Shown here piece by piece: positions 1-64,000 of a stretch of 64,000 nucleotides of DNA. Origin of the DNA: Denitromonas halophila (GTDB taxonomy: Bacteria > Pseudomonadota > Gammaproteobacteria > Burkholderiales > Rhodocyclaceae); assembly GCF_007625155.1 (NCBI RefSeq), contig NZ_VMNK01000002.1, positions 62,001 through 126,000 on the forward strand. Direction: 5' to 3'. The translations under genes and the position numbers were made by a program. Within the stretch, counting starts at the first letter, position 1; each line of letters opens with the position of its first letter. The notes beneath the pieces are model-generated. The model made no database searches. It saw only the letters and a program-made list of their open reading frames with translations, and had not been told where the DNA came from.

Positions 1-27
1 ATTGCGCTCAACCGTGCTTGATGGGGA

Positions 28-60
28 GGGGGTGGCAAGGTGTTTGCCGCCCCTTTTTGT
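28..60 (+). terminator. Rho-independent terminator of an upstream gene
   Basis: A 10-bp stem (GGGGTGGCAA at 29-38 with TTGCCGCCCC at 44-53, one G-T pair) is followed directly by TTTTTG at 54-59. It would end a plus-strand transcript that enters from outside the window. It also marks the point where the IS3 remnant on the other strand loses its homology. Confidence 0.65.
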
Positions 61-170
61 TTGACTGCTTCAATTTTGAACTCTTCCGGATACCGCTTGT
101 TGCTCATGACACCTCCTTTCCATGCCTGAGTTTAAGGCTGCGAAGCGTCTACCGGGAGAGGGGCGATTCA
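57..170 (-). mobile_element. Left-end remnant of an IS3-family insertion sequence
   Basis: Reading leftward from the ATG at 107, the first 17 codons give MSNKRYPEEFKIEAVKQ, the usual start of an IS3-family OrfA. A strong AAAGGAGGT ribosome site precedes it. After codon 17 the reading frame turns into unrelated proline-rich sequence, so the transposase is truncated and dead. The outer end of the element is probably near 170, where the minus strand reads TGAATCGCCCC, a typical IS3-group terminus. The end point is inferred. The remnant lies about 170 bp upstream of the hupS promoter. Confidence 0.7.
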
Positions 171-341
171 GTCGGTGGCCGGATGTATCCGGTCCTACAG
201 GGTATGGCTCTGTTTGCGGGCGGTGGGTTCTCACCGTTTGGTGAGGGGTGGAAACCGGCTTTCCAGTTTGCCTGGAGGTGTGGCGCATGGTGTGTGCGAA
301 ATGTGTTTGATACATATGGCTTTTTTGTGTTTTGACACCTT

Positions 342-356
342 TGGCATGTTTCTTGT
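342..356 (+). promoter_or_regulatory. Sigma-54 (-24/-12) type promoter of hupSLC
   Basis: TGGCATGTTTCTTGT matches the sigma-54 consensus TGGCACG-N4-TTGC with correct 15-base geometry. It has two departures: T for C in the -24 block and T for C at -12. Transcription would begin near 368, giving a leader of about 60 bases before hupS. The activator HoxA is encoded at 21005-22450. The region from 171 to 341 upstream holds no gene; it has room for HoxA and IHF sites but I see none clearly. Confidence 0.6.
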
Positions 357-427
357 GATGGTGATTCCCGATGTTCCGCCGCGCGCCCGCGGGCGGGGTC
401 AAGAAGACCAACGAGGGAGACACCCCG

Positions 428-1516
428 ATGACCGACACCTTTTACGAGGTACTGCGCCGGCAGGGTATTACGCGCCGCAGTTTTCTCAAGTTCTGTTCGC
501 TGACTGCTACGTCGCTTGGGCTGGGTTCGGCCTTTGCGCCGAAGATCGCACATGCCTTGGAGACCAAGCCGCGCACGCCGGTGATCTGGCTGCATGGGCT
601 GGAGTGCACTTGCTGCTCTGAGTCATTCATCCGCTCGGCGCATCCGCTGACCAAGGATGTGGTTTTGTCGATGCTGTCGCTCGATTACGACGACACGCTG
701 ATGGCGGCGGCGGGGCATCAGGCCGAGGCGATCCTCGAAGAGGTGAAGCGCAAGTACAAGGGCAATTACATCCTGGCGGTGGAGGGCAACCCGCCGCTCA
801 ATGAAGACGGCATGTTCTGTATCCAGAGTGGCCGGCCTTTCATCGAGAAGCTGAAGGAGACCGCCGCCGATTGCAAGGCGATCATCTCCTGGGGGTCGTG
901 TGCTTCGTGGGGCTGCGTGCAGGCGGCCAAGCCGAACCCGACGCGGGCGACGCCGGTGCACAAGGTGATCTTCGATAAGCCGATCATCAAGGTGCCGGGT
1001 TGCCCGCCGATCGCCGAGGTGATGACGGCGGTGGTGACCTACATGCTGACCTTCGACAAGCTGCCTGAGCTGGATCGCCAGGGGCGGCCGAAGATGTTCT
1101 ACGGCCAGCGCATCCACGACAAGTGCTATCGCCGCCCGCACTTCGACGCCGGCCAGTTCGTTGAAGAATGGGACGACGACCAGGCGCGCATGGGCTACTG
1201 CCTCTACAAGATGGGCTGCAAGGGCCCGACCACCTACAACGCCTGTTCGACGGTGCGCTGGAATGACGGCGTGTCCTTCCCCATCCAGTCAGGCCACGGC
1301 TGTATTGGTTGCTCGGAAGATGGTTTCTGGGACAAGGGCTCGTTCTATGACCGGGTGACTGACATCAAGCAGTTCGGCGTTGAGGCCAATGCCGACAAGG
1401 TGGGTGGCACAGCCGCTGCGGTGGTGGGGGCCTCGGTGGCCGCGCACGCCGCCGTCACCGCGCTGGCCCGCGCTCGTCAGAAGACGGGCATCGATACGCC
1501 GAAGGGAGAGGACTGA
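428..1516 (+). CDS. hupS: Uptake [NiFe]-hydrogenase small subunit HupS/HoxK
   Basis: This is the iron-sulfur electron-transfer subunit of the membrane-bound H2-oxidising enzyme, working with HupL and the cytochrome b HupC on the periplasmic face. The ATG at 428 is chosen because GAGGGAG precedes it and it yields a Tat signal with RRSFLK at residues 16-21, cleaved probably after A43. The mature protein begins with the proximal-cluster region ECTCCSES, giving cysteines 17, 19 and 20. A second pair occurs in GSCASWGC. The extra cysteines (19 and 120 in mature HoxK numbering) are those of the 4Fe-3S cluster known from oxygen-tolerant group 1d enzymes. The C-terminus (about residues 320-350) is an alanine-valine-rich anchor helix. 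hupL follows after 2 bases. Confidence 0.97.
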
Positions 1517-1518
1517 TC

Positions 1519-3309
1519 ATGGGTGTGTATGAGACGCAGGGCTTCAAGCTCGACAACACCGGCAAGCGGGTGGTGGTCGATCCGGTCACTCGGATCGAAG
1601 GGCATATGCGGGTCGAGGTGAACCTCGACGACAATAACGTGATTCGCAACGCGGTGTCGACCGGCACCATGTGGCGCGGGCTGGAGGTGATTCTGAAAGG
1701 GCGCGACCCGCGCGACGCCTGGGCCTTTACCGAGCGCATCTGCGGCGTGTGTACCGGCACCCACGCGCTCACCTCCTGCCGCGCGGTGGAAGACGCGCTG
1801 GGCATCGAGATCCCCGACAATGCGAACTCGATCCGCAACCTCATGCAGCTCACGCTGCAGGTGCATGACCACCTGGTGCACTTCTATCACCTGCATGCGC
1901 TCGACTGGGTGGATGTGGTGAGCGCGCTCTCTGCGGACCCGAAAGCGACCTCGGCGTTGGCGCAGAGCATCTCCAACTGGCCGCTGTCCTCGCCGGGCTA
2001 TTTCCGCGACATCCAGAACCGGTTGAAGAAGTTTGTCGAATCGGGCCAGCTCGGCCCCTTCATGAACGGTTACTGGGGCAACCCGGCTTACAAGCTGCCG
2101 CCCGAAGCCAATCTGATGGCGGTGACGCACTACCTGGAGGCGCTGGACTTCCAGAAAGAGATCGTCAAGATCCACACCATTTTTGGCGGTAAGAACCCGC
2201 ACCCCAACTGGCTGGTCGGCGGCATGCCCTGCGCCATCAACATGGATGGCACCGGTGCGGTCGGCGCGATCAACATGGAGCGGCTGAACCTGGTCAAGAG
2301 CATCATCGACCGCACGATCGAGTTTGTCGATCAGGTGTATGTGCCCGACCTGCAAGCCATTGCCAGTTTCTACAAGGACTGGACTTACGGCGGTGGCCTG
2401 TCGAGTATGTCGGTGCTGTCGTACGGCGATATTCCCGACCGTGCCAACGACTTCTCGGCCAGCAATCTGATGCTGCCGCGCGGGGCGATCATCAATGGCG
2501 ATCTGAGCAAGATCCACGAGGTCGATCTGCGTGACCCGTCGGAGATCCAGGAGTTTGTCGATCACTCCTGGTACAAGTACGCCGACGAGAGCAAAGGCCT
2601 GCACCCCTGGGATGGCGAGACCGAGCCCAACTTTGCGCTCGGCCCGAAAACCCAGGGCACCAAGACCAACATCAAGTCGCTGGACGAAGAGGGCAAGTAC
2701 TCCTGGATCAAGGCGCCGCGCTGGAAGGGCCACGCCATGGAGGTTGGCCCGCTGTCGCGCTACATCATCGGCTATGTGCAGAACAACCCAGAGTTCAAGG
2801 AGCCGACCGACAAGCTGCTGACCGATCTCGGCCTGCCGCTCGAAGCGCTGTTCTCCACGCTGGGCCGCACCGCGGCACGCGGTCTGGAAGCCTCGTGGGC
2901 GGCGCATAAAATGCGCTACTTCTTCGACAAGCTGATGGCCAACATCAAGGCCGGCGACAGCAACACCGCCAACATCGACAAGTGGGACCCGTCCCGCTGG
3001 CCGAAGGAAGCCAAGGGCGTCGGCTTTACCGAGGCGCCGCGTGGCGCGCTGGGGCACTGGATCAAGATTCGCGACGGCAAGATCGAAAACTATCAGGCCG
3101 TGGTGCCTACCACCTGGAATGGCAGCCCGCGCGACAGCAAGGGGCAGATCGGCGCCTTCGAGGCTTCGCTGATGAACACCCCGGTGGCGGTGGCCGATCA
3201 GCCGCTGGAGATCTTGCGCACGCTGCATTCCTTCGATCCTTGCCTGGCGTGCTCGACGCATGTGATGAGTCCGGATGGGCAGGAAATGGCGCAGGTGAAG
3301 GTGCGGTGA
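1519..3309 (+). CDS. hupL: Uptake [NiFe]-hydrogenase large subunit HupL/HoxG
   Basis: This is the catalytic subunit that carries the Ni-Fe(CN)2CO site. The two nickel-binding motifs are intact: RICGVC at residues 73-78 and DPCLACSTH at 573-581 of 596. The 15 residues after H581 are the C-terminal extension removed by the endopeptidase HupD after nickel insertion. Length is normal for the family (about 600-620 aa). It has no signal of its own and is exported by the Tat signal of HupS. It sits 2 bases after hupS; the gap to hupC is 133 bases and contains a long imperfect palindrome. Confidence 0.98.
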
Positions 3310-3328
3310 TTTGTGATGGGTGATGGGG

Positions 3329-3416
3329 CGTAGGGCGGATAAGCCAAAGGCGCATCCGCCGCCCGTGCCCCACCTATGCGGTTTTTGGTGGATGCGCTTT
3401 GCCTATCCGCCCTACG
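3329..3416. repeat. Imperfect palindromic repeat in the hupL-hupC gap
   Basis: The left arm (3329-3360) begins CGTAGGGCGGATAAGC. The right arm (3387-3416) ends GCCTATCCGCCCTACG and pairs with it over about 30 bases with a few mismatches; a 26-base loop lies between. The outer CGTAGGGCGG block is the same sequence found at 17548, 19232, 43603 and 44049. As RNA it would form a strong stem between hupL and hupC. That could protect the hupSL message or reduce readthrough, which is inference. There is no U-tract, so it is not a classical terminator. Confidence 0.8.
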
Positions 3417-3442
3417 GGACCTTTCTCCCAAGGAGAAGAAAG

Positions 3443-4150
3443 ATGCTCGCTGAACAAGATCAATTCGAAGCCGAACGCAGTGCGCGCATGGTCAAGGCGG
3501 TCTATGTGTACGAGGCGCCGCTGCGCCTGTGGCACTGGGTCAACGCCCTGGCCATCACGGTACTCGCCATCACCGGCTATTTCATCGGCCTGCCGCTGCC
3601 CTCGGTGCCGGGGGAGGCCAGCAACAGCTTTTTGATGGGTTATATCCGCTTCGCCCACTTTGCTGCCGCCTATATCTTTGCCATCGGCTTCATCGGCCGC
3701 ATCTACTGGGCCTTTGTCGGCAACCACCACGCGCGGCAAATTTTCATCCTGCCGGTGTGGAACATGAAGTGGTGGAGCGAGGTGTTTTACGAGCTGCGCT
3801 GGTATCTGTTCCTGGTGAAAGAGCCCAAGAAGTATGTCGGCCACAACCCGCTCGCGCAGCTGATGATGTTTCTGTTCTTCACTGTTGGCGCGGTGTACAT
3901 GATCTGTACCGGCTTCGCGTTGTATGGCGAAGGTCTCGGCGAGGGCAGCTGGGCGTCGCAGATGTTTGGCTGGGTGATGACGGCCGTGGGTGGCAACAGC
4001 ATGCAGGTGCATAGCTGGCACCGGTTAGGCATGTGGGTCACCGTCAGCTTTGCCGTGGTGCATATTTATGCCGCGATCCGCGAAGACATCATGAGTCGGC
4101 AGAGCCTGATCTCCACCATGATCAGCGGCTGGCGGATGTTCAAGGACTGA
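3443..4150 (+). CDS. hupC: Ni/Fe-hydrogenase cytochrome b subunit HupC/HoxZ
   Basis: This di-heme membrane cytochrome b anchors HupSL and passes electrons from H2 to the quinone pool. The ATG at 3443 follows AAGGAGAAG and gives 235 aa, the usual size. Family features are the N-terminal VYVYEAPLRLWHWVNAL with a helix-embedded histidine, further histidines in IRFAHFAAAY and VHSWHRLGMW, and four hydrophobic segments. It is the last gene of the hupSLC unit. In related bacteria hupD follows directly; here hupD is 3.9 kb away. Confidence 0.96.
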   Translation: MLAEQDQFEAERSARMVKAVYVYEAPLRLWHWVNALAITVLAITGYFIGLPLPSVPGEASNSFLMGYIRFAHFAAAYIFAIGFIGRIYWAFVGNHHARQIFILPVWNMKWWSEVFYELRWYLFLVKEPKKYVGHNPLAQLMMFLFFTVGAVYMICTGFALYGEGLGEGSWASQMFGWVMTAVGGNSMQVHSWHRLGMWVTVSFAVVHIYAAIREDIMSRQSLISTMISGWRMFKD

Positions 4151-4162
4151 GCGAGCGCCTGC

Positions 4163-4492
4163 GTGGCGGCTTTTTCCTCCCTCGACCCCGGCGTGGTGGC
4201 AAACGCAGCCCGTCCGGGGCGCTTTCGCCCCGGACGCACGCCGTTGCATCCGGGGTATTTTCTTGAGTCCCGCTTTCTGCGCCCCGCGCAGATTTCGCAA
4301 GACGCACTGGCCCGTGCGCTCGGTATTTCCCGCCGACGGGTGAACGAGCTTGTGCGCGGTCGCCGCGCTTTTACGCCCGACACTGCCCTGCGACTGGGGC
4401 GTTACTTTCACACCGACCCGGCACTGTGGATGGTCATGCAGTCCGTGTGGGATGTGCATCAGGCCTGGCGAAGGGCGGATGGCTCATATTGA
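4163..4492 (+). CDS. HigA-like HTH antitoxin-type protein, no toxin partner
   Basis: From about residue 28 the sequence fits the HigA/XRE antidote family: LHPGYFLESRFL, then SQDALARALGISRRRVNEL (helix-turn-helix), GRRAFTPDTALRLGRYF, and a C-terminal WMVMQSVWDVHQA. The GTG at 4163 is only the earliest start. The first 27 codons are unlike the family and contain a perfect stem-loop (CGTCCGGGGCG at 4211-4221 with CGCCCCGGACG at 4226-4236), so translation may begin at the TTG at 4244, just before HPG. No HigB/RelE toxin gene lies next to it. Its end overlaps the convergent LysR gene by 9 bases. It could be a solitary DNA-binding regulator or a decayed antitoxin. Confidence 0.6.
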   Translation: MAAFSSLDPGVVANAARPGRFRPGRTPLHPGYFLESRFLRPAQISQDALARALGISRRRVNELVRGRRAFTPDTALRLGRYFHTDPALWMVMQSVWDVHQAWRRADGSY

Positions 4493-5374
4493 AAACCCGG
4501 ACAAGGTCTCGCGCATGGTCGAGATGAAGGCACGCGTACGCGCTGGTAACAGGCGGGCATGCGGGTAGATCACGCTGATCGGGCGGGGCGGCAGCTCGTA
4601 GTTGGCCAGGACGATCTCCAGCGCGCCACGCGCGACGTCCGGTGCGATCTGATAGGACAGAAAGCTGCCGAAGCCCAGACCGTCGCAGCAGGCCGCGATG
4701 CCGGGGGCCACGAGGTTGAAGCTGAGTCGTCCGTCGATGGTCACATTGAGGCGGCGACCCGCCTCCATGAAGACCCAGTGCGGTCCGCGGCTGCCGGTAA
4801 AGCGAATGCATTCGGCGTGGCGTAGTTCGCGCGGATGGGCGGGACGGCCGTGGCGTGCTAGATAGTCGGGGCTGGCGACGACTGCTTGGCGCACCAGGCC
4901 TAGCGTTTGCGCCACCAGCGTGGAGTCGGCGAGTGTTCCGATGCGAATGGCGGCGTCGAAGCCTTCTTCGACCAGGTTCGTCACCCGGTCTAGCAATATC
5001 AGCTCGACGCTGACATCGTCGTAGCGCGCAATAAAGCGATTGACCGCTGGCGCGACATACATCTGGCCGAACAGCACTGGTGCGGTGATGCGTAGCAGGC
5101 CGGTGGGTTCGCTGACGTCGGCGCGCACTGAGGCCTCGGCGTCCTGCACCGCGCCAATCACTTGGCGACAGTCGGCCAGATAGCGACGACCTTCGTCGGT
5201 GAGCGCGATGCGGCGGGTGCTGCGGTTGAACAGTCGTACGCCAAGATGGGATTCCAGCGTGGCGAGGCCGCGCACGATGGATGGAAGAGAAGTCTCCAGT
5301 GTTCGCGCCGCCGCGGTGAGGCTGCCGCCGTCGGCGATGGCGACAAGGATTCGCATGTGTTTGAGTTGGTCCAT
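4484..5374 (-). CDS. LysR-family transcriptional regulator
   Basis: It has the standard LysR layout: a winged HTH in residues 1-60 (MRILVAIADGGSLTAAART, then LESHLGVRLFNRSTRRI) and a periplasmic-binding-like effector domain from about 90 to 290. The length of 296 aa is normal. It is divergent from the GST gene at 5485, with about 110 bases between them. That arrangement usually means it controls the neighbour and itself; the effector cannot be told from sequence. It belongs to the block inserted between hupC and hupD and has no evident link to H2 metabolism. Confidence 0.92.
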   Translation of the reverse strand: MDQLKHMRILVAIADGGSLTAAARTLETSLPSIVRGLATLESHLGVRLFNRSTRRIALTDEGRRYLADCRQVIGAVQDAEASVRADVSEPTGLLRITAPVLFGQMYVAPAVNRFIARYDDVSVELILLDRVTNLVEEGFDAAIRIGTLADSTLVAQTLGLVRQAVVASPDYLARHGRPAHPRELRHAECIRFTGSRGPHWVFMEAGRRLNVTIDGRLSFNLVAPGIAACCDGLGFGSFLSYQIAPDVARGALEIVLANYELPPRPISVIYPHARLLPARTRAFISTMRETLSGFSI

Positions 5375-5484
5375 GAGCGAATGATTGCTTTGAAAATTGA
5401 AGTAATCAAGTTCAAGTTTCAGGATTTATTTCATGGAGTGGTGCGGCGACAATGACGTTCGTCTGTTCACTGGAGCTCGTCACC

Positions 5485-6114
5485 ATGTCTGCCGCAATCG
5501 CCGCCACCGACATCCGCCTTCACGGTTTGCAGCTTTCCGGTCATAGCCATCGAATTAGTCTGTTCCTGTCGCTGCTGCAACTGCCTCATGAGCATATCGA
5601 AGTGGATTTGCCTGGTGGCGCTCACAAGCGCCCCGAGTTCCTGGCCATGAATCCGTTCGGGCAGGTGCCCGTGTTGCAGGACGGCGCGCTGACGCTGCCG
5701 GATTCGAACGCCATCCTGGTGTATCTCGCCAAGCGCTACGGCGGCGCGCAGTGGCTACCCACCGATTCCGTGGGGGCGGCGAGGGTGCAGCGTTGGTTGT
5801 CGGTGGCGGCCGGTCCGTTGGCGTCGGGCCCAGCCATGGCGCGCATCCACGTCGTGTTCGGCAAGAACCAGCCGGACCCTGCACTGGTCGAGCGCAGCCA
5901 CGCGCTGCTGGCGGTGATGGATGCAGCGTTGGCCGATTCGCCCTTCCTGGTGGGTGAGGCACCGACCATTGCCGACATCGCTTGCTACAGCTACACCGCC
6001 CATGCCCCCGAAGGCGGGGTTGGGCTGGCTGGTTATCCGAATGTGTGTGCCTGGTTGGCGCGCATCGAGGCCTTGCCGCACTTTGTCGGCATGCCAGCCA
6101 CGCCGCTGGCTTGA
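5485..6114 (+). CDS. Glutathione S-transferase family protein
   Basis: The N-terminal thioredoxin fold shows HSHRISLFLSLLQLPHEHI, the glutathione-site motif NPFGQVPVL and PDSNAILVYLAKRYG. An all-helical C-terminal domain follows (about residues 85-205). The ATG at 5485 is preferred because GGAG lies about 9 bases upstream; an in-frame ATG at 5452 would add 11 residues. It is divergent from the LysR gene and 12 bases from the FMN-binding protein gene, so the two may be co-transcribed. The substrate is unknown; a detoxification role is inferred from the family. Confidence 0.9.
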   Translation: MSAAIAATDIRLHGLQLSGHSHRISLFLSLLQLPHEHIEVDLPGGAHKRPEFLAMNPFGQVPVLQDGALTLPDSNAILVYLAKRYGGAQWLPTDSVGAARVQRWLSVAAGPLASGPAMARIHVVFGKNQPDPALVERSHALLAVMDAALADSPFLVGEAPTIADIACYSYTAHAPEGGVGLAGYPNVCAWLARIEALPHFVGMPATPLA

Positions 6115-6126
6115 GTGTTCAAGATC

Positions 6127-7020
6127 ATGTCAGTCTTTCATGCGGGTGAGCGCGCGATACAGCAACGCGCCGGTTTTGGCGATGCGGCGCTGACTGTTGG
6201 CGAGCGCTTTATTCGTGGCGTCATGCCTGAGCAACATCAGGTTTTTTTCGCGCAACTGCCATTTGTGGTGGTCGGCGTGCTTGACGCCCAGGGCCAGGCG
6301 CGTGCCGGTCTGCTGGCAGGGGCGCCGGGCTTCATGAATTCGCCAGACGATCGGCATCTTGATATTCAGGCGGGCGCAGTGGTTGGCGAGGGCGTGGCCG
6401 AACGGCTGACGCCAGGCGCGCAGATCGGTCTGCTCGGCATTGAGGCCCATACTCGGCGGCGTAACCGGTTGAATGGTCTGGTTGCCGACGCGCTCGATGG
6501 TCGCGTGAGCGTGCGCGTTACTCAGAGCTTCGGTAACTGTCCCAAATATATCTACCCGCGCCGAATCGAATGGGCGCCCATTGTGGCAGGCGTCAAACGG
6601 GTGGTGAGTGGCTGGGATGCCGATGCCAGACGCATGGTGGCGGCTGCCGACACTTTTTTCATTGCTACCGCTCACCCCGAGGCGGCAGACGCCTCCGCGG
6701 CGGCGCACGGGGTGGATGTGTCGCACCGGGGCGGCGAAGCGGGCTTCGTTTGCATCAGGGATGCGACCTTGAGCGTGCCCGACTATCCTGGCAATCGGTT
6801 TTTCAACACGCTGGGCAATCTTGAACTCAACCCGTGGGCCGGATTGCTGTTTATCGACTTTGAAGCGCGGTCGTTTCTGCAACTGGCGGTGCGCGCGCGT
6901 CTTGAGTGGTTGCCTCCATCGCAGACGGAGTCGAAGGGCAACAATCGTGTGCTGCACTTCGATGTCCTGGCGGCGCAACGCACCGAAGGCGTGCTGCCAT
7001 TGGTTTTGGCCGCGCAGTGA
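6127..7020 (+). CDS. Pyridoxamine 5'-phosphate oxidase-like FMN-binding protein
   Basis: The protein (297 aa) resembles the split-barrel flavin-binding family often found near or fused to ferredoxin reductases. Supporting pieces are SVFHAGERAIQ at the start, SFGNCPKYI in the middle, VSHRGGEAGFV, and DYPGNRFFNTLGNL followed by GLLFIDF. The ATG at 6127 gives the family-like N-terminus; a GTG at 6115 would overlap nothing and add four residues. It lies just after the GST gene on the same strand and ends at a bidirectional terminator. Its reaction is unknown; flavin-dependent reduction is an inference. Confidence 0.85.
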   Translation: MSVFHAGERAIQQRAGFGDAALTVGERFIRGVMPEQHQVFFAQLPFVVVGVLDAQGQARAGLLAGAPGFMNSPDDRHLDIQAGAVVGEGVAERLTPGAQIGLLGIEAHTRRRNRLNGLVADALDGRVSVRVTQSFGNCPKYIYPRRIEWAPIVAGVKRVVSGWDADARRMVAAADTFFIATAHPEAADASAAAHGVDVSHRGGEAGFVCIRDATLSVPDYPGNRFFNTLGNLELNPWAGLLFIDFEARSFLQLAVRARLEWLPPSQTESKGNNRVLHFDVLAAQRTEGVLPLVLAAQ

Positions 7021-7033
7021 CGTGCGCAAAGCA

Positions 7034-7057
7034 ACAGGGGCGCCGCAGCGCCCCTGT
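7034..7057. terminator. Stem-loop between convergent genes
   Basis: A perfect 10-bp stem (ACAGGGGCGC and GCGCCCCTGT) with a CGCA loop lies in the 55-base gap between the FMN-binding protein gene and ompW, which converge. There is no U-tract on either side. The position suggests a shared terminator; the mechanism is uncertain. Confidence 0.6.
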
Positions 7058-7075
7058 GTCAGTCGGTGCCAGTGA

Positions 7076-7702
7076 TTAGAAGCGATAGCCAATGCCGATG
7101 CCAAACAGCCAAGGGTCGATGTCGATCGAGCTGACCTTGCCGCCGCCAGCCAGTTTCACGTCGGTGCCCATCTTGACTTTCTTCAGGTCGACGTTGAAGA
7201 ACCACTGCTTCGACAGTTGGACATCCATGCCCACTTGCAGCGCCAGACCGAAGCTGTCCTTGTCGATCTCCAGGTCGCCCACGCCGGGGACGTTGAGGTC
7301 GACGCTGGAGAAGCGGGTGTAGTTGATGCCGGCGCCAACATACGGGCGAAACTTCGCATCAGGCATGAAGTGGTACTGCACCAGCAGCGTCGGCGGCAGT
7401 TCCCGGACCGTGCCGATCTTGGTCCCGGCTACCGAGATGTTGTGCTCCTGCGGATAGGTGAGCACCAATTCCGCCGCGATGTTCTTGGTGAAGAAGTAGC
7501 TGATATCCAGTTCCGGAATTGCCTTGTCGCTGACATGGATCTCGTCTGCGGCCACGCCGAGGGCGGGAATGGCATCCGACTTGTTGGCTGTGTCGATGTT
7601 GACGACCCGTGCCCGGACCATCCAGTTGCCCTCGGGTTGCTCGGCCATCAGCGGCGCGCAGGCCGTCATCGCTACCAGTGCCGCAATCATCTTGGTTTGC
7701 AT
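7076..7702 (-). CDS. ompW: OmpW-family outer membrane protein
   Basis: This is a small eight-stranded beta-barrel porin. It has a signal peptide (hydrophobic IAALVAMTACAPLMA, cleaved before EQPEGNW), the family motif of strand pairs with YVGAGINYT in the middle, and the C-terminal IGYRF ending in phenylalanine needed for barrel assembly. The ATG at 7702 is chosen because AAAGGGGAT precedes it; an ATG at 7717 is also in frame. A perfect FNR-type site sits upstream at 7765-7778. OmpW is known to be FNR-activated in enterobacteria, so oxygen-dependent control is likely here too. Confidence 0.93.
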   Translation of the reverse strand: MQTKMIAALVAMTACAPLMAEQPEGNWMVRARVVNIDTANKSDAIPALGVAADEIHVSDKAIPELDISYFFTKNIAAELVLTYPQEHNISVAGTKIGTVRELPPTLLVQYHFMPDAKFRPYVGAGINYTRFSSVDLNVPGVGDLEIDKDSFGLALQVGMDVQLSKQWFFNVDLKKVKMGTDVKLAGGGKVSSIDIDPWLFGIGIGYRF

Positions 7703-7764
7703 CACATCCCCTTTCACGTCATCAAAGAATGACCGGGATAGTAACCATTCGATTAGTGTGGTTA

Positions 7765-7778
7765 TTGATTCGGATCAA
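7765..7778 (-). promoter_or_regulatory. FNR/Anr box and promoter of ompW
   Basis: TTGATTCGGATCAA is a perfect TTGAT-N4-ATCAA site. On the minus strand a -10-like TACTAT lies at 7743-7738. A start near 7730 would put the site centre at -41.5, the class II position for FNR activation. The ompW start codon is then about 28 bases downstream. The rest of the 349-base gap 7718-8066 holds only the hupD promoter; no gene was seen in it. Confidence 0.75.
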
Positions 7779-8013
7779 TTTTTGCAGGTCAGCCTATCCG
7801 TCAGGATTTGAGCGGTGGTGGCGGTCAGGGTGTCGCGAGAAGCCGCCCATCACGAACCCATGAACAGCACGCCTGCTGGCGTATTTCGAACCGGATAGAG
7901 GCTTGTCGTTTTGTTAATTAAGTGTTCGATTGCGCGACGATTGGCACGTTGCCGTCTGGGCGACATTTTCTTCAAGTCACTGTTCTATTGCACCTTTTTG
8001 ATGGACGTCTGAC

Positions 8014-8028
8014 TGGCACGAACTCTGC
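8014..8028 (+). promoter_or_regulatory. Sigma-54 (-24/-12) promoter of the hupD-hyp operon
   Basis: TGGCACGAACTCTGC fits the sigma-54 consensus TGGCACG-N4-TTGC at every position but one (C for the first T of TTGC). The expected start is near 8040, 27 bases before hupD. This is the best sigma-54 match in the window. It gives the accessory genes their own HoxA-responsive promoter now that they are separated from hupSLC. Confidence 0.75.
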
Positions 8029-8066
8029 GTTGTAACGCTTCATGTGACACTCGATGAGGCAAGACG

Positions 8067-8681
8067 ATGGCCAGTCAGGACTCCATTCTGATCCTCGGTA
8101 TTGGCAACCTGTTGTGGGCCGATGAGGGTTTCGGCGTGCGCTGCGTGGAGGCATTGAACGCGGCGTGGGCGTTGCCAGCCAATGTGACCGTGCTGGATGG
8201 TGGTACGCAGGGCCTGTACCTGCTGCCCTTTGTGACCGAGGCCAAACATCTTCTCGTGTTTGACGCGGTCGACTATGGCTTGCCGCCTGGCACCATGAAG
8301 CGGGTGGAGGGCGACGAGGTACCGCAGTTTCTCGGCGCCAAGAAGATGAGTCTGCACCAGACCGGTTTTCAGGAGGTGCTGGCCTCGGCGCGGATGCTTG
8401 ATCGCTTTCCCGAGTCGCTCTTGTTGGTCGGTGTGCAGCCCGTCGAGCTGGAAGACTTTGGCGGCAGTTTGCGCCCCGAAGTCTCCGTGAAAGTGCCCGA
8501 AGCCATAGAGATTGCTCTGGAATGGCTTTCGGCACGAGGTGTGACGCCAAGGGCGCGTCAGCCCGGTGAGAAATCGGCCGACGACTCTGCGCTGTCGCGC
8601 GTCGCTTACGAGCAGGGCCGTCCAGACGAGCGTGATGCTTGCCGCATCGGCGACGTGCGCTTCTTTCCGGAGACAAACTGA
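8067..8681 (+). CDS. hupD: Hydrogenase maturation endopeptidase HupD/HoxM
   Basis: HupD removes the C-terminal extension of HupL after the nickel site is filled. The N-terminus LILGIGNLLWADEGFGVRCVE carries the nickel-sensing glutamate. DAVDYG supplies the aspartate and SLHQTGF the histidine of the family triad. At 204 aa it has a tail of about 35 residues beyond the core. The ATG at 8067 follows GAGGCAAG. It is the first gene of the second hydrogenase operon, 71 bases before hupF. The gap holds a GC-rich repeat, whereas later genes in the run overlap. Confidence 0.96.
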   Translation: MASQDSILILGIGNLLWADEGFGVRCVEALNAAWALPANVTVLDGGTQGLYLLPFVTEAKHLLVFDAVDYGLPPGTMKRVEGDEVPQFLGAKKMSLHQTGFQEVLASARMLDRFPESLLLVGVQPVELEDFGGSLRPEVSVKVPEAIEIALEWLSARGVTPRARQPGEKSADDSALSRVAYEQGRPDERDACRIGDVRFFPETN

Positions 8682-8683
8682 AA

Positions 8684-8748
8684 TGGAACGACCCCCACGC
8701 TCGCTTTGCTCGCAGCCCCCCCGGGGGGGCGTTCACGCCCGGCGGGAC
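8684..8748. repeat. GC-rich repeat in the hupD-hupF gap
   Basis: The gap contains GACCCCCACGCTCGCT followed by a perfect 16-bp palindrome, GCCCCCCCGGGGGGGC at 8715-8730. A relative in inverse orientation, GAGCGTGGGGGCTC with CCCCCTCGGGGGG, lies at 44791-44876 before pilU. It separates two operon genes that usually abut, so it looks like an inserted intergenic repeat; an effect on mRNA is inference. Confidence 0.7.
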
Positions 8749-8752
8749 TGAG

Positions 8753-9064
8753 ATGTGCATCGGCGAACCCATGCAGATTGTCGCCTCGGGCGAGCACCGC
8801 GCACGTTGCCGCGACCGTCGCGGGCGTGAGTGCGAGATCGACTTGCTGCTGACCGGTCCGCAACCGGTCGGCGCTTGGCTGCTGACCTTTCTCGGCGCTG
8901 CGCGCGAGGTGATCGACGCCGACCGCGCCGAGGCGGTCACGCGGGCGCTTGATGCACTCGACGCCGTCATGCGCGGCGAGCCGGCTGATCTGGATGCCGC
9001 CTTTGCCGACCTGCTCGATCACGAACCCCAATTGCCTGACTTCTTGAGAGGATCATCACAATGA
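8753..9064 (+). CDS. hupF: Hydrogenase assembly chaperone HupF/HoxL (HypC family)
   Basis: This is a HypC-type chaperone dedicated to the uptake enzyme. It starts MCIGEPMQIV; the cysteine after the initiator Met is the residue that binds the Fe(CN)2CO unit or the immature large subunit. The ATG at 8753 is therefore chosen over longer in-frame starts that run into repeat sequence. At 103 aa it is longer than HypC (81 aa here), as is typical of HupF. Its stop overlaps the start of hupG. Confidence 0.94.
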   Translation: MCIGEPMQIVASGEHRARCRDRRGRECEIDLLLTGPQPVGAWLLTFLGAAREVIDADRAEAVTRALDALDAVMRGEPADLDAAFADLLDHEPQLPDFLRGSSQ

Positions 9065-9534
9065 CTCAACCGCTCGCTCCCGATCTGGACCGCCTGGCGC
9101 AACTGCTGCTACGACTCGGTGACCAGCACAGCCTGCCGACCCTGACCGAAGACGTGGCCGATCTGTTTGCCATCGAAGCCGATGACACCACCATGGTGCT
9201 GCTGGTCGATGACCCCAAGCGCGCGCCCGAGGTGTGGGACGTGGCGGTGGTGCTACCCGAGGTGCTGGCGACGCTGCGCAACCCGCCCATCTCTGCCGTG
9301 GCCGATCTGGCGGCCAGCCGCGCCTTGGCCGCGCGATACGACATTCGTCGTTTTCCCTCACTGCTGTTCCGCCGCGGCGCCGAGTTTGTCGGCACGATTG
9401 AGGGCATGCGCGACTGGGACAGCTTTGGCCCGGCGATTGACCGGATGCGCCAGTCGCCTGTGCAACGCGCGCCGGGCATCGGCATTCCGGTGCGTGCCAG
9501 CACCCCTGACAGTTGTGGAGGTTCGCCCGCATGA
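9061..9534 (+). CDS. hupG: Hydrogenase maturation protein HupG/HoxO (HyaE-like)
   Basis: It has a thioredoxin-like fold (YDIRRFPSLLFRRGAEFVGTIEGM in shape) but no CxxC, as is known for HyaE/HoxO. The family protects or escorts the small-subunit precursor before Tat export. It is 157 aa long. The ATG overlaps the hupF stop (ATGA), and its own stop overlaps the hupH start in the same way, which points to translational coupling. Confidence 0.92.
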   Translation: MTQPLAPDLDRLAQLLLRLGDQHSLPTLTEDVADLFAIEADDTTMVLLVDDPKRAPEVWDVAVVLPEVLATLRNPPISAVADLAASRALAARYDIRRFPSLLFRRGAEFVGTIEGMRDWDSFGPAIDRMRQSPVQRAPGIGIPVRASTPDSCGGSPA

Positions 9535-10364
9535 AAGACTTTCCCCTCCCGGTGATCAGTTTTGGGCCCGGCTCTCAGGACGAAGACGAGGCGGTCGACT
9601 TCATTGGTTCGCCGGGCGAGATGAATGCCTTCATGCCACCACGCAGGCCTGAGGTGGCCGACCCGGCCAGTCGCGACGCGGCGATCGCCCAACTTGAAGC
9701 CCTGCGTGATCGCATGAAGGCCTCCCGCTTCGGTGCGCCCCTGTCGGTGGATCTGAGTGCGCTGCCTGCGCCGGTGCGCGCGGTGGTCAATGAGGCGCTC
9801 GGTCAGGGCGAGGTGAGTGCCACGGTGGCCGGTGGCGCGCCGCTGCGCATTCAGGAGACCGTGTTCGCCGGGCTGTGGCGCGTGCTGGGCGAGGGCGGCG
9901 TCGACCGCGTCGAAGCCGGCCCGATGCCCGAGGCCGTGGTGGCCGCGTGTCGTGCCACGGCGGCGCGCAGCATTCCGATGCAGCCGCCGCCGGCCGGCGC
10001 CATGAACGCGCCCGCCGTGCTGCGCGAGTTGATCGATGCCGCCGCCCGCCGCCGCGACGGCGATCCGGCGCACATCGTCAATCTCACGCTGCTGCCGATG
10101 ACGCCCGACGACCTGGGCTACCTGTCGGCCAGCCTCGGCGTGGGGCCGGTGGTGATTCTCTCGCGCGGCTATGGCAACTGCCGCATTTCGAGCACCGCCT
10201 TGCGCGACACCTGGTGGGTGCAATACTTCAATAGCAGCGACAGCCTGATCCTCAACACCATCGAGGTGACCGAGTTGCCCGATGTGGCGCCCGCCGCCGC
10301 CGAGGATTACGCCGACAGCATCGTGCGACTCGGTGAGTGGATCGAGTCGCTGCGCGAAGATTGA
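9531..10364 (+). CDS. hupH: Hydrogenase expression/maturation protein HupH/HoxQ
   Basis: A HyaF/HupH-family protein of 277 aa. The C-terminal domain shows VGPVVILSRGYGNCRISSTA and DTWWVQYFNSSDSLILNTIE, which are strongly conserved in the family. It is thought to act with HupG on the small subunit. The ATG at 9531 overlaps the hupG stop; an earlier in-frame start at 9513 is not needed. A 12-base gap precedes hupI. Confidence 0.94.
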   Translation: MKDFPLPVISFGPGSQDEDEAVDFIGSPGEMNAFMPPRRPEVADPASRDAAIAQLEALRDRMKASRFGAPLSVDLSALPAPVRAVVNEALGQGEVSATVAGGAPLRIQETVFAGLWRVLGEGGVDRVEAGPMPEAVVAACRATAARSIPMQPPPAGAMNAPAVLRELIDAAARRRDGDPAHIVNLTLLPMTPDDLGYLSASLGVGPVVILSRGYGNCRISSTALRDTWWVQYFNSSDSLILNTIEVTELPDVAPAAAEDYADSIVRLGEWIESLRED

Positions 10365-10376
10365 ACGCGAGCGGAG

Positions 10377-10592
10377 ATGAGCATGTTTGAAGGCAGCTAT
10401 CTGGGCGACAATGAACGCATTGCCGATGCGGCCAAACTGGAGTGTGGCATCTGCTGGCAGGTATATGATCCGGCAGAGGGCGACCCGGTGTGGCAGATCC
10501 CGCCGGGCACGCCGTTTGCCGATCTGCCGGCGCACTGGACTTGCCCCAACTGCGATGCGCCGCGGCACAAGTTCATGGTGATCGAGGAGTGA
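10377..10592 (+). CDS. hupI: Rubredoxin HupI/HoxR
   Basis: A 71-aa rubredoxin with two iron-binding CxxC motifs (ECGICWQVYDP and TCPNCDAP). In R. eutropha-type systems the equivalent HoxR helps assemble or protect the oxygen-tolerant hydrogenase cofactor cluster. Its presence agrees with the oxygen-tolerant cysteine pattern of HupS. GCGGAG precedes the ATG. hupJ follows after 2 bases. Confidence 0.95.
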   Translation: MSMFEGSYLGDNERIADAAKLECGICWQVYDPAEGDPVWQIPPGTPFADLPAHWTCPNCDAPRHKFMVIEE

Positions 10593-10594
10593 AC

Positions 10595-11080
10595 ATGGTC
10601 TGTGTGGAAGATGCCTGCGATTCAAACCCGACCGCGATGGTCGAGGCGGTGTTTCGTCGCATCCACCACGAGCGAATGGCCGGTTTGCCCATCTGTAATT
10701 CTGCCTTGTCGGTGGCGGCGCTCGGGTTTCAGCGCTGGCAGGGTGACTGGGTCGGGGCGCTGGTGGCGCCCTGGACCATCAACTTGCTGATGCTGCCCGG
10801 CGGGGGCGCCTTTCGCGCGCTGTCGGTCGGGCAGACGCAAGACTGGGCGTTTCCGTCCGGCGACTACACGTTCATGGGGAGCCGGGAGCCCGGCCTGGGC
10901 GCCTATCAATTCTGTTCGCTGTTTTCGCCGGTGAATCACTTTGCCGATCAGGCCGAGGCCGAGGCCGTCGCCGATGCTGCGCTCGTCGGTTTGCTGACCG
11001 CGCCGCCCGAGGCGACACCGCCACCGGTTGATCGCCGTGCGTTCTTGCGCACCGCACTGGGTCGGAGGGCGAGCGCATGA
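10595..11080 (+). CDS. hupJ: [NiFe]-hydrogenase assembly protein HupJ/HoxT
   Basis: A 161-aa HupJ/HybE-type assembly chaperone. Recognisable parts are GLPICNSALSVAALGFQ, APWTINLLMLPG, FMGSREPGLGAYQFCSLFSPV and a C-terminal DRRAFLRTALGRR. The last is a twin-arginine-like tail seen in HupJ. The ATG at 10595 is preceded by GAGGAG. Its stop overlaps the hupK start. Confidence 0.93.
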   Translation: MVCVEDACDSNPTAMVEAVFRRIHHERMAGLPICNSALSVAALGFQRWQGDWVGALVAPWTINLLMLPGGGAFRALSVGQTQDWAFPSGDYTFMGSREPGLGAYQFCSLFSPVNHFADQAEAEAVADAALVGLLTAPPEATPPPVDRRAFLRTALGRRASA

Positions 11081-12195
11081 ACGCACCATTGCATCTTGCT
11101 GCGACGCTGAGCAGCGGCCGTGTGACCGATGTGCACGCCGAAAACAGCCGCCCGCTGGCGGCGCAACTACTGGTGGGCAAAACGGTGGACGAGGCTGCAC
11201 GCCTCGCACCGGTGGTGTTCAGCCTGTGCGGCGTGGCCCAAGGCGTGGCGGTCAAGGCGGCGGCCGATGTGGCGGGTGGCGGCAGTTTTGTCATGACAGC
11301 CGAGATCGAACGCGCCCTGAGTCTCGAGGCCATCAAGCTGCACCTGTGGCGCCTGATGCTCGACTGGCCGGTGCTGTTCGGTCGCCAGCCCGAGCGTGCC
11401 CGTTTTGCCTTTGTACTCAAGCGGCTCGATAAGGTGACCGACGCGCGCAGCGCCTACGACGCCGGTGGTGAGGTGCTCGATCTGGTCGCCCGCGAACTGC
11501 TGGCCGGCTTCATGAATTCCCTGCGCGAGCCGCGCAATCTGTCTGAGATGGCCGATGCCTGTCGGCGTAGCGGCAGCATCGGCGATGCGCTGGCCCGCCT
11601 GATCGAAGCCGGCGCCAGCGATCCGCTGGAAGATCCAGTCCCCCTGTTGGCACCGCTGCCCGCCAGTGTATTTGCCGATGCCTTGCCCGGCGGCTGGCCC
11701 GATGCCGACTATTGCCGTGCGCCGCACTTGTCGGGCGACGCGTACGAAACCGGCCCGTTGGCTCGTCATGTGAATAACCCGCTGGTGGCGCGTCTGGTGG
11801 TGCAGCGGCATCGGATCGCGGCCCGGCTGTTTGCGCGCGTGGTCGAAATGTCCGACTGCGCCAGTCGGTTGCGTCATCCACTGCCTGACGACATGCCGGC
11901 CTTGGTGGATGTCGCACCGCTGGCGGGGGGCGGGGCACTGGCCCGCATCGAGACCGCGCGCGGCGTGCTCTTGCATGCGTTGCGCCTCGACGGTGACACG
12001 GTGGCGGACTACGCCATTGTCGCGCCCACCGAGTGGAATTTCCGCCCCGGCGGCGTGTTCGAGCAAGAAGGCGCCGGCTGGGCGGCGACCGACGTGGCCT
12101 ATGCCGAGTGGCGTCTGCGCGCGCTCGCGCTGGCGCTCGACCCCTGCGTGCTTTACGACGTGGCCGTGACCGAGGAGACCGCGGCCGATGCATGA
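11077..12195 (+). CDS. hupK: Hydrogenase assembly scaffold HupK/HoxV
   Basis: HupK resembles the hydrogenase large subunit but lacks the full nickel ligand set. FSLCGVAQG stands where HupL has RICGVC, and DPCVLYDV near the C-terminus stands where HupL has DPCxxC. It is thought to be a scaffold on which the Fe(CN)2CO unit is held before transfer. It is 372 aa long. The start overlaps hupJ and the end overlaps hypA by 8 bases. Confidence 0.93.
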   Translation: MNAPLHLAATLSSGRVTDVHAENSRPLAAQLLVGKTVDEAARLAPVVFSLCGVAQGVAVKAAADVAGGGSFVMTAEIERALSLEAIKLHLWRLMLDWPVLFGRQPERARFAFVLKRLDKVTDARSAYDAGGEVLDLVARELLAGFMNSLREPRNLSEMADACRRSGSIGDALARLIEAGASDPLEDPVPLLAPLPASVFADALPGGWPDADYCRAPHLSGDAYETGPLARHVNNPLVARLVVQRHRIAARLFARVVEMSDCASRLRHPLPDDMPALVDVAPLAGGGALARIETARGVLLHALRLDGDTVADYAIVAPTEWNFRPGGVFEQEGAGWAATDVAYAEWRLRALALALDPCVLYDVAVTEETAADA

Positions 12196-12547
12196 GATGT
12201 CGCTGGCCGAAGGCATTCGCGGCATTGTCGAAGATGCGGCCATTGCTCAAGGTTTTACCAAGGTCAACGCGGTGGTGCTCGAAGTGGGCGCATTGTCATC
12301 GGTGGAAATCGAGGCGTTGCGTTTTTGCTTCGAGGTGGTGATGAAAGGCACCGTCGCCGAAGGCGCGCAGATGGAGGTTGATGCCATCGCCGGCATCGGG
12401 TGGTGTTTGCCTTGCGCGAAAAGCGTGGCGATCGCCCAGCTATATGACCCCTGCCCGCATTGTGGCAGCTATCAGGTGCAGGCCACTGGCGGCACCGAGA
12501 TGCGGGTCAAGGCGCTGGATGTGCAGACCGCGCCCAGCGGCGTGTGA
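12188..12547 (+). CDS. hypA: Hydrogenase nickel-insertion protein HypA
   Basis: HypA delivers nickel to the large subunit with HypB. The N-terminal MHEMSLAEG carries the nickel-binding H2. The zinc site has two CxxC motifs, CLPC at about 73-76 and CPHC at about 89-92. The length of 119 aa is typical. The start lies inside the end of hupK. Confidence 0.97.
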   Translation: MHEMSLAEGIRGIVEDAAIAQGFTKVNAVVLEVGALSSVEIEALRFCFEVVMKGTVAEGAQMEVDAIAGIGWCLPCAKSVAIAQLYDPCPHCGSYQVQATGGTEMRVKALDVQTAPSGV

Positions 12548-12562
12548 GTCAAGGAGAACATA

Positions 12563-13492
12563 ATGTGTACTGTATGTGGGTGTGGCGTTGGTGAAGTGAT
12601 GATCGGCCGGCCGAGCGGCACCGCGCAGCGCAAGAGTGCGCCGACGACGGGCTGGAAGATGGTCTCGGTCGAACCGGCCCAAGAAGACGCGCCGGCTGAA
12701 CCGCATACGCCGACCCAGGATCACGATGGTCACATGCACTTTGGCCATGGCCCGGCCCATGCGCATGCGCCCGGGTTGTCGCAACACGAGATGGTACGCA
12801 TCGAGCAGGACATCCTTGGCAAGAACGACCACTTCGCCGACGCCAATCGTCGATGGCTCGCCGCGCGCGGCATTTTTGCGCTGAACCTGGTGTCCAGCCC
12901 GGGCTCGGGCAAAACAACGCTGCTGTGTAAAACCATCGAAATCTTGTCGAGTTGTGTCGCCGTGGCAGTGATCGAGGGCGACCAGCAGACCGAGTTCGAC
13001 GCCGAGCGCATCCGCGCCACCGGCGCACCGGCGCTGCAAATCAACACCGGCAAGGGTTGCCACCTGGACGCAGCAATGGTTGGCCAGGCGCTGGCGCGGA
13101 TGGCGCTGACAGACAACAGTCTGCTGTTGATCGAGAATGTCGGCAACCTGGTGTGCCCCTCGGCTTTCGATCTGGGTGAGGCGCACAAGGTGGTGATTCT
13201 GTCGGTGACCGAGGGCGAAGACAAACCGCTCAAGTACCCCGACATGTTCGCCGCCGCCGATGTGATGCTGCTCAACAAGACTGACCTGCTGCCGCACCTG
13301 AGTTTCGATGCCGACAAGGCGGTTGAGTTTGCGCTGCGGGTCAATCCGCGCCTCAAGGTGTTCCGCGTATCGGCCACCACGGGCGAGGGTTTTGACGACT
13401 GGCTGGCCTGGATTGAGTCGGGGCTTCTGGCCGCCGCCGCGAGCGGGCACGAGACTGACCACAAGGAGAATGCGCTTGTCGCAGGATATTGA
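12563..13492 (+). CDS. hypB: Hydrogenase nickel GTPase HypB
   Basis: The N-terminus MCTVCGCG has the high-affinity CxxCGC nickel motif. A short histidine-rich stretch ([10 protein letters not shown], then HAHAPG, about residues 54-70) may store nickel. The GTPase domain has the P-loop [20 protein letters not shown] and NKTDLLP. It is 309 aa long. GGAGAACATA precedes the ATG. The 3' end closely abuts or slightly overlaps hypF, depending on the hypF start. Confidence 0.97.
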
Positions 13493-13505
13493 AGGCGCCG
13501 TACAG

Positions 13506-15830
13506 ATGAATACCGACGCACTCACGGATCGCAGCCAGCGCTGTCGGATCCGGGTGCGGGGCGTGGTGCAGGGGGTGGGCTTTCGGCCCTTCGTGTTCCG
13601 GCTTGCGCAGCAACTCGATCTGGCCGGCTGGGTGCGCAACGACGGCGAAGGCGTCGAGATGGAAGTACAGGGTGCGCCCGGCAATGTGTCGGCGCTGCTT
13701 GCGCGCATGATCAAGGAGGCGCCGTCGCTGGCGCGGGTCGATACCGTCGAGCGTGCTGACTGTGTCTCGTTGCCCGAGGACCGCGGCTTTACCATTCGCC
13801 CCAGCGAAGGCGGCGCAGTCACTACCGCCATCGGCCACGACAGCACGGTGTGCCCGGATTGTCTGAGCGAGCTGTTTGACCCGGCCAATCGGCGCTGGCG
13901 CTATGCGCTGATCAACTGTACCCACTGCGGCCCGCGCTACACGCTCACCGGCCGCCTCCCTTATGACCGTGCCAACACCAGCATGGCAGGCTTCGTACAG
14001 TGCGACACCTGTCAGGACGAATACGAGGCGCCGACGCACCGTCGTTTTCACGCCGAACCCAACGCCTGTCCGGACTGCGGCCCGCAGCTGTCACTGCTGC
14101 AGGCCGATGGCGTACGTGTCGCCTCGCATGACCCGGTGGCCGACACATTGCTGCATCTGCTCACCGGCCACATCGTCGCCATCAAAGGCGTAGGCGGCTT
14201 CAATCTGGTGTGCGATGCACGCAACCCCGAGGCCGTTGAACGCCTGCGCGCCCGAAAGGCGCGTGGCGACAAACCCTTTGCGGTGATGGTGGCCGGTGTC
14301 GCCTCTGCGCGAATTTATGCGCGCGTGAATCCCGAAGAAGCCGAACTGCTCGACGCGCCCGAGCGCCCCATTGTGCTGCTCGATAAACACAGCGACGCCG
14401 ACATGCACCTGTGGGGCGTGGCGCCCGATCTGGACCAGATCGGCATCATGCTGCCCAACTCGCCGCTGCATTACCTGCTGTTCCATGACGAAGCCGGCCG
14501 GCCGACTGGCACCGACTGGCTCGACGAAGCGCAGCCGATGGCCCTGGTGATGACCTCGGCCAACCCCGGCGGCGAGCCGCTGGTGATCGACAATGACGAA
14601 GCCCTCAGCCGCTTGAGTGGCATCGCCGAGCTGTATCTGATGCACGACCGCGATGTGCTGGTGCGCTGCGACGACAGTGTCGCCCGGTTCACCCAGGGCG
14701 CGCCGTCGTTCATCCGCCGGGCACGCGGCTACACCCCGACCGCCATTCGCCTGGCACACAAAGGCCCGCCAACGCTGGCCTTTGGCAGCTACCTGAAAAA
14801 CACCGTTTGCCTCACCCGCGGCGACGAAGCCTTTTTGTCGCCACATGTCGGCGACCTCTCCAACCCCGCCACCTGCACGGCGATGGACGCGACGGTTGCG
14901 CATCTCATGACCGTGCTGGCCTGTCGGCCCGAGTGGGTCGCCTGCGACTGGCACCCCGACGTGTATGCCACGCAGGCCGCGCACCGCTATGCCGAAACCC
15001 ACAATCTGCCGCTGATCGCCGTGCAGCACCACCATGCGCATATCGGTGCGGTGCTGGCCGAGCATGGCGTCGACGAGCCGGTGCTCGGGCTCGCGCTCGA
15101 TGGTGTCGGCCTGGGCAACGACGGCACCGCTTGGGGCGGTGAATTGTTGCGTGTGGATGGCGCGCAGTGCGACCGCCTCGGACACCTGCAACCGCTGGCC
15201 TTGCCCGGTGGCGACCGCGCCGCCCGCGAGCCGTGGCGCATGGCCGCCTCGGCGCTACATGTGATGGGCTTGAGCGAGCATATCGCCGAGCGCTTCGGCC
15301 ATTTGCGCGGCGCCGATCGCATTGGCGCCTTGCTCGACGCCGGCACGCGTTGCCCGCCCACGACAAGCATGGGTCGCTGGTTCGATGCTGCCGCCGGCCT
15401 GCTGGGCGTGTGCGATGTGATGCACTACGAAGGCGAAGCGGCCATGCGGCTCGAATCCCTTGCGGCCGAATACGGCCCGGCGCTGGCGCTGCCCGGTGGC
15501 TGGCAGATCGATCATGACAACACGCTCGACCTCATGCCGACGCTGTTGGCCTTGCGCAACACCGCTGAGGCGCACCGCGGCGCGGCGGTGTTCCATGCCA
15601 CGCTCATCGCGGCGCTGGAAGCCTGGGTGATTACCACCGCGCGTAGCGAGGGCGTGCGTATCGTCGCGCTTGGCGGCGGTTGCTTCCTGAACCGTTTGCT
15701 CACCGAAGGCTTGAGCCGCCGGCTCGCCGTGCGTGGCCTGACCGTGCTGCGTGCCCGGCAGGCACCGACCAACGACGGTGGCCTCGCGTTGGGACAAGCC
15801 TGGGTCGCCATTCAAACGGCCATGGCCTGA
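13506..15830 (+). CDS. hypF: Carbamoyltransferase HypF
   Basis: HypF makes the carbamoyl adduct on HypE that becomes the active-site cyanide. Domains in order are acylphosphatase (RVRGVVQGVGFRPFV near the start), paired zinc fingers (CPDCLSE, CTHCGPRY, CDTCQDEY, CPDCGPQ), a YrdC-like domain, and a Kae1-like carbamoyl transferase domain with VQHHHAHIGAVLAEHG. The ATG at 13506 gives 774 aa. A TTG at 13476 has AAGGAG seven bases before it, would overlap the hypB end and add ten residues, and may be the real start. Confidence 0.96.
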   Translation: MNTDALTDRSQRCRIRVRGVVQGVGFRPFVFRLAQQLDLAGWVRNDGEGVEMEVQGAPGNVSALLARMIKEAPSLARVDTVERADCVSLPEDRGFTIRPSEGGAVTTAIGHDSTVCPDCLSELFDPANRRWRYALINCTHCGPRYTLTGRLPYDRANTSMAGFVQCDTCQDEYEAPTHRRFHAEPNACPDCGPQLSLLQADGVRVASHDPVADTLLHLLTGHIVAIKGVGGFNLVCDARNPEAVERLRARKARGDKPFAVMVAGVASARIYARVNPEEAELLDAPERPIVLLDKHSDADMHLWGVAPDLDQIGIMLPNSPLHYLLFHDEAGRPTGTDWLDEAQPMALVMTSANPGGEPLVIDNDEALSRLSGIAELYLMHDRDVLVRCDDSVARFTQGAPSFIRRARGYTPTAIRLAHKGPPTLAFGSYLKNTVCLTRGDEAFLSPHVGDLSNPATCTAMDATVAHLMTVLACRPEWVACDWHPDVYATQAAHRYAETHNLPLIAVQHHHAHIGAVLAEHGVDEPVLGLALDGVGLGNDGTAWGGELLRVDGAQCDRLGHLQPLALPGGDRAAREPWRMAASALHVMGLSEHIAERFGHLRGADRIGALLDAGTRCPPTTSMGRWFDAAAGLLGVCDVMHYEGEAAMRLESLAAEYGPALALPGGWQIDHDNTLDLMPTLLALRNTAEAHRGAAVFHATLIAALEAWVITTARSEGVRIVALGGGCFLNRLLTEGLSRRLAVRGLTVLRARQAPTNDGGLALGQAWVAIQTAMA

Positions 15831-15846
15831 GCCCGGAGACCACACC

Positions 15847-16092
15847 ATGTGCCTCGCCATTCCCGCCCGCATTGTTGAAAAGCTCGACGGCGACGCCGCC
15901 CGTGTTGACCTCGGTGGCGTACGCAAGGAGATCTCGCTCGCACTGGTTGACGGCGCTGAAGTGGGCGACTACGTGATCGTGCATGTCGGCTATGCGCTCT
16001 CCAGACTCGATCCTGAAGAAGCCGCCAAAACGCTCGCCTTGTTTGAGGAAAGTGGGCTCGACCTGCAAGCCATCGCCGCCGGCAGCGCATGA
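15847..16092 (+). CDS. hypC: Hydrogenase chaperone HypC
   Basis: An 81-aa HypC starting MCLAIPARIV. Cys2 binds the iron of the Fe(CN)2CO precursor in complex with HypD. The ATG is set by the essential Met-Cys start. It lies 16 bases after hypF, and its end overlaps hypD (ATGA). Confidence 0.97.
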   Translation: MCLAIPARIVEKLDGDAARVDLGGVRKEISLALVDGAEVGDYVIVHVGYALSRLDPEEAAKTLALFEESGLDLQAIAAGSA

Positions 16093-17249
16093 AATACGTC
16101 GACGAATTCCGCGACGGCGATGTCGCCGCCAAGCTCGCCACGGCCATCGCGCGTGAGGCCGACACCGGCCGTGACTACGCCTTCATGGAGTTCTGCGGCG
16201 GCCACACGCACGCCATCTCGCGCTACGGCGTGACCGACTTGCTGCCTGTCAATGTGCGCATGATCCACGGCCCCGGCTGCCCGGTCTGCGTATTGCCCAT
16301 CGGCCGCATCGACATGGCCATCCGGCTGGTGTTGTCGCGCCCCGACGTGATCCTGTGCACCTATGGCGACTGCTTGCGTGTGCCGGCCTCTGAGCAGCTG
16401 TCGCTGCTCAAGGCCAAGGCGCGCGGTGGCGATGTGCGCATGGTGTATTCCGCGGCCGATGCGCTGGCGCTGGCGAGCAAGCACCCCGAGCGCGAGGTGG
16501 TGTTCTTCGCCATCGGCTTCGAAACCACCACCCCGCCGACTGCGCTGGTCATCAAGCAGGCACAGGCGATTGGGCTGGCCAACTTCAGCGTGATCTGCAA
16601 CCACGTGCTCACGCCGTCGGCGATCATGACGATTCTGGAGTCGCCCGAAGTGCGCGACCTGGGCACGGTGCCGCTCGATGGATTCATTGGCCCGGCGCAT
16701 GTGTCGACCATCATCGGTAGTCGGCCCTACGCCTTCTTTGCCGAGGAATATCGCAAGCCGGTTGTCATCGCAGGCTTCGAACCGCTGGATGTGATGCAGG
16801 CCATTCGCATGCTGATCCGGCAGGTCAATGAAGGCCGCGCCGAGGTCGAAAACGAATTCACCCGTGCGGTGAGTGAGGACGGCAATTTGAAGGCGCAGGC
16901 ACTGGTCAGCGAAGTGTTCGAACTGCGTCGCAGCTTCGAATGGCGCGGCCTGCACGAAGTGCCGTACTCGGCCCTGCGCATTCGGCGCGCGTTTGCCGAC
17001 TGGGACGCCGAGTGCAAGTTCGGGCTGGCCTTTAAGTCCGTGCCAGACAACAAGGCCTGTGAATGCGGGGCGATTCTGCGCGGCGTGAAGACACCGACCG
17101 ACTGCAAGATTTTTGGCACGGTGTGTACGCCGGAGAACCCGATGGGCTCGTGCATGGTGTCGAGTGAGGGCGCCTGTGCGGCGCACTACAACTATGGGCG
17201 GTTTCGGGATATACCGGTGGTGGCCGAGCCGTCGGCGGCGGTGTCTTAA
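16089..17249 (+). CDS. hypD: Hydrogenase maturation protein HypD
   Basis: HypD is the iron-sulfur scaffold on which Fe(CN)2CO is built. Signature motifs are EFCGGHTHAISRYG (about residues 36-49), IHGPGCPVCVLP and GFETTTPPTA. The C-terminal cluster ligands are in CGAILRG, CKIFGTVCTP and SCMVSSEGACAAHY. The length of 386 aa is slightly above average. It is the last gene before a 652-base repeat-filled gap. Confidence 0.97.
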   Translation: MKYVDEFRDGDVAAKLATAIAREADTGRDYAFMEFCGGHTHAISRYGVTDLLPVNVRMIHGPGCPVCVLPIGRIDMAIRLVLSRPDVILCTYGDCLRVPASEQLSLLKAKARGGDVRMVYSAADALALASKHPEREVVFFAIGFETTTPPTALVIKQAQAIGLANFSVICNHVLTPSAIMTILESPEVRDLGTVPLDGFIGPAHVSTIIGSRPYAFFAEEYRKPVVIAGFEPLDVMQAIRMLIRQVNEGRAEVENEFTRAVSEDGNLKAQALVSEVFELRRSFEWRGLHEVPYSALRIRRAFADWDAECKFGLAFKSVPDNKACECGAILRGVKTPTDCKIFGTVCTPENPMGSCMVSSEGACAAHYNYGRFRDIPVVAEPSAAVS

Positions 17250-17270
17250 GCCGTGCCGGGCGCTTGGTTG

Positions 17271-17563
17271 GGTGCTCGCTTCGGATTCACGTTGGCTGGG
17301 TCTCGCCCCGGCGGGCGACATCCTTTCTTGCACGCGCAAGAAAGGACGCAAAGAAGGCGCCCCGCTGTACCGCCGGCTTCGCCGGTCCCCTCTCTGCGCC
17401 CGGCGCCGGCGGGTCGTGTCGCAAACTCGCCCTTCGGGCTCAGACAAGCGACACGACAATTCCCGCCGCCCCCGGACTCCGTTCGGCGGCACAGAAGGGG
17501 TTGGGGTACGCGGGCTCGGCTTCGCCATCGCCCGCTCGGGCGGCGCGTCGTAGGGCGGGTTTC
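17271..17563 (+). repeat. Copy A of a ~280-bp structured intergenic repeat
   Basis: The unit begins GGTGCTCGCTTCG and holds three stem-loops. The first is TCGCCC with GGGCGA near 17302. The second is TCCTTTCTTG (17321-17330) with CAAGAAAGGA (17337-17346). The third is a perfect 10-bp stem, GTCGTGTCGC (17413-17422) with GCGACACGAC (17448-17457), around a conserved loop with CTCGCCCTTCGGGC. It ends with GTAGGGCGGGTTTC. Copies B and C share the blocks, order and spacing. Open frames through it are not credible genes. With copy B it fills the whole hypD-hypE gap. Confidence 0.85.
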
Positions 17564-17577
17564 AACCCGCCCTACGA
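17548..17577. repeat. Perfect 30-bp palindrome joining repeat copies A and B
   Basis: The arms TCGTAGGGCGGGTT (17548-17561) and AACCCGCCCTACGA (17564-17577) pair perfectly around a 2-base loop. It sits almost at the centre of the A/B inverted pair and consists of the tails of both copies. The same tail stands alone at 43603 and 44049. Confidence 0.9.
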
Positions 17578-17832
17578 AACCTCCGATTGTTCCAGCTGTT
17601 GCCGGCGGGCACCCCGTTCCCCTCTGTCGTGCCGAGCGTAGCAAGTGCGGGGCGGAAAAAGCGGCTTCGCTGTCTGAGCCCGCAGGGCGAGTTTGCGAAG
17701 TCGCCCGCCCCGGGCTTGCGGAGGGAGGGAAGCCCGAAGGGCCACGACAGTGGGGCGTGCTTCTTTGCTTACCTTTCTTGCACGAGCAAGAAAGTAAGTC
17801 GCCCGCCGGGGCGAGACCCGGCCAACGCTCGC
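17562..17832 (-). repeat. Copy B of the ~280-bp repeat, inverted
   Basis: Read on the minus strand it matches copies A and C: GCGAGCGTTGGCCGGGTC at the head, a CTTTCTTG/CAAGAAAG stem (17773-17794), the CTTCGC/GCGAAG stem (17665-17700) around a CTCGCCCTGCGGGCTC loop, then a GAGGGGAACGGGG block and the GTAGGGCGGGTT tail. It is fused tail to tail with copy A. Bases 17833-17901, between it and hypE, hold nothing recognised. Confidence 0.85.
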
Positions 17833-17901
17833 CTCAAGAATTGCACAGCCCGTTCTACGGGCAAGAATCAACGACACGGCGCAACGCGCCCACCTACTCC
17901 T

Positions 17902-18957
17902 ATGGCTGAAATCAAAAAGGGCTACGTCCGCCCCCTGGACCTCAAGACCGGCCGTATCGACATGGGCCACGGCGCCGGTGGCAAGGCGATGGCTCAGCTC
18001 ATCGACGAGATCTTCGCCCGAGCCTTCGCTAACGACTATCTCGCCCAGGGCGACGACGGCGCCGTGCTGCCGGCCCCCGAACCCGGCGAGCGGCTGGTGA
18101 TGGCCACCGATGCGCACGTGGTGTCGCCCTTGTTCTTCCCCGGTGGCGACATCGGCTGCCTGTCGGTGCACGGCACGATCAACGATGTGGCGGTGATGGG
18201 GGCGCGGCCGCTGTATCTGGCGGCGAGCTTCATCCTCGAAGAAGGTTTTCCGCTGGCGGAGCTCAAGCGCATTGTGGATTCCATGGCCGCCGCCAGCCGC
18301 GAGGCCAGGGTGCCGGTGGTGACTGGCGACACCAAGGTGGTGGAGCAGGGCAAGGGCGATGGGGTGTTCATCAGCACCACGGCGGTGGGTGCCTTGCCGG
18401 CGGGGCGGTCGCTGTCGGGTGCGAATGCGCAGCCGGGCGATGTGATTCTGGTCTCCGGCACGCTGGGCGATCACGGCATGGCGATCATGGCGCAGCGCGA
18501 GTCGCTGGCCTTTGATTCTGAAATTGCCTCCGATACCGCCGCGTTGCACGGTTTGATCGCCGATTTGCTGGCTGCGGTGCCGAGCGTGCGTGTGTTGCGC
18601 GACCCGACGCGTGGCGGGCTGGCGACGACTCTCAACGAGATCGCCACGCAGTCCGGCGTCGGCATGACGCTGGACGAAAAAGCGATTCCGGTGCGCGAGC
18701 AGGTGGACGCCGCTTGCGAGCTGCTTGGACTTGATCCGCTGTATGTGGCCAATGAGGGCAAGCTGGTGGTCATCGTGCCGGCCGAGGCCGCCGACGCGGC
18801 GCTGGCGGCGCTGCGCGATCATCCGCTGGGGCGCGAGGCGGCGCGCATCGGCGAGGTGACGATCGACCCGAACTGCTTCGTCCAGATCCGTACCGGATTC
18901 GGCGGCAAGCGCATGGTGGACTGGCTGTCGGGCGAGCAGTTGCCGAGGATCTGCTGA
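17902..18957 (+). CDS. hypE: Carbamoyl dehydratase HypE
   Basis: HypE dehydrates the S-carbamoyl group to a thiocyanate and donates cyanide to the HypCD iron. It has the PurM-like fold (GHGAGGKAMAQLIDEIF at the start, DDGAVLPAPEPGERLVMATD, GDTKVVEQGKGDG). The C-terminus ends in PRIC, whose terminal cysteine is the carbamoyl acceptor. The ATG at 17902 gives 351 aa; longer in-frame starts run into the repeat. It is the only hyp gene separated from its neighbours by long gaps, both filled by repeats. Confidence 0.96.
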   Translation: MAEIKKGYVRPLDLKTGRIDMGHGAGGKAMAQLIDEIFARAFANDYLAQGDDGAVLPAPEPGERLVMATDAHVVSPLFFPGGDIGCLSVHGTINDVAVMGARPLYLAASFILEEGFPLAELKRIVDSMAAASREARVPVVTGDTKVVEQGKGDGVFISTTAVGALPAGRSLSGANAQPGDVILVSGTLGDHGMAIMAQRESLAFDSEIASDTAALHGLIADLLAAVPSVRVLRDPTRGGLATTLNEIATQSGVGMTLDEKAIPVREQVDAACELLGLDPLYVANEGKLVVIVPAEAADAALAALRDHPLGREAARIGEVTIDPNCFVQIRTGFGGKRMVDWLSGEQLPRIC

Positions 18958-18974
18958 TGGACGCATGCCGCGAC

Positions 18975-19254
18975 GGTGCTCGCTTCGAAGGGACGTTGGC
19001 CGGGTTTCGCCCCGGCGGGCGACTTCCTTTCTTGTGGCGACAAGAAAGGAAGCAAAGAAGCGCCCCCCGCCGCCGTGGCCCTTCGGGCTGCCCTCGCTCC
19101 GCGAGCCCGTGGCGGGCAGCTTCGCAAACTCGCCCTTCCGGGGCTCAGACAGCGAAGCCGCTTGATCCGCCCCGGGCCCGCTGCGCTCGGCTCGGCAGAG
19201 GGGGAAGGGCGCGCCCGGGCGTCACCTCCCCCGTAGGGCGGGTTTCAAGCCGCC
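18975..19254 (+). repeat. Copy C of the ~280-bp structured repeat
   Basis: It has the same order as copy A: GGTGCTCGCTTCG, a TTCGCCC/GGGCGA stem, a perfect 11-bp stem TTCCTTTCTTG (19024-19034) with CAAGAAAGGAA (19041-19051), then GCTTCGC (19119-19125) with GCGAAGC (19152-19158), a CGGCAGAGGGGGAAGGG block and the tail GTAGGGCGGGTTTCAAG (from 19233). It fills the 320-base gap between hypE and hoxX. It is a single copy, without the inverted partner seen at A/B. Confidence 0.85.
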
Positions 19255-19277
19255 AACATCGATTCGAGACCTGACCC

Positions 19278-21008
19278 ATGCGCATTTTGCTGCTCACCCA
19301 TAGCTTCAACAGCCTCACCCAGCGCCTCTTCGCCGAGCTGTGCGAGGACGGTCACGAGGTGTCGGTCGAGTTTGATATCGCCGACTCGGTGGCCGAAGAG
19401 GCGGTGGCGCTGTTCGCGCCCGAGGTGATCGTCGCGCCTTTCCTCAAGCGGGCGGTACCCGAATCGATCTGGTGCGAGCACCTTACGCTGATCGTGCACC
19501 CCGGCATCGTCGGCGACCGTGGCCCGTCGGCGCTCGATTGGGCGATCATGAATGGCGAGGCCACGTGGGGCGTGACGGTACTGCAGGCTGAGGCCGAGAT
19601 GGACGCCGGGCCGGTCTGGGCGACGCGGGAATTCCCGATGCGCGCAGCGCCCAAGGCGAGTGTTTACCGCACTGAAGTGAGCGAAGGCGCGCTGGCGGCG
19701 GTGCGCGAGGCGCTGTCGCAGGTGGCGGGCTGGCGTGCCGGCACGTGGTCGCCGGTGCCGCTGGGCGACTGGCCGAACGCGCGCGGGCAGTGGCGCGCGC
19801 TGATGCGTCAGGCTGATCGGCAGATTGATTGGTCGACCGACACGACCGCCACGGTGTTGGCCAAGATCCGCGCGGCTGATGGTTTTCCCGGTGTGGCCGA
19901 TGCGCTGTTTGGCGAGGCGTGTCATCTGTTTGATGCGCAAGCCGGCACGGTGCCCGCTGGTGCGCAGCCGGGCGCGGTGGTGGGGCGGCGCGATGGCGCG
20001 ATCCTGCGTGCGACGGTCGATGGCGCGGTGTGGATTGGTCATGTGAAACGCGGCGGCAGCGATCACCCCTTCAAGTTGCCGGTGACGCTGGCCTTCGCCG
20101 ACGAGATCGCCGCGCTGCTGGTGCTGCATGGCGATGCCGACGCCGCCGAGATCGGCTACCGGGAATCGGATGATGGCCGGGTCGGCTTCCTGCGCTTCGA
20201 CTTCACCAACGGCGCGATGGGCACCGACCAGTGCGAACGCCTGCGCGAGGCCATTGGCGCGGCAGGCAAGCGGCGGACGCGGGTGCTGGTGCTCGAAGGC
20301 GGGCGCGATTTCTGGTCGAACGGCATTCACTTGAACGTGATCGAAGCGGCCGAATCGCCGGCCGATGAATCCTGGGCCAACATCAACGCGATGAACGATG
20401 TGTGCCTCGCGCTGCTGCAGCTGACGGACAAACTCACTGTCGCGGCGATGCGCGGCAATGCTGGCGCGGGCGGTTGTTTTCTGGCACTCGCGGCCGACGT
20501 CGTGTGGGCGCGCGAGGGCGTGGTGATGAACCCGCACTACAAGAACATGGGCAACCTGTTTGGCTCGGAGTACTGGAGCTATCTGCTACCGCGTCGCGTA
20601 GGCGCCGAGGTGGGCCGGCAGATCATGGGCGATCGCTTGCCGCTGCTGGCGCGCAAGGCGGTGGCGTTGGGGCTGATTGACGATTGTTTTGGCGACACAC
20701 CAGCCGCGTTTGAAGCCGAGGTGGTGAGGCGTGCCACGGCGCTGGCGACTGATCCGGCGCTGTCCGCGCGCATCGACGACAAGAAATCCCGCCGTGCCGT
20801 TGACGAGGCGGCCAAGCCGCTGGCTGACTACCGCGCCGAGGAGCTGCGCCACATGCAGCGCAATTTCTATGGCTTTGACCCGAGCTATCACGTGGCGCGC
20901 TATCACTTCGTGATCAAGAGCCCGCAGTCGTGGACGCCGCGCCATCTGGCGCGCCATCGGGATCTGGGCTGGCAGGCGCCGGCCACACAAGAGAGTGTTG
21001 TGACATGA
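19278..21008 (+). CDS. hoxX: HoxX/HypX, CO-forming hydrogenase maturation protein
   Basis: HoxX supplies the active-site CO ligand under oxic conditions from formyl-tetrahydrofolate, as established for aerobic H2 oxidisers. The N-terminal half is formyltransferase-like (HPGIVGDRGPSALDWAI near residues 75-91). The C-terminal half is an enoyl-CoA hydratase-like domain (GNAGAGGCFLALAADVVWAR). The tail NFYGFDPSYHVARYHFV is characteristic. The fusion and the length of 576 aa are normal for the family. Its presence agrees with an enzyme used in air. The stop overlaps the hoxA start. Confidence 0.96.
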   Translation: MRILLLTHSFNSLTQRLFAELCEDGHEVSVEFDIADSVAEEAVALFAPEVIVAPFLKRAVPESIWCEHLTLIVHPGIVGDRGPSALDWAIMNGEATWGVTVLQAEAEMDAGPVWATREFPMRAAPKASVYRTEVSEGALAAVREALSQVAGWRAGTWSPVPLGDWPNARGQWRALMRQADRQIDWSTDTTATVLAKIRAADGFPGVADALFGEACHLFDAQAGTVPAGAQPGAVVGRRDGAILRATVDGAVWIGHVKRGGSDHPFKLPVTLAFADEIAALLVLHGDADAAEIGYRESDDGRVGFLRFDFTNGAMGTDQCERLREAIGAAGKRRTRVLVLEGGRDFWSNGIHLNVIEAAESPADESWANINAMNDVCLALLQLTDKLTVAAMRGNAGAGGCFLALAADVVWAREGVVMNPHYKNMGNLFGSEYWSYLLPRRVGAEVGRQIMGDRLPLLARKAVALGLIDDCFGDTPAAFEAEVVRRATALATDPALSARIDDKKSRRAVDEAAKPLADYRAEELRHMQRNFYGFDPSYHVARYHFVIKSPQSWTPRHLARHRDLGWQAPATQESVVT

Positions 21009-22450
21009 GTCAGAATTTACCAACCGTGCTGGTCGTGGATGATGAGGTGCGCTCGCAAGAAGCGCTGCGTCGCACGCTGGAGGAAGACTTCACCGTGTTC
21101 ACGGCCGCCTCCGCCGAAGCGGCGGCGGCGATCATGGCGCGCGAATGGGTGCAGATCGTGCTGTGCGACCAGCGCATGCCGGGTGCCTCGGGGGTGCAGT
21201 TTCTGGCTGAGGTGCGCGAGAAATGGCCGGACGCGGTGCGCATCATCATCTCGGGCTACACCGACTCGGAAGACATCATTGCCGGCATCAACGAAGCGGG
21301 CATCTATCAATATCTGCTCAAGCCCTGGCAGCCCGAGCAGTTGCTGCTGACGCTCAATGGCGCGGCCGAGATGTATCGCCTGCAAAGCGATAATCAGCGC
21401 CTGTCGCTGGACATGAAGGTGGCCGAGCCGGTGTTGCGCGAGCGCGTCGCGGGCAAGCGGGCAGCGGTGGCGCAGCGCTTTGCGGTGTCGGCGCTGCTGC
21501 GGGCGCCCAACTCGCCGATGAACGCGGTGTGCACATTGGTGGAAAAGGTGGCGCGCCTGGATGTGCCGGTGTTGCTGACGGGTGAATCTGGCACCGGCAA
21601 GGAGTTGCTGGCGCGTGGTTTGCATCTGGCCAGCCCGCGGGCCGAGGCGGCGTTCATCACCGAGAACTGCGGGGCGGTGCCCGACCAGCTACTTGAATCG
21701 GAGCTGTTCGGTTACAAGCGCGGGGCGTTTACCGGCGCCTATGAAGACCGCGTGGGCTTGTTCAAACAGGCCGACGGCGGCTCGATTTTTCTCGATGAGA
21801 TCGGCGAAACCACGCCGGCCTTTCAGGTGAAACTGCTACGTGTGCTGCAGGAGGGCGAGGTGCGTCCGGTGGGGGCGCCGCGGCCGCTGCCGGTGGATGC
21901 GCGCGTAGTGACGGCGACCAACCGCGACCTGGAAGCCGACATGCAGGCCGGGCGCTTCCGTGAAGACCTGTTCTACCGCCTCGCCGCGATCACGGTGTGG
22001 GTGCCACCGCTGCGTGAGCGGGCCATGGACATTCCGCTGATTGCCAGCGCCTTCGCGGCCGAGCTGCGCAGTGTGGGCGGTGAGGCCTTCGCGCCGCTGG
22101 ACAAGGAAGTGCTGGCCTGCCTGTGTGCCTACCGCTGGCCGGGCAATGTGCGCGAACTGCGCAACGAGATTCTGCGCATGGCGGCGCTGTCGGACGACGC
22201 TCGGCTGCGCGCGTCGGATCTGAGCCCGCGGGTGTTGCGTGCGGCCGAGGCCGATGATGAGGCAGAGCTCAATCTGCTGGCGGGCATGGACGGGGACCTG
22301 AAAGCGCGGTTGGAGACGCTGGAGGCGCGCATCGTCAAGGAGAGCCTGATTCGCCACCGCTGGAACAAGACGCGCGCGGCCAAGGAGCTGGGCCTGTCGC
22401 GGGTGGGGCTGCGCAACAAGCTGTCGCGCTACGGATTGGAGAAAAGCTGA
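21005..22450 (+). CDS. hoxA: Sigma-54-dependent hydrogenase response regulator HoxA
   Basis: An NtrC-family activator. The receiver domain (1-120) has DD at 12-13 and the acceptor D55 in LCDQRMPG. The AAA+ domain has GESGTGKE, the sigma-54 contact loop GAFTGA and DEIGE. A Fis-type HTH forms the C-terminus ([23 protein letters not shown]). It is 481 aa long. In R. eutropha-type systems unphosphorylated HoxA is active and HoxJ controls it. The -24/-12 promoters before hupS, hupD and hupE are the likely targets. The start overlaps the hoxX stop. Confidence 0.96.
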
Positions 22451-22528
22451 GGCGAGTCATGCCATCGGTGTAAGGATTGGTTGTCGCGCCGGGTCTAAGC
22501 TCCTGTTAACCCCGACAGGAACCACCTC

Positions 22529-22981
22529 ATGACCCGCTTGCGCTTTCTCGCCCCGTTGTGCCTCGCCCTTGCCAGCACTGCCGCCACGGCAGCCGATGGC
22601 CTGATCCAGATGAAGAGCCCGCACAGTGCGCGCCAGACCATGGACCGATTGGAAAACATCGTCAAACAGAAGGGCATGAACGTGTTTGCCCGCATCGACC
22701 ACGCCGCTGGCGCGGCGAAAATTGGCGCTACGCTGCGCGCCACCGAGTTGTTGATTTTTGGCAATCCGAAGGGCGGCACGCCCCTCATGCAGTGCGCGCA
22801 GACCGCGGGCATCGACCTGCCGCTCAAGGCGCTGGTCTGGGAAGACGCCGATGGCCAGGTGTGGCTCGGTTACAACGATCCGGTATGGCTCGCCGCGCGC
22901 CATCAGGCCGGTGACTGCCCGGTGGTGCCGAACATTGCCAAGGCCTTGTCGGCGTTGTCGGCGGCCGCCACGGCGCCCTGA
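22529..22981 (+). CDS. DUF302-domain periplasmic protein
   Basis: A 150-aa protein with a signal peptide (LRFLAPLCLALASTAATAA) and a DUF302 domain: MKSPHSARQTMDRLENIVKQ, then ELLIFGNPKGGTPLMQC and LPLKALVWEDADGQVWLGYN. The function of the family is unknown. It follows hoxA by 78 bases, with AGGAACC before the ATG, and converges with the antiporter gene. A link to hydrogenase is not shown by sequence. Confidence 0.9.
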   Translation: MTRLRFLAPLCLALASTAATAADGLIQMKSPHSARQTMDRLENIVKQKGMNVFARIDHAAGAAKIGATLRATELLIFGNPKGGTPLMQCAQTAGIDLPLKALVWEDADGQVWLGYNDPVWLAARHQAGDCPVVPNIAKALSALSAAATAP

Positions 22982-22994
22982 GTGGTGGCGCGGG

Positions 22995-24236
<1,242 letters not shown>

Positions 24237-24303
24237 GGGCAGGATCCTGCAAGAAAGGTCAGAGGGGAGTATGCCGGATAGATCGCCCGGGGCGGGCGTG
24301 GGC

Positions 24304-24333
24304 AAATAAAAACGGGCAGCCTGGGCTGCCCGT
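24304..24333 (-). terminator. Rho-independent terminator of pit
   Basis: A 9-bp perfect stem, ACGGGCAGC (24312-24320) with GCTGCCCGT (24325-24333), is followed on the minus strand by TTTTTATTT. It ends the phosphate transporter transcript before the antiporter gene. Confidence 0.85.
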
Positions 24334-24353
24334 GGTGCGCAGGGCGGGGTGGC

Positions 24354-25940
24354 TCAGGGCGTCATCATGCCGCGGATCATGAAGAACAGCATGGCCGCCA
24401 TGAGCGCCGAGGCCGGCACGGTAATGACCCAGGCCGCAGCAATGCGCTTGAGCTGCGAGCGCTTGACCAGTTCCTGGCGATAAACGCGCTTCAGGGCTTT
24501 GCGCTCTTGCTTGGAGAAGTGTGCCGGGTCGAGGTGGGCTTTGGCCTGCTCCTTGAGCGCGGTCAGCATCTGGCCTTTTTCGGCCACCGGTGCGGCGTTG
24601 AACTTGACCATGAAGGCGTCGATCGCGCCCTGATCGTCTTCCGGGTGGTGCGCCTTGATCTCGTCTTCCATGCGCGCGTATTTGTTCTTGATCCACTCGC
24701 GCAGGAAGCCAACACCGAATACGCCGCCGACGGCGATGTGGGTTGAGCTGACCGGCAGGCCCAGCTGGCTGGCGATAATCACCGTGATGGTCGCCGCCAT
24801 GGCAATACAATAGGCGCGCATCTGATCAAGTTCGGTAATTTCAGAGCCGACGGTGCGAATCACCTTGGGACCGTACAGCGCCAGACCCAGCGCGATGCCG
24901 ACGGCACCGACCATCATCACCCACAGCGGAATCGCCGCCTTGGCTTGAACCTGACCGGTTGCGCTGCCCAGCACATCGACAATCGCGGCCAGTGGGCCAA
25001 CCGCGTTGGCCACGTCGTTGGAGCCGTGCGCAAACGACAGCAGGGCCGCGGCGAAGATCAGCGGCACCGTAAACAACTGCTTGATGCCGGCCTTGTCGTT
25101 GGTGAGTTTGTCGGCCTGACGCGCAACGACGGGGCGCAAGATGAAGAAGCTCAGCGCAGCGGTGACGGCGCCAATGAGAATGCCCTGGCCAAAGCTCAGC
25201 TTGACGATGGCCTTGACACCTTTGAGCAGCAGGTAGGAGGTGGTCGCCCACACCATCAGCGCCAACATCAGCGGCACCCAGCGTTTGGCTGCGGCGCGCA
25301 TGTCGGTGTGGTAGGTGACGCTGTGTTTCACGAAGTACAAGAAGCCGGCTGCCACCAGACCGCCCATCACCGGTGAGATCACCCAGCTGGCGACGATGCC
25401 GCCGACCGTGCCCCAGTTGGCGATACCGAATCCGGCCGAGGCGATACCCGCGCCCAGCACCGCGCCGACGATGGAGTGTGTGGTCGACACCGGTGCGCCG
25501 ACTGCGGTCGCGATGTTCAGCCACAGCGCGCCGGCCAATAGCGCCGCCAGCATGACCCACACGAAGGCCTGACCGCTGGGGAGCTGGCTGGCGTCGATGA
25601 TGCCCTTGCGGATGGTGCCAACCACCTCGCCGCCGGCGATCAGGGCGCCGGCCGCTTCAAACACCGCCGCGATGACCAGTGCCAGGCCCAGGCTCATCGC
25701 TTTGGAGCCGACCGCCGGCCCAACGTTGTTGGCGACGTCGTTGGCGCCGATGTTCATGGCCATGTAGCCGCCGACCACCGCAGCGACCACCAGCATCACG
25801 TTGACTTCGCCACCGATGCCGCGCGTGGCTGCAAACAGGATCACCCCGACGATGAACAACAATCCCATGCCGAGCCGGAACAGTTCGCCGCTGCCGCGTT
25901 GGGTGGCGCGTTCAAGTTCGCTGATGTGTTTGAGTTCCAC
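24354..25940 (-). CDS. pit: Inorganic phosphate transporter, Pit/Pho4 family
   Basis: It has the two inverted signature repeats of the family, GANDVANNVGPAVGSKAM in the N-terminal half and GSNDVANAVGPLAAI in the C-terminal half, and many transmembrane helices. A cytoplasmic loop (EDDQGAIDAFMVKFN region) separates later helices. The GTG at 25940 starts ELKHISELERATQ with GGAAA upstream, giving 528 aa; an ATG at 26048 would add 36 residues. The spacer up to 26167 is AT-rich near 25960-26010 and probably holds the promoter; no clear Pho box was seen. Confidence 0.92.
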   Translation of the reverse strand: MELKHISELERATQRGSGELFRLGMGLLFIVGVILFAATRGIGGEVNVMLVVAAVVGGYMAMNIGANDVANNVGPAVGSKAMSLGLALVIAAVFEAAGALIAGGEVVGTIRKGIIDASQLPSGQAFVWVMLAALLAGALWLNIATAVGAPVSTTHSIVGAVLGAGIASAGFGIANWGTVGGIVASWVISPVMGGLVAAGFLYFVKHSVTYHTDMRAAAKRWVPLMLALMVWATTSYLLLKGVKAIVKLSFGQGILIGAVTAALSFFILRPVVARQADKLTNDKAGIKQLFTVPLIFAAALLSFAHGSNDVANAVGPLAAIVDVLGSATGQVQAKAAIPLWVMMVGAVGIALGLALYGPKVIRTVGSEITELDQMRAYCIAMAATITVIIASQLGLPVSSTHIAVGGVFGVGFLREWIKNKYARMEDEIKAHHPEDDQGAIDAFMVKFNAAPVAEKGQMLTALKEQAKAHLDPAHFSKQERKALKRVYRQELVKRSQLKRIAAAWVITVPASALMAAMLFFMIRGMMTP

Positions 25941-26167
25941 GAGGTTTCCGCTTACTTGAAAAAAACGAATTGTTTCAGATTTATGAGGCGCCACAAAGGC
26001 GGATTGCACAATTTTTTCAAGGATCTGACCGCTGGTCGCGCTTGTCATAGCGTGAGCGCGCGCTGATCTGTGGCAAAGCCCGTGCGCGCGAAAGCCGGTA
26101 ACCTGTGGTTCTTGCACCGTGCACGAGCGCAATCGTGCGCACGCGAATCAATCTCAGAGGACCCCCC

Positions 26168-26452
26168 ATGGCATGGGAAATGGCGTTTCCGATCGTACTG
26201 ATCCTGACCTTGTTCATCTCCGCATTCATTGTGTTGACCAAGCATCAGGCGCACATGAAGGCCCAGCGTAATCTGCCGGATCGGTCCGATTACCTGGCGG
26301 CGGTGGGTAATGACCGTGCTTGCAAGAAGTGCGGCGCTACCGAAACCGCCGAGCACGGCCTGAATGGCGGCGAAGACAATGTTCGCATCGTCACCTGCGC
26401 CAGTTGCCAGGCCTTGCTCTATCAATTCAAGCGCGAGCAGACGGCCGACTAA
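26168..26452 (+). CDS. Small membrane protein with zinc-ribbon-like tail, unknown
   Basis: A 94-aa protein I cannot assign to a family. One N-terminal membrane helix (AFPIVLILTLFISAFIVL) is followed by a charged linker and two cysteine pairs, CKKC and CASC, 31 residues apart, which could bind zinc or another metal. The ATG at 26168 follows AGAGGACC. It lies 37 bases before hoxB on the same strand, so it may be co-transcribed with the H2 sensor. Whether it takes part in sensing is unknown. Confidence 0.8.
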   Translation: MAWEMAFPIVLILTLFISAFIVLTKHQAHMKAQRNLPDRSDYLAAVGNDRACKKCGATETAEHGLNGGEDNVRIVTCASCQALLYQFKREQTAD

Positions 26453-26489
26453 GGCTGTCCGGCCCCCTGCCTTGTGATTCAATAGCGCC

Positions 26490-27485
26490 ATGAACGTGCT
26501 CTGGCTCCAATCCGGCGGCTGTGGTGGTTGCACCATGTCCTTGCTGTGCGCCGATACGCCCAACCTGATGGCCACGCTGGCCGATGGTGGCATCGAGTTG
26601 CTGTGGCACCCGAGTTTGTCGGAGGCCAGTGGGGCCGATGTCATCGCCTTGCTTGAAGCCTGCGAGGCAGGGCGGCAGCGGCTTGACGTGTTGTGTGTGG
26701 AGGGCGCCTTGCTGCGCGGCCCGAAAGGCACGGGCCGGTTCCACATGCTGGCCGGCACGGGTCGGCCGATGATCGACTGGGTGCAGTCGCTGGCCTCGCG
26801 TGCGCATCACACCGTCGCGGTGGGCACCTGCGCGGCTTTTGGTGGCGTGACCGCGGCGGCGTTCAATCCCACCGATGCCTGCGGCCTGCAATACGACGGC
26901 GATGCCAGTGGCGGCTTGCTGGGGGCAGACTACCGCAGCGGCAGCGGCCTGCCGGTGATCAATGTTGCCGGCTGCCCGACGCATCCCGGCTGGGTGCTCG
27001 ACACCTTGCTCGCCTTGGCGATGGACGAGGTCAGCGAGCATAGTCTGGATGCTATCGGCCGCCCGCGCTTCTATGCCGACCACCTCGTGCATCACGGCTG
27101 CTCGCGCAACGAGTTCTACGAATTCAAGGCCAGCGCCGAGAAGTCCTCGGATCTGGGGTGTTTGATGGAGCACATGGGCTGTAAAGGCACCCAGGCCCAT
27201 GCGGATTGCAATATGCGGCCATGGAACGGGCAGGGCTCGTGCACCAACGGCGGCTATGCCTGCATCAGCTGTACCGAGCCGGGCTTCGAGGAGCCCGGCC
27301 ATCCGTTTTCGCAGACGCCCAAGGTCGGCGGCATTCCGATCGGCCTGCCCACCGACATGCCCAAGGCCTGGTTCGTGGCGCTGGCCGCGCTGTCCAAGTC
27401 GGCCACGCCGCGCCGGGTGCGCGCCAACGCGACGGCCGATCACACCGTGGTGACGCCGGCCATCCGCCGGACGGGACGCAAATGA
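26490..27485 (+). CDS. hoxB: Regulatory [NiFe]-hydrogenase small subunit HoxB/HupU
   Basis: This is the iron-sulfur subunit of the cytoplasmic H2 sensor (group 2b). It starts directly with LWLQSGGCGGCTMSLL and has no Tat signal and no C-terminal anchor, unlike HupS. Other cluster motifs are GTCAAFGG, VAGCPTHPG and the C-terminal medial/distal ligands (HHGCSRNEFYEF, MGCKGTQAHADC, GGYACISCTEP). It is 331 aa. It overlaps hoxC by ATGA. Confidence 0.96.
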   Translation: MNVLWLQSGGCGGCTMSLLCADTPNLMATLADGGIELLWHPSLSEASGADVIALLEACEAGRQRLDVLCVEGALLRGPKGTGRFHMLAGTGRPMIDWVQSLASRAHHTVAVGTCAAFGGVTAAAFNPTDACGLQYDGDASGGLLGADYRSGSGLPVINVAGCPTHPGWVLDTLLALAMDEVSEHSLDAIGRPRFYADHLVHHGCSRNEFYEFKASAEKSSDLGCLMEHMGCKGTQAHADCNMRPWNGQGSCTNGGYACISCTEPGFEEPGHPFSQTPKVGGIPIGLPTDMPKAWFVALAALSKSATPRRVRANATADHTVVTPAIRRTGRK

Positions 27486-28939
27486 GCCGGCAAGTGCTGG
27501 GGCCCTTCAATCGGGTCGAGGGTGATCTGGAAGTCACGCTGGAACAGGCCGACGGCCGGGTCAGTGCGGCCTGGGTCAATTCGCCGATGTATCGCGGGTT
27601 TGAGCAAATCATGCAGGGCAAAGCGCCCATGGACGCGCTGACCCTGGTGCCGCGCATCTGCGGCATCTGCTCGGTGTCGCAGTCGGCCGCCTCGGCCGCG
27701 GCGCTGGCGGATCTGGCGGGCGTCACGCCGCCGCCCAATGGCGCGCGGGCCAACAATCTGATGCTGTCGGCCGAGAACATGGCGGATCACTTCACCCATT
27801 TTTACCTCTTTTTCATGCCCGACTTTGCGCGCGACGCCTATGCCGGTACGCCCGGTTTCGACGCCGTGTGTGCTCGCTTCAAGGCGGTCGAAGGCTCGGC
27901 GGCGGCCGAGGCGCTGCCGGCGCGCGCGCGTTTTCTGCAGTTGATGGGCACGCTGGCCGGCAAGTGGCCGCATACGCTGAGCCTGCAGCCGGGCGGTTCG
28001 GCGCGGGCGATTCTGCCGGCCGAGCGGGTGCGCCTGCTGAGCCTGCTGCGCGAGTTCCGCGGCTGGCTGGAGCGGCATCTGTTTGGCGATGCGCTGGAGG
28101 CGGTGTCGGCGCTCGATTCAGCAGATGCGCTGTGGGCATGGTTTGACGCCAAGGGGCCGGCGCGGGGTGATCTGGCGCGCTTTCTCGACCTGTCAAGAAC
28201 GCTGGGGCTGGATCGCCTCGGTCGCGCGCCGGAGCGCTATCTGAGTTATGGCAATTACTCCATCGATGGCGCCCGCCGCTTTGCGCCGGGCATCTGGGAC
28301 AGCACGGTGGGCGCCGTCCACCCGCTGGATACGCGCGATATCGTCGAAGATATCTCGCACGCCTGGCTGGCCGGTTCGGCCGACAAGCATCATCCGCTGG
28401 TGGGCGAGACCCATCCGGACGCCGACAAGACGGATGCCTACTCGTGGTGCAAGGCGCCGCGTTGGCGCGACAAGGTGGTGCAGTGCGGCGCGCTGGCACG
28501 GCAAGTGGTCGACGGCCATCCACTGGCGCGCAGTCTGGTCGCACAGGGCGGTGGCACGGTGATGAGCCGGGTGGTCGGGCGCATGCTTGAAATCGCGCGG
28601 GTGGTGCCGATGATGGAAGCCTGGGTACGCGAGCTGGTGCCGGGCGATCCGTTCTGTGTCGAACTCGAGCTGCCCGATCAGGGCGTCGGTGTCGGCCTGG
28701 TCGAGGCGGCCCGTGGCGCGCTCGGGCACTGGCTGGTGGTGCGCAATGGGCACATCCAGAACTATCAGATTATCGCGCCGACGACCTGGAATTTCTCCCC
28801 GCGTGACGCGGCCGGCACACCGGGCGCGCTGGAGCAGGCCCTGATCGGCACGCCAGTGGGCGATGGCGCCGGCATGCCGCTGGCGGTGCAGCATGTGGTG
28901 CGCTCTTTCGACCCGTGCATGGTGTGCACGGTGCATTGA
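27482..28939 (+). CDS. hoxC: Regulatory [NiFe]-hydrogenase large subunit HoxC/HupV
   Basis: This is the catalytic subunit of the H2 sensor. Nickel ligands are RICGIC (residues 58-63) and DPCMVCTVH (477-485). The protein ends exactly at the H of the second motif, with no C-terminal extension. Sensor hydrogenases therefore need no HupD-type cleavage, which is a defining feature. It is 485 aa long. It is followed after 16 bases by hoxJ, the kinase that reads its state. Confidence 0.96.
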   Translation: MSRQVLGPFNRVEGDLEVTLEQADGRVSAAWVNSPMYRGFEQIMQGKAPMDALTLVPRICGICSVSQSAASAAALADLAGVTPPPNGARANNLMLSAENMADHFTHFYLFFMPDFARDAYAGTPGFDAVCARFKAVEGSAAAEALPARARFLQLMGTLAGKWPHTLSLQPGGSARAILPAERVRLLSLLREFRGWLERHLFGDALEAVSALDSADALWAWFDAKGPARGDLARFLDLSRTLGLDRLGRAPERYLSYGNYSIDGARRFAPGIWDSTVGAVHPLDTRDIVEDISHAWLAGSADKHHPLVGETHPDADKTDAYSWCKAPRWRDKVVQCGALARQVVDGHPLARSLVAQGGGTVMSRVVGRMLEIARVVPMMEAWVRELVPGDPFCVELELPDQGVGVGLVEAARGALGHWLVVRNGHIQNYQIIAPTTWNFSPRDAAGTPGALEQALIGTPVGDGAGMPLAVQHVVRSFDPCMVCTVH

Positions 28940-28955
28940 CGCAGGGGATCAGCAC

Positions 28956-30326
28956 ATGGCAAAACCCGGCGACAAGGACCACGACGTTGGCCAGACCGGC
29001 CACCCCGGCGAACTGGTTGGCGTGGGCGAGGATGTGTGGATGGATGTCATCCACAAGATGGACGAGGTCTATTCCGACCTGCTGCAGTACGAGGTGGCGC
29101 TGGAGGAAAAAAACGCCAAGCTCGAGGAGTCGCAGCAGTTCATTCTATCGGTGCTCACCGCGATGTCGGACATCCTGGTGGTGTGCGGGCGTGATGGCGC
29201 TATCGAAGATGTGAATCCGGCGCTGGAGGTGATTACCGGCAAGAGCGCCGAATCCCTGCGCGGCAGCGCCATCTACGATTTGTTTGTCGGCGACGATGCC
29301 CGCGATCAGGCGCGCCAGTTGCTGACGGTGTTCGGTGAGCGTGAGGTGCACGACTGCGAACTGCAACTGCGGGCGCACGATGGCTCGGCCGTGCCGGTGT
29401 CCTTCAACTGCACGCCGCGTTTCAACGCTGTGGGCAAATCCATGGGCATGGTCGTTACCGGTCGCCCGGTGGGCGAGTTGCGCAAGGCGTATCAGGCGCT
29501 GCGTCAGGCGCATGACGACCTCAAACGCACACAGCAGCAATTGCTGCATTCCGAAAAAATGGCCTCGCTCGGTCGCCTGGTGGCGGGCGTGGCGCACGAG
29601 CTGAACAACCCGATCAGTTTCATTCTGGGCAACGTGCACGCGCTGCGTCGCTACGCCAATCGCCTGGAGACCTATCTGGGTGCCGTGCATGCCGGCCAGT
29701 CGCCCAAGCAGCTGGCCGAGCAGCGGGCGCGTTTGCGGATCGACCGCATTCTTGACGATCTCGATCCGCTGATCGAGGGCACCATCGAAGGCGCCGAGCG
29801 TACCCGGCAGATCGTGGATGGGCTCAAGCGCTTTTCCGCCATCGATCGGGACGAGCAGCAGCAGTTCGACCTGGCCGAGGTGGTCGAGCGCGCGGTGCGC
29901 TGGGTGAGCCAGGCAGCGCGCAAGGATTTCAAGGTGCGGCTGGACATCCCCGCACCGCTGATGATGATTGGCTCGGCCGGCCAGATGCAGCAGGTGATGA
30001 TGAATCTGGTGCAGAACGCCTGGGATGCGACCAGTACGCTCGGCCAGCCGACCTTGCAGATTTCGGCAGAAGTGGACGTCGCTTCAGCCCAGGTGTGCCT
30101 GCGTTTTGAGGACAATGGGCCGGGTATTGACCCGGGCAACCTGGCACATGTGTTCGACCCGTTCTTTACCACCAAGCCGGTGGGGCAGGGCACGGGCCTG
30201 GGGCTGGCGATCAGCTACGGCATCATCGAGCGTCACGGCGGGCGTTTGTCGGCCGCCAACGCGAGCGCTGGCGGGGCGGTGTTTACCGCTTGCCTGCCGC
30301 TGGCACCGCTTACTCCAGCGTGCTGA
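28956..30326 (+). CDS. hoxJ: H2-responsive sensor histidine kinase HoxJ/HupT
   Basis: A soluble kinase of 456 aa. The N-terminus has a coiled segment (EVALEEKNAKLEESQQF) and a PAS domain (about 65-180), the known contact for the HoxBC sensor. The phosphoacceptor region is SLGRLVAGVAHELNNPISF. ATP-binding boxes are NLVQNAWDA, FEDNGPGID and GQGTGLGLAISYGII. In the known cascade it phosphorylates and thereby inactivates HoxA when H2 is absent. The 3' end overlaps the convergent cytochrome gene by 17 bases. Confidence 0.95.
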   Translation: MAKPGDKDHDVGQTGHPGELVGVGEDVWMDVIHKMDEVYSDLLQYEVALEEKNAKLEESQQFILSVLTAMSDILVVCGRDGAIEDVNPALEVITGKSAESLRGSAIYDLFVGDDARDQARQLLTVFGEREVHDCELQLRAHDGSAVPVSFNCTPRFNAVGKSMGMVVTGRPVGELRKAYQALRQAHDDLKRTQQQLLHSEKMASLGRLVAGVAHELNNPISFILGNVHALRRYANRLETYLGAVHAGQSPKQLAEQRARLRIDRILDDLDPLIEGTIEGAERTRQIVDGLKRFSAIDRDEQQQFDLAEVVERAVRWVSQAARKDFKVRLDIPAPLMMIGSAGQMQQVMMNLVQNAWDATSTLGQPTLQISAEVDVASAQVCLRFEDNGPGIDPGNLAHVFDPFFTTKPVGQGTGLGLAISYGIIERHGGRLSAANASAGGAVFTACLPLAPLTPAC

Positions 30327-30927
30327 TATAGACCGACACCGCCTTGGTTTCGAGTTCGGTGAGCTTGGAGGCAATGGTGTGCATGATCGCGTTGTCGTTG
30401 GTCCGCGCGCGGCTGTTGAAGGACTCCAGCTGCGTCTCCAGATAGCGCGCGTTCTGCCCGGCCAGGCGCGGCAACTTGTCGGTGCCATAGCCTTTGTCGC
30501 CGTGGCAGGACGAACAGGCCGCGACGCCGGAGTATTCATTGCCGCGATCAAAAATGAATTTGCCCACGGCGCTCAGCCCTTCGTCAAGCGCGCGTCGTGA
30601 GCGGGCGGGCTTCTTCTCGAAATACACGCCAAGGGCGAGCATGTCGTCGGCGGTGAGGCCGGCCACCATGCTGCCCATGGTGTCGCTGGCGCGTTTGCCG
30701 CTCTGGAAGTCGGCCAACTGCTTGGCGATGTACTGGTAGTGCTGGCCTGCCAGCTTGGGGTGATTGACGGTCGAGCTCTCGCCATCCATGCCGTGACAGA
30801 GCGAGCAACGCTCGGCCACAATCTGAGTGGCGCGGGTCAGGTCGACGTCTGGCAGATCGGCGGCCTGGACGAAGGCGGCCGGGGCGAACAGTCCGGCCAG
30901 AATGAGCGCATGGTGAAGCGTCGGCAT
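30310..30927 (-). CDS. Diheme cytochrome c4-type protein
   Basis: A 205-aa periplasmic protein with a signal peptide (HHALILAGLFAPAAFVQA) and two heme-binding motifs, CSLCH in the first half and CSSCH in the second. This is the duplicated c4 layout, with GQHYQYIAKQLADF and GQNARYLETQLESF in matching positions. AGGAGA precedes the ATG at 30927. It lies between hoxJ and hupE on the opposite strand. It could carry electrons to a terminal oxidase; a direct link to hydrogenase is inference from position only. Confidence 0.92.
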   Translation of the reverse strand: MPTLHHALILAGLFAPAAFVQAADLPDVDLTRATQIVAERCSLCHGMDGESSTVNHPKLAGQHYQYIAKQLADFQSGKRASDTMGSMVAGLTADDMLALGVYFEKKPARSRRALDEGLSAVGKFIFDRGNEYSGVAACSSCHGDKGYGTDKLPRLAGQNARYLETQLESFNSRARTNDNAIMHTIASKLTELETKAVSVYISTLE

Positions 30928-31158
30928 ATCAGGTCTCCTGACGACAGTTGGGTTTCGCCGGTTGCGCGCGGTAAGCATCCGCTGTGGTGGCGTCAATTGG
31001 GAGCGTATCAGAGTCGTCGCGATGCTTGCAGCCGGTGCGTTTGACGTGGACGCGGGTGGTTACGCAGTATTCGGCATCCTGCCAATGCCGGGAGCGCGCT
31101 TGCCGCATGCGGGGGGCAATATTGACGCAAGCACTTGATTTTGCGCCGCGCGGGTGTC

Positions 31159-31173
31159 TGGCACGTATCTTGA
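31159..31173 (+). promoter_or_regulatory. Sigma-54 (-24/-12) type promoter of hupE
   Basis: TGGCACGTATCTTGA has a perfect -24 block and TTGA in place of TTGC at -12, with correct spacing. The expected start is near 31185, 39 bases before hupE. With the sites before hupS and hupD it makes a set of three in the island. Confidence 0.6.
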
Positions 31174-31223
31174 TTCGGTATCACGACGTTTTTTGTTTAT
31201 TGCTTGCTCTCTGGAGGTGTGTC

Positions 31224-31799
31224 ATGGCGACATCGCGTGTTCTTCTCGCTCTCGTGCTGGCCGGTGGTGCCGGGTCGGCCATGGCACATGGCGGGCATGC
31301 CGGCGGTCACTTCGCGGCGGGCCTGGCGCACCCCTTTGGCGGTGTGGATCACCTGTTGGCGATGCTGGCGGTGGGCGTCTATGCCACCCGGCAGTCCGGC
31401 CGCGCGCGCTGGGGGCTGCCCTTGGGATTTCTCGTGGCGATGCTGTGCGGCGCGGGGCTTGCCGCGCTGGGCGTGGCGCTGCCGGCGGTTGAAGGCGGAA
31501 TCGGTGTCTCGGTGCTGGTGATGGGCCTGCTGATCGCGCTGGCCGTCAAATTACCGGCGTCGGTGGCGCTGCCCCTGGTGGGGGTGTTCGCGTTGTTCCA
31601 TGGCTACGCACACGTGGCCGAGATGGGCGGCGCGAGTTTGCTGAGCTATGTCGTCGGATTCGTCGTGGCCACGGCCGTGTTGCACGGCGCGGGCTATGCG
31701 CTCGGTGGCTGGATGCCGGCGTCGCGTGTCGCGATGGCCGTCAAGCGCGTGCTGGGCGGAGTGATGGCGGGGGTTGGGCTGGTCTTGCTTGGCACCTGA
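31224..31799 (+). CDS. hupE: HupE/UreJ-family nickel uptake protein
   Basis: A 191-aa membrane protein with a cleavable signal (ending SAMA) followed by the family motif HPFGGVDHLLAMLAVG, whose histidine and aspartate are needed for nickel transport. There are about six helices and a second histidine cluster (FHGYAHVAE). It would bring in nickel for the three hydrogenase-linked enzymes made here. GGAGGTG precedes the ATG. It closes the island, with a terminator just after it. Confidence 0.94.
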   Translation: MATSRVLLALVLAGGAGSAMAHGGHAGGHFAAGLAHPFGGVDHLLAMLAVGVYATRQSGRARWGLPLGFLVAMLCGAGLAALGVALPAVEGGIGVSVLVMGLLIALAVKLPASVALPLVGVFALFHGYAHVAEMGGASLLSYVVGFVVATAVLHGAGYALGGWMPASRVAMAVKRVLGGVMAGVGLVLLGT

Positions 31800-31821
31800 G
31801 CCCTTGGGGGGTACATAAATG

Positions 31822-31846
31822 AAGGGGGCGCTGGACGCCCCTTTTT
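31822..31846 (+). terminator. Rho-independent terminator of hupE
   Basis: The stem GGGGCG (31825-31830) with CGCCCC (31836-31841), extended by AA/TT and a G-T pair, is followed by TTTTT. It is 25 bases after the hupE stop and marks the end of the hydrogenase island. Confidence 0.85.
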
Positions 31847-31875
31847 AGTGACACACCCCTTCACCGCGAAGGGGT

Positions 31876-31918
31876 ATTCCCGACAAAATTTGTCGGGAAT
31901 GTGCGCGCTTGGTAAACT
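31876..31918 (+). promoter_or_regulatory. Sigma-70 promoter overlapped by a 25-bp palindromic operator
   Basis: The palindrome at 31876-31900 has perfect 12-base arms, ATTCCCGACAAA and TTTGTCGGGAAT, around one central A. Its right arm contains a -35 (TTGTCG, 31890-31895), followed after exactly 17 bases by a -10 (TAAACT, 31913-31918). A protein bound there would block the promoter of the gene at 31949. The GAC-N7-GTC core with flanking CCC/GGG is like type-1 IscR (Rrf2-family) sites; that likeness is suggestive only. Confidence 0.65.
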
Positions 31919-31948
31919 GGCGCACATTGTCTTATTGCCGAGATCGCG

Positions 31949-33982
<2,034 letters not shown>

Positions 33983-34047
33983 GCAAAGCCAGATTCATGG
34001 TTTAGTATCCGCCGGTGTTGGTTCCACTTAACGATAAGGAAATTCCG

Positions 34048-34356
34048 ATGAAAGCACTCGTTGCTGCTACCGTCGCCCTGGGTCTGCTGAGCGCAGCTCC
34101 GGCCTTTGCTTCCGCTGAACTGGCCAAGGCTAAGAACTGCCTGGCCTGTCACACGGTCGACAAGAAGCTGGTTGGCCCGGCTTACAAGGATGTGGCCGCC
34201 AAGTACGCAGGTCAGGCAGACGCCTCGGCCATGCTGGCAGAGAAAATCATGAAGGGTGGCAAGGGCGCCTGGGGCCCGGTCCCGATGCCGCCTAACCCCC
34301 AAGTGAAGCCCGAGGAAGCCAAGGCATTGGCTGACTGGGTACTGAGCCTGAAGTAA
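34048..34356 (+). CDS. Small c-type cytochrome (c551/c8 type)
   Basis: A 102-aa periplasmic monoheme cytochrome. It has a signal peptide ending AFA-SAE, heme motif CLACH, a short helix [13 protein letters not shown], the methionine-ligand region VPMPPNP, and a final helix [10 protein letters not shown]. This is the class I c551 layout used as a soluble electron carrier to oxidases or denitrification enzymes. AAGGAAATT precedes the ATG. It ends at a strong terminator. Confidence 0.95.
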
Positions 34357-34366
34357 TTCGGCGCTC

Positions 34367-34402
34367 CAACAAAAAACCAGCCTTCGGGCTGGTTTTTTGT
34401 TG
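34367..34402. terminator. Strong bidirectional rho-independent terminator
   Basis: A 12-bp perfect stem, AAAAAACCAGCC (34371-34382) with GGCTGGTTTTTT (34387-34398), has a TTCG loop and an outer CAAC/GTTG extension. It serves both the cytochrome gene and the convergent GGDEF-EAL gene. Confidence 0.95.
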
Positions 34403-34420
34403 TCTGGTGTCGGGGTCGGC

Positions 34421-36631
34421 TTATTGTGGTCGTGGCGCCCGTTCGGCCTCGATGTGCTGGGGGGGCGCTTCGAGCCAGCGGTCAAGCTCACCCGCGGTGA
34501 CGGCTTTGGAAAACAGGTAGCCCTGCATGATGTCGCAGCCCATGTCTTGCAGCCGCTGGGCCTGCTCTTGGCGTTCTACGCCTTCGGCGACCAGGTGCAG
34601 ACCAAAGCCTCGTGCGATGCCGGTAATCGCCGAGATGATCGGCTGGGTGCCTTCGCCGTTGAGATTGTCGACGAAGCTGCGGTCGATCTTGAGGCTGCTG
34701 ACCGGGAATTTCTGCAAGTAGGCGAGCGCGGAGTAGCCGGTGCCGAAGTCGTCAATCGAAATGCCGACCCCGCAATCGCGCAAGCGGCGAATCCGGGCGA
34801 TGACCTCGTCGGTGTCGCGCATCATGACCCGCTCGGTGATCTCCACCTCGAAGCGATCATGTGCGAGGCCGCAGCGCAAGACGCAGTCGGCGACTTGGTC
34901 GATGGTGTCGTCGCGGTCGAAATCGTGGGAGGACAGATTGATTGACATGCGCAGGGCCTGATGCCCGCGGGCGTGCCATCGTGCGAGTTGTCGCGTGGCG
35001 GTATCGACGACCCAGTGGCTGATGTCGCGGATCAGACCGACCTCTTCGGCCACCTGAATGAAGGCGGCGGGGCCGACCAGCCCGTGGGTGGGGTGTTGCC
35101 AGCGCAGCAGGGCTTCGACGCCCACCAGTTTGCCGGAGTCCATGCTGATCTGTGGCTGGTAGTGCAGCGAAAACTCGTTTCTGGCCAAGGCGCCGCGCAG
35201 GTCGTCTTCGAGCGCGATACGTTCGCGGTAGTGCGCGTTGAGGTCCGGGTCGTAGAAGCGGAAGCCGTTCTTGCCTTCGCGCTTGATCTGGTACATCGCG
35301 ATGTCGGCATGTTGGGTGAGTTGCTCTGCCACGTCGCCATCGCGCGGGAAGACCGAGATGCCAATGCTGACGGTGGCGTGAAAGCTGCCGTGTTCGAGCT
35401 GGAACGGAGTTTTCAGCGCGGTGTGGATTTTCTGCGCGATGGTTTCGGCGTCTTCGGCGTGGGCGATGTCGGGCAGCAGAATGATGAACTCGTCACCGCC
35501 CAGGCGGGCGAGCGTGTCACCTTTGCGCAGGGTCTCTTTCAGCCGGGCGGCGAGACCGCGCAGCAGGCGGTCGCCTTCGCTGTGTCCGTAGGTATCGTTG
35601 ACCCGTTTGAAACGGTCGACATCGATGAACATGACCGCCAGCAGTCCGCCGCGGCGCTGCGCCTGGGCGATCGCCAGTTCGAGGCGGTCCTTGAACAGAA
35701 TCCGGTTGGGCAGGTGGGTGAGCTGGTCGTGGTAGGCCTGAAAGGTGATGATTTCTTCGGCCCGCTTGCGCTCCGAAATATCGCGGGCCACCCCGTAAAT
35801 GCCGACCGGGGCCTGGCTGGCGTCCTCGCCGCTACGATTCGAAATCGGGACTGCATTGAGTGTGACCGTGACGGTTCTGGTGCCGGGTTGGCCCGATTGT
35901 GCATCCAACCGTCGCAGGCGCAGCTCCAGCACCGGGTGCATCCGTTTTCCGCGGGCTGCGTCGCGCAGCAAGGCCTCGACGCGAATGGCGTCATCGTCGA
36001 GCAATAGTGTGCTGAAGGCTTTGCCGAGCAACTGCTCGCGGGTGTAGCCCAGCATGGTCTGAACGCGCGGGTTCACATAGTTGAACGCGCCGCTGGGGTT
36101 GAGGGTGAAGATGAAATCGGGTGAGCTTTCGACCAGATAGCGATGCAGGCGCTCGGAGCTTTTCAGGCGCTGGCTCATGACGCCGTTGGCTTGCTCCAGC
36201 AGGGCTTTGTGCAAGACGTTTTGCACTGCGCGTTGCAGCTGGGCCACATGGTAGGGCTTGCGCACATAGTCGTCGGCGCCGCGGCGCAGGGCACCAATGG
36301 CGGCGTCGATGGCGTCTTCGCCGCTGATCATCACCACCGATTCCGTGCGGCCCGCGTTGGCAAGCCAGTCGAGCACGTCGAGGCCGGAACCGTCGGGCAG
36401 CCGGTAGTCGAGCAGAATCAGGTCGTAGCGATTGTTTTCAAGGCGGCGGATGGCGTCGGACACCGTGCCGCACTCTTCAAAGTGGCGGCCGGCATGGGCG
36501 AGGACATGTGGCAGGGTGCGACGCAAGGGGGCGTCATCGTCGACCAGCAGAATACGGCTGGGACGCTCGTGCGTCGCCGTACGATCGGACAGGGTATGAC
36601 TAAAGAAAGGGGCCTCACCGGGTATGACCAT
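34421..36631 (-). CDS. Response regulator with PAS, GGDEF and EAL domains
   Basis: A 736-aa cyclic-di-GMP signalling protein. Domains in order: receiver (about 25-140, RILLVDDDAP and acceptor LLDYRLPDGSG), PAS (about 160-290, with its PAC), GGDEF (about 300-460, intact RLGGDEFIILL), EAL (about 475-725, intact VEALLRWQHP, plus DDFGTGYSALAYL and EGVERQ). Both catalytic motifs look active, so it may make or break c-di-GMP depending on its signal. GGAGATC precedes the ATG. It lies 52 bases downstream of the HDOD-kinase gene, its likely partner. Confidence 0.93.
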   Translation of the reverse strand: MVIPGEAPFFSHTLSDRTATHERPSRILLVDDDAPLRRTLPHVLAHAGRHFEECGTVSDAIRRLENNRYDLILLDYRLPDGSGLDVLDWLANAGRTESVVMISGEDAIDAAIGALRRGADDYVRKPYHVAQLQRAVQNVLHKALLEQANGVMSQRLKSSERLHRYLVESSPDFIFTLNPSGAFNYVNPRVQTMLGYTREQLLGKAFSTLLLDDDAIRVEALLRDAARGKRMHPVLELRLRRLDAQSGQPGTRTVTVTLNAVPISNRSGEDASQAPVGIYGVARDISERKRAEEIITFQAYHDQLTHLPNRILFKDRLELAIAQAQRRGGLLAVMFIDVDRFKRVNDTYGHSEGDRLLRGLAARLKETLRKGDTLARLGGDEFIILLPDIAHAEDAETIAQKIHTALKTPFQLEHGSFHATVSIGISVFPRDGDVAEQLTQHADIAMYQIKREGKNGFRFYDPDLNAHYRERIALEDDLRGALARNEFSLHYQPQISMDSGKLVGVEALLRWQHPTHGLVGPAAFIQVAEEVGLIRDISHWVVDTATRQLARWHARGHQALRMSINLSSHDFDRDDTIDQVADCVLRCGLAHDRFEVEITERVMMRDTDEVIARIRRLRDCGVGISIDDFGTGYSALAYLQKFPVSSLKIDRSFVDNLNGEGTQPIISAITGIARGFGLHLVAEGVERQEQAQRLQDMGCDIMQGYLFSKAVTAGELDRWLEAPPQHIEAERAPRPQ

Positions 36632-36683
36632 GATCTCCCCGTCGTCGCCAGGCGACAGCGTAACCCGTCGGATGATGCCCGAT

Positions 36684-38744
36684 TCAGACGTTGCGGGCTA
36701 GTGGAATGAAAATCTGGAAGCTCGTGCCAGTGCTTTTTTGACTACGACAGAGGGTATAGGCACCAGATTGCCGGAGTAAGTCATTGACGATCGACAGCCC
36801 AATGCCTTGGTGGTCCTCGCCTTTTTGGCTCGGCTGCGGCGAAAACAGTCGGCCGAGGCGAACGTCGGGTAGTCCGGGGCCGTTGTCGACGAGTCGCAGT
36901 TCGAGGCTAGGGACGCCATCGGCCATCAGCACACCGGGCGAAGAGATGCTCAGGCGGCCGCCCTCGGGCAAGGCCTCGGCGGCATTGCGCATCAGGTTGA
37001 GGATGACTTGCTTGAGTGCGCTGGCCGGCATCGCCACGGTGGGCAGACCGCGGGGGATTCGCACGTCGAGTTCGCGCTTGCGGCTGCTGAACAAGGTATC
37101 TGCATAGACTTGCTGGAGCTGGCGTACGACGTCGCCGAGGTCGGCGGTGGTGGTGACTGGCTCGGCCGTGTCGGGATCACTCATGCGTCGCAGCAGCGCG
37201 CCAATGCGGTCGATTTCCTTGCTGACCTGGGCGAGTTCGCCGGTCAGCGCGGTGTCAGCGGTGTCGCGCTGGCTGATGATGCCCAGATAGCTCTTGATGA
37301 CGGTGAGCGGACTATTGACCTCGTGCGTGATGCGGCGGGCTTTGGCCAGGTGTTCGGCGCGCGCGGTCGCCAGAAGCTGCGCCTCTGCTGCCTGGCGCTG
37401 CGCATGGCGCACCTGGCTGGCCGCCGCGTGCGCGACCAGCGACAGCATCAGGCTTTGTTCGTCTGGCGCGATGTCGAGACTCTCATCGATACCCAGCACG
37501 CCCACGCCGCGTTCGCCGCCGGCGTGCCACGGCAGACACAGAATGCCCGCGCTATCGAGCCAGCGGGCGATATGCCAGTCGCGGGTGCTTCTGCCGGGTG
37601 CGTCTCGGCCAGGGAAGTGACTGGTGCTGGTCTGGGTGCGCATGGCCAGGGCAATCACGCTGGTTTCATCTGACAGGCGCAAGTCGAGCTCGGCGACTGC
37701 GCTCGCACGCGCGGCCTCATGGGTGGCGTCGAGTGCGAGCAGCACTTCGCTGTTGGCGCGCAACAACATCGGCGGGCGTTTGCCGAACAGCAGTCGAAAT
37801 GCGTCCTGCAGTTGGCGCACGGCGGTCTCGGCAGAGGCGGCGTTGAATGCGGCCTGGATCAGTCCGTCGATGGTAACCCGTCGCCAGTGGGCCGGCAGGC
37901 GGGGGGTGTCGGGCGAGGCGCTGGTCGGCGCCACAGCGTTGCTGCCTGCCGGTTGCCCGATGCCGAGCGATTGCAGTCCCTGGCTGGACAGGTAGTCCAC
38001 GTCGGTTTGCAGGCTGAGCAGGGCCTCTTTGGAAAGGCCACTGAGGCGCTGCGCTTCGTCGATCCGCTGTGAGTCATCGCTCAGGCACTGCGCCGCACGA
38101 AGAATGGCGGCCAGCGGATGTGCGCTTTGCAGCTGCTCTTCGGTGGCGCCGACCAAGGCCAGCGCGTCGACGATGGGGCGCGGCAGCTGGCAGTGATGGG
38201 CCAGATTGGCGCTCAGTGCGATGTGGTCGGTGTCGAAGCGTTGGCGCTCACGGGCGCGGAGGGCTTCGGGTGTGGCGCATTGCGCACATAATTGCGCGTA
38301 GTCGGGCGAGGAGGCATGCAGGCTCATCTGCCCCAAGTGTGACCACAGACCGGCTAGAAAGGCCTCTTCAGGGCGTGGGTAGCGTTTCTCGATGGCCAGG
38401 TGCAAGGCACTTTCGGCGGTGAGCAAGGCCTGCTGGTGCAGCCCTTTCATGACCGCAATGTCGCCTGGGTGGGCGCTCGCATGCAGCAGCCAGGCGCGCA
38501 GCAGGGGGGCGCCAACGCGACGCAGGCGATCGGCAAGCAGGGCTTGCAGCGGTCGGGTGTCGGCGCTGTCGAGCGGTTGCAGCCAGAGCAGGGCGAAGCA
38601 CAGGGCGGCGTCGCGGCTGGCATGCTCGGCCACCGTGTCCCACGGGATGTCCGCCGCTTCCATCAGGCGCAACAAGGCTTCGGCCGCGTTTGGGTGCGGG
38701 CTCGGGCGATGCATGCGGAAGGGCAGGACGGGCGGTGACATCAA
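36684..38744 (-). CDS. HDOD-GAF sensor histidine kinase
   Basis: A 686-aa protein. The N-terminal 250 residues resemble an HDOD domain (LLHASAHPGDIAVMKGLHQ, FLAGLWSHLGQMSL). A GAF-like segment follows (about 290-450, WHIARWLDSAGILCLPWH). The histidine kinase core has KARRITHEVNSPLTVIKSYL with the acceptor histidine, NLMRNAAEALPEGG, VDNGPGLPD and a GIGLSIVNDLL box. No membrane segment is seen. HDOD kinases of this sort are common in denitrifying betaproteobacteria. It is upstream of the receiver-GGDEF-EAL gene on the same strand, so the two probably form a two-component pair. Confidence 0.88.
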   Translation of the reverse strand: MMSPPVLPFRMHRPSPHPNAAEALLRLMEAADIPWDTVAEHASRDAALCFALLWLQPLDSADTRPLQALLADRLRRVGAPLLRAWLLHASAHPGDIAVMKGLHQQALLTAESALHLAIEKRYPRPEEAFLAGLWSHLGQMSLHASSPDYAQLCAQCATPEALRARERQRFDTDHIALSANLAHHCQLPRPIVDALALVGATEEQLQSAHPLAAILRAAQCLSDDSQRIDEAQRLSGLSKEALLSLQTDVDYLSSQGLQSLGIGQPAGSNAVAPTSASPDTPRLPAHWRRVTIDGLIQAAFNAASAETAVRQLQDAFRLLFGKRPPMLLRANSEVLLALDATHEAARASAVAELDLRLSDETSVIALAMRTQTSTSHFPGRDAPGRSTRDWHIARWLDSAGILCLPWHAGGERGVGVLGIDESLDIAPDEQSLMLSLVAHAAASQVRHAQRQAAEAQLLATARAEHLAKARRITHEVNSPLTVIKSYLGIISQRDTADTALTGELAQVSKEIDRIGALLRRMSDPDTAEPVTTTADLGDVVRQLQQVYADTLFSSRKRELDVRIPRGLPTVAMPASALKQVILNLMRNAAEALPEGGRLSISSPGVLMADGVPSLELRLVDNGPGLPDVRLGRLFSPQPSQKGEDHQGIGLSIVNDLLRQSGAYTLCRSQKSTGTSFQIFIPLARNV

Positions 38745-38944
38745 GAAGCGAAAACCGTGAAAGATAGAGCAGACCGAATTCTAACGGCGGAACGCTCATC
38801 CGGACGTGATAGGTGTCGCAGGGGACGATGGGATATGCGGCGGCGTCCAGAGGCGGTCTCGGGGCGTTGCTGTGCCCACCGGGCGCGCACGGGCCCGTCT
38901 TTCGCCATAAGGAGGGGGCGGCCTGGCGAGTGGTCGGGCTGTGG

Positions 38945-40081
38945 TCAGGCTTGCAGGCTGTCGGCGAACTGCAGGCCGGCGAGCAGGGCGCGGTTGACGC
39001 TCTCGTTGTCGATGGCGAGCACGCTGACTTGCGTTTGCAGCCGCGAGGGGTCAAAACGCTCGCAGGCGCGCGCCAGATTGAGGAAGGGCGCGAACGCGCC
39101 TTCGTCATTGATCAGGGCTTCGGTAATGGACTCGGGCAGGCTCATTTCGCCCAGCAGATCGCCCAACGACGTGCCGAGCAGGGCCGGCAGCAGGGAGAAG
39201 GCGCCGGTAATGAACAGGTTGTCGTGATCGGCCTTGTCGAAGAAGGGCGCGCCGACACGCTCCATCAGCCGGCCGCGGGCGATCGAGGTTTGCATCAGCG
39301 CCGGGGCCGCCGGGTCGCGACTGGCGGTGACCAGCAGCAGCGACAGCCATTTGTTGAGATTGTTGTAGCCCAGGATGGTGACTGCGTGGCGGAAGGACTG
39401 GATCTCGCAGCGCAGGCCGAAACCGACCGAGTTGATGTAGCGCAGCAGCTTGTAGGAGAGCGCGACGTCTTGCTTGAGGACGGCTTCGATCTCCTTGATG
39501 TCGGCGTTGTGGCGGACGAGATTGAGCAGGCGGACGAGCTGGGCGTGGGAGGGCGACAGCTGCTTGCCCGGGGCGTTGCCATGCAGAAAGAACCAGCCGG
39601 CTGCGCCGTCGAAACCGCGGTGTGCTGCGTCGTCAAAGGCCGGCGTGTCCTTGAGGCCCCAGGCCAGGCTCAGGCCGGGGCTGTTGTGCGGGCTGGGCTG
39701 TTTGCGCTGGTCCATGATCACAAAGCGCCAGTCGAGGTCCGGCGGCAAGACCGTGTCAGCGGTGTACCAGGACAGGCAGGTGCCCACGCCCGCCGCTTTC
39801 AGTTCGGGGAGCAGCGCTTGCACTTTCGGGTGAGCCAGCGTGGGCGCCGGGATCTCGATGGTCAGGTTTTCGGGCATCTCCCAGTCGAGCAGATCGACCG
39901 TCGGAACAAGTTTGCCCAGCGAGAGAAACACCGAGTGGTGTCGCGGCCATTCTTCTTCGAACTGCTGCAGGCCTTCGACGATCTCGGCTACCGACGGCGC
40001 ATGCGCGATCAGGCGGTTGGCGGTGATCGCGCGGTTGCGGTTGACGACGGGTTCGCGGGTCAGCAGCAGGGATTGGCTCAT
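38945..40081 (-). CDS. Degenerate EAL plus HDOD protein (YuxH type)
   Basis: A 378-aa protein. The N-terminal part aligns with a shortened EAL domain (LLTREPVVNRNRAITANRLI) but the E-A-L triad and other catalytic residues are missing. An HDOD domain follows (about 175-370, IEAVLKQDVALSYKLLRYINSV and SFRHAVTILGYNNLNKWLSLL). It should bind or relay rather than hydrolyse c-di-GMP. The ATG at 40081 is chosen for the family-like MSQSLLLTREPV start. The 200 bases before the next gene (38745-38944) hold no gene or clear signal. Confidence 0.9.
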   Translation of the reverse strand: MSQSLLLTREPVVNRNRAITANRLIAHAPSVAEIVEGLQQFEEEWPRHHSVFLSLGKLVPTVDLLDWEMPENLTIEIPAPTLAHPKVQALLPELKAAGVGTCLSWYTADTVLPPDLDWRFVIMDQRKQPSPHNSPGLSLAWGLKDTPAFDDAAHRGFDGAAGWFFLHGNAPGKQLSPSHAQLVRLLNLVRHNADIKEIEAVLKQDVALSYKLLRYINSVGFGLRCEIQSFRHAVTILGYNNLNKWLSLLLVTASRDPAAPALMQTSIARGRLMERVGAPFFDKADHDNLFITGAFSLLPALLGTSLGDLLGEMSLPESITEALINDEGAFAPFLNLARACERFDPSRLQTQVSVLAIDNESVNRALLAGLQFADSLQA

Positions 40082-40085
40082 GATG

Positions 40086-41111
40086 TCAGGCTTGCGATTC
40101 CAGGGCGTAGGTAAAAGCGTCGGCAAAAAATTCGTCGTCGGGCAGGCCGCATTGCTGGGTGAAGTCTTGATGAGCGGCGTCAATCATGACCGGCGCACCG
40201 CAAGCATAAACCTGGTGGCCAGAAAGATCGGGCAAATCGGCCATGACCGCTTGATGCACCAGTCCGGTTCGCCCCGTCCATGGCTCACTTGGAATGTTAT
40301 CGGACAGCACGGGCACAAACTTGAACCAGGAATGCGCTTCGGCCCATGCCGACGCCATGTCGTGAAGATACAGGCCGGCGCGGTCGCGGGCACCCCAGTA
40401 AAGTGTCATGGGGCGGGTCAGCCCGGTGGCGATGGCGTGCTCGATGAGGCCCTTGATGGGCGCGAAGCCGGTGCCGCCGGCCAGCAAGACGATCGGTTTG
40501 GTGCTGTCTTCGCGCAGGAAGAAGCTGCCCAGCGGGCCTTCGAAGCGAAGGATGTCACGCACTTTCATGGTCGAAAAAACCTGGCCGGTGAAGGCGCCGT
40601 CCGGCACATGGCGGATATGCAGTTCGAGGTGGTCTGCGTTGCTCGGCGGGTTGGCAATCGAAAAGCTGCGTCGCTTGCCGCCGGGCAGCAGGAAGTCGAT
40701 GTATTGCCCCGCGCGAAAGGCAAAGGCCTCGGTGGCGGGCAGTTTGACCTTGAGCACCATCACGTCCGGCGCGGCCAGCGTCATCTCCTGCACGCGGCAA
40801 GGCAGTTTCTTGATCGGGATGTCGTCGGCGCGATTGACCGTGCGGCACTCGATGCTCAGGTCGCTGCGGGGGGTTGCGCAGCAGAACAAGGCCAGGCCGG
40901 CGGCCTTTTCTTCGTCAGTCAGGGTCTGCGGACCGTGCTGGCCGTAGTCCACGGTGCCTTCCAGGATTTTGCCCTTGCAGGCGCCACATACACCGTCGCG
41001 GCAACTGTGGGGCAGTAGCAGGCCGGCCGCGGCGGCGGCGTCGAGGAGGGTCTGGTCTTCGGCGATGGCGACAACGTGATCGCCCGGGAGGATGTTGAGC
41101 TGAAAGGACAT
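40086..41111 (-). CDS. Ferredoxin-NAD(P)H oxidoreductase (CDP-6-deoxyglucoseen reductase-like)
   Basis: A 341-aa flavoprotein with an N-terminal plant-type [2Fe-2S] domain (CRDGVCGACKGKILEG and a later FCC), then FAD-binding (RAGQYIDFLLPGGKRRSFSI) and NAD-binding (LLAGGTGFAPIKGLIEH, VYACGAPVMI) domains. It is usually annotated as CDP-6-deoxy-delta-3,4-glucoseen reductase or a phenol-hydroxylase-type reductase. The partner enzyme is not evident. AAAGGAC precedes the ATG. It is divergent from the epimerase gene (29 bases). Confidence 0.92.
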   Translation of the reverse strand: MSFQLNILPGDHVVAIAEDQTLLDAAAAAGLLLPHSCRDGVCGACKGKILEGTVDYGQHGPQTLTDEEKAAGLALFCCATPRSDLSIECRTVNRADDIPIKKLPCRVQEMTLAAPDVMVLKVKLPATEAFAFRAGQYIDFLLPGGKRRSFSIANPPSNADHLELHIRHVPDGAFTGQVFSTMKVRDILRFEGPLGSFFLREDSTKPIVLLAGGTGFAPIKGLIEHAIATGLTRPMTLYWGARDRAGLYLHDMASAWAEAHSWFKFVPVLSDNIPSEPWTGRTGLVHQAVMADLPDLSGHQVYACGAPVMIDAAHQDFTQQCGLPDDEFFADAFTYALESQA

Positions 41112-41140
41112 GACGAAATCTGGCGTGAGATAATGGAGCG

Positions 41141-42019
41141 ATGAGAACGATTCTGATTGTGGGCTGCGGCGATGTCGCCCGGCGCGCCATTCCATGGCTG
41201 GCCGGGCGCTTTCGCGTTATCGCGATGATACGCGATGACAGCCATCGTGCCGCCTTGCGGGCGCTGGGCGCCCGCGTGTTGGTGGCCGATCTGGATGATC
41301 GCCGCACGCTGCGGCGCCTGTCCGGTATCGCCGATGTGGTGCTGCATGCCGCCCCGCCGCCACGCAAGGGGGCGGACGATTCGCGCACCCGGCATCTGGT
41401 GGCGGCGCTGGCGCAGGGCGCCACGGTGCCGCGCCGGCTGGTGTATATCAGCACCACCGGCGTGTATGGCGACTGCCACGGAGCCTGGGTGAGCGAGACC
41501 CGCCCCGTGTCGCCGGACTCCGACCGCGCCGGACGACGCGTCGATGCCGAGCAACGGCTGCGCGCTTTCGGACGCCGATGCGGGGTGTCGGTGGGTATCC
41601 TGCGAGCGCCGGGCATTTATGCGGCTGACCGCTTGCCGCTGGCGCGCCTGGAGCGCGGCGACCCGATCCTGCGACCCGAAGACGACGTCCACACCAACCA
41701 CATCCATGCCGAAGACCTGGCACGCTGGTGCGCCATCGCCGTGTTTCGCGGCGGCGCGGGGCGGGTGTGGAATGCCTGCGACAACACCCGCTTGACCATG
41801 GGTGGCTATTTCAATGCGGTGGCCGATCACTTCGGCCTGCCGCGCCCCGAGCCGCTCAGCCGGACGCAGATTGCCGAGCGTGTCTCGCCGTTGACGCTTA
41901 CCTTCATGCAGGAGTCGCGGCAGATCGACAATGCGCGCATCAAGCGCGAGCTGCGCGCCCCGCTGATGTATCCCGATATCCAATCCGGGCTGGCCGCCGT
42001 GTCACCCGCCATTCACTGA
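41141..42019 (+). CDS. NAD(P)-dependent epimerase/dehydratase-like protein (YeeZ type)
   Basis: A 292-aa extended short-chain dehydrogenase fold. The dinucleotide site is ILIVGCGDVARRAIPWL; YISTTGVYGDCHGAWVSE holds the catalytic-type tyrosine, and ILRAPGIYAADRLPL follows. It resembles E. coli YeeZ, whose substrate is not established. It begins a plus-strand run with hemJ-like and rlmL-like genes. Confidence 0.88.
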   Translation: MRTILIVGCGDVARRAIPWLAGRFRVIAMIRDDSHRAALRALGARVLVADLDDRRTLRRLSGIADVVLHAAPPPRKGADDSRTRHLVAALAQGATVPRRLVYISTTGVYGDCHGAWVSETRPVSPDSDRAGRRVDAEQRLRAFGRRCGVSVGILRAPGIYAADRLPLARLERGDPILRPEDDVHTNHIHAEDLARWCAIAVFRGGAGRVWNACDNTRLTMGGYFNAVADHFGLPRPEPLSRTQIAERVSPLTLTFMQESRQIDNARIKRELRAPLMYPDIQSGLAAVSPAIH

Positions 42020-42027
42020 GATTCACC

Positions 42028-42444
42028 ATGCTCGTTGTTAAAGCCCTGCACATTATTTTTGTCATCAGCTGGTTCGCTGGCTTGTTCTACCTGCCGCGCA
42101 TTTTCGTCAATCTGGCCATGGTGCCGGCCGACAGCGTTGCCGAGCGCGAGCGCCTGCTGCTGATGGCGCGCAAGCTGCTGCGCTTCATGACGCCGCTGGC
42201 CGTATTGGCGGTGGTGTTTGGTCTGTGGTTGTGGTTTGGTTATGGCTTTGGCGGCGGCTGGTTGCATGCCAAGACCACGCTGGTGCTCGTGCTGATCGGC
42301 TACCACGTGTATTGCGGCACCTTGCTCAAGCACTTCGTGGCGGGGCGCAATGCGCGCAGCCATGTGTGGTTCCGCGTCTTCAATGAAATGCCGGTGCTGG
42401 TGCTGTTTGTGGTGGTGTTTCTCGTTGTTCTCAAACCTTTTTGA
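42028..42444 (+). CDS. HemJ/CopD-like membrane protein
   Basis: A 138-aa protein with four hydrophobic helices, starting MLVVKALHIIFVISWFAGLF, with FYLPRIFV and a central TPLAVLAVVFG. This fits the HemJ (protoporphyrinogen IX oxidase) / CopD-related family; the conserved histidine lies in helix 1. If HemJ, it performs the last-but-one heme step. I rank that as likely but not certain. It lies 8 bases after the epimerase gene and directly before the methyltransferase gene. Confidence 0.8.
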   Translation: MLVVKALHIIFVISWFAGLFYLPRIFVNLAMVPADSVAERERLLLMARKLLRFMTPLAVLAVVFGLWLWFGYGFGGGWLHAKTTLVLVLIGYHVYCGTLLKHFVAGRNARSHVWFRVFNEMPVLVLFVVVFLVVLKPF

Positions 42445-42455
42445 GTCGATTTCTC

Positions 42456-43607
42456 ATGTCTGAACAGTTTTTTGCTCCGTGTCCGCGGGGACTCGAACCC
42501 GGTTTGCAGGACGAACTGAGCGCACTGGGCGCCGGCAAGATCCGCCAGGTGCCCGGTGGTGTCTCGTTTACCGGTGACTGGGCGCTGGCCTATGCTGTCA
42601 ACCTCGAGAGCCGGCTGGCCACGCGGGTGTTGTGGCAGGTGGCGCACGGCCGCTATCACGGCGAGCAGGACATCTACAAACTGGCCTATGGTGTGACCTG
42701 GGCCAAGTGGTTTACGCCGGAGCAGACCATGCGTGTGTATGTCATCGCACGGCGCTCCCCACTCAAGAGTCTGGAGTTCATCACGCTGCGCATCAAGGAT
42801 GCGGTATGCGATCACTTTCGTACCATCAAGGGCGTTCGGCCGAGCATCGATACGGCCAATCCCGATGTGCGCATCCATGCTTTCCTCAGCACGGATGAGG
42901 CCATGCTGTATGTCGACACCTCGGGTGAGCCGCTCTACAAGCGCGGCTTCAAGCAGGCGGCCGTCGAAGCGCCGCTCAAGGAAAACCTCGCGGCCGGCAT
43001 TTTGCGGGTGAGCGGCTGGCAGCCCGGTGAGACGCTGCTCGACCCGATGTGCGGCAGCGGCACCTTCTTGATCGAAGCCGCGCAGATTGCGCTCGACATC
43101 GCGCCCGGCCTTGGCCGTCGCTTCGGCTTCGAAGCGCTCAAAACGCTGGATGAGAGTGTGTGGCGCCGTATGCGCAAGGCGGCCGAAGGGCGTCGTCGGC
43201 ATGTGGCCAAGCTGCCGATTTACGGTTCCGACAGTGAGGGCGTGCAGGTCAAGCGCGCGCGTATCAACCTTGAAGCGGCCGGTCTGGCCGACCAGGTCAC
43301 GCTGGAGCAGGCCGAGCTGACCGAGCGCATGCCGCCGGCGGCTGAAGGCGTGATGGTTGCCAACCCGCCCTATGGCGTACGCATTGGCGAGTCCTCGGAG
43401 CTGGCCGAGTTCTACCCGAAGCTTGGCGATGCCCTCAAGGCGCGCTGGGCCGGCTGGCGCTGCTACTTCCTCAGCGCCGACCCGGACCTGCCCAAGCTGA
43501 TCAAGCTGAAGGCCACCAAGCGCACGCCGATGTTCAACGGCGCGCTGGAGTGCCGGGTGTTTGAGTACAAGGTGATCGCCGGGAGTAATCGGCGAGAGAA
43601 AGCGTAG
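42456..43607 (+). CDS. THUMP-domain class I RNA methyltransferase (RlmL/YpsC type)
   Basis: A 383-aa SAM-dependent methyltransferase. The N-terminal ferredoxin-like/THUMP region is about 1-160 (FFAPCPRGLEPGLQDEL). The catalytic part has DPMCGSGTFLIEAAQIALD and the N6-adenine/guanine-type VANPPYGVRIG. It corresponds to the N-terminal m2G2445 domain of RlmL without the RlmK half. The ATG at 42456 is chosen; a TTG at 42441 overlaps the previous stop. The TAG stop is part of a GTAGGGCGGG repeat. Confidence 0.92.
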   Translation: MSEQFFAPCPRGLEPGLQDELSALGAGKIRQVPGGVSFTGDWALAYAVNLESRLATRVLWQVAHGRYHGEQDIYKLAYGVTWAKWFTPEQTMRVYVIARRSPLKSLEFITLRIKDAVCDHFRTIKGVRPSIDTANPDVRIHAFLSTDEAMLYVDTSGEPLYKRGFKQAAVEAPLKENLAAGILRVSGWQPGETLLDPMCGSGTFLIEAAQIALDIAPGLGRRFGFEALKTLDESVWRRMRKAAEGRRRHVAKLPIYGSDSEGVQVKRARINLEAAGLADQVTLEQAELTERMPPAAEGVMVANPPYGVRIGESSELAEFYPKLGDALKARWAGWRCYFLSADPDLPKLIKLKATKRTPMFNGALECRVFEYKVIAGSNRREKA

Positions 43608-43623
43608 GGCGGGCGCCAACCCG
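43603..43623. repeat. GTAGGGCGGG repeat forming the stop codon of the methyltransferase gene
   Basis: CGTAGGGCGGGCGCCAACCC begins at 43603 and is a variant of the palindrome at 17548. Its TAG is the stop codon of the upstream gene. A second copy at 44049 does the same for the next gene. Confidence 0.65.
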
Positions 43624-43659
43624 TCAGCCACGCTCAGGTCCAGCCAACAGGTGATTCCG

Positions 43660-44052
43660 ATGACCCATCAAGACTTTGCACCGCACGAGGCATGGGTGTT
43701 GTTTCAACTCAACGACGTGCCGATCGAAACCGCCGTGGACGGCGATTTCAACGTGTTGGCGATCATGGATGCGGCGACCGGCCGAATCCACGGAAACGCC
43801 TTCATCAGCGTGCTGGATGTCGAGCCGTCGGCGCTGGAGGCGAGGCGCTTGCTCGCGTCTTCGGAATCGGATGCCGGGCAACGGCCGCAGCGCTTGTATG
43901 TTGATGACCCGTGTCGGCTTGTTGAACTGACTGGCGTGGCAAAGGCCATGGGGATTGTGGTGTGCCCCGAGCGCAGAAGTACGTTTGATCCGCTGACTCA
44001 GGATGCCCGCGAGGGGTTCGCTGCGCATGTGTCGGGCGCTCGACGACAGTAG
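43660..44052 (+). CDS. Hypothetical protein, 130 aa
   Basis: I do not recognise this protein. It has no signal peptide or membrane helix and is rich in acidic and alanine residues. The start MTHQDFAPHEAWVLFQLND and the pattern of alternating strands suggest a small soluble alpha/beta fold. The ATG at 43660 has AGGTGA upstream. The coding region is bracketed by two copies of the GTAGGGCGGG repeat (43603 and 44049), and the second supplies its TAG stop. Codon and base use look like the neighbours. Confidence 0.75.
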   Translation: MTHQDFAPHEAWVLFQLNDVPIETAVDGDFNVLAIMDAATGRIHGNAFISVLDVEPSALEARRLLASSESDAGQRPQRLYVDDPCRLVELTGVAKAMGIVVCPERRSTFDPLTQDAREGFAAHVSGARRQ

Positions 44053-44068
44053 GGCGGGCGATACGCCG
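44049..44068. repeat. GTAGGGCGGG repeat forming the stop codon of the orphan gene
   Basis: GTAGGGCGGGCGATACGCC begins at 44049, and its TAG (44050-44052) ends the orphan gene. It is related to the copies at 3329, 17548, 19232 and 43603. Its inverted half is poorly kept. Confidence 0.6.
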
Positions 44069-44114
44069 GCCAGATGTTTCTTCGGCGTAAACGCTATTTA
44101 CGAGGACGGCAAGG

Positions 44115-44729
44115 ATGATTACCGCTGAATTTCTTGTCACCGCCCTGATCGTCGTGCTCATTCCCGGCACGGGGGTGATCTTCACCGTGTCGACAGGGCT
44201 GCTTCAGGGCCGCGCGGCGAGCCTGTACGCGGCGCTGGGCTGCACGGCGGGCATCGTGCCGCACTCGCTGGCGACCGTTCTCGGGCTGGCCGCGGTGATG
44301 CATGCCGGGGCGCTGGCGTTTCAGGTGTTGAAGTTCGCGGGCGGGGTGTATCTGCTCTACCTGGCGTATTCGATGTGGCGCAACACTACGGCTTTTGCCG
44401 TGGACGGCGCCGTGTCGCGCACCAGCGCACGGGCGCTGGTGATGAAAGCAGTGTTGCTGAATGTCCTGAATCCGAAGCTGACGATCTTCTTTTTGGCCTT
44501 TTTGCCGCAGTTCATTGAACCAGGTGCGGCACAGCCGTTGGCTCAACTGCTGTTGCTCAGTGGCGTGTTCATGGCAATGACTTTTGCCGTGTTCGTGGCC
44601 TATGGTTTTGTGGCACACGCATTTCGCGCAAAAGTCATTGAGTCGACGCGGGTGCAGCGGTATTTGCGCTATGGATTCTCGGCGGCTTTTGCGGGGCTGG
44701 GCGTGAATCTGGCGCTGAGCGAGCGCTGA
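44115..44729 (+). CDS. LysE/RhtB-family amino-acid exporter
   Basis: A 204-aa inner-membrane protein of the LysE/RhtB family. It starts ITAEFLVTALIVVLIPGTG (the conserved P-G-P-like loop), has about six helices and the motif VLLNVLNPKLTIFFLAFLPQF. Such proteins export amino acids or homoserine lactones; the substrate is not evident. An AAGG lies before the ATG. A repeat-rich 149-base spacer follows. Confidence 0.92.
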   Translation: MITAEFLVTALIVVLIPGTGVIFTVSTGLLQGRAASLYAALGCTAGIVPHSLATVLGLAAVMHAGALAFQVLKFAGGVYLLYLAYSMWRNTTAFAVDGAVSRTSARALVMKAVLLNVLNPKLTIFFLAFLPQFIEPGAAQPLAQLLLLSGVFMAMTFAVFVAYGFVAHAFRAKVIESTRVQRYLRYGFSAAFAGLGVNLALSER

Positions 44730-44790
44730 TCGCGAGAGGTGCCTGGACGGCCGCCCTGTGCCTCGTGCGTGGCGTTGTGGCGACAAGCCA

Positions 44791-44876
44791 TGAGAGCGTG
44801 GGGGCTCCGCCTCGCCGCCGGGCCGTCCCAAGGCGAGGCGCCGCCCCCTCGGGGGGCAGCGAGCGTGGGGGCTCAC
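44791..44876. repeat. GC-rich repeat between lysE-like gene and pilU
   Basis: GAGCGTGGGGGCTC occurs twice, at 44794-44807 and 44861-44874, around a GC-rich core with CCCCCTCGGGGGG. It matches, in reverse, the repeat in the hupD-hupF gap (8684-8748). It lies just beyond the pilU stop and could fold strongly as RNA. Confidence 0.65.
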
Positions 44877-44878
44877 AC

Positions 44879-46012
44879 TTACACAATATCGAGGTTCTGA
44901 ATCCCCGCGTTGAGGTCCTTGTCGCCATGCTTGCTGTTGAGCTTGATCTGCAGGCGCAGGTCGTTGACCGAGTCGGCGTTGCGTAGCGCGTCTTCGTAGC
45001 TGATCAGCTCGTCTTCGTAGAGGCGGAACAAGGCCTGGTCGAAAGTTTGCATGCCCAACTCGGTCGAGCGTTTCATGATCTCTTTGATCTCGGACACTTC
45101 GCCCTTGAAGATCAGATCGGAAATCAGCGGTGAGTTGAGCAGGATCTCGACGGCCGGCACGCGGCCCTTGCGGCCGACCATGGGCAGCAGGCGCTGGGAT
45201 ACCATCGCGCGCAGGTTCAGCGACAGGTCCATCAGCAGTTGCTGGCGGCGCTCTTCGGGGAAGAAGTTGATGATCCGGTCAATCGCCTGGTTGGCGCTGT
45301 TGGCGTGCAGGGTGGCCAGGCAGAGGTGGCCGGTTTCAGCGAAGGCGATGGCGTGGTCCATGGTTTCGCGGTCACGGATCTCGCCCATCAGGATCACGTC
45401 GGGCGCCTGACGCAGGGTGTTTTTCAGTGCGGCGGTCCAGTCATCGGTGTCGATGCCGACTTCGCGCTGGGTGACGATGCAGTTCTTGTGTTGGTGCACA
45501 TATTCGATTGGATCTTCGACCGTGATGATGTGGCCGTAACTGTGCTCGTTGCGGAAGTCCACCAGTGCGGCCAGCGAGGTGGTTTTACCGGTGCCGGTGC
45601 CGCCGACGAAGATCACCAGACCGCGCTTGGCCATGCCGATGTCCTTGATGACGGCGGGCAGGCCGAGCTCGTCGATGGTCGGGATGGTCAGGGCGATGGT
45701 CCGCAGGACGCAGCCGACGCGGCCTTGCTGGACGAAGGCATTGGCGCGGAAACGGCCGATGCCTGCCGGCGAGATGGCGAAGTTGCATTCCTTGGTGGAT
45801 TCAAAATCGGCGGCCTGGCGGTCGTTCATGATCGCGCGCGCCAGTTCGGTGGTGTGTTGCGGCGTGAGGATCTGGTTCGACTGCGGGACGATGCGCCCGT
45901 CGATCTTGATCGCCGGCGGAAAGCCGGAGGTGATGAACAGGTCAGAGCCTTTTTTCTGCACCATCAGGCGCAGCAGGTCCTGCATGAATTTGAGGGCTTG
46001 ATCGCGTTCCAT
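44879..46012 (-). CDS. pilU: Type IV pilus retraction ATPase PilU
   Basis: A 377-aa secretion-type hexameric ATPase. Walker A is GGTGTGKTTSL; the Asp box (TVEDPIEYVH), Walker B (LMGEIRDRETM) and His box (ATLHANSANQA) follow. The C-terminal extension beyond PilT length and the 40-base distance to pilT identify it as PilU, the accessory retraction motor. It is transcribed after pilT. Confidence 0.96.
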   Translation of the reverse strand: MERDQALKFMQDLLRLMVQKKGSDLFITSGFPPAIKIDGRIVPQSNQILTPQHTTELARAIMNDRQAADFESTKECNFAISPAGIGRFRANAFVQQGRVGCVLRTIALTIPTIDELGLPAVIKDIGMAKRGLVIFVGGTGTGKTTSLAALVDFRNEHSYGHIITVEDPIEYVHQHKNCIVTQREVGIDTDDWTAALKNTLRQAPDVILMGEIRDRETMDHAIAFAETGHLCLATLHANSANQAIDRIINFFPEERRQQLLMDLSLNLRAMVSQRLLPMVGRKGRVPAVEILLNSPLISDLIFKGEVSEIKEIMKRSTELGMQTFDQALFRLYEDELISYEDALRNADSVNDLRLQIKLNSKHGDKDLNAGIQNLDIV

Positions 46013-46052
46013 CGTGCGTTCCGGTCAGTAGTGGTTTGGCCTGCCGAGGCGA

Positions 46053-47096
46053 TTAGCCGGCGAAGTTGTCTTTGTTCTGGGCGCGTACGCGCGCTTCGGC
46101 GGTGGACACCAGATTGCGCCGGACGAGATCGGCAAGACACTGGTCGAGCGTCTGCATGCCCACATTCTGGCCGGTCTGGATGGCAGAGTACATTTGCGCG
46201 ATCTTGTTTTCGCGGATGAGGTTGCGGATGGCGGGTGTGCCGATCATGATCTCGTGGGCGGCGACGCGGCCTTTACCGTCTTTGGTCTTGAGCAGGGTCT
46301 GGGCAATGACGGCGCGCAGCGATTCGGACAACATGGCGCGCACCATGTCTTTTTCTTCGGCCGGGAAGACGTCGACGATACGGTCGATGGTCTTGGCGGC
46401 CGAGGAGGTGTGCAGCGTGCCGAACACCAGGTGGCCGGTTTCAGCGGCGGTGAGCGCGAGGCGAATGGTTTCAAGGTCACGCAACTCGCCCACCAGAATC
46501 ACGTCGGGGTCTTCACGCAGGGCGGAGCGCAGTGCGTTGTTGAACGAGATCGTGTCGCGGGCGACTTCGCGCTGGTTGATCAGGCAGCGCTTGGCCTCGT
46601 GGACGAATTCGATCGGGTCTTCAATCGTCAGGATATGGCCGTACTGATTGATGTTCACGTAGTCGACCATCGCGGCGAGCGTGGTTGATTTACCTGAACC
46701 CGTTGGCCCGGTGACCAGCACGATGCCGCGCGGCTGGTCGGAGATTTCTTTGAAGATCTTCGGGGCGTTCAGCTCTTCGAGCGACAGCACCTTGGAGGGA
46801 ATGGTCCGGAACACGGCGGCCGCGCCGCGCTCCTGGTTGAAGGCGTTGACCCGGAAGCGGGCCAGGTTCGGCACCGAGAACGAGAAGTCGACTTCGAGGA
46901 ACTCTTCGTAGTGTTTGCGTTGCCCGTCGTTCATGATGTCGTACACCATGGCGTGCACGTCCTTGTGCTCCATGGCCGGCAGGTTGATGCGCCGGATGTC
47001 ACCGTGAACACGGATCATCGGGGGCAGGCCGGACGACAGGTGAAGGTCGGACGCCTGATTCTTGACGGAGAAAGCGAGGAGTTCTGTGATGTCCAT
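46053..47096 (-). CDS. pilT: Twitching motility retraction ATPase PilT
   Basis: A 347-aa retraction motor for type IV pili. It starts MDITELLAFSVKNQASDLHL. Walker A is GPTGSGKSTTLAAM, the Asp box TIEDPIEFVH, Walker B LVGELRDLETI and the His box GTLHTSSAAKT. The C-terminal AIRNLIRENK retraction motif is kept. It is divergent from yggS, with a shared 129-base spacer. The pil chemosensory genes pilJ/chpA lie further right in the same window. Confidence 0.97.
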   Translation of the reverse strand: MDITELLAFSVKNQASDLHLSSGLPPMIRVHGDIRRINLPAMEHKDVHAMVYDIMNDGQRKHYEEFLEVDFSFSVPNLARFRVNAFNQERGAAAVFRTIPSKVLSLEELNAPKIFKEISDQPRGIVLVTGPTGSGKSTTLAAMVDYVNINQYGHILTIEDPIEFVHEAKRCLINQREVARDTISFNNALRSALREDPDVILVGELRDLETIRLALTAAETGHLVFGTLHTSSAAKTIDRIVDVFPAEEKDMVRAMLSESLRAVIAQTLLKTKDGKGRVAAHEIMIGTPAIRNLIRENKIAQMYSAIQTGQNVGMQTLDQCLADLVRRNLVSTAEARVRAQNKDNFAG

Positions 47097-47154
47097 GGGG
47101 GGGCGTAGTCGAGGAAGCGTGGAAAAAGGGGCAGCGCGGGCGAAAAAAGCGCGG

Positions 47155-47163
47155 TGCTATAAT
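47155..47163 (+). promoter_or_regulatory. Extended -10 promoter of yggS
   Basis: TGCTATAAT is a perfect extended -10 (TGN-TATAAT). The start would be near 47170, about 56 bases before the yggS ATG. No convincing -35 is present, which is usual for extended -10 promoters. Confidence 0.75.
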
Positions 47164-47225
47164 TTTTCGGCCATTCTCGCGGGATCTTTAGATTTACGGC
47201 GACCCCACGGCAAATCGATTTCTAT

Positions 47226-47909
47226 ATGACATCAATCGCAACCAACTTGCAAGCCGTGAACGCGCGGATCGCCGCAGCGGCGAAGGCCTGCGGGCGTATG
47301 CCAGGCGATATTCAGCTGCTCGCGGTCAGCAAAACCTGGCCGGCGGAATGTGTTGCCGAGGCGGCTGATGCCGGACAACGCGCTTTCGGTGAAAACTATG
47401 TGCCGGAAGGTTCGGACAAGGCGGCAACGCTGGCAGAGCGGCAATTGACATGGCATTTCATCGGGCCGCTGCAAAGTAATAAAACACGCCTCGTGGCCAA
47501 TGCGTTTGACTGGGTGCACAGCATTGATCGCCTCAAGATTGCCGAGCGTCTGTCGGCGCAGCGTGATGTGGGGCGGCCGCCGCTGAATGTGTGTCTTCAG
47601 GTGAATGTGAGCGGCGAGGCGAGCAAGAGCGGGGTTGCGCCGGAAGAGGTTGCCGCGCTCGCGCAGGCGGTCAGCGTGTTGCCGGGTTTGCGTCTGCGTG
47701 GCTTGATGGCCATTCCCGAGCCGACCGATGACCTGTCGGTGCTGAAGCAGCGTTTTGGCCAGGTGCGCGCGTTGCGCGATGCGCTCAATGGCGAGGGTAT
47801 GGCGCTGGACACTTTATCCATGGGCATGTCCCATGATCTCGAAGCTGCGATTGCCGAGGGTGCCACGATGGTGCGTGTCGGCACCGCCATTTTCGGCGCG
47901 CGTGCGTGA
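47226..47909 (+). CDS. yggS: PLP homeostasis protein YggS (PLPBP family)
   Basis: A 227-aa alanine-racemase-fold protein that binds pyridoxal phosphate through the lysine in LLAVSKTWPAECV (about 30-42). Other motifs are FGENYVPEG, WHFIGPLQSNK and LSMGMSHDLEAAIAEGATMVRVGTAIFG. It controls vitamin B6 and amino-acid balance. It heads the run yggS-proC-yggT-yggU, an arrangement widely kept next to pilT. Confidence 0.95.
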   Translation: MTSIATNLQAVNARIAAAAKACGRMPGDIQLLAVSKTWPAECVAEAADAGQRAFGENYVPEGSDKAATLAERQLTWHFIGPLQSNKTRLVANAFDWVHSIDRLKIAERLSAQRDVGRPPLNVCLQVNVSGEASKSGVAPEEVAALAQAVSVLPGLRLRGLMAIPEPTDDLSVLKQRFGQVRALRDALNGEGMALDTLSMGMSHDLEAAIAEGATMVRVGTAIFGARA

Positions 47910-47958
47910 TGCTTCTACAACGAATGGCCTCTGTGCTGTTCACACCATGGAATTCCTT

Positions 47959-48771
47959 ATGAAAATCTGTTTTCTGGGCGGCGGTAACATGGCGGCGGCC
48001 TTGATTGGCGGCATGCTGGCCAAGGGATATGAGGCCGGTGATATCGCGGTGGTTGAGTTGCAGGAAGACGCGCGCTCACGCTTGCGCGAGCGTTTCGGTG
48101 TACAAACGCACGCGGCGCTCGATGCCGAGGCACTGGCCTGCGACATGCTGGTGCTGGCCGTCAAGCCGCAGCAGATGCGCGATGCACTGACGCCAGTGGC
48201 TGGCTTGCTGGCGCATCAGGTGGTGGTCAGCATCGCGGCTGGCCTGCGTCTGGGCGATATGGCGCGCTGGCTGGGCGGCTATGCACGACTGGTGCGCTGC
48301 ATGCCGAATACGCCGGCGCTGATTGGCGCGGGGGTGACCGGCTTGTTTGCCGATGCGTCGGTGAGCGAGGCTGAGCGACATGCGGTCGGGCAGGTCATGG
48401 CCTCGGTCGGCGAGATTGTCTGGATCGATACGGAAGCCCAGATGGATGCGGTGACTGCGGTGTCGGGCAGCGGGCCGGCCTATGTATTCCACTTTATCGA
48501 GGCGCTGGAGGCGGCCGGCGTGTCTCAGGGCTTTGATGCCGATACGGCGCGCAAGCTGGCGATCGGCACCGTGCTGGGTGCGGCCCGGCTGGCGGCCGAC
48601 AGCGATGAAGGGCCGGCGGTGCTGCGTGAGCGGGTGACCTCCAAAGGCGGCACGACGGCGGCAGCACTGGCCGTGATGGCCGAGGGCGATCTGCTTGGTC
48701 TGGTCGGTCGTGCGGTCGACGCGGCAGAGGCCCGTGGCAAGGCGCTGGGCGATGCCCTGGGCACCGACTGA
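47959..48771 (+). CDS. proC: Pyrroline-5-carboxylate reductase ProC
   Basis: A 270-aa enzyme for the last step of proline synthesis. The NADPH site is ICFLGGGNMAAALIGGML. Family motifs are AVKPQQM, RCMPNTPALIGAGVTGLF, AVSGSGPAYVFHFIEAL and VTSKGGTTAAAL. The ATG at 47959 begins at the conserved MKICFLGGGN; an ATG at 47947 adds four residues. It is followed after 21 bases by yggT. Confidence 0.96.
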   Translation: MKICFLGGGNMAAALIGGMLAKGYEAGDIAVVELQEDARSRLRERFGVQTHAALDAEALACDMLVLAVKPQQMRDALTPVAGLLAHQVVVSIAAGLRLGDMARWLGGYARLVRCMPNTPALIGAGVTGLFADASVSEAERHAVGQVMASVGEIVWIDTEAQMDAVTAVSGSGPAYVFHFIEALEAAGVSQGFDADTARKLAIGTVLGAARLAADSDEGPAVLRERVTSKGGTTAAALAVMAEGDLLGLVGRAVDAAEARGKALGDALGTD

Positions 48772-48792
48772 GTCGGTCTGGAGCACAAACTC

Positions 48793-49371
48793 ATGATGTC
48801 CAATCTTTTTCTCTTTCTCATCGAAGCGGTGGCCAGTTTCGCGACGCTGATGCTGCTCGCCCGTTTTTTCATGCAGTGGCAGCGGGTGAGTTTTCACAAC
48901 CAGCTCGGCCAGTTCGTGCTGGCCACCACTGATTGGTGTGTTCGGCCCTTGCGCCGGGTCTTGCCCGGGTTGTTTGGCATGGACCTGGCCAGCCTGGTGC
49001 CGGCCTGGGCGATCCAGACACTGCTGGTTTTGTTGCAGTTGATGCTTTTCGGCGCCAGCCTTGACGGGAACCCGGCGGCGTTGCTGCTCGGCGCGTGTGG
49101 CGTGGGGCTGGTCGGCTTGTTCAAGATGATGGTGTATTTGGTGATCGGCATTGTGCTGATCTCCGCGGTTTTCTCGTGGGTCAATCCGCATGCACCGATG
49201 GCGCCACTGTTCTACAGCCTGTCTGCGCCGTTTCTGCGGCCCTTGCGCAAGGTGATTCCGCCGATCGCCAATGTCGACATTTCGCCAATGGTGCTGTTGC
49301 TGCTGCTGCAGGTGGTGCTCATGCTGTTGTCGAACTTTGCCGCCGGCTTCTCGGGGATGATGTTCTCCTGA
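48793..49371 (+). CDS. yggT: YggT-family integral membrane protein
   Basis: A 192-aa protein with two tandem YGGT repeats: FFMQWQRVSFHNQLGQFV and SAVFSWVNPHAPMAPLFYSL, each followed by RPLRRVLPG or RPLRKVIPP. It has four to five helices. The family is linked to osmotic stress and cell-shape functions but has no fixed role. It overlaps yggU by one base. Confidence 0.93.
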   Translation: MMSNLFLFLIEAVASFATLMLLARFFMQWQRVSFHNQLGQFVLATTDWCVRPLRRVLPGLFGMDLASLVPAWAIQTLLVLLQLMLFGASLDGNPAALLLGACGVGLVGLFKMMVYLVIGIVLISAVFSWVNPHAPMAPLFYSLSAPFLRPLRKVIPPIANVDISPMVLLLLLQVVLMLLSNFAAGFSGMMFS

Positions 49372-49667
49372 TGCGTGAGTGGCTGCGCTCGGATGGTGAC
49401 AGCACGTTGATGCTCAGCCTGCATATCCAGCCCGGTGCCAAAACCACCGAGTTTGTCGGCTTGCATGGCGAGGCGATGAAATTGCGTCTCGCTGCGCCGC
49501 CGGTCGATGGCAAGGCCAACGCGGCGCTGATTGTGTTTCTGGCGAAATTCTGTGCTGTGCCAAAAAGTGCGGTGACACTGGTCAGCGGTCAGAGCGCGCG
49601 CGCCAAGCGGGTGCGCATCGAAGGCGTCGATGCGGCGCTCAAGGCCCGGCTGGAGGCCCTCGGCTAG
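49371..49667 (+). CDS. yggU: DUF167/YggU-family protein
   Basis: A 98-aa protein. The family signature is LSLHIQPGAKTTEFVGLHG, then LRLAAPPVDGKANAALIVFL and SGQSARAKRVRIEG. The function is unknown. The ATG overlaps the last base of the yggT stop, so translation is probably coupled. Confidence 0.94.
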   Translation: MREWLRSDGDSTLMLSLHIQPGAKTTEFVGLHGEAMKLRLAAPPVDGKANAALIVFLAKFCAVPKSAVTLVSGQSARAKRVRIEGVDAALKARLEALG

Positions 49668-49733
49668 CGTAGCGCGCGCGTGATACGCTGCGGTTCATCG
49701 CCGCGTGTTCAGGGCTCTTGAGGGAGATTGCGC

Positions 49734-51383
49734 ATGGTCCATGATCAGTACGCCGAGCGCTACGCTGCGCATCGCTGGAAAATTCCCCCGACGTTCAACA
49801 TTGCCGACGCCTGCTGCCGGCGATGGGCCGATGCGCCCGAGCGCACGGCGATTCTGTCCGAAGACGCGGAGGGGCATCAGGCCAGCTACAGCTATATCGA
49901 CCTGATGCATGCGGCCAATCGGCTGTCGAATGCCCTGCGTGCGCGGGGCATTCAGGCCGGTGACCGGGTGGCGATGGTGATGCCGCAGCGCTTTGAGGCC
50001 GCGGTGTCCTTGATCGCCCTGTTTCAGCTCGGTGCGGTGGCCATGCCCTTGTCAACATTGTTCGGCCCGGAGGCCATGGCCTATCGCCTGCAAGACAGCG
50101 ATTCGGTTGCGGCGATTGTCGATGCGCGCGGCATTGAGACGCTGACCTCGGTGCGTGCCGAGTGCCCCGCGTTGAGTACGCTCATTTGTGTCGATTGCAC
50201 GGCCGACGATGGGCTGGACTGGACGACGCTGCTGGCAGCCGCGAGTGATGAATTTCCGTGTGAAGTCACCGCGCCGGACGACCCGGCGGTGCTGATCTAC
50301 ACCAGCGGCACAACCGGTGCGCCGAAGGGCGCACTGGTGCCGCATCGCGCCATGCTCGGCAATCTATCGGGCTTTGTCGCCAGTCAGAACGGCTTTCCGC
50401 AGGTCGACGCGGTGTTCTGGTCGCCGGCCGACTGGGCGTGGACCGGCGGTCTGTGGGACGCCTTGCTGCCGACGCTGTACTTTGGACAACCGATCGTCGC
50501 GTACAGCGGCCGCTTCTCGCCGGAGGTGGCGCTGTCGTTGATGGCGCGCTATCGGGTGACACATACGTTTCTGTTCCCGACGGCGCTCAAGGCCATGATG
50601 AAAGCCTTCCCCGCACCGCGGGCGCAGTTTGACCTGCACCTGCGCGCCATCATGAGCGCTGGCGAGGCGGTGGGTGATGCGGTGTTCGACTGGTGCCAGT
50701 CGGCGCTGGGGGTGACGGTCAATGAAATGTTTGGTCAGACCGAGATCAACTACATCGTCGGTAACAGCGCCACCGAATGGCCGGCGCGGCCCGGTTCGAT
50801 GGGGCGCGCTTACCCCGGCCACCGGGTGGCCGTGATCGACGACGCCGGACGGGTACTGCCGCCGGGCGAGGAGGGCGAGGTGGCGGTGCATCGCCTGGAC
50901 ATTCACGGCGATCCCGATCCGGTGTTTTTCCTGGGCTACTGGAAGAACCAGGAGGCGACGGAACGAAAGTATGTCGATGGCTGGTGCCGAACGGGCGATC
51001 TGGCCACCCAGGATGCCGAGGGCTACCTCTGGTACAAGGGCCGGGCCGATGATGTGTTCAAGGCCGCCGGCTACCGGATCGGGCCGGGCGAGGTGGAGAA
51101 CTGCCTGGTCAAACACCCGGCCGTCGCCAACGCTGCCGTGGTGCCCAAGCCGGACCCGGAGCGGGGCGCGGTGGTCAAAGCCTTTGTGGTGCTGGCCGAG
51201 GGTTTTTCGCCCAGTCCAGCGCTGATTGATGCGTTGCAGCAACATGTGCGTGGCCAGCTGGCGCCTTATGAATATCCCAAAGAAATCGAGTTTCTTGATG
51301 CCCTGCCGATGACCACCACCGGCAAGGTGCAGCGGCGTGTGCTGCGCTTGCGTGAGTTGGCCAAATCGGAAGATCAAGCATAG
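49734..51383 (+). CDS. AMP-dependent acyl-CoA synthetase (acetyl/medium-chain type)
   Basis: A 549-aa ligase that activates a carboxylic acid to its CoA ester through an acyl-AMP. The P-loop is YTSGTTGAPKGALVPHR, NEMFGQTEINYIV is the A5-type motif, WCRTGDLATQD follows, and the catalytic lysine region TTTGKVQRRVLR is at the C-terminus. The start MVHDQYAERYAAHRW fits the MACS-like group. The substrate is not clear. AGGGAG precedes the ATG at 49734. It lies 66 bases after yggU. Confidence 0.93.
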   Translation: MVHDQYAERYAAHRWKIPPTFNIADACCRRWADAPERTAILSEDAEGHQASYSYIDLMHAANRLSNALRARGIQAGDRVAMVMPQRFEAAVSLIALFQLGAVAMPLSTLFGPEAMAYRLQDSDSVAAIVDARGIETLTSVRAECPALSTLICVDCTADDGLDWTTLLAAASDEFPCEVTAPDDPAVLIYTSGTTGAPKGALVPHRAMLGNLSGFVASQNGFPQVDAVFWSPADWAWTGGLWDALLPTLYFGQPIVAYSGRFSPEVALSLMARYRVTHTFLFPTALKAMMKAFPAPRAQFDLHLRAIMSAGEAVGDAVFDWCQSALGVTVNEMFGQTEINYIVGNSATEWPARPGSMGRAYPGHRVAVIDDAGRVLPPGEEGEVAVHRLDIHGDPDPVFFLGYWKNQEATERKYVDGWCRTGDLATQDAEGYLWYKGRADDVFKAAGYRIGPGEVENCLVKHPAVANAAVVPKPDPERGAVVKAFVVLAEGFSPSPALIDALQQHVRGQLAPYEYPKEIEFLDALPMTTTGKVQRRVLRLRELAKSEDQA

Positions 51384-51451
51384 GCGGTCAATTCGGCGGC
51401 GATTCGGTCAGTGTGCGCTGATGCTTTAGCTGCAGAGTCGGACATTGGACG

Positions 51452-51480
51452 AAAAAAAGCCCGGGCCAGAGACCCGGGCT
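51452..51480 (-). terminator. Rho-independent terminator of the pyr cluster
   Basis: The stem AGCCCGGG (51458-51465) with CCCGGGCT (51473-51480) is followed on the minus strand by TTTTTTT. It lies about 130 bases beyond the pyrC' stop, with nothing else between them on that strand except the hairpin at 51528. It may also serve as a U-tract-less stop for the acyl-CoA synthetase gene. Confidence 0.8.
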
Positions 51481-51527
51481 GAATCCACACCAAATTGTTG
51501 CGCGTGGAGGAGACGGCTCAACCATAG

Positions 51528-51558
51528 CGCGTTTTGTGTTGCGGTGCAACAAAACGCG
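51528..51558. repeat. Inverted repeat between terminator and pyrC'
   Basis: The arms CGCGTTTTGT (51528-51537) and ACAAAACGCG (51549-51558) enclose GTTGCGGTGCA, which itself contains most of a GTTGC/GCAAC inner stem. It has no U-tract. It could be an operator or a leftover 3' structure of the pyr transcript; no role can be assigned. Confidence 0.5.
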
Positions 51559-51609
51559 ATGCTGCCATGGTGAATTTCGTCTCATGCGCGCACGAAGGGG
51601 GTGGATTTT

Positions 51610-52887
51610 TCAGGGCTCGGCGTACATCACCTTGCCCTCGACCACGGTGTAGCAGACCTTGCCAGGCAGGTTGTGGCCCAGAAATGGCGTGTTCTTGCCT
51701 TGGCTGCGCAGTCGTTCGCGGGTGACGGTGGTTTCGCCTTCCGCATCAAAAACACAGATGTCCGCCCGTGCGCCGAGGCTCAACTGACCCGCCTTGGAGC
51801 CGATGATTCGCGCCGGGTTGATGGTGACGCGGCGTAGCGTTTCGAGCAGGCTGAGCTTGTGGCTCCGGCCCCATTTCAGGGCGAGCGGCAGCAGCAGTTC
51901 GATGCCGGTGGCGCCCGGTTCGGCTTCGGAGAAAGGCACCTGTTTGGCGTCGTCGTCGATGGGCGAATGGTTGGAGCACAGTGCGTCGATATCGCCAGTG
52001 GCCAGGGCGGCTTGCAAAGCGTCGCGGTCGCGCTGGCTGCGCAGCGGCGGGTTGAGGCGGCAATGGGCGTTGAAGTAGCCGATGTCCATGTCGGACAGGT
52101 GCAGATGGTTGATCGACACGTCGCAGGTGATGTCCAGGCCCTCGGCTTTGGCAGCGCGCACCAGTGCCAGGCCTTCGGCGCTGGACAGACGGGTGATGTG
52201 CAGCTTGGCGCCGGTCAGGCGGGCCAGTTCGATGTAGGTGAACAGGGCGATGGTTTCGGCCGCGGTGGGAATGCCGGGCAGGCCGAGGCGGGTAGCGACT
52301 TCGCCGTCATGCGCGACGCCCTCGTGACCAAAGCGCGGGGCGATGGGCTGCAGCCAGACGCGATAGCCAAAGGTGGCGGCGTATTGCAGCGCGCAGAACA
52401 GCACCTGGGTGTCGACGATGGGGGTGTTGGCCTGGCTGAAGGCGACGCAGCCGGCGTCGACCAGCTCGGCCATTTCGGACAGGCGCTTGCCTTCGAGCCG
52501 CTCGGTGAGCGCGCCGACCGGATACACATGGGCGCGGTTGAGCTTCTTGGCGCGATAGCACAGCATTTCGACCAGACCGGGTTCGTCCAGCGGGGGGTCG
52601 GTGTCGGGCGGGATGGCCAGGCTGGTGACGCCGCCGGCCATCGCGGCTTCCATTTCGGACTCCAGCGTGGCGAGGTACTCGAAACCGGGTTCGCGCAGTC
52701 GGGCGGCGAGGTCGACCAGGCCGGGGCAGATGATCTTGCCGGTGGCGTCGATGTGGCGTGTGGCGGAGAAGCCGTCGGGCGCGCTGCCGATGCCGACGAT
52801 TTTTCCGTTGGCAACGAACAGGTCGCGCTGTTGGTCGATGTCATGGGCCGGATCGATGAGCCGGCCGTTGGCGATATGGATCTTCAT
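51610..52887 (-). CDS. pyrC': Inactive dihydroorotase homologue PyrC'
   Basis: A 425-aa dihydroorotase-fold protein. The active-site motif D-x-H-x-H is missing: residues 59-68 read DLAARLREPG, so the two zinc-binding histidines are A61 and R63. The late TDHAPH motif reads SNHSPID. Such pyrC' proteins beside pyrB are known to be catalytically dead and to hold aspartate transcarbamoylase in a larger complex. It lies 25 bases after pyrB. A true dihydroorotase must be encoded elsewhere. Confidence 0.92.
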   Translation of the reverse strand: MKIHIANGRLIDPAHDIDQQRDLFVANGKIVGIGSAPDGFSATRHIDATGKIICPGLVDLAARLREPGFEYLATLESEMEAAMAGGVTSLAIPPDTDPPLDEPGLVEMLCYRAKKLNRAHVYPVGALTERLEGKRLSEMAELVDAGCVAFSQANTPIVDTQVLFCALQYAATFGYRVWLQPIAPRFGHEGVAHDGEVATRLGLPGIPTAAETIALFTYIELARLTGAKLHITRLSSAEGLALVRAAKAEGLDITCDVSINHLHLSDMDIGYFNAHCRLNPPLRSQRDRDALQAALATGDIDALCSNHSPIDDDAKQVPFSEAEPGATGIELLLPLALKWGRSHKLSLLETLRRVTINPARIIGSKAGQLSLGARADICVFDAEGETTVTRERLRSQGKNTPFLGHNLPGKVCYTVVEGKVMYAEP

Positions 52888-52912
52888 GAATGTGCTCGAA
52901 TTCTGTGCGGGT

Positions 52913-53872
52913 TCAGTTGCTGCCCAGCATGCTCATGACAGCCATGCGGACGGCAATGCCGAAGGTGACCTGCGGGAGAATGACGGCCTGGGTACCATCG
53001 GCGACGGCCGAGTCGATCTCGACGCCGCGGTTCATGGGGCCGGGGTGCATCACGATGGCGTCGGGGCGGGCGACGGCGAGTTTTTCGGGGGTGAGCCCCC
53101 AGACCTTGAAAAACTCCTGGCCGCTGGGTAGCAGCGGGCCGCTCATGCGCTCGTTTTGCAGGCGCAGCATCATCACCACGTCGACATCGCGCAGGCCTTC
53201 GCGCATGTCGTGGAAGACGCGCACGCCGAGCTTGTCGAGGTCGGTGGGCATCAGTGTTTTCGGGCCGATGACCCGCACCTCGGGCACACCCAGCGTGGTC
53301 AGCGCGGCGATCTGCGAGCGCGCCACCCGCGAGTGCAGCACATCGCCGACGATGGCGACCACCAGACCGGTGAAGTCCTGCTTGTAGTGGCGGATGGTGT
53401 ACATGTCGAGCAGCCCCTGCGTGGGGTGTGCATGACGGCCGTCGCCGGCGTTGATGACATGGATGTCGTGACGGCGGGTGTTGTGCAGGTGCTCGGCGAT
53501 CAGGTAGGGCGCGCCGCTGGAGGCGTGGCGCACCACGAACATGTCGGCCTGCATCGCGCACAGGTTGTCGACGGTGTCGAGCAGGGTTTCGCCCTTGTTG
53601 GTCGACGAGGTCGCCACGTTGAGGTTGATGACGTCGGCCGATAGTCGCTTGGCGGCGATCTCGAAGGTGGTGCGGGTACGCGTCGAGTTCTCGAAGAACA
53701 GGTTGAAGATGCTCTTGCCGCGCAGGATGGGCAGTTTCTTGATCTCGCGCTCGGCCACTTCGGTGAAGGGTTCGGCAGTGTCGAGAATGGCGGTGAGAAT
53801 CTCGCGCGGGAGGCCGTCGAGGGACAGCAGGTGCTGGAGTTCGCCGTGGGCGTTGAGTTGGGGGTTATGCAT
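52913..53872 (-). CDS. pyrB: Aspartate carbamoyltransferase catalytic subunit PyrB
   Basis: A 319-aa enzyme for the second step of pyrimidine synthesis. The carbamoyl-phosphate site is [25 protein letters not shown] and [13 protein letters not shown] follow. No pyrI regulatory chain is next to it; PyrC' replaces it structurally, as in pseudomonads. The start overlaps pyrR by 8 bases. Confidence 0.97.
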
Positions 53873-54368
53873 CGATCAACCTCAGGGACAGGCTGCCGTT
53901 GTCGGCTTTTTCGAGTTGCAGGTTTTGCTTGCCACCGAGTGGCGTGGCCAGGGTGTGGCCGCAGAAGCGGGCGGCGATGGGCAATTGGCGTTCGCCGCGG
54001 TCGACCAGTACGGCCAGATCGACCCGTGCGGGGCGGCCGTAGTCGAACAGCTCGTTGAGCGCGGCGCGGGTGGTGCGGCCGGTAAACAGCACGTCGTCGA
54101 CCAGGATGACTGAACGCCCTTCCATGTCGAAGGGGATGTCGGAGCGGCGCAGCTGCGGGTGCAGCCCCTTGGCGGCGTAGTCGTCGCGGTAGAAGGACAC
54201 GTCGATGGTGCCCAGCGGGTGGCGGATGCCGAGCGCCTCGTGCAGCCGTTCGGCCAGCCAGGCGCCGCCGGTGTAGATGCCGACCAGGGCGGTGTCGTCG
54301 TTAACATGGGGCGCCATCTGTTCGATCAGCGCCGCAAACAGGGTGTCTGCGTCAGGCAGTTGGGGCAT
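53865..54368 (-). CDS. pyrR: Pyrimidine regulator/uracil phosphoribosyltransferase PyrR
   Basis: A 167-aa protein with the PRPP-binding motif [20 protein letters not shown]. PyrR can attenuate pyr transcripts and salvages uracil. In proteobacteria the regulatory role is less certain, and I see no clear attenuator between pyrR and pyrB because they overlap. It overlaps ruvX by 17 bases. Confidence 0.93.
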
Positions 54369-54810
54369 GGGCGGTTTGGTCCAGGTAGTGCTGAAGAATG
54401 ATTTGGGCGGCCACGGCGTCGAGCATCGGTTTGCGGTCGGCCCAGCGGCGCTGGCCGGCGTCGGCTAGCTGGCGCTCGGCCTCGGCCGAGCTGAAGCGCT
54501 CGTCGATGAGGGCCACGGGCAGTCCGAAGCGGCCGCCCAGTTGATTGGCAAAGCGACGACAGCGCGGGGTGAGTTCTTGCGGCGTACCGTCTTCCGACAG
54601 CGGCAGGCCGACCACCAGCTGCACCGGTCGCCATTCGTCGATCAGGCGGGCGATGGCCTCGAAGCGTGCGGTATTGGCTTCGACGGTGAGGGTGGTCAAG
54701 GCATTGGCGCGGCCGGTTTCGAATTCGCCGACGGCGATGCCGACGCGTGCCAAGCCGAAATCAAAGCCAAGCAGCGAGCCGCGCGCGGGCCGCGCCGCGC
54801 CTTCAGGCAT
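54352..54810 (-). CDS. ruvX: Pre-16S rRNA processing nuclease / RuvX family (YqgF)
   Basis: A 152-aa RNase-H-like resolvase fold: [14 protein letters not shown] with the first catalytic aspartate, [10 protein letters not shown], and [10 protein letters not shown]. It matures 16S rRNA ends in E. coli (YqgF). The ATG at 54810 begins [19 protein letters not shown]; an earlier start would lie deep inside yqgE. The start overlaps the yqgE end by 8 bases. Confidence 0.93.
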
Positions 54811-55354
54811 GACCGGCGGACTCGGACAGATTGGCAAAGTCGATGCCAAGCAGCTGCATGGCGGCGGCAAAGCGCTCTTCGGCGGGCAGGTCGAAGACGA
54901 TGCTCAGATCGGCCGGCGCGGTCAGCCAGGCGTTGTCGGCCAGTTCCTGTTCGAGCTGGCCGGCATCCCAGCCGGCGTAGCCGAGGGTGACCAGCACCTC
55001 CAGATCACAGCCTTCGGTGGCCATGGCCTGGAGAATGTCTTTTGAGCTGGTCAGGCCGACTTCGTCGTTAACCTTGAGCGTGGCACTCCAGTCGCCAGCC
55101 GGGCGATGCAGTACGAAGCCACGATCGGTTTGCACCGGGCCGCCAAAATAGACTGGCTGCTGGGCGTAGCGGTCGCTCTCAAGTGCCATGTCGACTCGCT
55201 CGAACAGTGTGGCCAGGCTCATGTCGATGGGGCGATTGACGATCACGCCAAGCGCACCGCCGTCGTTGTGCTCGGCAATATAGGTGAGCGTGCGGGCAAA
55301 ATTGGTGTCCGCCATACTGGGCATGGCGATCAGGAAGTGGTGGGTCAGGTTCAT
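54803..55354 (-). CDS. yqgE: YqgE/AlgH-family protein
   Basis: A 183-aa protein starting [19 protein letters not shown], with [32 protein letters not shown] and [16 protein letters not shown]. The family (AlgH) has no settled function and is almost always beside ruvX. The ATG at 55354 is chosen for the family-like start; an ATG at 55378 is also in frame. It is the first gene of the minus-strand run yqgE-ruvX-pyrR-pyrB-pyrC'. Confidence 0.93.
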
Positions 55355-55474
55355 GTCGGGGGTCGTCACACCGTGCATTTTAAACGCACGGATTTTCCGG
55401 GGAAAGCGCAGCGCACCCGGTTGGGCGCCTTGTCAGCCACAATTTACACTGAAGCACGGTAAGGAGCAGGATGA

Positions 55475-56923
55475 ATGGGGCAAAAAGCATTGGTATGGTT
55501 CCGGCGCGACCTGCGTCATTTCGACCACGCGGCCTTGTATCACGCGCTACGCGACTGCGCGTCGGTGTTCTGTGTGTTCGTGTTCGACCGCGACATTCTC
55601 GATGCGCTCCCCTCGCGTGAGGATCGTCGGGTGGGTTTCATCCATGCTGCGCTGGTCGAGCTGGATGCGGCCTTGCGCGCCGCCGGCGGCGGCTTGGTGG
55701 TGCGTCATGGCCGGGCTGTCGACGAAGTACCCCGACTGGCGGAAGAACTTGGTGCGGATGCGGTGTATGTCAATCGTGACTACGAGCCGCAGGCCATCGC
55801 GCGAGACGCGGCCGTGGCGAAGGCCTTGGCGTCAGCGGGGCGGGCGCTGCATGACTTCAAGGATCAGGTCATCTTCGAGCAGGACGAGATCCTGACCAAG
55901 GGCGGCACGCCGTACAGTGTGTTCACGCCGTATCGACGTGCATGGCAGGCGGCGCTGACGCCGGATCGACTGCAGTCGTATCCGGTGGGAGATCACCTCG
56001 CGGCGTTGTGCCCGCCGCCCGCCGGTGCGGCGCTGCCGACACTGGATGCGATCGGTTTTTCGGCGGGTAATCTGTCGGAACTGCCGATGCCGACCGGCAT
56101 GTCGGGGGGCGAGGCGCTGTTTGCCGACTTTCGCGATCGCATCGACAGGTATCGAGCGTTGCGCGATTTTCCGGCGCGAAAAGGCGTGTCCTATCTGTCG
56201 GCGCACTTGCGCTTCGGTACGGTGTCGATCCGCCAGTTGGCGAGCTATGCCTCGTTTCAGGGGGGGCAGGGCGCGGAAACCTGGTTGAGTGAGTTGATCT
56301 GGCGGGAGTTCTACCAGATGGTGTTGTGGCACCGGCCGGAGGTGGTCGATCACTGTTACCGGCCGGTCTATGACGCACTGCAGTGGGACGACTGGGCGGA
56401 AGGTTTTGCGGCCTGGTGTGCCGGGCAAACCGGTTATCCGCTGGTCGATGCGGCGATGCGGCAGCTCAATCAGAGTGGCTACATGCACAACCGGTTGCGC
56501 ATGATCGCGGCGTCCTTCCTGACCAAGGACCTGGGGATCGACTGGCGTGCCGGCGAGCGCTATTTCGCGCAGCAGCTGATCGACTACGATCTGGCGGCAA
56601 ACAATGGGGGGTGGCAGTGGGCGGCGTCGACAGGCTGCGATGCGCAGCCGTGGTTTCGCATCTTCAACCCGGTCACGCAGTCCCAAAAATTTGATCCGGC
56701 GGGTGCGTTCATCCGGCGCTATGTGCCGGAACTGGCGGCAGTACCGGATCGCGACATCCATGCGCCGTGGACGCTGCCGCCCCTGACGCAATCGGCGCTT
56801 GGCATCCGGATCGGTGAAACCTATCCGGCACCGATTGTCGATCACGCCGAGGCGCGCGCACGAACCCTGGCCCGGTTTCGGGCGGTCACACCGGCCGATA
56901 AGGCATCGGCCGGCGCATCGTGA
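55475..56923 (+). CDS. phrB: Deoxyribodipyrimidine photolyase PhrB
   Basis: A 482-aa class I CPD photolyase. The N-terminal antenna domain has LVWFRRDLRHFDHAALYHAL. The FAD-binding C-terminal domain has ELIWREFYQMVLWHRPEVV, GYMHNRLRMIAASFLTKDL and NNGGWQWAASTGCDAQPWF. It repairs UV dimers with blue light. AAGGAGCAGG precedes the ATG. It converges on chpA with a 19-base gap. Confidence 0.96.
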   Translation: MGQKALVWFRRDLRHFDHAALYHALRDCASVFCVFVFDRDILDALPSREDRRVGFIHAALVELDAALRAAGGGLVVRHGRAVDEVPRLAEELGADAVYVNRDYEPQAIARDAAVAKALASAGRALHDFKDQVIFEQDEILTKGGTPYSVFTPYRRAWQAALTPDRLQSYPVGDHLAALCPPPAGAALPTLDAIGFSAGNLSELPMPTGMSGGEALFADFRDRIDRYRALRDFPARKGVSYLSAHLRFGTVSIRQLASYASFQGGQGAETWLSELIWREFYQMVLWHRPEVVDHCYRPVYDALQWDDWAEGFAAWCAGQTGYPLVDAAMRQLNQSGYMHNRLRMIAASFLTKDLGIDWRAGERYFAQQLIDYDLAANNGGWQWAASTGCDAQPWFRIFNPVTQSQKFDPAGAFIRRYVPELAAVPDRDIHAPWTLPPLTQSALGIRIGETYPAPIVDHAEARARTLARFRAVTPADKASAGAS

Positions 56924-56942
56924 TGCGTCGGCCGGCGGTGGG

Positions 56943-62579
<5,637 letters not shown>

Positions 62580-62610
62580 GCGTGCTGCCTCGTGGCGCGG
62601 GCGTTCCGGA

Positions 62611-64000
62611 TCAAACCTTGAAGCCGGAAACGGACCCTTTCAGTTCGACGGCCAGATCGGCCAGTTCGCCAATGGATACGGCGGTTTGCTTGGTGCCGCG
62701 GGTGGTCTGTTCGGTAATGGCCTGGATGCCGCGCATGGACTCGGCCACGCGGGTGGCGCTGGCGGCCTGGCGTTGCGTGTCGGTGGAAATCTGTTCAATC
62801 AGCGAGGCGGTTTCGGACGACACGCTGCGGATCTCGACCAGGGCCTGACCGGCAGAGTCGGACAGGGCGGCACCGGCCACCACGTCGCGGGTGGCGGTTT
62901 CCATGGCGGATACCGCGTCCTGCGTGTCGGTCTGAATGGTCTTCACAATCGCCGAGATCTGCTTCGTGGCTTCGGCCGAGCGTTCGGCCAGTCGCTGCAC
63001 TTCTTCGGCAACCACCGTAAAGCCGCGGCCTGCTTCGCCGGCCGATGCGGCCTGAATGGCGGCGTTGAGGGCGAGTACGTTGGTCTGTTCGGTAATGTCG
63101 GAAATCAGTTCCACGATCTCGCCAATTTCTTGGGACGACTCGCCCAGGCGCTTGATGCGCTTGGAGGTCTCCTGGATCTTTTCGCGAATCTCGTTCATGC
63201 CCTTGATGGTGTTTTCCACCGCGTCACGGCCTTTGTTGGCCGAGTCGAGCGAGCGACGGGCCACCTGGGCGGACTGCATGGCAAGTTCGGAGGCTTCAGT
63301 CATGGAACGGGCCATCGACTGCACGGTATCGCCCACTTCTTCGAGTTCTTCGGACTGCCGCTGCGCGGCGCTGAGCAGCTCGTTGGAGGTGCGGCGGGCG
63401 GCCTCGGTGGCGCTGGTGACTCGGCCGGCCGCGTCGTTGATTCGACGCACCAGCACGGCGAGCTCTTCAACCGTGTAGTTCACCGAGTCGGCAATGGCGC
63501 CGGTGATGTCTTCGGTCACCGTGGCGCGGATGGTCAAGTCACCGTCGGCGAGGTCGCCCATTTCGTTCATCAGGCGAAGAATGGCCTGCTGGGTCTGGTT
63601 TCGCTCGTCTTCGGCAGACTTCTTCTGGCCTTCGGCTTCGAGCTGTCGGGCGCCGAGGTCGTCACGATACATTTTGACCATGGCGATCAGGGTCAGCACG
63701 GCCAGCGCACCAACGACGGCAATGGCCAGCGGCAGGGTGCCGAAACCGCCGTAGTAGTCGGCGTAGCTGCTGGTCAGCTGGTTGGCCTGTTCGGACAGCG
63801 GGCGGGCGTTGTCGATGATTCGGCGGCCGGCCTGCTTGGCCTGCACCAGATACTGAATGTTGCCGAGAATGCCGGAGACCGCGGCCAGACTTTCGTTGGC
63901 GACGGTTTCCAGTTCGGCAAGTTTTCCGCGGGTGGTGCCATCGGGCGTCATCTCTTTGAGCTGACCGAGAATCTCGCGGAAGCTGTTGGTGTCCTTGCCG
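62611..64000 (-). CDS. pilJ: Pilus chemoreceptor PilJ (methyl-accepting), partial
   Basis: The C-terminal 463 or so residues of a transmembrane chemoreceptor; the start lies beyond the right edge. Visible parts: end of the periplasmic domain, a membrane helix ([20 protein letters not shown]), a HAMP-like segment, and the MCP signalling helices with the hairpin tip [33 protein letters not shown]-type sequence. The open frame continues through base 64000, with an ATG at 63951 that is internal. Placement directly before chpA fits the pilGHIJ-chpA operon. Confidence 0.94.

Follow-up and report, generated by a model that had tools for sequence, protein, structure and literature searches.

Repeat Units in the Gaps Flanking hypE

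The window analysed here is the whole stretch of 64,000 nucleotides from a contig of Denitromonas halophila. It contains three successive open reading frames on the forward strand, for which the names hypD, hypE, and hoxX are those given by the initial annotation from its own reading of the ORFs. According to the ORF list and the sequence, the hypE ORF is flanked by gaps of 652 bp (17250–17901) and 320 bp (18958–19277), and three copies of one repeat unit, A, B, and C, lie in these two gaps, as originally described. Self-comparison of the window also bore out the orientation, in which A and B are inverted to each other and C is single and oriented like A. In the search within the window alone, B and C share 85% identity over 226 bp (E = 5e-65) and A and C share 78% identity over 186 bp (E = 2e-32); with E values so low, the likeness among the three copies is not due to chance. 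The features are summarized in Table 1.

Table 1. Features of the hypD–hypE–hoxX region, in positions of the window.
Feature	Positions	Strand	Basis or remark
ORF named hypD, left neighbour	16089–17249	+	ORF list; putative name
Degenerate outer flank of arm A (GGTGC..CTTCG "head")	17271–17290	+	Conserved partly, outside some copies only
Core of unit A (subtype II), the left arm of the pair without cargo	17291–17499	+	22-copy alignment, subtype, fold
Inner extension of arm A (GGGCTCGGCTTCGCC..GCCC)	17500–17534	+	Follows the core in most type II copies (alignment)
Exact 30-bp REP-like palindrome between A and B	17548–17577	none	Separate short repeat family
Unit B core, subtype Ia, right arm, tail toward A	17619–17826	−	Alignment, subtype, fold
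ORF named hypE, between the pair and C	17902–18957	+	ATG at 17902; putative name
Unit C core, lone arm, Ia body	18995–19203	+	Head region nearest to one type II copy
REP-like CGTAGGGCGGGTTTCAAGCCGCC past unit C	19232–19254	none	Sequence and window self-comparison
ORF named hoxX, right neighbour	19278–21008	+	ORF list; putative name

The limits of the unit were determined from an alignment of 22 full copies in the D. halophila genome (G000), which leaves out the truncated copies L020 and L024. The conserved unit extends from (A/G)TTGGCCGGGTCTCGCCCCGGCGGGCGA to AGAGGG over 208–211 nt, where the core start reads (A/G)TTGGCC and the core end AGAGGG. Copy A, previously delimited at 17271–17563, is accordingly represented by the shorter core given in Table 1. 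The GGTGCTCGCTTCG "head" is common to A and C, and elsewhere it is partly recognisable outside some copies only; it is a poorly conserved outer flank instead of the part of the unit for which it had been taken.

The motif GTAGGGCGGGTTTC lies 48 bp (A), 41 bp (B), and 28 bp (C) beyond the core, is missing from some full units, such as L007, L011, and L015, and stands alone, without a unit, at 7 of the 33 matches in the genome. For these three reasons, A and B are not joined by their tails. The perfect 30-bp palindrome TCGTAGGGCGGGTTTCAACCCGCCCTACGA is exact, as had been reported, but it is one REP-like repeat between two opposed arms and not a fusion of the two tails. The supposed tail motif does occur alone elsewhere; it is an independent short repeat rather than the unit's own end. 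Other REP-like repeats (GGTGCAAT..CCTTCGG..ATTGCACC) are found between arms, adjoining arm II, at L010 1850–2210 and L007 2830–2900.

Three subtypes, Ia, Ib, and II, were set by short sequence marks and then applied as HMMs, and by scoring A is type II and both B and C are type Ia. Over its first 66 nt, C is 97% identical to a single type II copy (L009) and no more than 88% identical to any Ia copy, and the mean identity of this stretch is 87% over all type II copies against 86% over Ia. As the type II mean is barely above the Ia mean, it is only suggested that C might be a chimera of an Ia body and a type II-like head. A and B form a pair without cargo, and C is a lone arm, probably the remnant of a former pair. 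The bracketing of exchangeable genes by related pairs, described below, is not visible from the window alone.

Conservation of the Predicted Fold

All three copies in the window fold better as RNA than shuffled sequences do. The z-score is −3.2 for A (17291–17520), −3.1 for B (17600–17826), and −2.3 for C (18995–19222), where 0, 3, and 4 of 200 shuffles, respectively, fold equally well. For the copies of G000 taken together, RNAalifold predicted 49 pairs, 15 of them with two-sided compensatory change. Compared with 500 shuffles, the proportion of paired cells was 96% against 86%, and both this proportion and the covariation score exceeded all 500. The number of pairs with a change on both sides was matched by 104 of the 500 shuffles and that of further pair types by all of them, so that two of the five structure measures within the genome are not above shuffles, which counts against the reading of the units as cassette ends presented below. 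The weakness of these within-genome measures is attributed to the fact that the copies fall into few subtypes.

The fold was also evaluated across genera using 36 units, 33 of which come from outside G000, aligned by sequence only. Here, 44 pairs were predicted, 28 of them with two-sided compensatory change, and the covariation score was 0.397, compared with 0.127 in shuffled alignments and at most 0.137 in slid controls; none of the 500 shuffles reached it. The unit comprises eight to nine predicted helices, and the bases that follow AGAGGG in intact Ib copies (GGCCGTGC) can, by eye, form a further helix with GCACGGCC early in the body.

Long ORFs cross the unit in several frames, as would be the case if it were a decayed protein-coding gene or the remnant of a known insertion sequence. 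The changes between genera pair up in helices as compensatory changes, however, and such an origin is therefore regarded as highly improbable.

The conserved fold and the invariance of the unpaired motifs would also be explained if selection maintained the arms between genes as RNAs with a regulatory or terminating role, or as sites of protein binding, and the cargo turned over as an ordinary island by homologous recombination in the flanking core genes. In one locus the head hairpin is terminator-like (3 sites found, 1.3 expected). Against known RNA families, Rfam (15) gave no match at E ≤ 1 in five unit loci, which speaks against this explanation, and none within 17271–19254 at the gathering score. 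Elsewhere in the window, positions 51451–51515 on the reverse strand match RF02278, the Betaproteobacteria toxic small RNA, at 56.8 bits against a gathering score of 50.

Distribution across Genomes

The genomes compared are species representatives, and the comparisons run between species. The DNA search found the unit in 12 of 41 genomes, D. halophila included, and at E ≤ 0.001 none of these 41 genomes outside the family contained it. The covariance model R1 detected the unit in 60 of 150 family genomes and 34 of 68 genera, with up to 16 matches scored per genome, and in 36 of 398 phylum genomes and 27 of 213 genera, where the matches were mostly weaker; D. halophila is included in both counts. 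Among the matches listed for the head pattern, there are records of Denitromonas, Zoogloea, Hydrogenophaga, Rhodoferax, Comamonas, Polaromonas, and Cognatazoarcus. The possibility that the unit is confined to this locus does not hold, and its origin as a decayed gene is, as noted, highly improbable.

Viral contigs gave no match to an exact unit pattern, and phage records gave no unit match. Two plasmid records were found, with less than 40% of the unit covered, one of which also bears another unit. This absence from viral and phage sequences and rarity on plasmids agree with the regulatory or terminating role of the arms considered above.

Copy Number and Geometry of the Pairs

Unit C, searched against the 34 contigs of G000, matches at 33 places. 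Of these, 24 are units, 2 are short hits to the internal hairpin on the reverse strand, and 7 are the motif-only places. The units form 9 inverted pairs; 5 others stand singly, and 1 further copy is truncated.

The geometry was counted in six congeneric genomes from 106 of 127 unit rows and the 24 of G000, leaving out 21 short fragments. Of the 53 neighbouring pairs at most 7 kb apart, 46 face each other with their tails and 4 with their heads, and 3 point in the same direction. All four head-to-head cases are the B–hypE–C arrangement, in G000, G001, G006, and G009. The 46 tail-to-tail pairs without exception join unlike subtypes, 44 of them I with II and 2 of them Ia with Ib. A wider collection of loci was selected by unit hits and overlaps the six-congener set; in it, the numbers of tail-to-tail, head-to-head, and same-direction pairs are 56, 3, and 8 at spacings up to 700 bp and 23, 5, and 2 at 701–7000 bp.

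Arms of at least 90% identity occur in none of 53 pairs with a spacer below 400 bp, where the maximum is 84%, and in 7 of 23 tail-to-tail pairs with a spacer above 700 bp; since all seven are from other genera, genus and spacer are confounded in this comparison. Long palindromes are deleted in E. coli, and we read the unlikeness of close arms as the avoidance of long, unstable palindromes.

Other layouts were observed as well. In L117 and L118 of G074, the units are not opposed but follow one another in direct tandem about every 380 bp, and L044 and L045 in G008 hold arrays of four to five units in alternating orientation, in which Ib- and Ia-like subtypes alternate.

One account of such a family is a plain non-autonomous repeat, large REPIN/BIME-like or MITE-like, that has no cassette role, where genes would sometimes come to lie between two units because both insert into the same variable regions. 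It accords with the 33 of 46 tail-to-tail pairs that are at most 700 bp apart and hold no gene-sized cargo, with the alternating arrays of G008 and the direct tandem ones of G074, and with the presence of a Y1 transposase in most unit-bearing genomes of the DNA search. Pseudomonas REPs also form opposed pairs and are thought to be mobilised by a RAYT (PMC3390384). As the enzyme required by the present unit, however, a RAYT is rejected: PF01797 has no match in G008 and G015, which carry 39 and 10 unit matches, respectively, and has one match in the unit-free G002, while most other carriers in the DNA search have 1–2 matches. Moreover, the remaining 13 pairs, at 701–7000 bp, still obey the tail-to-tail and unlike-subtype rules. 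Together with the behaviour of the cargo described below, this makes the plain-repeat account rather unlikely in our judgement.

Sites with and without the Pair

The joined flanks of the nine G000 pairs (s1–s9, where s9 is hypD–hypE) were searched in 8 congeners. G007, whose assembly is 86% complete, has no unit match in its genome, and the pair is absent there at s1, s3, s5, and s9, with 14–44 bp between the flank matches; G002 likewise has no pair at s1. Thus, sites free of the repeat exist in relatives, as was anticipated for a mobile family. Such absence of pairs from the same sites is difficult to reconcile with a conserved regulatory or terminating function of the arms. The hypD and hypE ORFs of G007 are about 25 bp apart, and the exact junction there is not fixed because the G000 DNA is too different.

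G001, G004, G006, and G009 are filled at most of the nine sites; as most of the G000 sites are thus also filled in close species, no recent jump was caught within the genus. At a further site, the pair is present in G001 and G003 and, with a truncated second arm, in G009, and a single type II arm is present in G006; G000 and G004, where REP-like DNA is found, as well as G007 and G002, are without the pair. At s4, the pair adjoins, by eye, an apparent xerC 3' end to the right of L016. The s4 flank matches in G002 and G008 are 628–651 bp apart, and since G002 has no unit, something else occupies the site there.

The initial annotation had proposed a mobile or REP-like family. The family is indeed multicopy, structured, and intergenic, with conserved ends and a REP/BIME-like layout; the clean insertion junctions with target-site duplication that were expected for it were not found. 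By eye no target-site duplication was consistent, and in the relatives with empty sites the DNA between the genes has diverged too far for comparison. The outer edge of the pairs is defined by the conserved opposed heads, and in G015 a 316-bp stretch is duplicated with 95.6% identity between its two places, starting within 4 bp of the head and ending about 110 bp past the tail.

The arms occupying one place may differ in subtype. At s5, they are II/Ia in G000 and G003 and Ia/Ib in G001 and G009, and the C position is Ia in G000 and G009 and II in G001 and G006. In a tree of 19 Ib arms, those of the argJ slot cluster by site and those of s7, s8, and the nnrU slot are mixed, where many nodes are weakly supported; the G009 arm of L089 was left out, as its outer flank has no match to the nnrU slot.

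Different Cargo between Fixed Arms

At s7 and s8, five genomes each share the flanks and arms and carry five unrelated cargos per site; both flanks match in all cases except the right flank of G004 at s7. The cargo at s7, between arms Ib and II, is predicted to be a 281-aa HNH-like protein in G000, a 331-aa protein with a CARF-PDDEXK match (E = 5e-12) in G009, a 335-aa protein matching putAbiC at E = 0.06 only in G004, a 291-aa protein without a match in G006, and small ORFs in G001. At s8, it is a 230-aa HNH protein (Pfam, E = 1e-10) in G000, a TIR protein (TIR-TM, E = 1e-60) in G009, proteins of 207 and 334 aa without a match in G004 and G006, respectively, and a 189-aa protein with a weak bPH match in G001. 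G000 and G009 are about 96% identical around s7 and yet carry the HNH-like and the CARF-PDDEXK-like gene, respectively.

In blastn comparisons of the interiors over ten genome pairs per site, only pieces of about 25–210 bp are shared, mostly beside one arm; on the Ib side at s7, the longest such piece is the 208 bp common to G000 and G001. The flanks and arms of G000 are mostly 80–100% identical to those of the others per 100 bp, with a lowest value of 68, and the interior is blank. The exceptions in the s7 profile are the right flank, which is blank for about 1.1 kb in G004 and after about 300 bp in G006, and the left 1.3 kb, which is lacking in G001; the s8 profile covers G009, G004, and G006 against G000. 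A second, tandem type II arm at s8 is common to G000 and G004.

Relative to G000, homology stops at the Ib tail in G009 and G004 at s7 and in G009, G004, and G006 at s8. It continues past the tail at s7 for about 53 bp in G006 and 208 bp in G001, which counts against a cassette end located at that point. In L012, L041, L053, L085, and L086, unrelated cargo starts in each case at AGAGGGC, give or take a few bases. A recurring arm–cargo junction and a fixed inward geometry are not expected of terminators, and the regulatory explanation is on balance considered quite improbable. The retention of the arms at a site where the cargo differs also speaks against a plain repeat.

Two further slots were named by eye after the neighbouring ORF. 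Beside an nnrU-like ORF, the content varies in G001, G004, and G006, and in G000 the two arms are on separate contigs. Within one cassette, L087, two stretches (3363–3802 and 5978–6679), one of them partial, match the nnrU-like ORF, suggesting a possible duplication of the neighbouring host gene. At the argJ slot, a single Ib arm is followed by differing DNA and then by the argJ-like ORF in G001, G004, G006, and G000, where the DNA after the arm in G000 is common to G009. A second arm is thus not required in every case, which counts against the cassette reading presented below. The strand of the cargo is not fixed. Between the Ib tail and the cargo, CATATA(A/C)T recurs in several loci, and a promoter search of this interval in L007 gave 0 against 0.5 expected.

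A nuclease, methylase, or TIR domain was found in 8 of the 22 two-armed cargo elements profiled (L007, L012, L085, L041, L037, L107, and, by Pfam only, L105 with Mrr_cat and L111 with T5orf172). The other 14 had no such domain (L086, L039, L038, L054, L053, L087, L043, L108, L109, L106, L110, L112, L123, and L134), and the set leaves out L035, L036, and three low-complexity ORFs (L113, L274, and L328). PADLOC alone marked 6 of the 22 cargo elements and none of six flank genes used as the control. "Defence" here denotes a resemblance by profile, and because the control genes are so few, the description of the elements as putative defence cassettes expresses a tendency.

Proposed Mode of Exchange

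The reading that we favour, with somewhat better than even confidence, is that the units occur in pairs as the ends of gene cassettes that are non-autonomous and exchangeable. Each arm would be kept as a folded single strand, RNA or single-stranded DNA, of 208–211 nt. Two unlike arms stand tail to tail with their heads outward, enclosing almost nothing, as in A and B, or one to several cargo genes. The comparisons show directly that the structure is conserved, that the arms keep this orientation and pair with an unlike partner, that they remain at one site in species whose cargo there differs, and that some relatives have sites free of the pair. We infer that the cargo is moved by recombination through the arms, either homologous, after DNA uptake, or by a recombinase with the folded ends as its substrate, and that the arms would first have spread as mobile elements. 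Against this reading, no recombinase or transposase belonging to the elements was found, and by eye the ORFs between the arms include no transposase of the element's own; the one IS3-like ORF between arms, in L036, is probably a later insertion.

A more specific proposal, which we put forward tentatively and hold to be less probable than its opposite, is that the elements constitute a widespread, apparently unnamed class of cassettes, in which opposed, unlike, multi-helix arms would serve as fixed docking ends. A recombination system that recognises the folded strand would exchange single genes or small operons between them, some of these antiviral, and closely related bacteria would in this way come to hold different genes at the same address.

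Comparison with Known Systems

The family resembles REPIN/BIME elements in that both are intergenic, present many times per genome, and foldable as a single strand, and occur as opposed related pairs as well as singly or in arrays; opposed, related but unlike units are found in all 46 pairs of the six genomes. A REP unit is a short palindrome of about 20–40 nt, and the present unit, at about 210 nt, is several times longer. It also differs in that a RAYT is not required and that exchangeable genes can lie between its paired copies.

MITEs and mobile insertion cassettes, such as IS231-MIC, are non-autonomous elements with inverted ends that may carry a passenger gene. The unit pairs are similarly non-autonomous, have two inverted ends whose outer edge is given by the conserved opposed heads, and can hold a passenger gene. 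Their ends are, in contrast, long and multi-branched, and neither a partner insertion sequence nor a target-site duplication was found by eye.

In integron attC cassettes and pdif/Xer modules, single genes are swapped between structured recombination sites, and the exchange of single genes between structured sites is shared by the present elements. The latter differ in having two opposed 210-nt arms per cassette and in being scattered singly rather than arrayed, and the unit head GTTGGCC does not, by eye, fit the attC consensus GTTRRRY.

R200 of Pseudomonas fluorescens SBW25 is also an intergenic repeat, listed with 320 bp and 47 copies in Table 3 of PMC2718517; as the table gives no structure, it is compared by description only. 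No account of such repeat brackets was found in the literature covered, which leaves out most subscription papers.

If the cassette reading is correct, these repeats mark the places where many chromosomes exchange accessory genes, including some for defence, singly and with no integrase in evidence. The family would also be a natural case in which palindrome avoidance shapes a family of elements. Since the arms provide a search handle, detected by R1 in half of the family genera sampled, the content of the slots can be surveyed, and the movement of small defence genes between chromosomes would become testable.
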